Assembly (NCBI GenBank): GCA_018662405.1
Contig: JABJGE010000038.1
Coordinates: forward strand, 1-43,655
Length of the DNA stretch: 43,655 bases
Reading direction: 5' to 3'
From: Campylobacteraceae bacterium
GTDB taxonomy: Bacteria; Campylobacterota; Campylobacteria; Campylobacterales; Arcobacteraceae
The notes under the pieces were generated by a model. It had not been told where the DNA came from and did not search any database. It was given only the letters and a program-made list of their open reading frames with translations. Positions 1-43,655 of the stretch are shown piece by piece; positions within the stretch are counted from its first letter, which is position 1; the number at the start of each line of letters is the position of its first letter. A program made the position numbers and the translations under genes.

Positions 1-1019
1 GCTTGAATAAAAGCTATATCAATTTTATATATTTTACTATTATCTAAGATAGTTGATAGTTTTTCACCCTCTACAACTTTTTTACTAGCACTTAGAAATA
101 AATTCTTAATTACAGAATTTTTCAAAATATTTGATCCCAGTTTAAAAGCCTGTACTACTGGTACTCCTGATTTAATTAAAATAGAGTTCATATAAGCAAA
201 CCTACTTAATTCACCTATTTCTATAAGGCTACCAATAAAAGGTAATTTTAATAATAAAGTGTCATATTTATATTTAACTTTTGGGAAATTCTTAAGTATA
301 TAAATAGATAATGAAATAATAGTAATTATAAATATTAACACTATATGATAATAAGAATTAACAAAGTTTCCTGCTTCAATTACAAACTTGGTAATTCCTG
401 GTAATGCTTGATCATTATGTTCAAAGATTGCCGTAATCTTTGGAACAATAAAACTCAACATAAATCCAACCATAAAAAATGATACTGTAATTATAAAAGC
501 TGGGTATGTCATAGCTGATACAATTTGTTTATTTAATTTATCTTGCTCTTTTAAATAATCTGCAAGTTCAACAAGTACAGACTCTAACATTCCACCATCT
601 TCACTAATTTTAATAGATTGTAAATAAAACTCTGGTAGTTCTACTATTTTTTGTAATTGTAATGCTGTAAAAAGATTCTTTCCCTCATCCATATATGCAA
701 TAACAGATAAGAAAAATGGATTTAATTTACTATCATTTTTATATCGCTGAGATATTAACTTAAGGGCATTTAAGAGAGAAATCCCAGAGTTTAAATAAAT
801 ACTTAGATCCCTACTAATACTTGATAGTACATTAGCTTTTAGTTTTATTTTTCTTCTTAATGAAAACTTATTAAATATACTTGGATTATCTTTATTTATA
901 GTTTTATATATAATTTTCTTATGCTTCAATTGTGCTTTTAATCCAGCAATAGATTCAGCTTCAAGTTGACCTTTAATAAGCTTACCATCTTTATCAAATC
1001 CTGTATATTTAAAAAGCAT
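1..1019 (-). CDS. gspF: Type II secretion/competence inner-membrane platform protein GspF, C-terminus cut by window edge
   Basis: The reading frame opens at an ATG at 1019 and stays open to base 1, about 339 codons. GspF proteins are near 400 residues, so roughly the last 60 are missing. The N-terminus (MLFKYTGFDKDGKLIKGQLEA) has the family's opening, where a short cytoplasmic domain recurs before each membrane segment. The phrase ISEDGGMLESVLVELADYLKEQ matches the conserved EEsG...L...L..LA.yL motif of the first GspF domain, and it is followed by hydrophobic segments. GspF is the polytopic platform that couples the assembly ATPase to pseudopilus growth. In Campylobacterota the same family (CtsF) serves DNA uptake, so secretion and competence cannot be told apart from this fragment. 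Its start overlaps the end of the next upstream pseudopilin gene by 11 bp, so the genes are probably translated together. Confidence 0.85.
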   Translation of the reverse strand, partial: MLFKYTGFDKDGKLIKGQLEAESIAGLKAQLKHKKIIYKTINKDNPSIFNKFSLRRKIKLKANVLSSISRDLSIYLNSGISLLNALKLISQRYKNDSKLNPFFLSVIAYMDEGKNLFTALQLQKIVELPEFYLQSIKISEDGGMLESVLVELADYLKEQDKLNKQIVSAMTYPAFIITVSFFMVGFMLSFIVPKITAIFEHNDQALPGITKFVIEAGNFVNSYYHIVLIFIITIISLSIYILKNFPKVKYKYDTLLLKLPFIGSLIEIGELSRFAYMNSILIKSGVPVVQAFKLGSNILKNSVIKNLFLSASKKVVEGEKLSTILDNSKIYKIDIAFIQ

Positions 1020-1530
1020 CTTTTACCTCACGAATTTTTGCATCAAAATATTCATCTATATCATTAATATATTCTATAACTTCTGGCTTTTTATACATAT
1101 CATTAAATATATATGTTTTAGTTTCAGTTTCTACAATCATCTCACTACATCTTTGGTCTTTTTTACAGCTATATTCAAAAACTATACTATATCGTTGAAG
1201 TTGTTCAAGCTCTAAATCTATAAATTCTAATTTTTCTAATTCTGGAGTATAATCATATACTATCGGCTGTTCTTTAAATATTGGCTTGAGCACATCTTCT
1301 TGTAATGTACCATCTATAAATACAAAACATGAAAAATCATTTTCTATACACTTTATAGTTATTTTTTCTTCAAATTCTTGACTTAGAAGTGTTTTTTTTA
1401 AATTAAGAAGTGTTACTTCATCTTTTTGTAAATCATTATTTTTTGTAAAACTATTAATAGCAAATATATAAATAGTTGAGATTAAGATTATCACAATCAT
1501 AATCTCAAAAAGTGTAAATGCCTTTTTCAC
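1009..1530 (-). CDS. Prepilin-type N-terminal methylation protein (minor pseudopilin)
   Basis: The 173-residue product begins MKKAFTLFEIMIVIIL, a short basic leader followed by a class III (type IV pilin-like) hydrophobic helix. The predicted cleavage is after Ala4, giving mature Phe1 and Glu5. Ala in place of the usual Gly at -1 is seen in pseudopilins of this phylum, and the neighbouring GspG shows the same. After the helix (to about residue 28) comes an acidic, probably periplasmic domain with cysteines near 61, 68, 122 and 128 that could form disulfides. It lies between gspG and gspF, which suits a minor pseudopilin of the GspH/I/J class or a competence pseudopilin. The globular domain is not distinctive enough to name it. 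Confidence 0.8.
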   Translation of the reverse strand: MKKAFTLFEIMIVIILISTIYIFAINSFTKNNDLQKDEVTLLNLKKTLLSQEFEEKITIKCIENDFSCFVFIDGTLQEDVLKPIFKEQPIVYDYTPELEKLEFIDLELEQLQRYSIVFEYSCKKDQRCSEMIVETETKTYIFNDMYKKPEVIEYINDIDEYFDAKIREVKDAF

Positions 1531-1549
1531 AAATAAATACTAATTATTC

Positions 1550-1957
1550 TTATTTACACTTAGAATAGTAAATATCATCATTACCACCCTCTTTTTTATT
1601 TCCACCAAAAGATATTAAATCAATATTATCTTCATCATTAATATAAACATATTTTGATTTCCAAGAATCTAATGGTTCTTTATTATCTTCAAAATATTTT
1701 TTTTCTACTAAAAGATTTAATCCCTCTTCTGTTGATGGATATGCTGAGTTATCAATTTTGTACATCTTTAAAGCTTGATCAATACTTTTCATTTGAATAC
1801 AAGTTAATTTAATTTTTGCATCATCACTCTTACCTGTTAACGATGGCAAAACAAACGCTGCTAGTAATCCTAAAATAATAATTACTACCATTAACTCCAT
1901 TAATGAAAATGCTTTTTTCATATTCTTTTTTATTTGTTGATTCTTTTTTATATTCAT
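1550..1957 (-). CDS. gspG: Major pseudopilin GspG
   Basis: The 135-residue protein carries the sequence MKKAFSLMELMVVIIILGLLAAFVLPSL at residues 13-40: a basic leader, cleavage before Phe, Glu at mature position 5 and one N-terminal helix. The soluble domain has the GspG signatures YKIDNSAYPSTEEGLNLLV and a final FGGNKKEGGNDDI segment, which resembles the calcium-binding C-terminal loop of GspG. Cysteines near residues 53 and 134 flank the domain. The start at 1957 has an AAGGG ribosome site 6-7 nt upstream, which gives an unusually long leader of about 16 residues. The internal Met13 would give the conventional leader but has a weak site. GspG is the main subunit of the periplasmic pseudopilus in type II secretion, or of its competence equivalent. 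Confidence 0.87.
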   Translation of the reverse strand: MNIKKNQQIKKNMKKAFSLMELMVVIIILGLLAAFVLPSLTGKSDDAKIKLTCIQMKSIDQALKMYKIDNSAYPSTEEGLNLLVEKKYFEDNKEPLDSWKSKYVYINDEDNIDLISFGGNKKEGGNDDIYYSKCK

Positions 1958-1968
1958 GTTTAACCCTT

Positions 1969-2445
1969 TTATTTTTCATTTTTTGCTAAAGTAATATCAC
2001 CAAAATAGCTTTTCAAACTTTTACCACATCCTAGCCAATTAAGAAGTCCATCTTCTAAATTTACTACATTTGTAAAACCCATTTTTTTAAGCTGATATGC
2101 TGCTAATAATCCTCGTGGACCTTTGAAACAATATGTAACAATAGGTACATCATTTCCATACTTTTCAAATATTTTTTTAATAGCTACAAACTCTAATTTA
2201 CCTCTAGGAATTGTGAGGTGGTTTTCTTTTCTTAGATAACCACTAGCAAATTCTTCTGGTTCTCTTACATCAAGTAATAATGTATCTAAATCTTTAAGGT
2301 TTATATCATCTGGTTGAATTTGAGTTACATGTTCTTCAGCTTCTGTAATTAACTTTTTAAACTGTTCAGTTAAATAAACTTCTGCTCTTCTTGATGCTAA
2401 ATCTTCAAGATCAAGATGTGCTGTATCTTTTAACTTTTCTTCCAT
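1969..2445 (-). CDS. Rhodanese-like domain protein with N-terminal extension
   Basis: This 158-residue protein has one rhodanese module from about residue 48 to 145. LLLDVREPEEFASGYL is the CH2A-type entry motif. The active-site loop is YCFKGPRG at about 106-113, with the catalytic cysteine near 107, followed by AAYQLKKMGFTNVVNLEDGLLNWLG. The first 45 residues are charged, helical-looking and outside the domain. No signal peptide or membrane segment is visible, so it should be cytosolic. Rhodaneses carry persulfide sulfur on this cysteine for sulfur transfer or detoxification, but the substrate cannot be read here. Its start lies 1 nt from the end of pepA, so it is the distal gene of the trpB-dedA-pepA run. 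Confidence 0.82.
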   Translation of the reverse strand: MEEKLKDTAHLDLEDLASRRAEVYLTEQFKKLITEAEEHVTQIQPDDINLKDLDTLLLDVREPEEFASGYLRKENHLTIPRGKLEFVAIKKIFEKYGNDVPIVTYCFKGPRGLLAAYQLKKMGFTNVVNLEDGLLNWLGCGKSLKSYFGDITLAKNEK

Positions 2446-2446
2446 A

Positions 2447-3838
2447 TTATAAATTCTTTAAGAACTCTATTGTCATTCTTACACCTGCACCACTAGCACC
2501 ATAAGGATTATAACCCCATTGTTCTTCTACATATGCAGGACCAGCTATATCACAGTGAACCCATTTATTTTTATTTTCATCTTTAATAAATTCATCTAAA
2601 AATATTCCAGCTGTGATAGCTCCACCATATCTAGTACTAGAGATATTACAAATATCTGCTATTTTAGATTTGATTGTTTTTCTAAGATATTTATTAAAAG
2701 GTAATGTAGTAGCTAATTCTCCACTATCAAGTGCTGATTGAACTACTTTCCATGTAAGTTCGGTATTATTACCCATTATGCTTGTCGTATAATGTCCAAC
2801 TCCAACTACACTAGCACCTGTTAATGTAGCAAAATCCATAATATAATCTATATCTTCAATTTCATCTTGTGCATAACATAAACAATCCGCAAGAACAAGT
2901 CTTCCTTCTGCATCTGTATTTCTAACTTCTATTGTTTTACCATTTTTTGCAGTTAGAACATCATCTGGTTTAAAGGCATCTCCACCTATCATATTTTCCA
3001 CAGCACCAATAATACCATGTACTTCAAATGGAAGATTTAATTTAGCAATAGCATCCATCATTCCTAAAACAGCAGATCCCCCACTTTTATCAGACTTCAT
3101 AGTTACCATAAAATCTGATGGTTTTAAACTAAGTCCACCAGAATCATAAGTAAGACCTTTTCCTACTAAAACAATTTTCTTTTTAATTTTACCTGATGGC
3201 TTATATGTAAGATGAATTAGTTTTGATTTATGTCTACTTGCACGACCTACTGCAGCTATTGATCCCATACCATTAGCTTCAAAGTATTTATCACCTAAAA
3301 TTTTACATTCAAGATTGTTATCTTTTGCAATTTTTATAGCTTCATTTGCCATAATTTTTGGATAAAAATCATCTGGTGCTGTATTTACAAAATCCCTTAC
3401 CATATTTACACTATTTGATACATTTACTGTTTCTTGAAATACATCTATCTCTTTTTGTGAAATATGTTCTACAATAATATTTATTGTTTTTTCTTTTTGT
3501 ACTTTCTTTTTTGATTTATATTTGTTAAAAGTATAGTTTCCTAACTCTAAACCTTCAATAATCTCTCTTAAATTTTCATTTGCAATTATTGATGCAGTTT
3601 TAAAAGTTGTTTCATTTAACTTTCTAATTCCAACTGCAGCAGCTACCCTTAGCCCATCACTTGTATTATCACAACCAACATATATTTTTTGTTGTTCTAA
3701 TAATAATACACAGCTTTCATCAGCACCTTCAAAATTTAATTTTTTTAGTATTTTTTTATCTTTTAAATTTGTCTCTTTTTGTACGATAATAATTTCAACA
3801 TCTGATTTTACTTTTGTTTCTACTAAGTTTAATTTCAA
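2447..3838 (-). CDS. pepA: Leucyl (cytosol) aminopeptidase, M17 family
   Basis: The 463-residue product carries the M17 catalytic core. VGKGLTYDSGG lies near residues 225-236 with the metal-binding Lys and Asp, and NTDAEGRL is at about 306-313 with the second metal-binding set and the catalytic Arg. Length fits the family, whose N-terminal half is variable. These di-metal hexamers release N-terminal residues from peptides in the cytosol. The start codon is TTG, positioned 7 nt after an AAAGGA ribosome site. The TTG shares bases with the TGA stop of the upstream dedA gene (TTGA, 4-nt overlap), so translational coupling is likely. The downstream rhodanese gene starts 1 nt after its stop. Confidence 0.94.
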   Translation of the reverse strand: MKLNLVETKVKSDVEIIIVQKETNLKDKKILKKLNFEGADESCVLLLEQQKIYVGCDNTSDGLRVAAAVGIRKLNETTFKTASIIANENLREIIEGLELGNYTFNKYKSKKKVQKEKTINIIVEHISQKEIDVFQETVNVSNSVNMVRDFVNTAPDDFYPKIMANEAIKIAKDNNLECKILGDKYFEANGMGSIAAVGRASRHKSKLIHLTYKPSGKIKKKIVLVGKGLTYDSGGLSLKPSDFMVTMKSDKSGGSAVLGMMDAIAKLNLPFEVHGIIGAVENMIGGDAFKPDDVLTAKNGKTIEVRNTDAEGRLVLADCLCYAQDEIEDIDYIMDFATLTGASVVGVGHYTTSIMGNNTELTWKVVQSALDSGELATTLPFNKYLRKTIKSKIADICNISSTRYGGAITAGIFLDEFIKDENKNKWVHCDIAGPAYVEEQWGYNPYGASGAGVRMTIEFLKNL

Positions 3839-4518
3839 TTTTTTTCCTTTATTTCTTTCTTTGTAGCTTTATTAAAATAGTATATGATACTTCCACCTAT
3901 AGTCAAGGCAAATGGTACAGCTACATACCAGTATTCTTTTACTGCTTTAAGAATCTCTAAGATCTCTTCACCAAAATACCATACAGGTACTATTGTAATA
4001 GCACCCCACATCCATGCACTAATTAAGTTAATAATTGCAAATAGTTTTGCATCATATCTTGTAAGACCTATTGCAATTGGTATAATTGTTCGCATACCAT
4101 ACATATACCTTTGAGCAAATATTATTGGCCATCCATATTTTTTTAGAAGTAAATGTGCTAGAGCAAATTTTCTTCTTTGACCTCTAAATTTACTATGTAC
4201 ATATGATTTATTGTATCTACCTATATAAAAATATATTTGATCTCCAACAAACCCACCAAGACCTGCTACAAAGATTGCTAAATACAGATTCATATCTCCT
4301 GTGCTACAAAGTAGTCCAGCCATAACTAGCCCTGACTCACCTTCAAGTATACTCCATGAGAAAAGTATTACATATCCATATTCTTTCATAAGATAAATAA
4401 ATTTATCTGTCACCCCATCTACAGGTGCCATATATAAATTATATACTAAAAATGAAAATAAAGTTACAACTATTACCGTACTTATTTTACCAGAATTTTT
4501 TTGTAAAAATTTTAACAT
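3835..4518 (-). CDS. DedA family (VTT/SNARE-associated) inner-membrane protein
   Basis: The 227-residue protein is polytopic. It contains the DedA signature segments: the early acidic GESGLVMAG after the first helices, a central GDQIYFYIGRY, and a re-entrant stretch ending in FAQRYMYGMRTIIPIAIGLTRY with the conserved basic and glycine residues. DedA proteins are now thought to be lipid transporters or scramblases that recycle undecaprenyl phosphate and phospholipid carriers. Which lipid this one handles cannot be seen. It starts directly after the trpB stop (TAGATG) and its TGA overlaps the TTG start of pepA. It therefore sits in a tight trpB-dedA-pepA-rhodanese run of unrelated functions. 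Confidence 0.88.
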   Translation of the reverse strand: MLKFLQKNSGKISTVIVVTLFSFLVYNLYMAPVDGVTDKFIYLMKEYGYVILFSWSILEGESGLVMAGLLCSTGDMNLYLAIFVAGLGGFVGDQIYFYIGRYNKSYVHSKFRGQRRKFALAHLLLKKYGWPIIFAQRYMYGMRTIIPIAIGLTRYDAKLFAIINLISAWMWGAITIVPVWYFGEEILEILKAVKEYWYVAVPFALTIGGSIIYYFNKATKKEIKEKN

Positions 4519-5739
4519 CTATTGATCTTTAAACTTATCTTTTAAAAGATCTTGTGCTTGAATCATATCTTTATCACCACGACCTGAAAGATTGATAATC
4601 ACAGTTTTACCTTTTAGTTCATCTTTTGCTTTTTTAAGATATGCAATAGCATGGCTACTTTCAAAAGCAGGAATAATACCCTCTTTTTGACTAAGCCATA
4701 CAAAGGCATCCATTGCTTCATCATCTGTAATACTATCAAATTGTACTGTACCTAAGTCTTTATGATAAGAGTGTTCAGGTCCAATTCCAGGATAGTCTAA
4801 TCCAGCACTAATAGAATGTGCTTCTAAAACTTGTCCATCTTCATCTTGTAGTAAATAAGAACATTGTCCATGTAATACACCTGGACTTCCTTTTTCTAAA
4901 CTACATCCATGCTTGTCCGTATCTAGTCCTAATCCACCTGCTTCTATACCTACACAAGTAGTTTCTTCATCTTCTAAAAAATGTGAGAACATTCCAATAG
5001 CATTAGATCCCCCACCAATACAAGCAACAACAACATCAGGTAATTTACCTTCAATATCAAGACACTGAGCTCTAGCTTCCCAACCAATAATAGCTTGAAA
5101 ATCTCGAACCATCATAGGATAAGGATGAGGACCTGCAACAGTACCAATAATATAATATGTATCTCTTGCATTAGTAACCCAGTATCTAATTGCGTCATTC
5201 ATAGCATCTTTTAATGTACGACTACCAGATTCAACAGCAATTACTTTTGCACCTAGTAATTTCATTCTAAATACATTTAACTTCTGTCTTTCAACATCTT
5301 TAGCACCCATAAATACTGTACATTCAAGTCCAAGTAATGCTGCGATAGTAGCAGTAGCAACTCCATGTTGACCAGCACCAGTTTCAGCAATAACTTTAGT
5401 CTTTCCAAGTCTTTTTGCTAATAATCCTTGAGCAATAGTATTATTAACTTTATGAGCTCCCGTATGATTTAAATCTTCTCTTTTTAAATATACTTTAGCA
5501 CCTATCTCTTCAGAAATATTTTTTGCGTGATAAAGAGGATTAGGTCGGCCTACATAATCTTTTAATAATGCGTTTACATCTTTCCAAAAGTCTTCATCAA
5601 ATCTATATTTATTATAAGCTTGTTCTAACTCTAATAAAATTGGCATCAACGTTTCTGGTACATATCGACCACCAAAAATTCCGAAATGTCCATTTGAATC
5701 TGGATCAAACTTACTTGGTTTTGGGATATAATTATTCAT
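4519..5739 (-). CDS. trpB: Tryptophan synthase beta chain
   Basis: The 406-residue protein matches TrpB over its full length. [17 protein letters not shown] opens the fold. HTGAHKVNN at 92-100 carries the pyridoxal-phosphate lysine (Lys97), [12 protein letters not shown] is the substrate carboxylate loop, and GGGSNAIG near 240 binds the cofactor phosphate. It condenses indole with serine to make tryptophan. TrpA and the rest of the tryptophan pathway are not in this window, and the gene lies between apt and dedA rather than in a trp operon. It is the catalytically complete, TrpA-partnering TrpB1 type by length and motifs. The ATG is preceded by an AAGG ribosome site. Confidence 0.96.
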
Positions 5740-5751
5740 TGTTTACCTTCT

Positions 5752-6303
5752 TTATATATCTAATACACTATAAATAGGTGCAAATGGTGTAACTTTTTTA
5801 TCACCTTCTAAAAATGTTAGATTCATAATAAAACATACTTCTACTAAAGTTGATTTTGTATCTTTAACTAATTTACAAGCTGCTTTTGCTGTACCACCTG
5901 TAGCACATAAATCATCTATTATTAAAACTCTAGCATCTTTTTTTTCATGAAAAGCATCAAGGTGAATTTCAAGCTCATCAAAACCATATTCTAATTCATA
6001 TTTTTCACAAATAGTTGTAGATGGTAGTTTCCCTTTTTTTCTAATAGGTACAAATCCAATATTTAATCTATCTGCTAATGCTGCTCCAAATATAAATCCT
6101 CTAGCATCCAGACCAGCAATATAGTCTAAATTCATATCTTTATATCTATCTTCTAGGTGATCCATTAATAGTTTATAAGCTTTTGGGTTATTTAAAAGTG
6201 TAGTGATATCTTTAAAGATAATACCTGGTTTTGGAAAATCAGGTATATCTCTAATACTATTTAAAAGGATTTCTCTTTGTTCATCATTTAAAAATTTTCT
6301 CAT
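5752..6303 (-). CDS. apt: Adenine phosphoribosyltransferase
   Basis: The 183-residue product has the type I phosphoribosyltransferase PRPP loop [17 protein letters not shown] at about 126-141. The Apt features [17 protein letters not shown] near 20-37 and [11 protein letters not shown] near 63-73 are also present. It salvages adenine to AMP using PRPP, in the cytosol. Length is normal for bacterial Apt. The start at 6303 has a purine-rich AGAGAGAGAAT stretch just upstream. It lies 12 nt ahead of trpB on the same strand, and both enzymes relate to PRPP-derived metabolism, but I see no functional reason for the pairing. Confidence 0.95.
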
Positions 6304-6357
6304 ATTCTCTCTCTTATTAATATAGAGATATATTATCGAAAACTCTCTTTTAGTAGT

Positions 6358-7278
6358 CTAAAATCTTTTTGTATATGCGTGACAATATGGCTGTTGATTT
6401 CTTCTTTGATAGTAATCTTGATGATAATCTTCTGCTTTATAAAATACTGTATCTTCATGTAGTTTTGTAGCTAAATTATAACCTTTATTAGTTAATTCAT
6501 TTGCTAATTTTTTTATAACTTCTCTTTCATCTTTCTTACTAGTAAATATTGCAGATAAATACTGTGGTCCAATATCAGGGCCTTGTCCATTTGGCTGTTC
6601 TGGATCATGTATCTCAAAAAATAATTTTACAAGTGTTTCATAATTTACAATTTTTGGATCATATGATACTTCAACAACTTCTAAATGTCCTGTAGTTTTT
6701 GAACAAATTTGTTCATATGTTGGATTTTCAGTATGTCCACCCATATATCCAGATACAGCAGATACAACACCTGGTAATGTTTCAAAATGATATTCTACTC
6801 CCCAAAAACAACCAGCAGCAAAATATGCTTTTTTGTAAGAGTCTGTACCTTTAAAATCAATAGACACAGAATTTACACAATGCCTAGTATTATTAGCAGT
6901 AAATTGCTCCCCTTCAAATACATGTCCTAAATGTCCACCACATGAAGCACATACAATCTCTACTCTTCGCCCATCTGCATCTGGTACTCTTTTTACAGCA
7001 CCATCTATATTGTCATCAAAGCTTGGCCAGCCACAACCACTATTAAATTTTGTATTTGATTTATAAAGTTCGGTATTACACTGTCTACAAGTATAAATTC
7101 CATCACCTTTATGCTCATAAAATTTACCACTATAAGGAGCTTCTGTTCCTTTATGTAAAATTACTCTTTGTTCTTCTTGATTTAATTCATTATATGACAT
7201 ATTCTTTATACCTTTATCATTTGAAAATATTGTAGTTATTATAAGAAAAATACTTGCTAAAAAAATAAACACTTTCAT
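6358..7278 (-). CDS. msrBA: Fused peptide-methionine sulfoxide reductase MsrB-MsrA, with signal peptide
   Basis: The 306-residue protein starts with a hydrophobic signal-like segment (residues 1-19) and then has two domains. MsrB (about 27-143) holds zinc cysteines C64, C67, C110 and C113 and the catalytic RHCVNS (C134). MsrA (about 150-306) holds GCFWGVE with C157. Together they reduce both diastereomers of oxidised methionine. The order B then A is the reverse of the well-known Neisseria-type A-B fusion. The leader implies a periplasmic or secreted repair enzyme, which would need an outside source of electrons that is not in view. An internal ATG at 7200 (Met27), right before the MsrB domain and 11 nt after AAAGG, could give a cytosolic form. 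Confidence 0.93.
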   Translation of the reverse strand: MKVFIFLASIFLIITTIFSNDKGIKNMSYNELNQEEQRVILHKGTEAPYSGKFYEHKGDGIYTCRQCNTELYKSNTKFNSGCGWPSFDDNIDGAVKRVPDADGRRVEIVCASCGGHLGHVFEGEQFTANNTRHCVNSVSIDFKGTDSYKKAYFAAGCFWGVEYHFETLPGVVSAVSGYMGGHTENPTYEQICSKTTGHLEVVEVSYDPKIVNYETLVKLFFEIHDPEQPNGQGPDIGPQYLSAIFTSKKDEREVIKKLANELTNKGYNLATKLHEDTVFYKAEDYHQDYYQRRNQQPYCHAYTKRF

Positions 7279-7320
7279 CTAAAATATACTCTTTACTTTT
7301 CTTTCAGCTTAAACACTAAA

Positions 7321-9099
7321 TTAACCTTGCATCCCTTGGTTTAATCGATTAACTTTTTGATGCTTTGTTTTACAATCTCGCTTAGGAACAATTATCTCTT
7401 TTTGTTTTTCTTTTCTTTTAGTGTCTTTTTCTACAAATATCTTTTTTCTAGTTATTGGATCCATCTCAGTATAATACATAACAGCAGAATAAGTTCCTGG
7501 TGTTGGAGTAAATACTTGTGCTTGTTCTGGTTTCATTTTTAGTTCATGTTGCGTAAACTGTTTTAGATTATGCATATCTTTTTCTTCACATCCTGGGTGT
7601 GCTGCAATTAAATAATATGTTAAAAATTGTTGCTTTCCAGCTTCTTTATTTAATTGGTCATATAATTTTTTAAAATCAATAAGAGTTTGTTTTCCAGGTT
7701 TTCCCATTAAGTCTAATACTTTTTGTTCTGTATGTTCAGGAGCTACTTTCATCTGACCTGATATATGATCATTTACCAATGATTTAAGATATTTATATCC
7801 ATATTTTTTATCTTCTGTAATTAAATCATATCTTATTCCAGATGCAACAAATGCTTTTCTAATACCTGGTATTTCACGAACTTTTTTATTCATATCTATA
7901 ATTCGGCCATGATCTGGTTTCATAGAACTACAAAGATGTTTTGAATCAACACATCTTTGATGATCACATGTTCCTAATTTAAGTTTCTTATCACATTCAT
8001 ATCCATACATATTTGCAGTTGGGCCTCCAAGATCAGAGATAATTCCTTTAAAGTCTTTATACTCTCTAAAATCTTTTGCTTCTTGTACAATTGAATCTTC
8101 ACTTCTTGTACGAATTGTCCTACCTTGATGTACTCCAATAGCACAAAAATTACATTCACCCCAACATCCTTGATGGGTCATAATAGAAAATTTAATAGTT
8201 TCTAAACATTTAACTTTTCCATCTGGTCTATGGTACGGGTGTAATTCTCTTGTAAATGGTAAAGAGGAAACTTGATCCATTTCTTCTTCATTTAAATAAT
8301 CACAAGGTGGATTTTGAATGGCATATCTTGTATCAACAGCTTGACACAAACCTTTTGCTGCTATTGGATCATTATTATCATAAAATAGATCAAAAAGATC
8401 AATATATTTTTCTTTATCATCTAAACATTCTTTAAAAGATGGTAGCTGATGATAATCTTCTACAGATTCTTTTGATATATAACAAATTCCTCTTATATCT
8501 TTATAGTCAGTTTTGTTATTAATTGCAGTAGTTAATTGCATCAATGCAATTTCACCCATTCCATAAATTAAAATATCTGCTTTAGAATCAAATAAAATTG
8601 GCTTTTTTAGTTTATTTTGCCAATAATCATAATGTGTAACTCTTCGTAAACTAGCTTCAATTCCTCCTAATACAATTGGAACTGTATCCTTAAAATATCT
8701 TCTAATTAAATTTGTATAAACTAATACTGCACGATCTGGTCGTTTATTGTTTTTTCCACCAGGAGTATAATCATCACTATTTCTAAATTTCTTTGTAGCA
8801 GTATAGTTAGCAACCATAGAATCAATTGATCCACCACTAACTCCCCAATAAAGTCTTGGTTCACCTAGTCTTTTTATATCCTTGTCACTTTCATAATCAG
8901 GCTGACCAATAATACCAACTTTATATCCAAGTTTTTCAAGCATACGACCAACAACCGCTACACCAATAAATGGACTATCTATATAGGCATCACCACTAAC
9001 TAAGATAACATCACACTGATCCCAACCAAGCTTATCCATTTCTGCTCGTGTCGTAGGAAGAAAAGATGTAGCTAGTGGATTATTGTGATTTTTTTGCAT
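7321..9099 (-). CDS. ygiQ: YgiQ-family radical SAM protein, copy 1
   Basis: This 592-residue protein has the family's N-terminal domain (opening with LGWDQCDVILVSGDAYIDSPFIGVAVVGRML), then a radical SAM core with the cluster motif CWGECNFC (C312, C316, C319). A C-terminal DUF3362-like part includes HPGCEEKDM and TPTPGTYSAVMYYTEMDP. YgiQ proteins resemble radical SAM methylthio- and methyltransferases, but their reaction is unknown. The end is strongly basic and rich in lysine. A TATAAT box on the minus strand at 9130-9135 could serve its own promoter, with AAAGG before the ATG. The upstream gene is a paralogue, so this is a tandem duplication. Confidence 0.9.
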   Translation of the reverse strand: MQKNHNNPLATSFLPTTRAEMDKLGWDQCDVILVSGDAYIDSPFIGVAVVGRMLEKLGYKVGIIGQPDYESDKDIKRLGEPRLYWGVSGGSIDSMVANYTATKKFRNSDDYTPGGKNNKRPDRAVLVYTNLIRRYFKDTVPIVLGGIEASLRRVTHYDYWQNKLKKPILFDSKADILIYGMGEIALMQLTTAINNKTDYKDIRGICYISKESVEDYHQLPSFKECLDDKEKYIDLFDLFYDNNDPIAAKGLCQAVDTRYAIQNPPCDYLNEEEMDQVSSLPFTRELHPYHRPDGKVKCLETIKFSIMTHQGCWGECNFCAIGVHQGRTIRTRSEDSIVQEAKDFREYKDFKGIISDLGGPTANMYGYECDKKLKLGTCDHQRCVDSKHLCSSMKPDHGRIIDMNKKVREIPGIRKAFVASGIRYDLITEDKKYGYKYLKSLVNDHISGQMKVAPEHTEQKVLDLMGKPGKQTLIDFKKLYDQLNKEAGKQQFLTYYLIAAHPGCEEKDMHNLKQFTQHELKMKPEQAQVFTPTPGTYSAVMYYTEMDPITRKKIFVEKDTKRKEKQKEIIVPKRDCKTKHQKVNRLNQGMQG

Positions 9100-9129
9100 A
9101 TAGAGTGTGCCTTTTATATTTTGTAGTTA

Positions 9130-9135
9130 ATTATA
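9130..9135 (-). promoter_or_regulatory. Candidate -10 box (TATAAT) of ygiQ copy 1
   Basis: A perfect TATAAT on the minus strand lies in the 71-bp gap between the two ygiQ paralogues, about 30 nt before the ATG at 9099. No convincing -35 box is visible, which is usual for sigma-70 promoters in this phylum. Confidence 0.4.
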
Positions 9136-9170
9136 CTCAAAATATTTACTATAGGTATAAACGCTTACAG

Positions 9171-10979
9171 TTAGTTTACCCTATTTACTTTTCTATAAGT
9201 TTTACTATTTTTTTGATTTGATTTATTACCTTGATATCCACTTTTTGCAGTAACAATATCTTTTTGTTTTTGTTTTCTTGCCATATCTTTTTCTACAAAT
9301 ATTGGCTTTCTACTCCATGGATCCATTTCAGTGTAATACATCAATGTTGAATATGTTGAAGGTGTTGGAATAAATACTTGCACTTGCTCTGGATTTAATT
9401 TTAATTCTTTATTTGCAAATTGTTTTAAACTTTCCATATCCTGCATTTCGCTTCCTGGATGTGCTGCAATTAAATAATAAGTTAAAAACTGTTTTTTACC
9501 ATTTTTTCTATTAAGCTCATCAAAGTCAGATTTGAAATTTAAAAGTGTTTCTTTATTTGGTTTACCCATAAGCCTTAATATTTTATCTTCTGTATGCTCT
9601 GGTGCAACTTTCATCTGACCTGAGATATGATGATCTACTAAAGTTTTAAGATACTCATCTCCTCGTTTTTTATCTTCATTAATCAGATCATATCGTATAC
9701 CACTATTTACAAAAGCTTTTTTAACATGATTCATATCTCTAATTTTTCCAAGAAGTTCTATTTGTTCTCCATGATCTGGTTTAAGTACGGGACAAACTGT
9801 AGCACTAGTACAAGAGATATCAGCACATACACCTTTTTTAAGCTTTCTACCACATTCATATCCATACATATTTGCAGTTGCTCCACCTACATCATTGATA
9901 ATACCTTTAAAGTCTTTATGCTCTTTAAAAGCCTCAACTTCCTTAACAATAGATTCTTGACTACGACTTCGTATAGTTCTACCTTGATGTACAGAAATTG
10001 CACAGAAATTACATTCACCATAACAACCATGATGTGTTGTAACTGAAAATTGAATAGTTTGTAAAGCTTTTACTTCACCTTGTGCTTTATAGTAAGGGTG
10101 AACATCTCGTTCATATGTAAGATCATAAACTTTATCAATTTCATCTTCTTTCATATAATCACTTGGTTCATTTTGAATTAAATATCTAGTGTCATGAAGT
10201 TGATATAAACCTTTTGAAGTCATTGGTTCATTGTTATGATAAAATAAATGAAACATATTTATAAATTGTTTTTTATCTTTTTTACATTCATCAAAAGAAG
10301 GTAATTCAATATAATCATCAACTTTATTTTTTGAGATATAACAAATACCTTTGATAGATTGTAATGTTTGTTGGTATATTTCTAGTTCTTGTATTTTTGT
10401 ATTTTGTTCAATACTTAAAGTACGTAAGTTAACTAATTTTTGCGTGACTTCAACTATACTTTTTTCAGCCATTCCATATACTAAAATATCAGCTTTAGAA
10501 TCAAATAAAATTGACTTTCGTACCTTATTTGACCAAAAATCATAATGAGTCACTCTTCGTAAAGATGCTTCTATCCCACCAATGACAATAGGAACTGTAT
10601 TTTTAAAGTTTTGTCTTATTAGATTTACATAAGTCATAATTGCACGATCTGGACGACGATTATTAACTCCACCAGGAGTAAAGTCATCACCATTTCTAAA
10701 CTTCTTTGTAGCAGTATAATTTGCAACCATACTATCAACTAAGCCTGCACCAACACCCCAGTATAATTTTGGTTCACCTAGTCTTGTAATATCATTAGCA
10801 CTTTTAATATCTGGCTGACATATGATACCTACTTTGTAGCCTTCACTTATTAAAATTTTACCAACTATAGCAATACCACTATATGGAGTGTCTATATATG
10901 TATCACCACTTACCAAAATCACATCAAGCTGATTCCAGCCTAATTTTTGGCACTCTTCTTTAGTAGTTGGTATAAACAT
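9171..10979 (-). CDS. YgiQ-family radical SAM protein, copy 2
   Basis: The 602-residue product aligns by eye with the adjacent copy over nearly its whole length (LGWNQLDVILVSGDTYIDTP, the GGIEASLRRVTHYDFW block, the HISGQMKVAPEHTED block). It keeps an intact radical SAM motif CYGECNFC (C319, C323, C326). It differs by an extra stretch near residues 185-215 (around NLRTLSIEQNTKIQELE), a lysine-rich end, and many substitutions, so it is an old duplicate rather than a recent copy. A strong purine-rich GGAGAGAG ribosome site precedes the ATG. Both copies look intact, which suggests that the two have kept or split functions. The reaction is unknown. Confidence 0.9.
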   Translation of the reverse strand: MFIPTTKEECQKLGWNQLDVILVSGDTYIDTPYSGIAIVGKILISEGYKVGIICQPDIKSANDITRLGEPKLYWGVGAGLVDSMVANYTATKKFRNGDDFTPGGVNNRRPDRAIMTYVNLIRQNFKNTVPIVIGGIEASLRRVTHYDFWSNKVRKSILFDSKADILVYGMAEKSIVEVTQKLVNLRTLSIEQNTKIQELEIYQQTLQSIKGICYISKNKVDDYIELPSFDECKKDKKQFINMFHLFYHNNEPMTSKGLYQLHDTRYLIQNEPSDYMKEDEIDKVYDLTYERDVHPYYKAQGEVKALQTIQFSVTTHHGCYGECNFCAISVHQGRTIRSRSQESIVKEVEAFKEHKDFKGIINDVGGATANMYGYECGRKLKKGVCADISCTSATVCPVLKPDHGEQIELLGKIRDMNHVKKAFVNSGIRYDLINEDKKRGDEYLKTLVDHHISGQMKVAPEHTEDKILRLMGKPNKETLLNFKSDFDELNRKNGKKQFLTYYLIAAHPGSEMQDMESLKQFANKELKLNPEQVQVFIPTPSTYSTLMYYTEMDPWSRKPIFVEKDMARKQKQKDIVTAKSGYQGNKSNQKNSKTYRKVNRVN

Positions 10980-11005
10980 ATATCTCTCTCCTTATATAAT
11001 ATTTA

Positions 11006-12325
11006 TTATTTTAAAATTGTTGCGAGTAACTTATCTCCAGCAATTTCTGTAATTTTAGCTTTGTATATTTGTCCAAATTTAATTTGAACTCCATCACCTA
11101 GCTCATTATCGTTTATATAAATCTCACCATCAATTTCTGGTGCCCATACAATATCTTTTGCACTTAAAAGATATTCATGTTCAGTAGATTCTCCATCTAC
11201 AATAACTTCAATAGTTTGACCAAGCTTTTTTTCTAAAGCTTCTTGTGTAGTCTTAGCAATAATATCACCTAAAACTTCAGCTCTACTATCAATGATTTCT
11301 TGATCTACTTTATCATCTCGTTCAAATGCATCTGTACCATCTTCATCACTATATGAGAATACATTTGCACGATCAAATTTATATTCTCTTACATAATTAC
11401 AAAGTTCTTCAAAATCTTCTTCCGTTTCTCCAGGGTGTCCAACGATAAAAGTACTTCTAACGAAAGCATCATTATGATTCTTCATATGATCCATAAGTTC
11501 TTTTAGTTTTTCACTACCCTTACCTCTTTTCATAATCTTCAGTACATTTTGAGATATATGCTGTAATGGCATATCATAATAGCTATGGAAAAGTTTTGAA
11601 TTTCCTATTTTATCAATTAATCCAAGTGTAGTTGTAGATGGATAAAGATATAAAATTCTAGCACTTTTTACACCTTGGATTTTTTCAATAGCATCTATTA
11701 ATTGTTCTAAACCATCATTGATTCCATGATCTCTTAAAAATGAACTAGAGTCTTGTGATACAAAAGAAAAATCATAATATCCATTTGATACTAGATTTGT
11801 AACTTCTTTAATAATTGAAGCTAGTGTACGAGAAAAAAGTTTACCCTTAAATCCAGGAATTGCACAAAAACTACATGCCTGATTACATCCTTCACTTAGT
11901 TTAATATACGCATGGTAAGATGATCCTGTAATAACTCTATCTACATTTTCATTTGTTAAAAATACTTGATTTGAAAATTGACTTCTCTTTTCATTTACAA
12001 GCTCATCAATTTTATCGTAATCACCAACACCAGTAAAAATATCAATCTCAGGCATCTCTTCTTTTAGCTCTTTTTGATATCTTTCACTAAGACATCCAGC
12101 CATTACAAGTACTGATTCTTCTTTTCTTTCATCATCAAGGTCTAGTACTGTATTTATAGATTCTTGCTTTGCACTTTCAATAAATCCACAAGTATTTACA
12201 ATAATTACATCTGCAACTAATGCGTCATCAATAATTTTATAATCACTTAATTTCCCAAGCATTACTTCACTATCTACAAGATTTTTTGTACATCCAAGAC
12301 TCACTAAGTGTAAAGTTTTTTCCAT
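11006..12325 (-). CDS. rimO: Ribosomal protein uS12 (S12) methylthiotransferase RimO
   Basis: The 439-residue enzyme has the three-part layout of methylthiotransferases. The N-terminal MTTase domain has C12, C46 and C78, which hold the auxiliary 4Fe-4S cluster (GCTKNLVDSEVMLG, NTCGFIESAK, AGCLSERY). The radical SAM domain carries EGCNQACSFCAIPGFKGK (C147, C151, C154). A C-terminal TRAM domain follows (about 375-439, from KKLGQTIEVIVDGES). IPGFKGK and the GC[TS]KNLVDSE start distinguish RimO from MiaB. It adds a methylthio group to an aspartate of ribosomal protein S12. It follows panC in a run of minus-strand genes with short gaps. Confidence 0.95.
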   Translation of the reverse strand: MEKTLHLVSLGCTKNLVDSEVMLGKLSDYKIIDDALVADVIIVNTCGFIESAKQESINTVLDLDDERKEESVLVMAGCLSERYQKELKEEMPEIDIFTGVGDYDKIDELVNEKRSQFSNQVFLTNENVDRVITGSSYHAYIKLSEGCNQACSFCAIPGFKGKLFSRTLASIIKEVTNLVSNGYYDFSFVSQDSSSFLRDHGINDGLEQLIDAIEKIQGVKSARILYLYPSTTTLGLIDKIGNSKLFHSYYDMPLQHISQNVLKIMKRGKGSEKLKELMDHMKNHNDAFVRSTFIVGHPGETEEDFEELCNYVREYKFDRANVFSYSDEDGTDAFERDDKVDQEIIDSRAEVLGDIIAKTTQEALEKKLGQTIEVIVDGESTEHEYLLSAKDIVWAPEIDGEIYINDNELGDGVQIKFGQIYKAKITEIAGDKLLATILK

Positions 12326-12362
12326 ATATTTTATTCCTATTATTTTCTTATATTATTTATCA

Positions 12363-13184
12363 TTATACCCAGATATTATCAATTAATCTTGTGTTACCAA
12401 TCCTAACTGCTACTAGTATAATTGTATTTTTTAAATCAATTGATTCTATCTTTTCAAACTGTCTATTTACAATAGCTATATATTCTATTTCTATACCTTC
12501 AAGAGTATTTTCCATATATCCAATAATCTCATCACATGAATTAATTCCAGACATTATTTTCTTTGTGGCAATTTTTAAAGATTTTGATATTTGTAAAGAT
12601 TGTAATCTCTCATCTTGTGACAAGTACACATTTCTACTGCTCATTGCTAGACCATCAACTTCTCTTATTATTTCACACTCAATAATATTTATATCCATAT
12701 ATAAATTTTCTACCATTTGCTTAATTAGACTTAGTTGTTGCGCATCTTTTTTCCCAAAATATGCATTTGTAGGATTTACAATATTAAATAGTTTACATAC
12801 TACTTGCAGTACTCCATCGAAGTGTCCTGGTCGTCTTTCACCTTCAAGAGTATAGCTTCTTAAAATTGGAGCTTTTATCAAAACCTCATCTTGTGTATAC
12901 ATTGTATTTATATCAGGCGTAAAAAGAAAATCTACACCAGCTAAATCACATATTTTTTCATCTGCAAGCATCTTTGATGGATATTTATCTAAATCTTCTC
13001 CAGCTAAAAATTGTGTAGGATTTACAAAAATTGATACTACAACAATATCATTTTCTTCTCGTGCTTGTTTTATTAGAGATATATGTCCTTCATGTAATGC
13101 ACCCATTGTTGGTACAAATCCAATTGAACCAGATTTACTTTTTAACTCTTGTTTTAATGTATGTATATTGCTTATTGTATTCAT
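12363..13184 (-). CDS. panC: Pantothenate synthetase
   Basis: The 273-residue product shows the nucleotidyltransferase fold of Pan[16 protein letters not shown] at 23-37 contains the HxGH motif (His31, His34), [10 protein letters not shown] binds pantoate, and [13 protein letters not shown] plus [13 protein letters not shown] complete the ATP site. It joins pantoate and beta-alanine with ATP hydrolysis to make pantothenate. Length is normal. No other pantothenate gene (panB, panD) is in the window. It is preceded by ywbE with a 28-nt gap and followed by rimO, so it seems to sit inside a housekeeping transcript. Confidence 0.96.
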
Positions 13185-13212
13185 GCGCGTATTTTATCCT
13201 ACAAAATATTAA

Positions 13213-13410
13213 TTATACTACCTCTTTTACTCTTCCTACTTGTCCATTTTGTAATTGTACTTTTATACCATGTGGATGTGTTGGAGAATTTGTAAGTAAT
13301 CTTTTTACAATACCATTAGTTAATTTTCCACTTCTTTGATCTTGTTTTAACACTATATTTACATTTAAACCTATCTCTATATCTTCTCTTAATTTTGGGT
13401 TTCGTATCAT
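13213..13410 (-). CDS. YwbE family small protein (DUF2196)
   Basis: A 65-residue protein that I recognise as YwbE-like from the pattern I..GL.V.IVLKQDQRSGKLT.GIVK.LLTNS..HPHGIKV.L..G.VGRV. Nearly the whole protein is this single small beta-rich domain, which resembles a compact RNA- or protein-binding barrel. The function is not established. The gene starts 1 nt after the stop of the methyltransferase gene, so the two are probably translated together. Confidence 0.8.
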   Translation of the reverse strand: MIRNPKLREDIEIGLNVNIVLKQDQRSGKLTNGIVKRLLTNSPTHPHGIKVQLQNGQVGRVKEVV

Positions 13411-13411
13411 T

Positions 13412-14275
13412 TTAATCTTTCCTTATTGATGTTGCTGTTAAAAATATATATTCTTTTCCAGTCAATGTAACTCTAAACTTTTTTTGTTGTAAATATTTTT
13501 TACAAAATTGTGCATCATTGTACAAAACTGTCATTTCTGGAAAATTATAATTTTTTGGCTGTGCCCCATAAATCATTTCACCATCAATCCAACGACAATT
13601 TGGAAATCCTAAAATCATAGCACCATCTTTTTTCAGATATTTTTGTACTATATCTTGAAATAATAATTTAAAATTAGAATTTACACTTTGTAATGTTCCT
13701 ATTGAAATAATCAAATCAAAAGTTCCTAAATTAAAAGAATCTAAGTTATTTATATCAGCTTCTAAAAGACTTATATTTTTATCATCTTTAAATTTTTCTT
13801 TTGCTGTTTTAATTGCCGATGGGCAATAATCTAATCCAGTTAATTCTAAATTTTCAAAACTTTTTGAATATTGTTTAATAATTTCAAATTCATCTCCACT
13901 ATTAACTCCAAGATTTAACACTCTTATTCTCTTATTAATATCTACATTTTTAAGAGCTTGTAAATAATAGTGTAAAAAAGCTGGCTGATTTATTTTATTA
14001 ATTTGTCCAAATATAGAATCTGTTCCATATTTTTCTTTATCATCATTCTCTTTGTGAAATGATACATCTATATTTAGCTTTTGAAACCTTACTATAATTT
14101 TATCATCTAATATTTTTGGACTTATAAATTTACAATAATTAATTTGAGCTAAATCTACAAGAGCTTTATAGTCTAGATTTTCAAGCTCAAATTCAAATAT
14201 CTCACCTGCATCTAAATTAGGTATTTTATCTTCTAAAATATTTATAATTTCAAATAAGCTTTTATCTTCTATCAT
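13412..14275 (-). CDS. Class I SAM-dependent methyltransferase of unknown substrate
   Basis: The 287-residue protein has the class I methyltransferase fold from about residue 115. IRVLNLGVNSGDEFEII is motif I, LTGLDYCPSAIKTAK holds the acidic end of strand 2, SLLEADINNLD is motif II, and LGTFDLIISIGTLQSV is motif IV. About 110 residues precede this and are not a domain I recognise. They are charged and include FISPKILDDKIIVRFQKL. The substrate may be a small molecule, protein or RNA, and I cannot choose. The gene sits between a small membrane protein (4-nt gap) and ywbE (1-nt gap), so the three form a compact unit. Confidence 0.75.
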   Translation of the reverse strand: MIEDKSLFEIINILEDKIPNLDAGEIFEFELENLDYKALVDLAQINYCKFISPKILDDKIIVRFQKLNIDVSFHKENDDKEKYGTDSIFGQINKINQPAFLHYYLQALKNVDINKRIRVLNLGVNSGDEFEIIKQYSKSFENLELTGLDYCPSAIKTAKEKFKDDKNISLLEADINNLDSFNLGTFDLIISIGTLQSVNSNFKLLFQDIVQKYLKKDGAMILGFPNCRWIDGEMIYGAQPKNYNFPEMTVLYNDAQFCKKYLQQKKFRVTLTGKEYIFLTATSIRKD

Positions 14276-14279
14276 TAGA

Positions 14280-14522
14280 TTAACTCATAATATATAGTAC
14301 TAAGTATGGAACTAAGTTAAATATAAATACAGTTAATTTAAAATATGCCATACTTGAATAGTGAATAGCATCAAACTTTTCTACTGATAATTTAAACCAT
14401 CTAGTATGAAACTTATATACAAAATCATGTGCATATATAATCATTAAAAACCAATAGAGTAATATTCCAATATTAATAACTGTACACCAGCCTAAAAATT
14501 CTTTTAATAATTCTATTGTCAT
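14280..14522 (-). CDS. Small two-helix membrane protein (DUF6868-like)
   Basis: The 80-residue protein has two hydrophobic helices (about residues 8-29 and 56-78). They flank a polar segment with HDFVYKFHTRWFKLSVEKFDAIHYSSMAYFK. This layout and wording match a small family of inner-membrane proteins that I know as DUF6868. The function is unknown. It is the first gene of a minus-strand run ahead of the methyltransferase, with an AAAGGAA ribosome site 8 nt before the ATG, and it is divergent from prfB. Confidence 0.7.
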   Translation of the reverse strand: MTIELLKEFLGWCTVINIGILLYWFLMIIYAHDFVYKFHTRWFKLSVEKFDAIHYSSMAYFKLTVFIFNLVPYLVLYIMS

Positions 14523-14600
14523 AATAAATTCCTTTTATTTATATATAATATACAATAATTACTTTAATTGGTTTTAACCCAAAAACAAACAATAGTACAT

Positions 14601-14606
14601 TATAAT
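14601..14606 (+). promoter_or_regulatory. Candidate -10 box of prfB, implying a leaderless or near-leaderless mRNA
   Basis: A perfect TATAAT lies 6 nt before the prfB ATG at 14613. If it is used, transcription would start at about the A of the ATG. No Shine-Dalgarno sequence is visible between the two. A TTGG at 14569-14572 is too far upstream for a standard -35. Confidence 0.4.
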
Positions 14607-14612
14607 AAACCT

Positions 14613-15707
14613 ATGGATAATTATGAATATACACAAATATTAAAAACTTTAAATCAAAAATTAAAAAATATAGAATCAATTTTAAAGCCAGATGAGATTA
14701 CTACTAGACTAAATCAAATAGAAGAGATTGAACAAGATCCTTCATTTTGGAGTGATCAAGAAAGAGCAACTAAAATTGGTCAAGAAAAAAATAGGCTTCT
14801 AGGAAGACTGAATAAATTCAATAAAGCAAATGAAACACTTACTGATGCAAATGAATTATATGAAATGGCTGTAGATGAAGATGATACAGATACAATTGAA
14901 ACACTATTTGAAGAAGCATCTTCATTAGAAGATATAATTGCAAAAACAGAAATTGAAGTAATGCTAAGTGGAGATGATGACGGAAGTAATGCAATTGTTA
15001 CTATTCATCCAGGAGCTGGTGGAACTGAAAGCTGTGATTGGGCTGCAATGCTATATAGAATGTATCTAAGATGGGCAGAACGAAAAGGTTTTAAAATAGA
15101 ACTACTAGATCATCAAAGTGGAGATGAAGCTGGTATTAAAGATGTGAGTTTTATCGTATCTGGAATTAATTCTTACGGTTATTTAAAAACCGAAAATGGT
15201 ATTCATAGACTAGTTAGAATCTCTCCATTTGATTCAAATTCAAAAAGGCATACATCTTTTGCTTCTGTTATGGTAAGTCCAGAAGTTGATGATAATATTG
15301 ATATTGAAATAGAAGATAAAGATATACGAATTGATACATATAGGGCTAGTGGTGCAGGTGGTCAGCATGTAAATAAAACAGAAAGTGCTATTAGAATTAC
15401 ACATATTGAAACTAATGTTGTTGTTCAATGTCAAAATGACAGAAGCCAACATAAAAATAAAGCTAGTGCTATGAAGATGTTAAAATCAAGACTTTATGAA
15501 TTAGAATTAGAAAAACAAGCAGCAGAAAAACAAGGTATATCAAAAAGTGAAATTGGTTGGGGGCATCAAATTAGATCTTATGTAATGCAACCATACCAAC
15601 AAGTAAAAGATACAAGAAGCAATATAGGGTATTCAAATATAGATGGTATATTGGACGGTGATCTTGATAAAATGATTGAGGATGTTCTTATTTCTCAAAG
15701 TAAATAG
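14613..15707 (+). CDS. prfB: Peptide chain release factor 2
   Basis: The 364-residue factor has the RF2 recognition tripeptide SPF at 204-206 (in [15 protein letters not shown]) and the catalytic GGQ at 249-251 ([13 protein letters not shown]). It therefore reads UGA and UAA and releases the peptide. The reading frame is continuous: the programmed +1 frameshift with an internal UGA found in many bacteria is absent, so that autoregulation does not apply. I place the start at ATG 14613 ([10 protein letters not shown]), which matches Campylobacter RF2 as I remember it. An in-frame TTG 45 nt upstream has no ribosome site and overlaps the likely promoter. recO follows 15 nt after the stop. Confidence 0.96.
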
Positions 15708-15722
15708 AACTCTTAATACAAT

Positions 15723-16340
15723 ATGCAAGGCTTTATAATTGACTTTAAACCAGTAAGAGATGATGATTTAATAGTCACACTTCTTACTTCTGATGAAATT
15801 ATAACTACATATAGATTTTATGGAGCTAGACATTCTCATATAAATATTGGATATAAAATTGATTTCGAATTGGAATCAAATCTAAAAAGTACAATTCCAA
15901 GATTAAAAGATGTTATTCAACTTAGTTTTCCTTGGATATTAGATAAGGAAAAATTATATTGTTGGCAAAGGTTTTTAAAGCTTTTTTATACACATTTAAA
16001 AGGGATAGAAGAACTTGATAAATTTTATTTTAATCTTCTAAGTAATTTAGTTCATAAAATCACTAAACAAAATGTAAAAAGAGCCATTATTGAAGGATAT
16101 ATAAACCTTTTGGATTTTGAAGGAAGACTACATACTGACTATGAATGTTTACTCTGTGAAAAAGTTGTGGAAGGTAATATAGCACTTGTAAGAAGTATGC
16201 TTCCAACACACCCAAAATGTAGCTATAGTAAAAGCTTTAAGTCTAATCAAATCAAATCTCTATTTGAAGAAAAAAGTTCTATTGAACTAAATGATGAAGA
16301 ACTAGATTATATTTGGAATATATTACTTCAAGGCATATAG
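15723..16340 (+). CDS. recO: DNA repair/recombination protein RecO (Campylobacterota type)
   Basis: The 205-residue protein is shorter than the roughly 240-residue RecO of Proteobacteria but follows the same plan. An N-terminal OB-like domain begins MQGFIIDFKPVRDDDLIVTLL. A helical middle leads to the diagnostic LLDFEGRLHTDYECLLCEK...LPTHPKC with a possible zinc site (C142, C145, C166). RecO loads RecA onto SSB-coated single strands in the RecFOR/RecOR route and anneals strands. It is the second gene after prfB and probably shares its transcript. I see no clear terminator between its stop and the converging PAS gene at 16396. Confidence 0.85.
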   Translation: MQGFIIDFKPVRDDDLIVTLLTSDEIITTYRFYGARHSHINIGYKIDFELESNLKSTIPRLKDVIQLSFPWILDKEKLYCWQRFLKLFYTHLKGIEELDKFYFNLLSNLVHKITKQNVKRAIIEGYINLLDFEGRLHTDYECLLCEKVVEGNIALVRSMLPTHPKCSYSKSFKSNQIKSLFEEKSSIELNDEELDYIWNILLQGI

Positions 16341-16395
16341 ATACACAAATATACTATAATGTCCCCATTTGTCAAGACCATCTAACTAAGTATTC

Positions 16396-16917
16396 TTATT
16401 CCCACAACTCTGGAGCTATATATTGAATCTTATTTTCATCTTTTCTTCTTCTTACTATATTCTGAAATTCTTTTGTATCAAAGTTCTCATCTAATAAAAA
16501 CGTCTCAATAGTATCAGATAATGCTTGCGCTTCTTGAGTTTTTAGTTCTAATTCTTTTTTATATGTGATATCAAATCTAAAAGATTTATAACCTATAGTA
16601 TTTCCTGATTCATTTATTATTGGTGATATTATAGAGTCTACCCAATAATAATTCCCATTTTTCGCTAAGTTCTTTATATCACCTCTCCAAGCTTTACCAG
16701 AAAGAAGAGTATTCCACATATCTTTAAAAACTTTACTTTCCATATCTACATGTCTAATTATATTATGTGAATTACCCACTAACTCTTCTTTGCTAAATCC
16801 AGTCATTTTACAAAAAAGGTTTGATGCATGAGTAATAATCCCATTAACATCAGTAATTGATGCTATAACATATTCATCTACTAATGCTTCATAATTGTCT
16901 AATCCTAGTTTATTCAT
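16396..16917 (-). CDS. Aer/CetB-like PAS protein with conserved flavin-pocket motif
   Basis: The 173-residue soluble protein has one PAS domain (about 14-125) and an alpha-helical tail, and no output domain. Its core HNIIRHVDMESKVFKDMWNTL keeps the R-H-x-D residues (Arg55, His56, Asp58) that matter for FAD binding in E. coli Aer, followed by W.GDIKNLAKNGNYYWV. It is therefore a good candidate for a redox or energy sensor that signals through the soluble chemoreceptor encoded 27 nt upstream, as CetB does with CetA in Campylobacter. The tail from about 125 is charged and may carry the contact surface. The gene is the third of a PAS-receptor-PAS transcript. Confidence 0.82.
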   Translation of the reverse strand: MNKLGLDNYEALVDEYVIASITDVNGIITHASNLFCKMTGFSKEELVGNSHNIIRHVDMESKVFKDMWNTLLSGKAWRGDIKNLAKNGNYYWVDSIISPIINESGNTIGYKSFRFDITYKKELELKTQEAQALSDTIETFLLDENFDTKEFQNIVRRRKDENKIQYIAPELWE

Positions 16918-16944
16918 ATATTTTTCCTTAAGTATTTATTTTTA

Positions 16945-18312
16945 TTAAAAACTATCCCATTCATTATTTTTTATATCTAAATTTTTAGCCATAGAGGTAG
17001 TTTTATCATTTGATCTAGATAATGATTCCATAGAAGTTGTATTAACTTTATTAACAAATTTACTTACATCTATACTATTTTTACCCTCAAATTCTTTATC
17101 ATTTGCATTTGATACAATTGTTTTAGATATCTCATCTGCTTGTAATGCTACGTTGTTAGTTTCTGCTGCTATTCTTGCAATTTTTTGTAAAGCAGTATCT
17201 AATTCAGTAACTGCGTTATTAATTTGTTTCATACCTTCCATTTGCTCATTTGTAGCTTTTACTGTTTCATTTACTAATGTCACAGTTTGTTCAATTGTTT
17301 CATCAAGTTGAGTATAACCTTCAGTCATTTTAGATGCAATTACTTTACCTTCATCTGATCTTACTTTAGCTTGTTCTACTAATGCTTTAATTTCATTTGC
17401 TGCTTCTGCACTTCTTGCTGCAAGATTTCTTACCTCACCTGCAACTACTGCAAATCCTTTACCAGCTTCTCCTGCTGTTGCTGCTTCTACTGCTGCATTA
17501 AGTGAAAGAATATTTGTTTGGAATGCTATTTGATCAATTACTGTAATTGCATTTGCAATTGCTGTAGTTGAATCATTTATCTCATCCATAGCTGTAGATG
17601 TATCATCAGCAAGTTTTTTTCCTATATTTGACTTCTCTTTTGTATCTTCAGAAATATCTAAAAGAGAATTAGATTTATCTGCTGTTGATTGGATATTTGC
17701 TGTAATCTCTTCAACTGATGCTGCTGTTTCTTCTAAAGATGCTGCTTGTTGTGTAGAACTTGTATTTAATGCTTCAACATTTTGTAATAATATATCTGAA
17801 TCATGATCTAATATTAGTCCATTTTTCTTATTATCTATAAGCATTTTGGTAATTACATCACCTAAAAAATTTACAGTTTTTTCAAGGTTTCCTTTAGGGT
17901 TAGCAATCTTAGGTCTAAAATCATATTTTGAATAAGATTCTAATACAGATTCAATTTCATTTAAATCTATTCCTATTGAGCTTTCAAGTTTAGCACTTAA
18001 ATAATTTACTGTCTTAGCAATATAGTTTACTTTAGGATTATTTGTAGATAATTGTACTCTATCTGTAAAATATCCATCACCCATTTTTTCACAAGTAAGC
18101 ATAATCTCACCGAATACACCTAAGTCACTTTTATTATTACTTTCAAGGTTATTAACTATTGAAAATAATCTTTGATATAGTTTACCTTCTTTAGAATCTT
18201 TTTTATTTAAGATTAATTCATCTAGTTTATTTCTATCTCCATTTACATATTCTTCAAACTTATCTAAATATGTGTTTAGTGCATCTATATCATTATTATT
18301 TGAAAAAAACAT
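16945..18312 (-). CDS. Soluble methyl-accepting chemotaxis protein with C-terminal pentapeptide
   Basis: The 455-residue receptor has no membrane segment and no recognised N-terminal ligand domain. Residues about 70-175 look like consecutive HAMP-like helices ([13 protein letters not shown]..., [22 protein letters not shown]). A signalling coiled coil runs from about 185 to 415. The hairpin tip is [20 protein letters not shown] followed by [18 protein letters not shown], where CheW and CheA bind. EE/QQ patches ([18 protein letters not shown]) are likely methylation sites. A flexible linker ends in EWDSF, a match to the x-aromatic-x-x-aromatic pentapeptide that tethers CheR and CheB in other bacteria. 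Flanking PAS genes (1-nt gap upstream, 27-nt downstream) suggest that sensing is done by these partners, as in CetA/CetB, but here with a cytosolic receptor. Confidence 0.9.
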
Positions 18313-18313
18313 A

Positions 18314-18727
18314 TTATAACCCCATCTTTTTATCTAGTGTAGGATAATTTTCAATTGCCCAATTAATTTCTTGTTTTGTTGGTTTTGTTCTTACAGATAC
18401 ATATCTTATATCTCCAGAAACAGTCTTACTTTGGAATACAGTAGCATTTACCCAATAGTATCCACCATTTGCTGTAGCATTTACAACAATACCATTCCAT
18501 GTATTACCTTGTTTTACAGTTTCCCATAGATCTTTAAATGCTGCTTTTGGCATAAATGAATTTCTTACCATATTATGTGGTTTACCTATTAATTCACCTT
18601 TTGTATATCCTGCTATTTTACAGAAGTCATCATTTGCATATATGATATTACCTTTTGCATCTGTCTCTGATACAATCATTGTTGCTTTATCTAGTTCTAC
18701 TTCTTTGTTTCCTAGGTTTGGTGACAT
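18314..18727 (-). CDS. Aer/CetB-like PAS protein with altered flavin-pocket motif
   Basis: The 137-residue protein is a single PAS domain with a short tail. It has the Aer/CetB wording ([71 protein letters not shown]). At the position of the Aer FAD motif R-H-x-D it reads Arg55-Asn56-Ser57-Phe58, so two of the three polar residues are lost. It may bind a different ligand, no ligand, or act as a structural partner like CetC. It is the first gene of the PAS-receptor-PAS transcript, with an AAAGGAAG ribosome site before the ATG. The receptor starts 1 nt after its stop. Confidence 0.85.
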
Positions 18728-18793
18728 TTATCTTCCTTTATGTAATATTTATAATAATTAAGCTTTTATTAACTTTTTTGACTTAATTAAATT

Positions 18794-20128
18794 TTATAAG
18801 TAAAACCGCCAATAAATTAAAGCCATACATGTAATAGTAATTATTCCTAATACATTAAATACAAATCCAATACTTGCCATATCTTTTACCTTTACAACTC
18901 CACTACTCATAGCTATTGCATTTGGTGGAGTTGCAATAGGAAGCATAAAGGCATAACTAGCACAGATAGTTGCAACCATAAGTAATAGAGTTATATCAAT
19001 ATTACTAGCTTGTGCAAGAGAATATATAATTGGTAAAGCAATTGAGATAAGTGCTGTATTTGATGTAATTTCTGTAGTAAATGTAATTAATGTTGCAGTA
19101 ATTAGTATTAGAAATAATGTAGAAAATGATGTAATTGCTAATAATCGTGTTGCAATTTCATTTGCCAAACCCGTACTTGAAAATGCCATAGCAATAGAAA
19201 ATCCTGCTCCAAATAAAAATATAATCTCATAAGGAATTTTTTTTGTATCTTCCCATTCTAAAAAGCCAATATTTGGAATAAACATTAATAATCCAAAGCC
19301 AAGAAGTATACCTTTTTCATTTAATCCTAATCCAGAATAATATGGCTCAATAGATGAATTTAATAATAGTACTACTACTAATCCTAACAATATATATATT
19401 AATCTTTTTTGTTCTTTATTTACGACTGACGTATCAGTAATATCAAAATCAAACTTTATTTTATTAACCCCTATAGATAAAATATATGGCATTATTAATA
19501 ACATTACTGCTGCCAGAGGTACAGTTAAAGCCATCCATTTAATAAATGAAATACTTTGGAGTGCATTTGTTTCCAAGAATCCTAATAAAAGTAAATTTGG
19601 AGCTGTTCCTATAGGTGTAATAATTCCACCCATACTAGCTCCATAAGCAACAGCTAAAACCAATCTCATTTTTAATTTTAGATCATCAGTAAGATAAAGT
19701 GCTATTGGCACTAAAAGTAATGCAGTAGTTGTATTTGCAATAAGTGAACTTAATAAAGCTGCAGTAATAGATAATGAGTACATAACACCTCTAGGCGTTG
19801 AAGGGAATATTGCTAATAATTTATGTGCTATAACTTTATGTAAATCTATTTTTTGTGTAGCTATTGCTAACATAAATCCACCTAAAAATAAAAATATAAT
19901 AGATTTAGAATAGTTTGATGTTGTGGCGTTCGTTGAGGCAATATCAAATATTGGAAATAATAATATAGGAAGTAATGATACAACACCTAATGGTAAGCCT
20001 TCATTAGTCCATAATGTAACTAAAAATACAACTATTGATATTAATAATGAATGTTGAATATTAAAACCTAAGTTGGCTATAAAAAAAGTGATAAATGATA
20101 GTAAAAATGATATAAAAATTTTATTCAA
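18794..20128 (-). CDS. SLC13/DASS family anion (dicarboxylate- or sulfate-type) symporter
   Basis: The protein is polytopic, with the duplicated SNT substrate/sodium motifs of the family: IANTTTALLLVPIAL in the first half and ITSNTALISIALPI in the second. It also has the C-terminal SLC13 signature region YAFMLPIATPPNAIAMSSG. These carriers import dicarboxylates, sulfate or related anions with sodium. The substrate is not readable here. Start choice: I favour the TTG at 20128 (444 residues), which follows AAGGA by 7 nt. ATG at 20158 (454 residues) has no ribosome site and lies a few bases after a TATAAT box. It lies downstream of a short transcript unit that follows the two-component operon, so regulation by that system is plausible. 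Confidence 0.86.
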   Translation of the reverse strand: MNKIFISFLLSFITFFIANLGFNIQHSLLISIVVFLVTLWTNEGLPLGVVSLLPILLFPIFDIASTNATTSNYSKSIIFLFLGGFMLAIATQKIDLHKVIAHKLLAIFPSTPRGVMYSLSITAALLSSLIANTTTALLLVPIALYLTDDLKLKMRLVLAVAYGASMGGIITPIGTAPNLLLLGFLETNALQSISFIKWMALTVPLAAVMLLIMPYILSIGVNKIKFDFDITDTSVVNKEQKRLIYILLGLVVVLLLNSSIEPYYSGLGLNEKGILLGFGLLMFIPNIGFLEWEDTKKIPYEIIFLFGAGFSIAMAFSSTGLANEIATRLLAITSFSTLFLILITATLITFTTEITSNTALISIALPIIYSLAQASNIDITLLLMVATICASYAFMLPIATPPNAIAMSSGVVKVKDMASIGFVFNVLGIITITCMALIYWRFYL

Positions 20129-20170
20129 TGTAAATTCCTTGTATGGTAAATTTAGCATAAGTATTCTTAT

Positions 20171-20176
20171 ATTATA
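20171..20176 (-). promoter_or_regulatory. Candidate -10 box (TATAAT) of the SLC13 transporter
   Basis: A minus-strand TATAAT sits just after the T-run of the intrinsic terminator. It would start transcription near 20164, giving a leader of about 36 nt to the TTG at 20128. It offers the transporter a promoter of its own, separate from any read-through past the terminator. Confidence 0.4.
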
Positions 20177-20181
20177 CAAAT

Positions 20182-20220
20182 AAAAAAAGAGCTGCCCAAG
20201 GAAGTAAGCAACTCTTTTTT
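20182..20220 (-). terminator. Intrinsic terminator after the two-component operon / putative small RNA
   Basis: On the minus strand, arms AGAGTTGC (20215-20208) and GCAGCTCT (20195-20188) form an 8-bp stem with one G-U pair and a 12-nt loop UUACUUCCUUGG, followed by at least six U. A-runs precede it, so it may also stop plus-strand transcripts, but with one mismatch in that direction. Confidence 0.8.
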
Positions 20221-20252
20221 TATTTTATTGGTTTCGCGCCGTTAAATTTCAT
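20183..20252 (-). ncRNA. Putative small RNA or attenuated leader controlled by the adjacent response regulator
   Basis: A TATAAT at 20264-20259 predicts a start near 20252, and the strong intrinsic terminator ends the transcript near 20183, about 70 nt. The promoter carries the same pair of 11-bp repeats at the same 5-nt distance from -10 as the response regulator promoter. The RNA would contain an unusual GGCGCG run for this AT-rich genome. The terminator loop UUACUUCCUUGG is complementary to Shine-Dalgarno sequences, like the C/U-rich terminator loop that H. pylori RepG uses for targeting. It also encodes a 10-codon ORF (MKFNGAKPIK) beginning at the predicted first base. Alternatives are a leader peptide with attenuation of the SLC13 gene, or simply the tail of the kinase mRNA. 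The elements are seen. The small RNA itself is inference. Confidence 0.42.
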
Positions 20253-20258
20253 AGTGTA

Positions 20259-20291
20259 ATTATAAAAGATGAAAATGAAATGAGAATGAAA
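20259..20291 (-). promoter_or_regulatory. Response-regulator-type promoter: two 11-bp direct repeats plus -10, site 2
   Basis: On the minus strand, TTTCATTCTCA (20291-20281) is followed at once by TTTCATTTTCA (20280-20270), 10 of 11 bases identical. Then come 5 nt and TATAAT (20264-20259). The 11-bp period is that of tandem sites for OmpR/PhoB-family regulators, and the repeats cover the -35 position, as expected for an activator. The first repeat begins within a few bases of the kinase stop codon. Confidence 0.6.
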
Positions 20292-20293
20292 TA

Positions 20294-21631
20294 CTAAAAT
20301 AGTATTTCAATTTTTGTACCTTTTTGCTCTTCTGATGATATTTTCATATCACCATTATGAAGAAATACACTATTTTGGACAATACTAAGACCCAATCCAA
20401 AGCCTTTTACTTTCTTATTTCTTGAAGGGTCTACTCTATAAAATCTTTTGGTAATTTTATTTAAATGCTTTTCTTCCATACCTATACCAGTATCCTCAAT
20501 AATAAAATGAATATTATCATCTTCATAAAGAGAAATATTAATATTTGTATTCTCTTTGGAATATTTAATTGCATTATCTATTAAATTTGAAAATACAGTT
20601 GCAATAAGAACAGAATTTGCATTCATCTGTATAGGATTAAGTTTTTCTATATTTAATTTAATATTTTTGATTTTTACTTGGTTTTTAAATTTATCTATAG
20701 TATTTAATAAAATACTATCTAAACTAATCACATCAAAAGTTTGTTCAATATTTTCTTTTGTATATTTTGTAAGTAAGAGTAAATTATCTACTATTTCAGT
20801 TATTGTTCGAGCTTCATTATCTATTGTTTTTAAACTTTTTTCATAATATTTAGGATCTCTTATTTTATTTAGAGTAATTTCTACTTCACCTCTAATTACT
20901 GTAAGTGGTGTTTTTAATTCATGAGAAACATCACTATTAAATTGTTCTAAATGTTCTACACCATCTTTAAGTCTAATAATCATTTTATTAAAGGAATCTA
21001 CTAGTTCTTTAATCTCATCATCATATTTAGGTTGTGGAATCTCTTTTGAAAAGTTATTAACATATATTTCATTTGCAGTACTTGTAATATCTTTAATAGA
21101 TCTTAAAATTTTATCAACTAGCCTACTTGCTAACAATAGTAATAATATAAATAATACCGGTTCTAAAATTATCAATATTTGTTTTATTTGCTTAAATTCT
21201 TTAGTTATCTCTTCATCAACATTGTATTGATAAAATAAAATTGCACCTTTAAATGGATTTGATACTCTTAAAATATACATACCATTTAAACTATTATCTC
21301 TATTAAATACAAAGAAAGAATCATCTTTTTTTATAAATTCTAAATAGTTATCAAATTCTACTTTACCTTTTTTAAATATTATTTTATTTTCTTTTACAAT
21401 AGCAACATCCAAAGTTTTTAATTCTTCTGCTTCAAATAGTTTATCTATAGATACATTATTAATAATTTTTTTATTAATAAATACTGCTTTATCATATAAT
21501 TTATTTTGAATACTTAGTTTTGTGTTTTGTTCAAGAAAGTAATATAAAGCCCAATTAAAAAGAAATAGAGTTATTAGCGTTGATAAAGCAAACCAAAATA
21601 ATACTTTTGTTTTAAGACTATTAAACTTCAA
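20294..21631 (-). CDS. Sensor histidine kinase of an OmpR-class two-component system
   Basis: The 445-residue kinase has a first membrane helix at about 11-33, an extracytoplasmic sensor of about 115 residues, a second helix at about 150-168, and a HAMP domain to about 220. The dimerisation/phosphoacceptor motif is FNSDVSHELKTPLTVIRGEVEI, with the histidine near 237. The ATPase domain shows N-box FSNLIDNAIKYSKEN, DTGIGM and GFGLGLSIVQ. The periplasmic part resembles no sensor domain I can name. The start is TTG, 7 nt after AGGA, and overlaps the response regulator gene by 11 bp, so the pair is translationally coupled. The stimulus is unknown. The linked anion transporter hints at, but does not prove, a link to its substrate. 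Confidence 0.92.
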   Translation of the reverse strand: MKFNSLKTKVLFWFALSTLITLFLFNWALYYFLEQNTKLSIQNKLYDKAVFINKKIINNVSIDKLFEAEELKTLDVAIVKENKIIFKKGKVEFDNYLEFIKKDDSFFVFNRDNSLNGMYILRVSNPFKGAILFYQYNVDEEITKEFKQIKQILIILEPVLFILLLLLASRLVDKILRSIKDITSTANEIYVNNFSKEIPQPKYDDEIKELVDSFNKMIIRLKDGVEHLEQFNSDVSHELKTPLTVIRGEVEITLNKIRDPKYYEKSLKTIDNEARTITEIVDNLLLLTKYTKENIEQTFDVISLDSILLNTIDKFKNQVKIKNIKLNIEKLNPIQMNANSVLIATVFSNLIDNAIKYSKENTNINISLYEDDNIHFIIEDTGIGMEEKHLNKITKRFYRVDPSRNKKVKGFGLGLSIVQNSVFLHNGDMKISSEEQKGTKIEILF

Positions 21632-22277
21632 CTTTGTATCCTAAACCCCTAGAACTTGAAATAAATTCTTTTCCTATTTTCTTCCTAAGGTTATAAATTG
21701 TTACTTGGATTACATTACTATTAATGTAGTCATCATAATTCCATAATTGATCTTCAATCATAATATTTGATACTGGTGTATTTTTATGCTTAATCAGAAA
21801 TAATAGTAGTTCATATTCTTTTTGAGTTAATACTAAAGGTTCATTATCTTTACTTACAACTTTTGTATTTATATCTATTATTAAATTTTTAATATGTATT
21901 GTATTATCACTTTGAGATAGTGATCTTCTATATAGTGCTTGAACCCTTGCATTTAATTCTTTAAAACTAAATGGTTTACTCAAGTAGTCATCAGCTCCAA
22001 TATTTAAAGCTGATACTTTATCATCAATTTCACTTTTAGCAGTAAGCATGATTGTAGGAGTTGATATTTTTTGATTTCTAAGAGTAGATAGTATTTCCAT
22101 ACCATCTTTCATAGGGAGCATCCAGTCTAATATGATAAGATCATAAGTATTGACTGTGGCTAAGTATTCGCCATCTTCTCCATTTGTAGCAGTATCAATA
22201 ATATATCCATCTTCTTCAAAACCTCGTTTTAAAAAAGATAAAATATTTTCATCATCTTCAATGATAAGAATTTTCAT
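21621..22277 (-). CDS. OmpR/PhoB-family response regulator
   Basis: The 218-residue regulator has a receiver domain (1-118) with EDD at 7-9, the phosphoacceptor Asp51 in LDWMLP, and the conserved Lys in LSKPFSFKEL near 101. A winged-helix trans_reg_C domain follows (about 125-218, LTQKEYELLLFLIKHKNTPVSNIMIEDQLW ... VIQVTIYNLRKKIG). Such dimers bind tandem 11-bp half-sites head to tail. Exactly that arrangement is found in its own promoter and again after the kinase gene. The ATG follows AGGA by 7 nt. The kinase gene overlaps its end. Confidence 0.95.
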   Translation of the reverse strand: MKILIIEDDENILSFLKRGFEEDGYIIDTATNGEDGEYLATVNTYDLIILDWMLPMKDGMEILSTLRNQKISTPTIMLTAKSEIDDKVSALNIGADDYLSKPFSFKELNARVQALYRRSLSQSDNTIHIKNLIIDINTKVVSKDNEPLVLTQKEYELLLFLIKHKNTPVSNIMIEDQLWNYDDYINSNVIQVTIYNLRKKIGKEFISSSRGLGYKVEV

Positions 22278-22301
22278 AAAATTTCCTAATAAATTTTAGT
22301 A

Positions 22302-22334
22302 ATTCTAGTCAATCAAAATGAAATAAGAATGAAG
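22302..22334 (-). promoter_or_regulatory. Response-regulator-type promoter: two 11-bp direct repeats plus -10, site 1 (autoregulatory)
   Basis: On the minus strand, CTTCATTCTTA (22334-22324) and TTTCATTTTGA (22323-22313) are adjacent 11-bp repeats. Five nt later comes TAGAAT (22307-22302), then the response regulator ATG at 22277. Sequence, period and distance to -10 match site 2 at 20259-20291. Positive autoregulation by the encoded OmpR-family protein is the simplest reading. Confidence 0.6.
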
Positions 22335-22335
22335 A

Positions 22336-24201
22336 CTAGTCTCTTCTTCTACGACTTCCATCACGACCACCGTCTCGACCTCGTCCTCCGCCATCACGAT
22401 CTCCTCGACCTCGACCACCATCACGACTTCTTCCTCGACCACCGTCTCGATCTCCTCGGCCTCTACCACCATCACGACTTCTTCCTCGACCACCGTCTCG
22501 ACCTCGTCCTCCGCCGTCACGATCACCTCGACCTCTTCCTCTTGGTTCATTTGCTGCTTCACCAGGTATTGCATCTTTAAGATCTAATCTTTTACCTGAT
22601 ACCATTACATTTACTAAAATATCTTTCTTTTCATCAGATAAGTTATCTGGTAAATCAACAGTTGAAAAACTACTATAAATAGCAATTTTAGCTATATCAT
22701 TTGAATCAATCTTAGCTTCATTTGCAATAGCACCTACTAGGTTACCTGGCTTAACTCTATCTTTTTCACCTACAGAAACTCTATATCTAGCAAAACCATC
22801 TCTAATTGCTGGCTCACTAAATTCTCTAGGCTCACCTCTTCCACCTCTGTCTCCGCCATTATTATCATAATCAACTTTTTGTTCTTTAAAGTCTTTTAAT
22901 CTTAAAGGATCACCTTTTCTAGCAATTTTAACTAACGCTGCAGCAATCTCTTCTGCTGGAACATTATGTTCATTTTGGTATGATTCAATAATTTGAGTAT
23001 AGTATTCTAAACCTTCTTGTGCTAATTCATCAGTGATTTGCTGTTTAAATTTAGCAACTCTTGTATTATTAACATCTTCTGTTGATGGCATTTCCATTCT
23101 ATCAATTGGTTTTTTAGTAGCTCTTTCAATCATTCTTAAAAGATTTCTCTCTCTTGGAGATACAAAAAGAATCGCCTCACCTTTTTTACCAGCACGACCT
23201 GTTCTACCAATTCTATGTACATAAGACTCAGTATCATATGGAATATCATAGTTAATTACATGTGAAATTCTATTAATATCAAGCCCACGAGCAACAATAT
23301 CTGTACCAATTAAGATATCTAATTTACCTTTTTTTAATTGATTTACAGTTTTTTCTCTTTGTGCTTGATTCATATCACCATTAAGTCCAGCTGCTGCATA
23401 ACCTCTAGCATTTAGTTTATCTTGAAGCTCTAAAGTCATTGATTTTGTTCTTACAAAAATAATAATTCCATCGTAATCTTCAACTTCTAAAATTCTTGTA
23501 AGTGCATCAACTTTATGTAATCCACTTACCATCCAGAATCTTTGTCTGATTGTTTCTGCTGTAGTAACTTTCATTTTAATAATTACTTCTGCTGGATCAT
23601 TTAAATATCTTTGAGTAATTTTTTTAATTGCTGTTGGCATTGTTGCACTAAATAATGCAATTTGTCTATCCTCAGGAGTATGCTTTAATACCCATTCAAC
23701 ATCATCAAGGAATCCCATATTAAGCATCTCATCTGCTTCATCAAGTACCATAGTTTTAAGTTCATCAATTACTAATGTACCTTTTTTAATATGATCCATA
23801 ACTCGCCCTGGAGTTCCTACTATTACTTGTGGATTTCTCTTAAGTCCTCTTAGTTGAATACCATAATCTTGACCACCATATATTGGTAATACATGGAAAC
23901 CATTCATATGTTTTGAATAACCTTGGAAAGATTCTGCAACTTGTATTGCAAGTTCTCTTGTTGGTGCAAGTACTAATACTTGTGGTTTTTTAATTTTTAA
24001 ATCAATTCTTGAAAGAATTGGTAATGCGAATGCTGCTGTTTTACCTGTACCAGTTTGTGCTTGCCCTAATACATCACGACCATCTAATACATGAGGAATC
24101 ATTCCTGCTTGAATTGGAGATGGAGAATCATATCCTACTTCTTCAATTGCTTTTAATACATCAGGAGCTAATCCTAATTCGCTAAATTTTATATCTGTCA
24201 A
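22336..24201 (-). CDS. deaD: DEAD-box RNA helicase with RGG-rich repeat tail (DeaD/CsdA type)
   Basis: The 621-residue helicase carries the Q motif (FSELGLAPDVLKAIEEVGYDSPSPIQ), motif I AQTGTGKT (48-55), motif II DEAD near 153-156, SAT, and the C-terminal RGLDINRISHVINYD and HRIGRTGRAG. A DbpA/CsdA-like RNA-binding domain follows (around 478-550, YRVSVGEKDRVKPGNLVGAIANEA). The last 70 or so residues are made only of Arg, Gly, Asp and a few Ser. This RGG/RDGG tail is coded by GC-rich repeats. DeaD proteins unwind RNA in ribosome assembly and mRNA decay, especially in the cold. The start is TTG, with AAAAGGT upstream. The protein is cytosolic. The tail probably adds nonspecific RNA binding. Confidence 0.95.
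   Translation of the reverse strand: MTDIKFSELGLAPDVLKAIEEVGYDSPSPIQAGMIPHVLDGRDVLGQAQTGTGKTAAFALPILSRIDLKIKKPQVLVLAPTRELAIQVAESFQGYSKHMNGFHVLPIYGGQDYGIQLRGLKRNPQVIVGTPGRVMDHIKKGTLVIDELKTMVLDEADEMLNMGFLDDVEWVLKHTPEDRQIALFSATMPTAIKKITQRYLNDPAEVIIKMKVTTAETIRQRFWMVSGLHKVDALTRILEVEDYDGIIIFVRTKSMTLELQDKLNARGYAAAGLNGDMNQAQREKTVNQLKKGKLDILIGTDIVARGLDINRISHVINYDIPYDTESYVHRIGRTGRAGKKGEAILFVSPRERNLLRMIERATKKPIDRMEMPSTEDVNNTRVAKFKQQITDELAQEGLEYYTQIIESYQNEHNVPAEEIAAALVKIARKGDPLRLKDFKEQKVDYDNNGGDRGGRGEPREFSEPAIRDGFARYRVSVGEKDRVKPGNLVGAIANEAKIDSNDIAKIAIYSSFSTVDLPDNLSDEKKDILVNVMVSGKRLDLKDAIPGEAANEPRGRGRGDRDGGGRGRDGGRGRSRDGGRGRGDRDGGRGRSRDGGRGRGDRDGGGRGRDGGRDGSRRRRD
22345..22560 (-). repeat. GC-rich imperfect tandem repeats encoding the RGG/RDGG tail of DeaD
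   Basis: A 51-bp unit (17 residues, around GRGRSRDGGRGRGDRDG) is seen at 22414-22464 and again from 22465, with degenerate copies on both sides. GC content is far above that of the surrounding sequence, and all frames are open here on both strands, which produces spurious ORFs. Such repeats can change length by slippage or recombination. Confidence 0.8.
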
Positions 24202-24254
24202 TTTGTTACCTTTTAATTAATAATAGGCACGCATTGATACACACCTAACTTTTT

Positions 24255-24287
24255 GAGAGTATTACTCTCTCTACTCACGCTTTTATA
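24255..24287 (-). promoter_or_regulatory. Candidate deaD promoter and 5'-terminal stem-loop
   Basis: On the minus strand TATAAA (24287-24282) would start transcription near 24275. Within a few bases follows the inverted repeat GAGAGT-AAT-ACTCTC (24269-24255), then about 50 nt to the TTG. A stem at the extreme 5' end would protect the mRNA. It lacks a T-run in either direction, so it is not an intrinsic terminator. It could also be an operator. Confidence 0.35.
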
Positions 24288-24306
24288 AACTCTCTATAAT
24301 TTGAGT

Positions 24307-25407
24307 TTAAACATTAAATTTGAAGTTCATAAGATCACCATCTTGTACAATGTAATCTTTACCTTCAAGTCTTAATTTCCCCGCATCTTTTGCTTTTGAT
24401 TCACCACCACACGAAACAAAATCTTCGTATGAAATAACTTCAGCCTTAATAAAACCTCTTTCAAAGTCATTATGAATTACACCTGCTGCTTGTGGAGCTT
24501 TACAGCCAATTGGAATAGTCCAAGCTCTTACTTCCATTACACCTGCAGTAAAATAGCTTTGTAAACCTAATTTAGCAAATGCTTTGTGAATTATCTTTTC
24601 TAATCCAGACTCTTCAACACCAAAATCTTTTAAAAATTCATTTGCTTCATCATCGTCAAGACCAACAAGTTCTTCTTCAATTTTAGCACAAAGCATTACT
24701 ACTTCATTACCTCTAGCTTGTGCGTATTCTTGCACTACTTTAACATAATCATTTTCTTCTAATAAAGAATCTTCATCTACATTTGCACCGTAAATAATAT
24801 CTTTGTTAGATAAAAATCTAAGTTCTTTATCTAAAGCAACAAACTCTTCATCATCATTATTTTCAAAAGTACTTACAGGATTTAATTCCTCTAAATGCTT
24901 CATTAATGAAGATGATATTTCATATCTTGCTGCTGCAGCTTTATCAAATTTTGCATCTTTTTTTAGTCTTACCATCTTCTTTTCAAGCTGTGCTATGTCT
25001 GCATAAATTAATTCTGTTTCAATAATTTCAATATCTCTTATAGGATTTATATCACCTTCTACATGTACGATATTTCCATCTTCAAAACATCTAACCATAT
25101 GTAAAATAACTTCAACTTCTCTAATATTAGATAGAAATTGATTTCCAAGACCTTCGCCTTTTGATGCACCTTTTACAAGACCAGCAATATCAACAAAATC
25201 AATTGTTGAATGCTGTATCTTTTCAGGATTAACAAGCTTTGCTAATTCATCAAGTCTTTTATCTGGTACTGGTACAATTGCCTTATTTGGTTCAATTGTA
25301 CAAAATGGATAATTCTGTGCTTCTGCATTCTGTGCTTTTGTTAAAGCATTAAAAGTTGTTGATTTTCCAATATTTGGTAAACCTACTATTCCAACTCCTA
25401 GACCCAT
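24307..25407 (-). CDS. ychF: Ribosome-binding ATPase/GTPase YchF (Obg family)
   Basis: The 366-residue protein starts GLGVGIVGLPNIGKSTTFNALT, the P-loop at about 9-17. It continues with the G2/G3 region (FVDIAGLVKGASKGEGLGNQFL) and has the YchF-type NxxE in place of NKxD, giving ATP preference. A coiled-coil insertion precedes a C-terminal TGS domain (about 280-364, ending FNV, with the GWTIP-like AWTIPIGCKAPQAAGVIHNDFERGFIKAE). It binds ribosomes and is tied to stress responses. It overlaps argS by a single base (TAATG). Confidence 0.95.
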   Translation of the reverse strand: MGLGVGIVGLPNIGKSTTFNALTKAQNAEAQNYPFCTIEPNKAIVPVPDKRLDELAKLVNPEKIQHSTIDFVDIAGLVKGASKGEGLGNQFLSNIREVEVILHMVRCFEDGNIVHVEGDINPIRDIEIIETELIYADIAQLEKKMVRLKKDAKFDKAAAARYEISSSLMKHLEELNPVSTFENNDDEEFVALDKELRFLSNKDIIYGANVDEDSLLEENDYVKVVQEYAQARGNEVVMLCAKIEEELVGLDDDEANEFLKDFGVEESGLEKIIHKAFAKLGLQSYFTAGVMEVRAWTIPIGCKAPQAAGVIHNDFERGFIKAEVISYEDFVSCGGESKAKDAGKLRLEGKDYIVQDGDLMNFKFNV

Positions 25408-26996
25408 TACATTGTCTCCTTGGCATTTATGCCTAATAATTTTAAACCTGTTCTAATAGATAAGGCTACCATTGATAATATCTTCAAGTAACTATCTTGA
25501 TTATCAGAATCTACAATTTTTGTTTCATTATAGAATTTATGTAAAAGTGCAGATAAAGAATGTAAATATTCTGTAACTTTTTGTACTTCTCTTTTATCAA
25601 ATGCTTCTTCTAAAACTTTTGGTAATAATAATGCTTCAAATAGTAAACTTGTAGCATTTTCATCTAACTCTTTTAGTTTTAAATCTTTTACACTAGAAAT
25701 ATCTACATTTGCTTTTTTAAATATTTGATTTATTCTAGCATGTGCATAGTTTATATAAAAAATAGGATTCGATGAATCATTATTTTTTAATGTATCTATG
25801 TCAAATTCTAAATGAGTATCACTTTTCTTTGTTAAGAAAATAAATCTTAATGCATCTGCACCAATCTCTTTTGTGATATCACTCATTAAAATTACATTTC
25901 CAGCACGCTTACTCATTTTATATGGTTGTCCACCTTTAAGTAAAGAAACCATTTGAGATAATAATACTTCTAATTTTTGAGGATCATTATCAAGGAATTT
26001 AATTGCTGCTTTTACACGAGCTATATATCCATGATGATCAGCACCCCAGATATTAATAAATTTATCATATCCTCTATCATATTTATCTTTATGATAAATT
26101 ATATCACCAGCAAGGTATGTCGGAATTCCATTTTCACGAATTACAACACGATCTAGTTCATCACCAGCATCTGTTGATCTTAGCCACACTTTAGAGTCTT
26201 TTTCATATAAACAATCATTAGTTTCTAATTGTTCTTTTAATCCATCCCATTTAGAATACAATGGTTTTTCATATACGAAATTATCAAACTCTACACCTAA
26301 ATCTTTTAAATCATCAGTGATTATTTTAAGTACTTTATCTTTTGCAAAAAGAGATAATTCGGTAAATTGTGTTGCTTCTTTAAATATATCTTCACCAAAT
26401 TTTTCAGCTGCTTGTGCTGCTAAATCAAAAAGATATTCACCTCTATAGTATTGCTCAGGGTAATCAACATCTACTTTTAAAATTGATTCTCTACCAGCTA
26501 AATATAAAGATAATCCAAGTAAGTCCATTTGACTACCTGCATCATTTACATAATACTCACTTGTTACATCATAGCCTAAGTGATTTCCTATTGTATATAG
26601 TGCATTACCAAATATTGCTCCCCTAGCATGTCCAATGTGAAGTGGTCCTGTTGGATTTGCACTTACATATTCTAGGAGTATCTTCTCATTTTTATTTTCA
26701 CCTTTAGCAAAAGTGTCTTCATTTTCTAAAGACTGATTAATTTGATCTTCTAAAAAATCTAATTTTAATTTGAAATTAATAAATCCCTTAACAGGAGTTA
26801 CTGATTCAAATATATCATTATTTTCAAATTTAGCAGCTAGTTCGTCTGCTATTATCATTGGAGATTTTCTAAATTCTTTTGCTAATGAAAATGCTACTGG
26901 AGTAGCAAAATGACCAAGAGTTCTATCTTTTGGTTTTTCTAATACAATAGAAGTACCTAAGGTATCTTCTATTAATTGTTTAACTTTATTTTGCAT
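25407..26996 (-). CDS. argS: Arginyl-tRNA synthetase
   Basis: The 529-residue class I synthetase has the N-terminal Add-1 domain (about 1-85). The HIGH box sits in SANPTGPLHIGHARGAIFGN near 110-125, and the KMSKS-equivalent KMSKRAGN is near 357-364. The C-terminal DALR anticodon-binding domain contains NYAHARINQIFKKA. It charges tRNA-Arg with arginine. It has an intact lysine in the KMSKR loop, as in Campylobacter ArgS. The stop overlaps the ATG of ychF by one base. tatA lies 8 nt upstream, so tatA-argS-ychF look co-transcribed. Confidence 0.96.
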   Translation of the reverse strand: MQNKVKQLIEDTLGTSIVLEKPKDRTLGHFATPVAFSLAKEFRKSPMIIADELAAKFENNDIFESVTPVKGFINFKLKLDFLEDQINQSLENEDTFAKGENKNEKILLEYVSANPTGPLHIGHARGAIFGNALYTIGNHLGYDVTSEYYVNDAGSQMDLLGLSLYLAGRESILKVDVDYPEQYYRGEYLFDLAAQAAEKFGEDIFKEATQFTELSLFAKDKVLKIITDDLKDLGVEFDNFVYEKPLYSKWDGLKEQLETNDCLYEKDSKVWLRSTDAGDELDRVVIRENGIPTYLAGDIIYHKDKYDRGYDKFINIWGADHHGYIARVKAAIKFLDNDPQKLEVLLSQMVSLLKGGQPYKMSKRAGNVILMSDITKEIGADALRFIFLTKKSDTHLEFDIDTLKNNDSSNPIFYINYAHARINQIFKKANVDISSVKDLKLKELDENATSLLFEALLLPKVLEEAFDKREVQKVTEYLHSLSALLHKFYNETKIVDSDNQDSYLKILSMVALSIRTGLKLLGINAKETM

Positions 26997-27004
26997 AAAG
27001 TCTT

Positions 27005-27235
27005 TTAAGCGTTAGTTTTTGATTCAGTAGAAGTTGTAGTAGTTTCTTCTGCTTTAGCTTCAATATTTTCTTTATCTGCTGATGCTTCAACAACATCATC
27101 TTCTTTTACTGCAGATTTAAAGTTTTTAATACCTTGTCCTAATCCTTTTGCTAATTCAGGAATTTTCTTCCCTCCAAAAAGTAATACGATTGCTGCAACG
27201 ATTATAAATAATTCCATTCCACTTGGCATACCCAT
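27005..27235 (-). CDS. tatA: Sec-independent protein translocase subunit TatA
   Basis: The 76-residue product has one N-terminal membrane helix (about 7-22, [22 protein letters not shown]) with the [10 protein letters not shown] hinge and an amphipathic helix ([19 protein letters not shown]). A polar, acidic/threonine-rich tail follows. TatA oligomers form the channel for folded proteins. The first residues MGMPSG precede the usual M-x-LF start; Met7 could also be used. tatB and tatC are not in the window. Confidence 0.93.
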
Positions 27236-27292
27236 AATATTCTCCTATGTTTATAATATATCGCAGATTATACCCTGTTGACACTTAAGAAT

Positions 27293-27673
27293 TTATTTTA
27301 AAAAATATGTAATTAATTTATATCCACTTCCTGCAGCTACTATTGATCCAATTAAATTTAAAATCATATTTAAAATTGCATAATATAAAGAACTTTGCAA
27401 TAAGAAAAAACTCTCAATTGCAAATGTAGAATATGTTGTAAGTGCTCCTAAAAAACCTGTGATTAAAAATGCTTTTACTGTATCAGATGGTGTAAAAAAT
27501 AAAAATAGTCCAATTAGTAATCCAATTGCAAAACTACCAACAACATTCACTCCCAGCGTTGCTAAAGGTATATCGTATGGAAAAGTTTTACTTACAATAG
27601 TATTAATATAAAACCTCGTAATTGCACCTAAAAATCCACCTAGACCAACAGCTAATAAGACTGAACTATTCAT
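27293..27673 (-). CDS. crcB: Fluoride channel CrcB/FluC
   Basis: The 126-residue membrane protein has four predicted helices. It carries the family motifs GGFLGAITRFYIN (GxxGxxxRy) near 12-24, an Asn in GVNVVGSFAIGLLIG, and TGFLGALTTYSTFAIES near 73-89, which includes the polar track and the central sodium-site region. The protein works as a dual-topology dimer that exports fluoride. No crcB-type fluoride riboswitch is visible: only 13 nt separate it from the bactofilin gene. A single copy fits the homodimer type. Confidence 0.93.
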   Translation of the reverse strand: MNSSVLLAVGLGGFLGAITRFYINTIVSKTFPYDIPLATLGVNVVGSFAIGLLIGLFLFFTPSDTVKAFLITGFLGALTTYSTFAIESFFLLQSSLYYAILNMILNLIGSIVAAGSGYKLITYFLK

Positions 27674-27686
27674 ACTAAATAAATCT

Positions 27687-28082
27687 TTATTGAGTAATAT
27701 TTAATTGATCATATTTACTAACTAAAGTTGAATTCCTCATTTTACCTTCACCTTCAAATACACCATTTGGTTCAATTGATAAAGATTGATAACAAATTTT
27801 ACCAATAATCTTACCTTCTTCTAAAATAACTATATCATCAGAATTTATAATTCCATCGACAATTCCATTTACTGTAATTGATTTTGATTTAATTTCCCCT
27901 ATAAATTCACCAGTAGTACCAATAATTATTGAACTTTCAGAAGATATAACTCCTTCAAACTTACCGTCAATATATACTGAACCTTGCGTATCAATACCAC
28001 CTTTCATATGTGTACCTTCTGCTATTATTGTTGTGCCTGTATTTTCACTTGATGACTTATTAGATTTACTAAAGAATCCCAT
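27687..28082 (-). CDS. ccmA: Bactofilin (CcmA-like polymer-forming cytoskeletal protein)
   Basis: The 131-residue product has the bactofilin beta-helix (about 17-112). TIIAEGTHMKGGIDTQGSVYIDGKFEGVI is followed by hydrophobic repeats such as SIIIGTTGEFIGEIKSKSITVNG and IVILEEGKIIGKI, with short polar tails. Bactofilins polymerise without nucleotide at the membrane. CcmA in H. pylori sets helical shape by positioning peptidoglycan hydrolases. Its start lies inside the end of the M23 peptidase gene (58-bp overlap), which fits a functional pair. Gene symbol by analogy to H. pylori CcmA. Confidence 0.9.
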   Translation of the reverse strand: MGFFSKSNKSSSENTGTTIIAEGTHMKGGIDTQGSVYIDGKFEGVISSESSIIIGTTGEFIGEIKSKSITVNGIVDGIINSDDIVILEEGKIIGKICYQSLSIEPNGVFEGEGKMRNSTLVSKYDQLNITQ

Positions 28083-28930
28083 TTTACTCTCCTTTGCTTT
28101 TCAAATATATTTTCATAATTTTTCATATTCCATGACATAAATGTAGATGGATCTAATATTCTACTAGCATATCGTACTTCGTAATGAAGGTGAGGACCAG
28201 TACTTCTTCCACTATTTCCACTAAGTCCTATTATATCACCTTTTTTTATAACATCTCCAACTTTTACTTTTGACTTCTTTAAATGAGCATAAACCGTTTC
28301 AAACCCAAAGTTATGTGCTATAATAATTGTCCTACCCCAATTACCTTTATCTTTTGTTTGAACATATCTAACAACACCATCCGCAGTAGAATAAACCTTA
28401 GTGCCTCTTTTTGCTCTAAGATCAATACCTTGATGAAACTTTTTCTTTTTTGTAATAGGGTGTATTCTAAATCCAAACTTTGCTGTAACTTTTGTCTTTT
28501 TTAATGGTTTACCACTTGGAATTGTATTAAACATATATTTCTTATGAGATGATGTTATTTTTGCTAATGTTGCTCGTTGAATTAATGAAGTTGTATCATC
28601 TTTCTTTATCCCAATAATATCTTCAATATCTTCAAGTTTTGATTCTAGTTCATTAATATCTTGAACTTTATCTTTTATTTTTAAACTGTACAGTTTATTT
28701 TGAGTTAATAATGTTTTCTCTTTTTGCGTTAATAATCTGATCTCTTGTTGTTTTTTATGTTTTACATCTATTAATTGTTGATTTAAAAATCTAACAATTA
28801 AAGAACCTGCAATTATGACTAAAAATACAAATACTACTAACCATAGAAATATTTTTTTAACTAATTGAGATATAGTGTAAGATTTAGTTTTATTTACATC
28901 CGATATAGTTATTGTTAATTTATCTTTCAT
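28025..28930 (-). CDS. Membrane-anchored M23 (LytM) peptidoglycan endopeptidase, Csd1/Csd2-like
   Basis: The 301-residue protein has one N-terminal membrane helix (about 27-50) and a coiled coil (about 53-115). The LytM domain (about 150-260) has metal ligands in KFHQGIDLRAKRGT (His, Asp) and GPHLHYEVRY (HxH). The active-site histidine is in VYAHLKK. Such enzymes cut peptide cross-links in the periplasm. In H. pylori the homologues Csd1/Csd2 lie between folC and the bactofilin gene ccmA and shape the cell. Only one M23 gene is present here. Its last 58 bp encode also the start of the bactofilin. The complete zinc set suggests the enzyme is active, like Csd1 rather than the inactive Csd2 type. 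Confidence 0.9.
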   Translation of the reverse strand: MKDKLTITISDVNKTKSYTISQLVKKIFLWLVVFVFLVIIAGSLIVRFLNQQLIDVKHKKQQEIRLLTQKEKTLLTQNKLYSLKIKDKVQDINELESKLEDIEDIIGIKKDDTTSLIQRATLAKITSSHKKYMFNTIPSGKPLKKTKVTAKFGFRIHPITKKKKFHQGIDLRAKRGTKVYSTADGVVRYVQTKDKGNWGRTIIIAHNFGFETVYAHLKKSKVKVGDVIKKGDIIGLSGNSGRSTGPHLHYEVRYASRILDPSTFMSWNMKNYENIFEKQRRVKWDSLVNLISHQVKIQAQQ

Positions 28931-28933
28931 CTT

Positions 28934-30070
28934 TTACTTTCTGTAATTTTCCAAAAATGTTTCTACGACTTTAAATGATCCAAATACTAAGTAATTTATA
29001 TCTTTTTGAATATTATTAAAGTCATCATATTCCAAAGACAATGTAGAACAAGTATTTTTTAATATATCTGTATCTTCAATTCGTGAATCCTGTGCTATAT
29101 TAATAATTAACACTTTATTTATAATAGGTTTTAATATCATTAATGTTGCAGTATAATCTTTATCTTTATAACTATTAAAAATAAGATCTATTTTATTACC
29201 AGAATGATCTTTTCTATTTATAAACTCTCTAAGTAAAACACTTGCTGCTAATGAATTATGTCCTACATCTATTGTAATATTTGAAGTTATTTTTTGACAT
29301 CTTCCAAAAAGAATAGGTACATCAAAGTCAATTATATCTATTTTAAGATATTCTAGTGCACTTAATGCTAGTCTCATATTGTTTTGTAAGTATAAAGGTA
29401 AGCTACTTGCCGTTAAAGGTAATACAACATCCTCATTTAAGACTATTTCATTTTTAGATAATAAAACTTTATTTTTTACATTATCAACTTCTATTTTACA
29501 AACTTGTTTACCAATAATAAAATCATTATCACAACTTCTCATTTTAGTACTTGCAATTTCTTCAATGCTAGTTCCTAAAAATTCTGTATGATCAAGTCCT
29601 ATAGTAGTAAATAAGGATAAATCATTTTCAACAATATTAGTAGCATCGAATTCTCCACCAAGACCAGCTTCAAGTACAAGATAATCAAGTTTATCACTTA
29701 AACATAATGCTACTAATGTTGTATATTCAAAATATGTTAACTTTTTTATTAATTCTTGTGGTAAAATATTTTGTAATTTTTCATGGGCATTATCTAATTG
29801 ATCATCCGTACTATCAAATCCATTAATCCAAATTCTTTCATTAAATTTAAGAATATGTGGTGAACTATAATGTAATATTTTAAAATTTGATTGTGTTAAA
29901 AATGAAGATAAATATCTTCCTGTACTACCTTTACCATTCGTACCTACAATATGTATTACAAATGGTAATTTAATATGAGAAGACAAATATTCCCATGCAA
30001 TATTTACATTATTAAAATCTATATCATCATAATATAAAGGTTTACTATTTAAAAAGTCTTCTAATACCAT
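28934..30070 (-). CDS. folC: Folylpolyglutamate synthase / dihydrofolate synthase
   Basis: The 378-residue Mur-ligase-type protein has a P-loop VGTNGKGSTGRYL near 43-55. It continues with SPHILKFNERIWING, EYTTLVALCLSDKLDYLVLEAGLGGEFDATN (with the magnesium glutamate) and FTTIGLDHTEFLGTSIEEIASTKM, all typical of FolC. It is shorter than the about 420 residues of E. coli FolC, as is common in this phylum. It adds glutamate to folates and may make dihydrofolate from dihydropteroate. The lptE-like gene ends directly before its ATG, and the M23 peptidase gene starts 3 nt after it. Confidence 0.92.
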   Translation of the reverse strand: MVLEDFLNSKPLYYDDIDFNNVNIAWEYLSSHIKLPFVIHIVGTNGKGSTGRYLSSFLTQSNFKILHYSSPHILKFNERIWINGFDSTDDQLDNAHEKLQNILPQELIKKLTYFEYTTLVALCLSDKLDYLVLEAGLGGEFDATNIVENDLSLFTTIGLDHTEFLGTSIEEIASTKMRSCDNDFIIGKQVCKIEVDNVKNKVLLSKNEIVLNEDVVLPLTASSLPLYLQNNMRLALSALEYLKIDIIDFDVPILFGRCQKITSNITIDVGHNSLAASVLLREFINRKDHSGNKIDLIFNSYKDKDYTATLMILKPIINKVLIINIAQDSRIEDTDILKNTCSTLSLEYDDFNNIQKDINYLVFGSFKVVETFLENYRK

Positions 30071-30574
30071 CTATTTAAATGTTTGTATTGCTATTTTAGA
30101 TAAAACATCTTCAAGTGCTTTTGATGCTGCAATTCTTATGGCTTCATCTTTTTTAGTATCTGAAATAGTTGCATCTGATTCAACAGCAAAATCATAGTAA
30201 TCACTTACAGTTATATTTCTAATAAATCCATTTGCTTTATAGTTAACTTTTATAGATATAGATGCTCTATAAACACTTACATAACCATTTGAATCATATT
30301 GAATAGCAGATAAACTAACAGAACCTAAAGACAAATTAATTACTGTTTGTGCTTCGTTCTCATTATTTACAAGTTTTGAACCAAACCTACCAACAATCAT
30401 CTCATTCATAGCATCTTTTATCAAAACACTATTTTGAGCGTTACTAATATTAATATTTAATTTTACAAATACCTTTTTAGATATCTCTTGCTTTGTATAA
30501 TAAGAAGATGGCTTATATCCAGCACATCCAGAAAATACAAATATACTCAAAATTATTAATATTAGTTTATTCAT
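30071..30574 (-). CDS. lptE: LPS-assembly lipoprotein LptE-like
   Basis: The 167-residue product has a lipoprotein signal (MNKLILIILSIFVFSGC, lipobox FSGC with Cys17), then AGYKPSSYYTKQEISKKVFV, the typical LptE/RlpB opening. A domain of alternating strands and a final helix (DEAIRIAASKALEDVLSKIA) resemble LptE. LptE plugs and supports the LptD barrel that inserts lipopolysaccharide at the cell surface. Position between leuS and folC agrees with the corresponding H. pylori locus (HP1546). The assignment rests on the N-terminus, size and location, since LptE proteins diverge widely. Confidence 0.72.
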   Translation of the reverse strand: MNKLILIILSIFVFSGCAGYKPSSYYTKQEISKKVFVKLNINISNAQNSVLIKDAMNEMIVGRFGSKLVNNENEAQTVINLSLGSVSLSAIQYDSNGYVSVYRASISIKVNYKANGFIRNITVSDYYDFAVESDATISDTKKDEAIRIAASKALEDVLSKIAIQTFK

Positions 30575-30577
30575 AGC

Positions 30578-33049
30578 CTAACCTTTTACTACTAAGTTAA
30601 CAAGTTTTTTAGGTACTACGATCTCTTTAATAAGTTCTTTACCATCAATCCATTTTAGAACATTCTCATGTTCTTTAGCAAGAGTTAATATTTCATCTTT
30701 TGTAGCATCTGGAGACACTTCAATCTCTGCTCTTTTTTTACCATTAATACTTACACCAATAGAGATACTGTCAAGTACAAAAACTTCTTTTTTAACTTCA
30801 ATAGTTTGAGAAAAATTTACTTTTTCAAATAATTTATCACTTATTTCCCAACATGCATGTGGAATTATTGGTTCTAAAATATTTGTTAGAATATAATATC
30901 CTTCACTCCATACATCCTGTGAGTCTTGCTTATTTAACGCATTTAATGCTTCCATAGATGATGCAATTAAAGTATTAAAGGCATAAGTTTTATTCATTAC
31001 TTCATTAGCTTTTTCTAATGCTTCATAAACTTTTTTTCTAGCTTCTTTTTCATTTTTTGACAAAGATGAGTGATCAATATTAACTAGTGAAGTTTTTACC
31101 TCGCTACCACATTTAACACTTGATTCATAAAACCTTCTAATAAATCTATATGAACCCTCAACTGCACTATCATTCCATTCTAGTTCTTTTGTAGGAGGTG
31201 CCGCAAACATCATAAATAATCTTGCAGTATCTGCACCATATTTACTTACAATAGCATCTGGATCAACTACATTTCCTTTAGATTTTGACATTTTTGCACC
31301 ATCTTTTAAAACCATACCTTGAGTAAGTAAGTTTTTAAAAGGTTCTTTAGAATTGACATATCCTAAAGTATTTAGTGCTTTTGTAAAGAATCTTGCATAA
31401 AGTAAATGTAAAATAGCATGTTCAATACCACCAATATATTGATCAACATCCATCCAGTAATTTGTATCTTCTTTAGAAATTCCACACTCTTCCCATTTAT
31501 TAGGATTTGTAGCATATCTTAAAAAATACCATGAAGACTGTACAAAGGTATCTAATGTATCAGTTTCTCTAATAGCTTTTTCTCCACATTTTGGACAAGA
31601 ACAGTGTTTCCAAGTAGGATGGTTATCTAAAGGATTACCCTCCCCTGTAATTTCTACATCTTCAGGTAGTGCCACTGGTAAATTTTCGGCTTTTTCAGGA
31701 ACTAATCCACAAGATTCACAATGAACAAATGGAATTGGTGCGCCCCAGTATCTTTGTCTTGAAACACCCCAGTCTCTTAATTTATAATTAACTTTTTTAG
31801 ACCCTAATCCATTTTGTTCAAAATGATAAATAATTTGCTTTTTAGCTTTTGTATTTTTCAGCTTTGTAAATTCACCACTATCAACAAGCTCACCATTATC
31901 AGTATATGCTTCTTCAAGTTTAATAATACCATCTGGAGTATCAATTACTATTTTAATATCTAAATCATACTTTTGTGCAAATTCAAAATCTCTTTGATCA
32001 TGAGCAGGTACAGCCATAACTGCACCTCCACCATATGAAGCCAATACAAAGTTTGCTGTCCATACAGGAATCTCTTCTTTTGTAAGTGGATGAATAACAG
32101 TAATACCTAAATCTAAACCAATTTTTTCTTCTGTAGCTCTATCTCTATCAGTTAATTTTGACATCTCTTTTATTTGAGATATTTTATCTTCACTTAACAA
32201 ATTATTTTTAACTAAATATTTCACTATTTCATGTTCAGACGCAAGTGCCGAATAGCTTACTCCATAAATAGTATCAGGTCTTGTAGTAAATACTGTATAT
32301 TTATCAAAATTTCCACCAAGCTTTTCTTTTGATGCAGGACTTAGTTCAAAGTCAAATTCTAAACCTTCACTTCTTCCTATCCAGTTTTTTTGCATTGTTA
32401 AAACTTGTGATGGCCATTGACCTTCAAGATCATCTAAATCATCAAGTAATTCTTGAGCATATTTTGTAATAGCTACATAATATCCAGGCATCTCTTTTTG
32501 TTCAACTTCAGTATCACATCTCCAACAACAACCATCTTCAACTTGCTCATTTGCTAAAACTGTATGACAAGGTTCACACCAGTTTACAGTAGTAGATTTT
32601 TTGTATAAAATACCTTCTTCATACATTTTAATGATAAACTCTTGTTCCCATTTGGTATATAGTTCATCACTTGTAGCAAACTTTCTAGTTTTAGAGAAAC
32701 TTAATCCTAATCCAGAAAGTTCTTTTTCCATATAATCTATATTTTCATAAGTCCATTTTTTAGGATGTGATTTATGTTTAATAGCTGCATTTTCTGCAGG
32801 CATTCCAAAACTATCCCAACCTATAGGATGAAGAACATTAAAGTTATTTTTTCTAAAATGTCTAGCAAATGCATCGCCAAGACAGTAATTTCGTACATGA
32901 CCCATATGTATCCTTCCACTAGGATATGGGAACATACTTAATATATATTTTTTTTCTTTTTTACTATCTTCAGATTCTGGCTCAAAACTATTATTTGTAT
33001 CCCAGTATCCTTGCCATTTTTGCTCAATTTCTTGTGGACAATATTCCAT
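30578..33049 (-). CDS. leuS: Leucyl-tRNA synthetase
   Basis: The 823-residue class I synthetase has HIGH as HMGH (48-51 in [14 protein letters not shown]) and KMSKS near 583-587 ([15 protein letters not shown]). A zinc-type cysteine pattern ([12 protein letters not shown] and CCWRC) is followed by a CP1 editing domain with [12 protein letters not shown] and the aspartate-bearing [21 protein letters not shown]-terminal anticodon domain completes it. It charges and proofreads tRNA-Leu. The start overlaps the DUF6394 stop by one base (TAATG). Confidence 0.97.
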
Positions 33050-33396
33050 TAATACTCACTTATATCTGATTTATGTTTAGCACTTTCAATTAATGATACT
33101 GCTATTGAATAAACATTTGCTACAACTGCACCTATTGCTAATGCTACGGCAAACTCTACATTACCTGTAAATGTTAAAACTACAAATGCAGGAATAAGAT
33201 GTAAGTCAGCAACAAGTGAACTTGCAAGTAACTCTGTAGCTAGTAAATTTCTTACCCCAATTTTTAATATTGTAGATATTACATTTACCCCTGCCGCTAT
33301 AAATAATGCTACAGGCTCGTGATAATATAAGAATCCTGCTGTTGTTGTTAAACTCATTAATGAGAAGAATATATATATTACTTTACCCCAATCCAT
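33049..33396 (-). CDS. DUF6394-like small membrane protein
   Basis: The 115-residue product has about three to four hydrophobic helices ([73 protein letters not shown]). It begins with [13 protein letters not shown] know it as a Campylobacterota-specific family (DUF6394) that lies between secF and leuS. Function unknown. Its fixed place next to secDF may point to membrane protein export, but this is a guess. The stop overlaps the leuS ATG by one base. Confidence 0.78.
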
Positions 33397-33410
33397 CTTT
33401 ACCCCTTTAT

Positions 33411-34382
33411 TTAAACTGTACCCTGTTCGTACATTGCTCTCATTCTGTCTTTTTCTTGCTTTTGTTTTAACTTCTCAGCTTCATTTTGTCTATAGTTTGA
33501 TATAGAGAATTTAAGTTGTACTAGTATTGTAGCTGCAACGAAAATAGATGAATAAGTACCTACAATTACACCAATTAATAATGTAAAACTAAATCCATGA
33601 ATAATCTCTCCACCAAATATAAATAGTGTAAATACAACAAAGAATGTAGTTAATGATGTAAGTGTTGTTCTACTTAAAGTTTTTGATACTGATTCATTTA
33701 CAACTAAATCAAGATCATTTTCTTTTGATGTTTGAACACCTTCTCTAATTCTATCAAAGACAATAATAGTATCATTTAATGAATATCCTAAAATTGTTAA
33801 AATTGCTGCTAAAATATCAAGATTTACATCCACTTGGAATAAAGCAATTACACCAAGTGCAATAGTTATATCATGGATAAGTGCTAAGATTGATGCAATT
33901 GCAAATCTCCACTCAAATCGAAATGATACATAAACTAAAATTACTAACAACGCTAAACTTAGAGCCATTAATCCTTTTTCTTTTAGTTCTCCACCAACTT
34001 TTGGACCAACCATATCAACTCTTCTAATTTCAAAGTTTCCAGTTGGTTTTAAAATACCTCTAATTTCATCTCCGATATCTACACTTATAGAATTAGTTGA
34101 TGTAGGTATTTTTAAGATCACTTCTTGGTCACTACCAAATTTTGTAACATTTACTTTTGAATATTTTGTAGTTTTAGATAATTCATCTCTAATCTTTGAA
34201 ATGGGTGCTGCATTTTCATATTGTACTTGAACTATCGTACCACCTGAAAAATCAACACCTAAATTAAGACCTTTTGTAAATATAAGTCCAATAGAGGCTA
34301 GTACTAAAAATAAAGATAGACCTAAAAATGGAATTCTTTTTCCCATAAAATTATATGTTTTTTCTGATTTAAAAATTTCCAT
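33411..34382 (-). CDS. secF: Protein translocase subunit SecF
   Basis: The 323-residue protein has six predicted membrane helices. The SecF motifs are GLNLGVDFSGGTIVQV near 38-52, a periplasmic P1-type domain, MVGPKVGGELKEKGL, and ILGYSLNDTIIVFDRIRE with the conserved Asp and Arg. SecF works with SecD and YajC to pull exported proteins across the membrane using the proton-motive force. The start overlaps the secD stop by one base (TAATG). An EKLKQKQEKDRMRAMYEQ tail is cytosolic. Confidence 0.96.
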   Translation of the reverse strand: MEIFKSEKTYNFMGKRIPFLGLSLFLVLASIGLIFTKGLNLGVDFSGGTIVQVQYENAAPISKIRDELSKTTKYSKVNVTKFGSDQEVILKIPTSTNSISVDIGDEIRGILKPTGNFEIRRVDMVGPKVGGELKEKGLMALSLALLVILVYVSFRFEWRFAIASILALIHDITIALGVIALFQVDVNLDILAAILTILGYSLNDTIIVFDRIREGVQTSKENDLDLVVNESVSKTLSRTTLTSLTTFFVVFTLFIFGGEIIHGFSFTLLIGVIVGTYSSIFVAATILVQLKFSISNYRQNEAEKLKQKQEKDRMRAMYEQGTV

Positions 34383-35950
34383 TATTTAATACCAAACCAT
34401 TTTCTTAAATTTTTACTTTTTTGTATCTTTGGTAATAATGCTTCATAAACACCATGAGTACCTAAAATAGCTGTTAGCATTGATGCTAATATACCAATAG
34501 AGATTGTAATAGCAAAACCTTTAATTGGTCCTGTACCATATGCATATAAAATTACTGCAACAAGTAGTGTAGTAATATTTGCATCTAAAATTGCTCTCAT
34601 CGCATTTTTATAACCATCTTCAATAGATCTAGAAATTGAAACACCTTGTTTTAAAAGCTCTCTAATTCTTTCACTAATAATAACATTAGCATCTACAGCC
34701 ATACCGACAGTTAATACAATACCTGCCATACCTGGTAATGTAAGTGTAGCACCAAACATTGCCATTACTGCAATAATAATAAATATATTTGCCATTAATG
34801 CAATATTTGCAATAATTCCTGCATATCCATAATAGATAATCATAAAGATAAATACTAGTATAAACCCAGAAATTAATGCTATCATTGATGATTTAATTGA
34901 GTCAGCACCTAAACTTGGTCCTACACTTCTTTTTTCTAACATATCAACAGGTGCAGGTAATGCTCCACTTCTCAATGCAATTGCAACATTTCCTGCTTCA
35001 TCTATAGTAAATCCACCAGAAATTTGTCCACTTCCTCCACCAATTCTTTCACGAATAACAGGAGCAGAGTAAACCTTACCATCTAACACAACTGCAAGTC
35101 TTGCACCAACATTTTTTCCTGTAAAGTCACCGAAAATTTTAGCTCCAATTGCATTTAATTTAAAATTAATAATTGGTTGGTTTCCTTGATCAAAAGCAAC
35201 TCTAGCATCAATAATTTGAGATCCTGTTAATACAGGTATAGCTTTTAAAAGATATTTTTTCTCTGAATCACTTTGATGAGGAAGTACAACATCTCCTAAT
35301 TCTTTTATCTTTTCAGGAGATAAAGTATAAACTTGATCAGCCATTTTTTCATCAATAGTCATCATTTCTAAATTTGCAGGCTTTGCAATTAATTCTCTGG
35401 CTCTTTGTTCTTCTTGAGCAGTTTTAATACCTGGTAATTGAACAACTATATCTTCTTTACCTTGTCTAATAACCGTAGGTTCAGCTAGTCCAAATTGATC
35501 TAATCTATTTCTAATTGTTTCAACTGCTTGAGAAACAGCCATATCTTTTGTAAGCTCAATTTCTGGTTGACCTAATTTAATAGTATATACAAGTTCTTCT
35601 GTTTTTAATATATCCAAACCTCTAACAGTACTAAGCATTTCATCCAAATTTGTTACTTCATCTTCATCTAAAAGTATAAATGAAAAGCTATCTCTTTCAA
35701 TAATTAAATCTTCAATTAATATTGATTCATCATCACAATGATATTTAACAGCTGCAGCGGTAGATTTAATTTTTGACACAACTGCTTCTTCAGTTTGAAC
35801 ACCAAGAAGCATATGTAATCCACCTTGTAGGTCAAGCCCTAAAGATATTTTCTTACCACTATCTGTTTGCATAAATGATGGAATAGAAAATATCACACCA
35901 AAGAGTAAACTTAATGTAAATATTACTAATCTATAGTTAAATATTCTCAT
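34382..35950 (-). CDS. secD: Protein translocase subunit SecD
   Basis: The 522-residue SecD has the N-terminal helix, KISLGLDLQGGLHMLLGV near 33-50, and a large periplasmic head with AVETIRNRLDQFGLAEPTVIRQGKEDIVVQLPG. Five more helices follow, including GPSLGADSIKSSMIA and TLPGMAGIVLTVGMAVDANVIISERIRE, with the proton-path Asp and Arg. It drives the late step of export with SecF. It starts 6 nt after yajC and overlaps secF. Length is shorter than E. coli (615) but usual for this phylum. Confidence 0.96.
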   Translation of the reverse strand: MRIFNYRLVIFTLSLLFGVIFSIPSFMQTDSGKKISLGLDLQGGLHMLLGVQTEEAVVSKIKSTAAAVKYHCDDESILIEDLIIERDSFSFILLDEDEVTNLDEMLSTVRGLDILKTEELVYTIKLGQPEIELTKDMAVSQAVETIRNRLDQFGLAEPTVIRQGKEDIVVQLPGIKTAQEEQRARELIAKPANLEMMTIDEKMADQVYTLSPEKIKELGDVVLPHQSDSEKKYLLKAIPVLTGSQIIDARVAFDQGNQPIINFKLNAIGAKIFGDFTGKNVGARLAVVLDGKVYSAPVIRERIGGGSGQISGGFTIDEAGNVAIALRSGALPAPVDMLEKRSVGPSLGADSIKSSMIALISGFILVFIFMIIYYGYAGIIANIALMANIFIIIAVMAMFGATLTLPGMAGIVLTVGMAVDANVIISERIRELLKQGVSISRSIEDGYKNAMRAILDANITTLLVAVILYAYGTGPIKGFAITISIGILASMLTAILGTHGVYEALLPKIQKSKNLRKWFGIK

Positions 35951-35956
35951 AGTTTT

Positions 35957-36223
35957 CTATTTATCTAACTTTGCAGCAATATAGTCTTTAGCAATTTTCA
36001 TTTCTGATCCATCAATATTTTTAACAATATAAAACTCTTCTTCAATCTTTTTAATTTCAACTACAACTCCGCCACTTATCACAATAGTATCACCTTTTTG
36101 TAGTGATGCCATCATATCTTTATGCTCTTGTGCTTGTTTTTGCTGTGGCTTAATAATTAAAAAATAAAATATTGCAAATAATACAATAAGTGGTAATAAT
36201 GATCCTAATAAATTTCCGTCCAT
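35957..36223 (-). CDS. yajC: Preprotein translocase accessory subunit YajC
   Basis: The 88-residue product has one membrane helix (about 6-24, LGSLLPLIVLFAIFYFLIIKPQ) with the KPQQK(Q)AQEHKDMMASLQKGDTIVISGGVV motif of YajC, then a small beta domain. It binds SecDF-YidC and also AcrB-like pumps. It is the first gene of the sec block. The ATG follows AAGGAAG, a strong ribosome site. Its bases CAAGGAAGT (36235-36227 on the minus strand) are fully complementary to 9 nt of the terminator loop of the putative small RNA at 20183-20252. Confidence 0.94.
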   Translation of the reverse strand: MDGNLLGSLLPLIVLFAIFYFLIIKPQQKQAQEHKDMMASLQKGDTIVISGGVVVEIKKIEEEFYIVKNIDGSEMKIAKDYIAAKLDK

Positions 36224-36275
36224 ATGACTTCCTTGTCTCTAATTTTAGATATTTTATCCAAATCACACTTTAGAT

Positions 36276-37484
36276 ATGGATATTATGTTAAAATATAAAA
36301 TGGTTATTTTAAAAAGTTTTTTCATTGCATTATTATTCTCATCATCTATATATTTTGAATACTTTAATATAGGAAATATCTTTATTAATTCAATAACAGG
36401 GTTAGTTAGTATTTATTTTTTATTAACTATGTCAAAAAAAGAACTATTTTTTATTGGATTTTTTATTGGACTATTATGGTTTTGGTGGATAGGATATAGT
36501 TTCATATACTATGACCTTATATATCTAATTCCTATAATTTTAATATTTATAGGAATAATATATGGTTTATTGTTTTATTTAAGTGCTATTTATCCACACA
36601 TTATTTACCGTACTTTTGCTATTTTCTCATTAAGTTTTATTCATCCTTTCGGATTTAATTGGTTTAAGCCAGAAGTAATATTTATAAATAGTTTTTTCGG
36701 TATTGAAAAGCTAGATTTTTTAATAATAATAACTACTCTTGCTTTATTTATTTATTATAAAAGAGTTTATATTTTAACTCTTCTCCTCTTCGCTATTTCA
36801 TATACTCAAACAATAATAGAATTACCTAATATAAAAATATATCAACCACAGTATAATATTAGTCAAGAAACTAAATGGCTGAAAAGCTATAGAGATGTAC
36901 TAATTGAAGAAAATTTAAATAATATAGATTATGCTATAAAAAATGATTTTGAATTAGTTATTTTACCAGAAACTATATTTCCACTACCACTTAATAAAAA
37001 TATTCCCTTAATAAATATATTAAAAAATAAAAGTAAAAAAACTACTATAATTACTGGTGCACTTGAATTTGAAAATAATCAATATTTTAATACTACATAT
37101 ATGTTTAAAAATGGAAATATTAAAATTGCAAGAAAAGTTGTATTAGTTCCATTTGGTGAGTCTATTCCACTACCAAAAATACTAAGAGATTTAATTAATG
37201 CTTACTTCTATAATGGTGCAAGAGATTATTCTGTTGCACTAGAACCTACTACATTTAATATTAATGGCATTAACTTTAGAAATGCAATTTGTTATGAAGC
37301 TACTACAGATAAAATTTTTAATAAGCTTGATACATCATTTATAATTGCTACATCTAACAATGCATGGTTTACACCTTCAATAGAACCAACTCTTCAAAAC
37401 TTATTACTAAAATACTATGCTAAAAAATATAATGTTATAATTTATCATAGTTCTAATAGTTCAAAAAATAAAATTATTCAATAG
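36276..37484 (+). CDS. lnt: Apolipoprotein N-acyltransferase
   Basis: The 402-residue protein has an N-terminal block of hydrophobic helices (about 1-180) and a nitrilase-fold domain. The catalytic Glu is in VILPETIFPLPL, Lys in ARKVVLVPFGESIPLP, and Cys339 in NAICYEATT. It N-acylates the diacylglyceryl-cysteine of lipoproteins at the periplasmic face. It ends shortly after YYAKKYNVIIYHSSNSSKNKI, without the C-terminal helix of E. coli Lnt, as I recall is normal for Campylobacter. The first ATG at 36276 has no ribosome site; ATGs at 36285 and 36300 are alternative starts. Lnt and the following gene belong to the same nitrilase superfamily. Confidence 0.92.
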   Translation: MDIMLKYKMVILKSFFIALLFSSSIYFEYFNIGNIFINSITGLVSIYFLLTMSKKELFFIGFFIGLLWFWWIGYSFIYYDLIYLIPIILIFIGIIYGLLFYLSAIYPHIIYRTFAIFSLSFIHPFGFNWFKPEVIFINSFFGIEKLDFLIIITTLALFIYYKRVYILTLLLFAISYTQTIIELPNIKIYQPQYNISQETKWLKSYRDVLIEENLNNIDYAIKNDFELVILPETIFPLPLNKNIPLINILKNKSKKTTIITGALEFENNQYFNTTYMFKNGNIKIARKVVLVPFGESIPLPKILRDLINAYFYNGARDYSVALEPTTFNINGINFRNAICYEATTDKIFNKLDTSFIIATSNNAWFTPSIEPTLQNLLLKYYAKKYNVIIYHSSNSSKNKIIQ

Positions 37485-37492
37485 GAGCATAA

Positions 37493-38374
37493 TTGTCTAA
37501 AATTAAAACTGCACTAATCCAACAATCATACCATGGTAGTAAAATTAATACTATTGACAAAACTGTATCAATGATAGAAGAAGCATCATCAAATGGTGTA
37601 CAGTTAGTTGTGTTGCAAGAGCTACATCAAAATGAATACTTCTGTCAAAGTGAAAATACAGATTATTTTGATTATGCAAATAACTATTTAGAAGATATAA
37701 AATTTTGGGCAAATATTGCAAAATTAAATAAAATTGTATTAGTAACTTCACTTTTTGAAAAAAGAGCTGCAGGCCTTTATCATAATACAGCATTCGTATT
37801 TGAAAAAGATGGTTCAATTGCTGGAAAATATAGAAAAATGCATATACCTGATGATCCTGGATTTTATGAAAAGTTTTATTTTACACCTGGAGATATTGGA
37901 TTTGAACCAATTTCTACATCTGTTGGTAAATTAGGTGTTTTAATATGTTGGGATCAATGGTATCCAGAAGCCGCAAGACTAATATGCTTAAAAGGTGCCC
38001 AGGTTCTTATCTATCCAACTGCTATTGGTTGGTTTGATGAAGATTCTAAAGATGAGAAACAAAGACAAATAGATTCATGGATTACTATACAACGATCACA
38101 TGCAATAGCAAATGGAGTTCCTCTAATAAGTGTAAATAGAGTTGGTTTTGAAAAAGACAATTCAAATGTACTAGATGGTATAAGATTCTGGGGAAACTCA
38201 TTTGTATGTGATGCACAAGGTGATATAACAATACAAGCAAATAATATAGATGAGAGTATACTTTATAGTGAAATCAATTATACCAATAGTGAAAATATTA
38301 GACGAATATGGCCATTTTTAAGGGATAGAAGAATAGAAAACTATTCTGGTTTAACAAAAAGATTTATAGACTAG
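37493..38374 (+). CDS. aguB: N-carbamoylputrescine amidase (nitrilase superfamily)
   Basis: The 293-residue enzyme has the Glu-Lys-Cys triad: VLQELHQNEYFC, GKYRKMHIPDDPGFYEKFYFTPGD and LICWDQWYPEAARL (Cys152). The latter two blocks, with the signature RDRRIENY near the end, are those of AguB. It hydrolyses N-carbamoylputrescine to putrescine, CO2 and ammonia in polyamine synthesis. The partner agmatine deiminase is not in the window. The start is TTG, with AGGAG 5 nt upstream. It begins 8 nt after lnt, so the two are likely co-transcribed. Confidence 0.93.
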   Translation: MSKIKTALIQQSYHGSKINTIDKTVSMIEEASSNGVQLVVLQELHQNEYFCQSENTDYFDYANNYLEDIKFWANIAKLNKIVLVTSLFEKRAAGLYHNTAFVFEKDGSIAGKYRKMHIPDDPGFYEKFYFTPGDIGFEPISTSVGKLGVLICWDQWYPEAARLICLKGAQVLIYPTAIGWFDEDSKDEKQRQIDSWITIQRSHAIANGVPLISVNRVGFEKDNSNVLDGIRFWGNSFVCDAQGDITIQANNIDESILYSEINYTNSENIRRIWPFLRDRRIENYSGLTKRFID

Positions 38375-38410
38375 ACAAAAAAGAATACCTTACTTTAAAT
38401 TAAGTAAGGT
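38374..38410. terminator. Bidirectional intrinsic terminator between aguB and accA
   Basis: A perfect 9-bp inverted repeat, ACCTTACTT (38387-38395) and AAGTAAGGT (38402-38410), has a 6-nt loop. On the minus strand it is followed by ATTCTTTTTT, a good T-run for ending accA transcripts. On the plus strand the following T-content is weaker. It lies in the 46-bp gap between converging genes. Confidence 0.75.
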
Positions 38411-38420
38411 CTCTAATTTT

Positions 38421-39353
38421 CTATTCGAAACTTCCTAGCGTCATAAGTTTTTCATATCTTTTTTCTTTTCTTTCTTCTACAGATAATAATTTAAGTTCAT
38501 TAATACTATCAATTATATAATCACCAACAGCTTTAAATGCTTCTTTTTTCTGCCTATGAGCTCCAATTAATGGTTCATTAATAATATCATCAATAAGTTT
38601 CATCTCTTTAAGATCAGTTGGTGTTATCTTAAGTGCTTGAGCAGCAGTTTCAACTTTTGCTGGATCACTCCATAAAATTGCAGCACACCCTTCTGGTGAG
38701 ATTACAGAATATACACTATATCTCATCATTGATAATTTATCTGCAACTCCAATAGCTAATGCTCCACCAGAACCACCTTCACCAATTACAATTGAGATTG
38801 TAATTGTATCAAGATCACTAAATTCAAAAAGATTTTTAGCAATAGCTTCACTTTGAGATCTTTCTTCTGCACCAATTCCAGGATATGCACCTGGAGTATC
38901 CACTAGCATTACAATAGGAATACTAAATTTCTCTGCTAATTTTGCTGCTCTTAAAGCTTTTCTATATCCTTCAGGATTTGGCATACCAAAATTTCTTTTA
39001 ATTTTGTTTTTAACACCACGACCTTTTTGTTCACCAATAACTAGTACCTTTTGATCACCAATATGACCAAAGTAACATAACATAGCTGCATCATCTGCTA
39101 AATGTCTATCACCATGTATTTCATATTTATCAGTAAGCAATGCTCTTATATAATCTAAAGCATAAGGTCTATCAATATGACGAGCAAGTTTTAGTTTTTG
39201 AAAATCGTCTAAATTTCCATATGTTTTTTCAACTTCTGCTTGAAGTTTTTTTTCTAATGTAGCTACGGCATATTCATCCGCTTTTGTTTTTGCAACAATT
39301 ATTTCTTCTTCTATTCTCTGTAAGTTCTCTTCAAAATCTAAATAAGTTGCCAT
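38421..39353 (-). CDS. accA: Acetyl-CoA carboxylase carboxyltransferase subunit alpha
   Basis: The 310-residue subunit has the typical helical N-terminus ([15 protein letters not shown]) and crotonase-fold core: [83 protein letters not shown] and [14 protein letters not shown]. With AccD it moves the carboxyl group from biotin to acetyl-CoA, giving malonyl-CoA. accD, accB and accC are not here. It is followed by a clear terminator and preceded by fabF (23-nt gap), so it shares the fatty acid theme of this block. Confidence 0.97.
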
Positions 39354-39376
39354 AAATTATCCTAAATTATTTATAA

Positions 39377-40630
39377 TTAGTTTGTAAACTTTTTCATAAT
39401 TACAACACCGTTTGTACCACCAAAACCAAATGAATTAGACATAACTACATTTAAGTCAGCTTGTCTTGCTGTATCTGGTACATAATCTAAATCACAATTT
39501 TCATCAGATTCTACTTGATTAATTGTTGGAGGAATAATTCCCTCTTGCATAGCTTTAATAGCAATAATTGCTTCTATTGATCCAGCAGCACCTAAACAAT
39601 GGCCAACTTGACCTTTAGTAGATGTTACAGGTGGACAGTCTTGATTTCCTGAAAATAGCTCTTTTAATGCAGCTGTTTCATTTTTATCATTTACTGGAGT
39701 ACTTGTACCATGTGCATTTACATAATCAACATGTAATTCTCCACCATTATTTTTCTTAGCCATATTATATGCAGCCTTCATAGCTCTTAATGGACCATCT
39801 TGTGTTGGTGTTGTAATATGATTCGCATCACCACTTTCACCAAAGCCAATTAATTCAGCATAAATTTTTGCACCTCTTGCCTGTGCTGATTCTAAACTTT
39901 CAACTACTAATGCACCAGCACCTTCACCCATTACAAAACCATCTCTATTTTTATCAAATGGTCTTGATGCTGTTTTAGGATCATCATTTCGTGTAGATAA
40001 AGCTTTCATTGCCGCAAAACCACCAATACCAGCTCCCGTAACTGCAGACTCTGCTCCAATTACTAACATTTTTGATGCTCCACCAAGTACAATTGTTTTA
40101 TAAGCCTCACCAATAGCATGTGTTCCAGCAGCACAAGCTGTAACTACAGAAAGGTTTGGTCCTTTTAAATTATGTTGAATTGTTACAAATCCTCCAAGCA
40201 TATTTACAAGTGATGATGGTATAAAAAATGGTGATATTTTTCCAGGTCCTCTAGTACTACACACTATAGAATTTTTTTCAATATTTGGTAATCCACCAAT
40301 ACCAGAAGCAGATACAATACCAAATTCATTAGCAATATCTTCGCTAACTTTATTGTCCGTTACAAGTCCTGCGTCTTCCATCGCTTCTTGTGAAGCATGA
40401 ATACCAAGTTGAATAAATCTATCTGCTTTTTTAGCTTCCTTTTTACCCATAATTGCAGCAGGGTCAAAATTCTTTACTTCTCCAGCAATTTGAGCTGAAA
40501 AAGCTGATGGATCAAATAATGTGATTGTATCAATCCCTGTTTGACCATCTACGATAGCTTTAAAAGATTCTTCTACATTGTGTCCTAGTGAATTTATCAT
40601 TCCTAAACCTGTGATTACAACTCTTTGCAT
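39377..40630 (-). CDS. fabF: Beta-ketoacyl-ACP synthase II
   Basis: The 417-residue condensing enzyme has the Cys-His-His triad: VVTACAAGTHAIGEA with Cys near 164, YVNAHGTSTPVNDKNE with His near 304, and KGQVGHCLGAAGSIEA with His near 341. It ends SNSFGFGGTNGVVIMKKF. It extends acyl-ACP with malonyl-ACP. AGGAG lies 8 nt before the ATG. A terminator between acpP and fabF (40708-40739) means fabF probably has its own promoter; a TATTAT on the minus strand near 40675 is a candidate. Confidence 0.97.
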   Translation of the reverse strand: MQRVVITGLGMINSLGHNVEESFKAIVDGQTGIDTITLFDPSAFSAQIAGEVKNFDPAAIMGKKEAKKADRFIQLGIHASQEAMEDAGLVTDNKVSEDIANEFGIVSASGIGGLPNIEKNSIVCSTRGPGKISPFFIPSSLVNMLGGFVTIQHNLKGPNLSVVTACAAGTHAIGEAYKTIVLGGASKMLVIGAESAVTGAGIGGFAAMKALSTRNDDPKTASRPFDKNRDGFVMGEGAGALVVESLESAQARGAKIYAELIGFGESGDANHITTPTQDGPLRAMKAAYNMAKKNNGGELHVDYVNAHGTSTPVNDKNETAALKELFSGNQDCPPVTSTKGQVGHCLGAAGSIEAIIAIKAMQEGIIPPTINQVESDENCDLDYVPDTARQADLNVVMSNSFGFGGTNGVVIMKKFTN

Positions 40631-40707
40631 ATTGTGCTTCTCCTGAATTTTTGAGTAAAATTAAAATAAAATAATACTAAGCTATAATTAGCATTATTTT
40701 ACATTAA

Positions 40708-40739
40708 TAAAAAAAGTAAGTGATATATTTATCACTTAC
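40708..40739 (-). terminator. Intrinsic terminator downstream of acpP
   Basis: On the minus strand GTAAGTGATA (40739-40730) and TATCACTTAC (40725-40716) pair perfectly over 10 bp with a 4-nt loop, and at least seven T follow (40715-40708). It lies 17 nt past the acpP stop. It should cut most fabG-acpP transcripts before fabF. Confidence 0.88.
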
Positions 40740-40756
40740 CTTCGTCAAAATATTGA

Positions 40757-40981
40757 CTATTTGTTATTTTCGATGTAGTTTAATGCATCTTTAACAGTTA
40801 AGATACCTTCAGCATCTTCATCAGGAATTTCAATATCGAATTCTTCTTCTAAAGCCATTACTAACTCTACTACGTCAAGAGAATCTGCACCTAAATCTTC
40901 AATAAACTTTGAATCTTCTTTAACTTCTGCTGCATCACAGTCTAATTGATCAACTACAACTTCTATTACTTTATCTAACAT
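40757..40981 (-). CDS. acpP: Acyl carrier protein
   Basis: The 74-residue acidic protein has the phosphopantetheine serine Ser34 in [19 protein letters not shown]. The family's flow into [23 protein letters not shown] is complete. It carries acyl chains in fatty acid synthesis. A Cys near residue 14 (DQLDCD) is unusual but harmless. It lies between fabG (53-nt gap) and fabF. High acid content and strong codon conservation fit high expression; a strong terminator follows. Confidence 0.97.
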
Positions 40982-41034
40982 ATTTGTTCCTTTTTGTGTT
41001 ATTGTGACGATATTATATCATATCTTTTTTAAAG

Positions 41035-41778
41035 TTATGTATAAAGGCCACCATTTACTTTTAATACTTCACCGGTAATATAAGTAGCACCATCACTTAA
41101 AAGAAACGCAACTGCATCTGCAACTTCTTGTGCTTCTCCAAATCTACCTAATGGAATATTTCTTGTATATTCATCTTTTACTTCTTGTTTTAACTCATCA
41201 GTCATATCAGTTCTAATAAATCCTGGAGTTACTGCATTAAATCTAATTGCTCTAGGTGCTGCTTCTTTTGCAAAAGCTTTAGTCATAGTATTAACTCCAC
41301 CTTTACTAGCACTGTAATTTGTTTGACCAGGATTTCCCATTTCACCCACAATAGAAGAGATATTTACAACCGCACCAAACTTCTTTTTACTCATAGCTTT
41401 TAAAGAATCTCTACAGCCAATAAATGTTGACTTTAAATTTGCATTAATTACATCATCAAAATCATCAACTGACATTCTAATTGCTAATTTATCTTTTGTA
41501 ATACCAGCATTATTTACAAGATAAGATATTGAACCATCTGAATCAACTATTGTCTTAATCATATCTTTCCAATCTGCTTCAACTGATACATCACCTTTAA
41601 TAACTGCAGCAGTTCCACCAGCTGCTTCAATCTCATCTTTTACTGCATCAGCTAATTCAGGCTTACTTCTATAGTTAATCCATACTTTTAATCCATAATC
41701 TGCTAATACTTTTGCTACTGTAGCTCCAATACCTTTACTAGCACCTGTTACTAATACATTTTTTCCTGTAAACTTCAT
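41035..41778 (-). CDS. fabG: 3-oxoacyl-ACP reductase
   Basis: The 247-residue classical short-chain dehydrogenase has the TGASKGIG cofactor motif at 11-18, NNAG near 90, the catalytic Ser in VVNISSIVGEMGNPGQTNYSASKGG, and Tyr/Lys (YSASK) near 154-158. The tail AFLLSDGATYITGEVLKVNGGLYT is typical of FabG. It reduces 3-ketoacyl-ACP with NADPH. An AAAAAGGA ribosome site precedes the ATG. It lies upstream of acpP on the same strand, with queE 14 nt further upstream. Confidence 0.95.
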   Translation of the reverse strand: MKFTGKNVLVTGASKGIGATVAKVLADYGLKVWINYRSKPELADAVKDEIEAAGGTAAVIKGDVSVEADWKDMIKTIVDSDGSISYLVNNAGITKDKLAIRMSVDDFDDVINANLKSTFIGCRDSLKAMSKKKFGAVVNISSIVGEMGNPGQTNYSASKGGVNTMTKAFAKEAAPRAIRFNAVTPGFIRTDMTDELKQEVKDEYTRNIPLGRFGEAQEVADAVAFLLSDGATYITGEVLKVNGGLYT

Positions 41779-41792
41779 AAAAATCCTTTTTG

Positions 41793-42545
41793 CTAAACGC
41801 CTCTTTTATTATTCCATACTCGTATATGTAATCTATCTGAATATTTAAATCCATTATTTATAGCCATTTCAATTACCGATAAACTATTTTTATCAATAAT
41901 ATCTGCAGTATCACCTAATGGCATTAAATATACCTCAACACTAGGAATATCATTTAAAATATTATCTATTTCTTCTTGTGCTTTAGATAAAAATAATTTA
42001 TCCACTACAAATTTCAAATAAGATTCATCTGCAAAATTAATCATATTTGTTAGACTCTTTATATTAAGTCTTTTTTTAACAGATTCTCCACTATTACTTA
42101 ATTTTACACTAATAGAAAATAATATTTTCTTTTGCCAATCGTGTATTAAATTAATATCTAACGATCCATTTGTTTCAATCGTAATATGATATCCATGGTC
42201 AATGTAATATTTCATAAATTTTTGAAACTCTTCATCTTTCCAATAAAGAAGAGGTTCTCCACCAGTTAAGACAATATCAACCTTATAATTAGGTAATATT
42301 TTATTTACTCTTTCAATTAAAGGTTTTGAGGATTCATACCTATCCCATTGATCTGAAAAAGCACTATCTGAAGCATGATAACTATCACATGAAAATTTCT
42401 TAATTCCACTTGGTGTTTCATATTCTACTTCAAACCCTGTACAACTCATATTGCATCGACCAAATCTTACAAATACAGATGGGTTTCCTATTCTTTTACC
42501 TTCACCTTGTATCGTTGGTCCAAATACTTCATTTACCTCTATCAT
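41793..42545 (-). CDS. queE: 7-carboxy-7-deazaguanine synthase QueE (radical SAM), with expanded cluster loop
   Basis: The 250-residue protein opens EVFGPTIQGEGKRIGNPSVFVRFGRCNMSC, typical of QueE. It has DIVLTGGEPLLYW (GGEP motif), TIETNGSL and FSISVKLSNSGE. The cluster cysteines are C31, C35 and C53: the last, in CDSYHA, matches the third Cys of the usual CxxxCxxC(D)S, with a 15-residue insertion (TGFEVEYETPSGIKK) in between. QueE converts carboxy-tetrahydropterin to CDG on the queuosine route. queD and queC are not in view. A 25-codon ORF ends just ahead of its ATG (TAGATG), which suggests coupled translation; its own ribosome site is weak. Confidence 0.9.
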   Translation of the reverse strand: MIEVNEVFGPTIQGEGKRIGNPSVFVRFGRCNMSCTGFEVEYETPSGIKKFSCDSYHASDSAFSDQWDRYESSKPLIERVNKILPNYKVDIVLTGGEPLLYWKDEEFQKFMKYYIDHGYHITIETNGSLDINLIHDWQKKILFSISVKLSNSGESVKKRLNIKSLTNMINFADESYLKFVVDKLFLSKAQEEIDNILNDIPSVEVYLMPLGDTADIIDKNSLSVIEMAINNGFKYSDRLHIRVWNNKRGV

Positions 42546-42623
42546 CTATGCATATACCACACTTCTACTTTTTAATTCTTCAATCATACTATATAAGGCA
42601 TTTTTAACATAACTTAATTTCAT
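42546..42623 (-). CDS. Possible 25-residue small protein upstream of queE
   Basis: An ATG at 42623 opens a frame coding MKLSYVKNALYSMIEELKSR and SVVYA, ending in TAG directly before the queE ATG. Composition looks protein-like: a basic start and an amphipathic helix. A 6-codon ORF (MKKCIK) that starts just after the HTH gene, with AAGG nearby, ends in TGA overlapping this ATG (ATGA). Such stepwise overlap suggests reinitiation. No ribosome site stands at a normal distance from this ATG, and I know no homologue. It may be a coupling peptide or chance. Confidence 0.3.
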   Translation of the reverse strand: MKLSYVKNALYSMIEELKSRSVVYA

Positions 42624-42645
42624 TTTATACACTTTTTCATACACC

Positions 42646-43113
42646 TTATAATACTATATTTTCATTTTCAAACCAAATATTAACATCTTTAACATTATAT
42701 GTTATCTTTCCACCCTCTACAGTTTGAATATATGGAAGAGTATTATACATTCTACTTCTTCTATTTTTTTGCCATTCTGGACTATATCCATATACTAGTT
42801 GAAATTCTTTTACATTAATATATTTTTTATCCTGAATCTCTTTAATATTAAGTTCAAACTCTTTTACATCTAAACTTCTATCTTCTAAATCCAATAATTC
42901 ATTTAACTTTTTAATTGTATTATCAAATTCACTAATTAAATCATTTTTCTTTTTACTAATAAGTTCTTTTTCCAAATCAGAAAGTAAATGATGATTTCGA
43001 TGATTTTCTCTTAACATTGCAAATTTATTAGCATTTATAGAAAATTCTTTTTGTCTATCTTTCATAAGAGTTTCAATTACAGCTTTTATAACTGCTTTTT
43101 CTTTATTATCCAT
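42646..43113 (-). CDS. Hypothetical protein with C-terminal helix-turn-helix-like region
   Basis: I do not recognise this 155-residue protein. Its first 90 residues are charged and helical (KAVIKAVIETLMKDRQKEF, LLSDLEKELISKKKNDLISEFDNTIKKLNELLDLE), likely coiled coil. The last 60 (KKYINVKEFQLVYGYSPEWQKNRRSRM ... IQTVEGGKITYNVKDVNIWFENE) resemble the excisionase/AlpA-type winged helix, where a NVKEF..YG.S..W turn precedes a basic stretch and a hydrophobic wing. That would make it a DNA-binding protein, perhaps from a mobile element. It is upstream of queE, 22 nt from the small ORF, and close to an IS insertion. No signal peptide or membrane segment. Confidence 0.55.
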   Translation of the reverse strand: MDNKEKAVIKAVIETLMKDRQKEFSINANKFAMLRENHRNHHLLSDLEKELISKKKNDLISEFDNTIKKLNELLDLEDRSLDVKEFELNIKEIQDKKYINVKEFQLVYGYSPEWQKNRRSRMYNTLPYIQTVEGGKITYNVKDVNIWFENENIVL

Positions 43114-43432
43114 ATAGCCATTTTATCATATACAGTTTTAATTATAATAAAACTAAACCTCAATCATCTCAAGCAAAATTATATATTACTTCTTTTGATA
43201 CTATTTAACTTTATTACTTTATAACTTCTTTTGCATATGAAGAGATTACACTATCAACAATGTTGAACTATCTATGATAAATATCTTGTATTATTTAGTA
43301 AATATTTTAGCTTTTATCTTAATAGTATTTGATGATATAGTAAATATATAGAACTAATAAAATATAAAATCTCTAATTATTCTAAATGTAAATATTATTT
43401 ATTTCTTATAATTAATAATAAAAGGATTACCT
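43114..43432. other. Gene-poor AT-rich stretch
   Basis: About 320 bp between the HTH-like gene and the truncated gene start. I see no tRNA, terminator or long ORF. A 17-codon open stretch on the minus strand (43214-43267; residues FNIVDSVISSYAKEVIK then stop) looks like the tail of a protein and could be a decayed gene end. The stretch should hold the divergent promoters of both neighbours, but its AT-richness makes -10 boxes ambiguous. Confidence 0.4.
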
Positions 43433-43537
43433 TTGTTATTACAAATACCAAACAAGTTATTACAAGCTAGTAATATATTTAGTCAAAGTGAATTAAAAAT
43501 ATTTCTACATCTGTTTGGAATGACCCCTAAAAAGTAG
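43433..43537 (+). pseudogene. 5' end of a gene truncated by an IS3-family insertion
   Basis: A TTG at 43433 follows a well placed AAGGA (43422-43426, 6-nt spacing) and opens LLLQIPNKLLQASNIFSQSE then LKIFLHLFG. Around base 43516 the sequence turns into the IS left end, and the frame runs on as MTPKK to a TAG at 43535. The good ribosome site and the protein-like wording imply a real gene start; the abrupt stop inside the IS end implies disruption. The segment PNKLL...FSQSELKIFLHL vaguely recalls the opening of DNA-binding or replication-initiator proteins, but too little is left to name it. Confidence 0.5.
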
Positions 43538-43655
43538 ACAAAAATTTATTCTTTTAATTTACAAATAATAATGATAGAATCATTATTTAAATTATAAAAG
43601 GAAAAATTATGCCTCCCAGATATACAGAAGAATTTAAAATAGATGCTGTAAAGCA
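43516..43655 (+). mobile_element. IS3-family insertion sequence, left end (continues beyond window)
   Basis: The inverted-repeat-like end TGGAATGACCCCTAAAAAGT (43516-43535), continuing AGACAAAAA, matches the TGACCCC.AAAAAGT.GACA end typical of IS3/IS150-type elements. It is followed after about 70 bp by an OrfA start with AAAAGGAAAAATT upstream. The right end, second ORF and target duplication lie outside the window. Confidence 0.8.
43609..43655 (+). CDS. IS3-family transposase OrfA (helix-turn-helix), 5' end only
   Basis: ATG at 43609 encodes MPPRYTEEFKIDAVK before the window ends. The RYTEEFK..AVK start is the standard opening of the IS3/IS911 OrfA helix-turn-helix (Tnp_1 family) protein that binds the terminal repeats. 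An AAAAGGAAAAA ribosome site stands before it. A full element would also carry OrfB with the DDE integrase, usually reached by -1 frameshifting; neither can be checked here. Confidence 0.85.
   Translation, partial: MPPRYTEEFKIDAVK

Follow-up and report, generated by a model that had tools for sequence, protein, structure and literature searches.

A predicted small RNA of Arcobacteraceae, linked to a PmrA-like two-component system, with a conserved anti-Shine-Dalgarno motif in its terminator loop

In Campylobacter jejuni, RNase III processes the small RNA CJnc190 from a longer precursor. CJnc190, which also has an antisense partner, uses a C/U-rich loop to pair with the ptmG ribosome-binding site and so blocks translation (PMC8687705). 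RepG of Helicobacter pylori is encoded by a stand-alone gene beside the response-regulator gene hp1043, and the C/U-rich loop of its terminator serves as the seed, directed at a run of G rather than at a ribosome site; according to its authors, it has no homologue outside Helicobacter, Arcobacter included (PMC8295292). Pairing with ribosome-binding sites through UC-rich anti-Shine-Dalgarno regions is also described for the tandem NmsRA and NmsRB of Neisseria, an unrelated lineage, which are made of three stem-loops and stand under stringent-response control (PMC5362039), and an anti-Shine-Dalgarno loop motif, longer than the one discussed below, marks SmelA075 and SmelA099, the CCUCCUCCC-loop RNAs of the Rhizobiales, which belong to another phylum and occur in many copies per genome with variable stems arranged in three to four hairpins (PMC3927594). 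For the Arcobacteraceae, no description of a small RNA was found in the open-licence literature searched, nor is the kinase-linked RNA presented here described in the literature examined on Arcobacter small RNAs with a terminator; for Arcobacter sp. L, PMC6429828 refers to intergenic candidates confined to Arcobacter, without naming them.

The window analysed here, the whole stretch of 43,655 nucleotides, carries a comparable arrangement on its minus strand. The original prediction had placed a promoter with the repeats of a two-component system, followed by a strong intrinsic terminator, between a sensor kinase gene and an SLC13 transporter gene, and this order is confirmed: the stop codon of the kinase gene, at which the promoter of the RNA begins, is followed by TTTCATTCTCATTTCATTTTCA, a short spacer, TATAAT, some 30 nt of predicted transcript and a strong hairpin with a U tail. 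The features referred to below are the following.

22313..22333, minus strand: second copy of the box, TTCATTCTTATTTCATTTTGA, before the response-regulator gene, suggesting autoregulation
21621..22277, minus strand: OmpR-type response regulator gene; nearest NCBIfam model PmrA, below cut-off
20294..21631, minus strand: sensor histidine kinase gene, with HAMP, HisKA and HATPase domain matches
20270..20291, minus strand: putative regulator box of two direct 11-bp repeats, TTTCATTCTCA-TTTCATTTTCA, substituting for a -35 element
20259..20264, minus strand: -10 hexamer TATAAT, just 3' of the box
20180..20252, minus strand: predicted small RNA of ~73 nt, from covariance model and fold, with its putative start at or near 20252
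20241..20252, minus strand: conserved 5' motif AUGAAAUUUAAC, predicted unpaired (ACGAAAUUUAAC in most relatives)
20182..20221, minus strand: intrinsic terminator hairpin AAAAAAAGAGUUGC / UUACUUCCUUGG / GCAGCUCUUUUUUU, with a 14-bp stem and a U tail
20196..20207, minus strand: terminator loop UUACUUCCUUGG, with the invariant core UCCUU (20198-20202) as proposed seed
20171-20176, minus strand: TATAAT of the SLC13 transporter gene, after the terminator of the RNA
18794..20158, minus strand: SLC13/DASS-type anion symporter gene, start uncertain (ATG near 20158 or TTG near 20125)
36227..36235, minus strand: candidate target site CAAGGAAGT before yajC, complementary to the loop over 9 nt

The predicted 73-mer folds at -21.2 kcal/mol, against -10.6 kcal/mol for shuffled sequences (z -4.06), and none of 200 shuffles folded equally well. 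The hairpin at 20182-20221 escapes a terminator scan because loops longer than 8 nt are not considered there, and a search of the locus against Rfam at a relaxed threshold returned 15 weak matches, every one below the gathering score. The C/U-rich loop of the original prediction is present, but its length of 12 nt was too generous: the minimum-energy fold pairs UUA with UGG inside the loop and leaves about 6 nt (CUUCCU) predicted open, with which the partition function agrees; in the window, the probability that the last U of UCCUU is unpaired is 0.18. The 5' motif of the window RNA is predicted to be unpaired.

Perfect matches to the repeat pattern number two in the window, one before the RNA and one before the response-regulator gene, versus 0.19 expected, and these remain the only ones in the whole genome of 1.31 Mb; with two mismatches two more sites are found, the same number as for a reversed control. 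Judged by this box search, the RNA would be the regulator's only evident output in its genome apart from its own operon. Against the PmrA equivalog of NCBIfam the response regulator scores 207.4 bits, short of the curated cut-off of 330, and the sensor kinase, which is nearest to heavy-metal kinases, also stays under the cut-off. No box is visible before the response-regulator gene in two relatives that carry the RNA (G011 and G096), and autoregulation is therefore not general. A long repetitive tail rich in Arg, Gly and Asp forms the end of the DEAD-box helicase gene that precedes the regulator (window 22336-22560).

To assess whether the element recurs, a covariance model (R1) was built from seven relatives, with the window sequence left out. 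R1 finds 20178-20264 of the window, the -10 hexamer included, at 46.1 bits (E 6.4e-6 in 44 kb), the next window match reaching 21.7 bits, and the 46.1-bit match is the only hit in the window's genome. Across 104 genomes of the family, R1 matched 11 places in seven genomes at E ≤0.05, and the matches listed for 398 genomes across the order came from three of them, G000 (the window's own genome), G013 and G205, the other bearers not appearing in that listing. The match in G079:C8 was rejected for lacking the box and the UCCUU in its loop, and the one in G205 for lacking the box and resembling coding sequence. A second model (R2), built from the ten accepted members, returned 14 matches in 14 chosen genomes, namely the same ten and four weak places (two in G079, one in G078 and G112:C1), which have neither the box nor a UCCUU loop and were also rejected. 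The ten members lie in six of the 104 family genomes (G000, G011, G013, G027, G096 and G112); all come from one family, and at least two of the genomes are metagenome assemblies. When 60 relatives were searched at the DNA level, long matches in G011 and G027 spanned the repeats, the -10, the 5' end and the hairpin, and a match in G013 spanned the promoter and 5' end; the G013 hairpin and the entire G096 arrangement were read directly from the sequence.

Five members stand directly 3' of an orthologous kinase gene (in the window, G011, G013, G027 and G096), the kinase proteins of G011 and G013 being 63% and 62% identical to that of the window; the G027 assembly breaks the kinase adjacent to the RNA. 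The other five are stand-alone copies away from the kinase, in unrelated intergenic places: G011:C5, G027:C286 (found via the model) and three in G112:C68, two of them found by box search and the third via the model, with none of the G112 RNAs beside the kinase of that genome. The recurrence of the same RNA in relatives, in some of them in several copies, makes it look like a real regulator. Its own promoter and its own terminator are kept as one unit among the members: the box, the 5' GAAAUUU motif and the UCCUU loop are each found in all ten, and the spacer between the 21-mer box and the -10 is 6 nt long in all members but one, where it is 5 nt. Near these copies, a further box and -10 with the hairpin AATAGTG/CACTATT, which lacks UCCUU, stand at ~8490 of G112:C68, about 110 nt before a true copy, and may represent a decayed or diverged sibling. 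At G011:C10:37517, a near-perfect box and TATAAT precede a different terminated transcript of ~100 nt with UUUCCUU mid-way, which may be another small RNA under this regulator's control. Another genus shows, at G079:C8:47972-48048 and G078:C24:14829-14907, a TATAAT, ~35 nt and a strong hairpin with a loop around UUUUUGCGACC; these two elements are also similar over 70 nt upstream and make a candidate for an unrelated small RNA.

Conservation within the RNA is uneven. Mean identity among the ten members is 0.97 in the 5' motif (13 columns), 0.72 in the linker, and 0.78 and 0.81 in the stem arms, and the conservation of the UCCUU seed exceeds that of stem and linker. The loop does not vary freely among relatives, UCCUU being kept in 10/10 while stem and linker change, whereas only 3 of 409 terminator-like control hairpins have UCCUU within the loop; these controls came from sampled DNA of G000, G013 and G011 by a permissive scan that also takes in hairpins inside genes, and one of the three positives is the RNA itself. 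The covariation analysis proposed at the outset bears out a stem that changes by compensation: eight of 12 pairs changed on both sides in the ten sequences, a figure reached by none of 500 shuffles, in an alignment that was itself fitted to the structure. In this alignment 93.6% of the cells are paired, and sliding the partners lowers every measure. Because the alignment is structure-fitted and any terminator keeps its stem, the compensation speaks for the hairpin and not for a function.

The hairpin lies right behind the kinase gene and must also end the transcript of the regulator-kinase operon, and it could be that this is all it does, the promoter-like bases being incidental or serving the transporter. 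In this AT-rich genome, promoter-like sites do not outnumber those in shuffles (61 vs 65.8). This reading is nevertheless unlikely, given that the five copies away from any kinase keep the box, the -10, the 5' motif and the loop, that the spacing from box to -10 is nearly fixed, and that UCCUU marks every member's loop but hardly any control hairpin. A leader or attenuator of the SLC13 transporter, in which the hairpin would stop polymerase pending a signal or the loop would mask the CAAGGAA of the transporter, had been raised as the alternative in the original prediction; the SLC13 gene is indeed the next one downstream on the same strand, and its CAAGGAA can pair with the loop over 7 nt. The gene after the RNA differs in relatives, however, being RibD-like in G011, an opposite-strand dehydrogenase-like gene in G013 (both named by eye) and an opposite-strand porin gene with a Campylo_MOMP match in G096, and together with the stand-alone copies in unrelated places this removes the attenuator for the family. 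A 163-nt fold contains no competing antiterminator structure, and a separate TATAAT for the transporter follows the terminator, all of which leaves this alternative unsupported and very unlikely for the window. An 18-nt stretch before the SLC13 gene (AAGAATACTTATGCTAAA, window 20150-20175) recurs before an unrelated gene in G022.

Two further readings concern what the locus might produce. An ATG exactly at the predicted RNA start (20252) opens the frame MKFNGAKPIK-stop, which could be read as a tiny leaderless protein; this codon is ACG in eight and CCG in one of the nine other members, so that the ten-codon frame does not represent a conserved gene. The linker, which would code for the peptide, is not conserved either, and such a protein is extremely unlikely. 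The RNA might instead act on a protein, for example with its opposite strand as a CsrA-binding decoy or with the sense RNA binding some other protein. The opposite strand of every loop reads AAGGA, which is close to the CsrA motif, and several stems have a T run on both sides, but the box, the -10 and the 5' motif point to the sense strand in all ten members and an unsystematic look noticed no shared upstream element for the opposite strand; we regard this reading as highly improbable. The locus is best read, in our view, as a small RNA gene under the neighbouring regulator with a C/U-rich terminator loop, as originally proposed, with a predicted transcript from 20252 to 20180.

This small RNA shares with CJnc190 the phylum, the absence of Hfq and a C/U-rich loop; unlike in CJnc190, the loop is part of a terminator, and the gene stands alone behind a two-component system. 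The two are likened by mode and not by sequence. With RepG it has in common the stand-alone gene beside a response-regulator gene and the C/U-rich terminator loop, so that RepG, cited originally as a precedent in the phylum, holds as one for the mode of action only, its authors having reported no homologue beyond Helicobacter; the complement of the window loop, CCAAGGAAGUAA, is not the G-run that RepG targets. Within the open-licence literature searched, the ten members would form an undescribed small RNA family of a known kind, that of CJnc190 and RepG. Hfq was not found in any of the six RNA genomes, the same search being positive in 5/14 control genomes.

The two-component system itself resembles PmrA-type regulators linked to EptA, in that the best NCBIfam match of the response regulator is PmrA and the box stands before eptA in kinase relatives; it differs in that the regulator stays below the PmrA cut-off and EptA_B_N was not found in 5/6 RNA genomes (G000, G013, G027, G096 and G112, with completeness from 99% down to 61%). 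Related kinases, at E 1e-90 or better, occur in 14 of the 104 family genomes. In a kinase tree of 12 of these 14 rows (G114 was left out by a motif filter and G121 as a fragment), the kinases of the six RNA genomes, represented for G027 and G112 by kinases not adjacent to the RNA, form one clade with support 100/99 against G005, G120, G125, G078 and G079. In kinase relatives without the RNA the box stands before other genes, including genes with EptA_B_N matches in G005, G120 and G125 and an EptA-like gene in G121 that was recognised from its sequence. These EptA-like genes adjoin the related two-component system, and in some of the four genomes the 11-bp repeats also precede a small exported-protein gene, an arrangement that suggests a PmrA-like regulon in Arcobacteraceae. 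A search for EptA_B_N in 12 genomes found it in six, among them G011, in which the RNA is present and a box-bearing gene also matches EptA_B_N. The box positions suggest that an RNA has taken the place of an enzyme as the regulator's output.

The original prediction named yajC and a PAS gene as targets. The 9-nt match of yajC to the loop is correct (CAAGGAAGT at 36235-36227), and AAGGAAG is present before the PAS gene, at 18738-18732, one base off the place first given. Both are weak targets: 9-nt matches to the loop complement number three in the window, the RNA locus itself included, versus 1.5 expected under a Markov null, and target pairing alone is therefore not above chance. In the window's genome, AAGGAAG lies 2-12 nt before an ATG in 30 cases, versus 22 for the reversed pattern; of these, 14 are followed by ORFs of 80 aa or more, the PAS gene being one, and within this set yajC gives the strongest pairing with the 12-nt loop (-13.5 kcal/mol). 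Among sampled starts, those pairing over at least 8 nt with the loop of their own genome were 0/66 in G000, 2/45 in G013 and 6/60 in G011; yajC is not in this count because ORFs under 120 aa were left out. Starts with CAAGGAA[AG] gave 17 rows in G000, 9 in G013 and 12 in G096, where one gene is listed twice. Of these, G000 and G013 share yajC, and G013 and G096 share a major-porin-like protein (27% identical) and a small unknown protein. All three lists contain porin-like proteins with CAAGGAA starts, which would fit an envelope regulator; no porin enrichment is claimed because the lists also contain many housekeeping genes.

The pairing of yajC with the loop extends over 9 nt in the window and 8 nt in G013. 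Its leader reads CAAGG in G000 and G013, where the loops have CCUUG, and AAAGG in G011, G027 and G112, where the loops have CCUUU; yajC was not found in G096, and in six genomes without the RNA it always has AAAGG. The yajC ribosome site may thus co-vary with the G/U difference of the loop in five RNA genomes, which is suggestive only, because independent changes are few, yajC was selected from a single window and the predicted loop structure closes some of the nine positions that would pair. The anti-Shine-Dalgarno core of 5-6 nt is generic, and targets therefore cannot be named.

Taken together, we consider it probable that 20252-20180 on the minus strand is the gene for a two-component-controlled, Hfq-independent, trans-acting small RNA that blocks AAGGA ribosome-binding sites. 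As the position and conservation of the repeats suggest, the neighbouring PmrA-like response regulator would bind the two 11-bp repeats and start transcription, and RNA polymerase, judging by sequence and fold, would stop ~73 nt later at the hairpin. The loop core UCCUU, a copy of the anti-Shine-Dalgarno sequence of the ribosome, would then pair with AAGGA of selected mRNAs, and pairing at their ribosome-binding sites would block translation without Hfq; to the 5' GAAAUUUAAC stretch a probable role in specificity or stability may tentatively be assigned. With an activator driving a repressing small RNA, the two-component system would therefore gain a repressing arm.

Little work exists on small RNAs of Campylobacterota beyond Helicobacter and Campylobacter, and the genomes with this one apparently lack Hfq. 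The family offers a compact, testable case, with a predicted strand and ends, a candidate regulator, a seed of one motif and natural variants. It also points to a shift in the visible output of a two-component system, from the eptA enzyme gene in relatives to an RNA. It is possible, though we lean against it at present, that a system related to those found beside genes for the lipid A-modifying EptA, with the box in front of these genes, has undergone a rewiring in which a small multi-copy RNA family replaced an enzyme as the conserved output, and that in the window's reduced 1.3-Mb genome the sensor acts almost only via an anti-Shine-Dalgarno RNA, without Hfq. If so, an envelope signal would be passed directly into translation control, with porins and YajC as candidate targets.

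Follow-up and report, generated by a model that had tools for sequence, protein, structure and literature searches.

The described systems closest to the locus analysed here include: (i) PmrA/BasR of enterobacteria, (ii) DccRS of Campylobacter jejuni, (iii) the OmpR-EnvZ-controlled small RNAs MicF and OmrA/OmrB, and (iv) the small RNA RepG of Helicobacter pylori. PmrA/BasR is autoregulated, a likeness to the system proposed here. It is likewise an OmpR/PhoB-family regulator, and the PmrA box is composed of two 6-bp half-sites arranged head-to-tail 5 bp apart, whose bases are proposed to be read by His193 and His195 (PMC3973317). The eptA-type and dgkA genes predicted as targets in relatives of the genome under study resemble those of PmrA; the two systems differ in the half-site (CTTAAT in PmrA, TTTCAT here), in residues 193 and 195 (His/His in PmrA, Thr/Tyr here) and in that a small RNA is predicted here to be a main target. 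The DccRS box is reportedly WTTCAC-N6-TTCACW, with the 11-bp period and TTCA core of the boxes described below, and we know of no small-RNA target of DccRS. Similarly to the system here, DccRS is an OmpR-family system of the Campylobacterota, and it activates genes of periplasmic and membrane proteins (review PMC9449129).

MicF and OmrA/OmrB are induced by a two-component regulator, pair with mRNAs of outer-membrane proteins close to their start and occur as twin or multiple copies, features that recur or are predicted here (review PMC12692685). Their sequence is unrelated to that of the small RNA of this locus, which differs also in position, as it is encoded where the operon locus of its own regulator ends. 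The Hfq protein on which this OmpR-type class depends was detected in none of six genomes of the group, while positive controls were detected; C. jejuni is likewise without Hfq (PMC8687705). RepG resembles the small RNA here as a Campylobacterota small RNA that resides beside a response-regulator gene and has a C/U-rich terminator loop (PMC8295292). By contrast, the RepG loop contacts a G-repeat in the tlpB leader (PMC8295292), whereas the small RNA of this locus is predicted to make its main contact through the 5' end, a porin being the predicted target and a Shine-Dalgarno sequence the predicted partner of the loop (UUCCUU).

The window (the whole stretch of DNA analysed, 43,655 bp) includes a two-component operon with a 22-bp box at each end (Table 1). 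An earlier first-pass annotation described the boxes as two pairs of head-to-tail 11-bp repeats on the minus strand (20291-20270 and 22334-22313), the second repeat ending 5 nt before TATAAT or TAGAAT, and the sequence agrees on each point. Both boxes are of the TTTCAT-N5-TTTCAT type. Box B starts 2 nt past the kinase stop codon and box A 1 nt past that of an upstream DEAD-box helicase gene. The 3' end of the helicase gene (window 22336-22560) codes for a repetitive Arg-Gly-rich tail, and the long overlapping ORFs on both strands of this interval are repeat artefacts.

Table 1. Features of the two-component operon, its boxes and the small RNA locus (window coordinates).
Feature	Coordinates	Strand	Remarks
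Box A	22313..22334	-	CTTCATTCTTA TTTCATTTTGA; predicted response-regulator site, operon's own promoter
-10 hexamer TAGAAT	22302..22307	-	5 nt past box A (spacer TTGAC); expected start ~22295
OmpR/PhoB-family response regulator, 218 aa, PmrA/BasR-like	21621..22277	-	PF00072 and PF00486; BasR among best solved relatives
Membrane sensor histidine kinase with HAMP, HisKA and HATPase_c	20294..21631	-	Overlaps regulator gene
Box B	20270..20291	-	TTTCATTCTCA TTTCATTTTCA; predicted response-regulator site, small-RNA promoter
-10 hexamer TATAAT	20259..20264	-	5 nt past box B (spacer TCTTT); expected start ~20252
Small RNA gene, ~75 nt, ending in intrinsic terminator	20181..20254	-	Model R1
5' seed UAUGAAAUUUAAC	20241..20253	-	Most conserved part of the RNA; complementary to porin leader
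Terminator hairpin and U tract	20178..20225	-	-23.8 kcal/mol, z -4.8; loop with UUCCUU
DASS-family anion symporter, next gene	18794..20179	-	TIGR00785; after terminator

The assignment of the regulator to the OmpR/PhoB family, as had been claimed for the operon between the boxes, is borne out by a receiver domain and a Trans_reg_C winged helix (PF00072 and PF00486, both above cut-off), as well as by the tandem half-sites, which repeat every 11 bp ahead of a -10. With the NCBIfam PmrA/BasR equivalog (NF007928) the regulator scores 207 bits, below the cut-off of 330, and neither the CTTAA(T/G) half-site nor the His193/His195 pair of PmrA is found. Instead, Thr193 and Tyr195 of the recognition helix are present in the window protein and in every 218-residue orthologue checked, with the exception of one Phe195 (L047), in line with the different half-site. 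Thus, the regulator is predicted to work like PmrA without being its equivalog.

In the mechanism proposed, the two boxes would serve as tandem half-sites for a dimer of the regulator encoded between them. The kinase would phosphorylate the regulator, which would bind each box in place of a -35 element and activate, rather than repress, transcription from (i) its own operon promoter, in a positive feedback, and (ii) the small-RNA promoter just past the kinase stop. The 5' seed of the small RNA, (U/C)GAAAUUUAAC, would pair in the cell with the porin mRNA ~34 nt upstream of its start codon and repress the porin, probably aided by a second contact of the CCUU terminator loop with the porin Shine-Dalgarno sequence. 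The system would act on the envelope mainly through the small RNA in its own genome, and in relatives the regulator would also directly activate genes for lipid A and the envelope (eptA-pap2-dgkA, PAP2 and PepSY proteins). As judged from sequence comparison, this mechanism as a whole, a regulator-driven operon and a small RNA that represses a porin, is reasonably likely.

The porin is a probable target of the small RNA on the basis of complementarity. In five RNA-bearing genomes (G000, the genome of the window, and G011, G013, G096 and G112), the complement of the seed (GTTAAATTTCG) is located upstream of a porin-like gene, at this distance (~34 nt) from its start codon. By seed pairing, the porin of the window genome ranks first of 421 start regions, a sample of only about a third of that genome (-21.1 kcal/mol versus -13.8 for the next; mean -6.5, s.d. 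2.4), and the G011 porin ranks first of 403 sampled G011 start regions; since the porin stretches were sampled because of their seed match, these ranks indicate distinctness and not unbiased discovery. Cognate seeds pair better than swapped seeds, with an equally good result in 2 of 120 permutations. Genome-wide, the number of near matches to the complement of the seed does not exceed that of a reversed control. The porin protein of G096 matches Campylo_MOMP, and that of the window genome is a weak full-length homologue of this MOMP-type porin (25%, E 2e-5); both genes adjoin a CTP synthase gene. The G096 locus has the small RNA gene flanked by the kinase gene and the porin gene, the latter convergent with the small RNA, kinase and regulator genes. 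A covariation between the terminator loop and the Shine-Dalgarno sequence, while striking by eye, was set aside, as no cognate preference is apparent (15 of 120 permutations), and pairing of the loop with the Shine-Dalgarno sequence does not stand out in the window genome (rank 176 of 421 start regions).

It is unlikely, in our estimate, that the boxes and small RNA are real and the porin is not a target, the leader element serving another regulator instead, as a palindrome in DNA or RNA. The element (AATTTCGAAATT) is a palindrome whose conservation extends past the paired stretch; it is present in six genomes of genus g7 in which box-driven RNA was not detected and, thus, is not strictly tied to the small RNA. 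Set against this reading are the first rank of the porin in two genomes and two features of the pairing itself: the window genome has a compensatory change (AACG in the small RNA and CGTT in the leader, compared to AACA and TGTT elsewhere), and the third small RNA copy of G112 pairs with the porin leader over 19 nt, a G112-specific GG included. In g7, moreover, the same seed sits in other transcripts: TonB-receptor leaders begin with it, downstream of an 11-bp repeat of the TTAACA type, and it also follows OMP genes, immediately ahead of terminators. Either other regulators have taken up the seed, or the leader element serves an additional function.

Among these transcripts, the TonB-dependent receptor leaders at L308, L312, L320 and L324 (genus g7 and G029) start with CGAAATTTAACAA right past the -10 and, hence, have their 5' end in common with the small RNA; the 11-bp repeat that precedes them is TTAACAATCAATTAACA, a second regulator motif unlike the box. 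At L310:1500, L323:1500 and L321:794 (reverse strand), CGAAATTTAACA is followed by a terminator hairpin, in two cases just past outer-membrane-like genes, and these sites may give rise to small RNAs that derive from 3' UTRs and share the seed.

The first-pass annotation viewed box B as a separate promoter after the kinase stop, which is supported, and left its product open; a terminated small RNA, previously undescribed, is very probably what box B switches on. The distance from the -10 (20264-20259) to a strong hairpin with U tract is ~80 nt, and this hairpin is ahead of the DASS symporter gene. That box B drives the symporter, with the hairpin as a leader attenuator and not the end of a free small RNA, appears improbable: the symporter is on the same strand and starts close behind the terminator, but relatives keep the RNA element while the neighbour changes (ribD-like in G011 C10; convergent in G013, G011 C5 and G096), and stand-alone RNA copies are found at other places, several per genome. 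Box B, thus, probably has a main product other than the symporter.

The small RNA is conserved in other Arcobacteraceae with the 5' seed UACGAAAUUUAAC and CCUU in the loop; the loop sequence UUCCUU is complementary to the Shine-Dalgarno sequence AAGGAA. Two copies in G011 and one each in G027 and G013 have the same 5' end, GUACGAAAUUUAACAA; the linker behind it varies, and the terminator that follows has CCUU in its loop. Terminator z scores are -3.6 to -5.4 in four of five copies. A covariance model of these four copies (R1), from which promoter sequence and the window copy were left out, recovers the window copy (24.3 bits, E 0.04, 249 kb searched) and finds new strong matches in G112 (two), G027 (a second copy) and G096, all with a box and -10 upstream. 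As R1 was built without promoter sequence, the boxes at its new matches provide independent confirmation of box and RNA. A third G112 copy, spotted by eye beside another, also has a box and -10; the three copies of G112 (C68) are located within ~2.4 kb (L255, ~6340-8700), and a separate box-like sequence and -10 accompany each of them. Weak R1 matches in genus g11 are inside coding sequence (VIGNLTRDI, probably an Ssb-type gene) and are discounted as chance. A peptide reading of ATGAAATTTAAC in the window was likewise rejected, since relatives have ACG in place of ATG, which excludes the peptide as a conserved feature. No matching family is found in Rfam, where the best of the chance-level matches scores 24.9 bits versus a gathering cut-off of 54.

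The boxes are almost certainly binding sites of the regulator encoded between them, as conservation and co-occurrence suggest, and both the motif and its assignment to this regulator are held with high confidence. The consensus TTTCATTTTCA TTTCATTTTCA-N5-TATAAT recurs around orthologous operons of Arcobacteraceae, Poseidonibacter, Sulfurimonas, Sulfurospirillum and Nitratifractor assemblies. By a strict definition, 21 sites are found in 13 of 19 orthologue loci (mean of 0.05 in shuffled loci), compared to none at 83 control loci around other OmpR-type regulators. The strict motif is present in seven of 60 relatives, all among the eight with an orthologue of the regulator. The claim that the repeats form the binding motif of this regulator is, hence, strongly supported, and the loss of the repeats where the operon is kept, which had been named as evidence against it, is not what is seen: sites recur at orthologous operons across the Campylobacterota. 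A different OmpR-family regulator, such as the paralogue at G000 C74, is very unlikely to own the boxes. The promoter of this paralogue also has a TTCAT-N6-TTCAT-like site (G000 C74:9132-9163) and, thus, related regulators may share half-sites; strict sites nevertheless track the orthologue, with none at 22 paralogous response-regulator loci and none in the 52 relatives without it. The paralogue, a second OmpR-family regulator of the window genome (47% identical), has TTCATCTCTTATTCAT and TATTAT upstream (L181), and the same arrangement is noted at G011 C6:157266.

Boxes are placed directly before the regulator gene in L034, L039, L042, L045 and L176, which fits autoregulation and supports the earlier view of box A as the operon's own promoter. 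The slot just after the kinase also holds a box in G011, G013, G005, G032, G096, L042 and L050, and its cargo varies from the small RNA to eptA or other envelope genes and an HD-domain gene. Boxes precede eptA-pap2-dgkA operons in G005 and G011; none was seen before eptA-type lipid A genes in a motif scan of the whole draft genome of the window. Two further arrangements are of note: at L175:5810-5868, two boxes lie back to back between divergent genes, one for a PAP2 phosphatase and the other for a small secreted protein, and at L185:4517-4640 (G011 C10:37517), a box and TATAAT precede a gene-free stretch of ~110 nt with a strong terminator, which is likely to be another small RNA of this regulon, distinct from the first.

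The pattern TTCAT-N6-TTCAT-N10-TANAAT has exactly two matches in the window, boxes A and B, while dinucleotide shuffles of the window average 0.01 matches, with at least two in 0 of 100 shuffles. A longer pattern with up to three mismatches still yields only boxes A and B in the window and, in the genome-wide scan that had been proposed (1.31-Mb draft genome), these two and a single 3-mismatch site, compared to none for the reversed control. A loose TTCAT-N0-16-TTCAT scan is uninformative. The idea that the boxes are chance repeats of an AT-rich genome, in which such loosely spaced TTCAT pairs are common (433), has a negligible probability and is refuted by conservation as well as by these scan counts against their controls. 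As the direct regulon of their own genome seems to consist of little beyond boxes A and B, the earlier description of them as the "first two targets" of the system, while correct in naming them, is an understatement.

These findings provide an uncharacterised two-component system with a predicted binding motif, a predicted phylum-wide regulon and a predicted small RNA with a named target. To our knowledge, few trans-acting small RNAs of the Campylobacterota have known regulators. More tentatively, an Hfq-independent family of sibling small RNAs may, in Arcobacteraceae, be the main output of a PmrAB-like system; in small genomes the direct regulon may have shrunk to operon and RNA, with the RNA silencing the main porin through its leader, and possibly through its loop on the ribosome-binding site, and the seed may have been re-used in TonB-receptor leaders and OMP 3' ends of a sister genus. 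The results suggest that the wiring known from enterobacteria, in which an envelope sensor acts through a small RNA on a porin, also arose in the Campylobacterota, where Hfq is missing.
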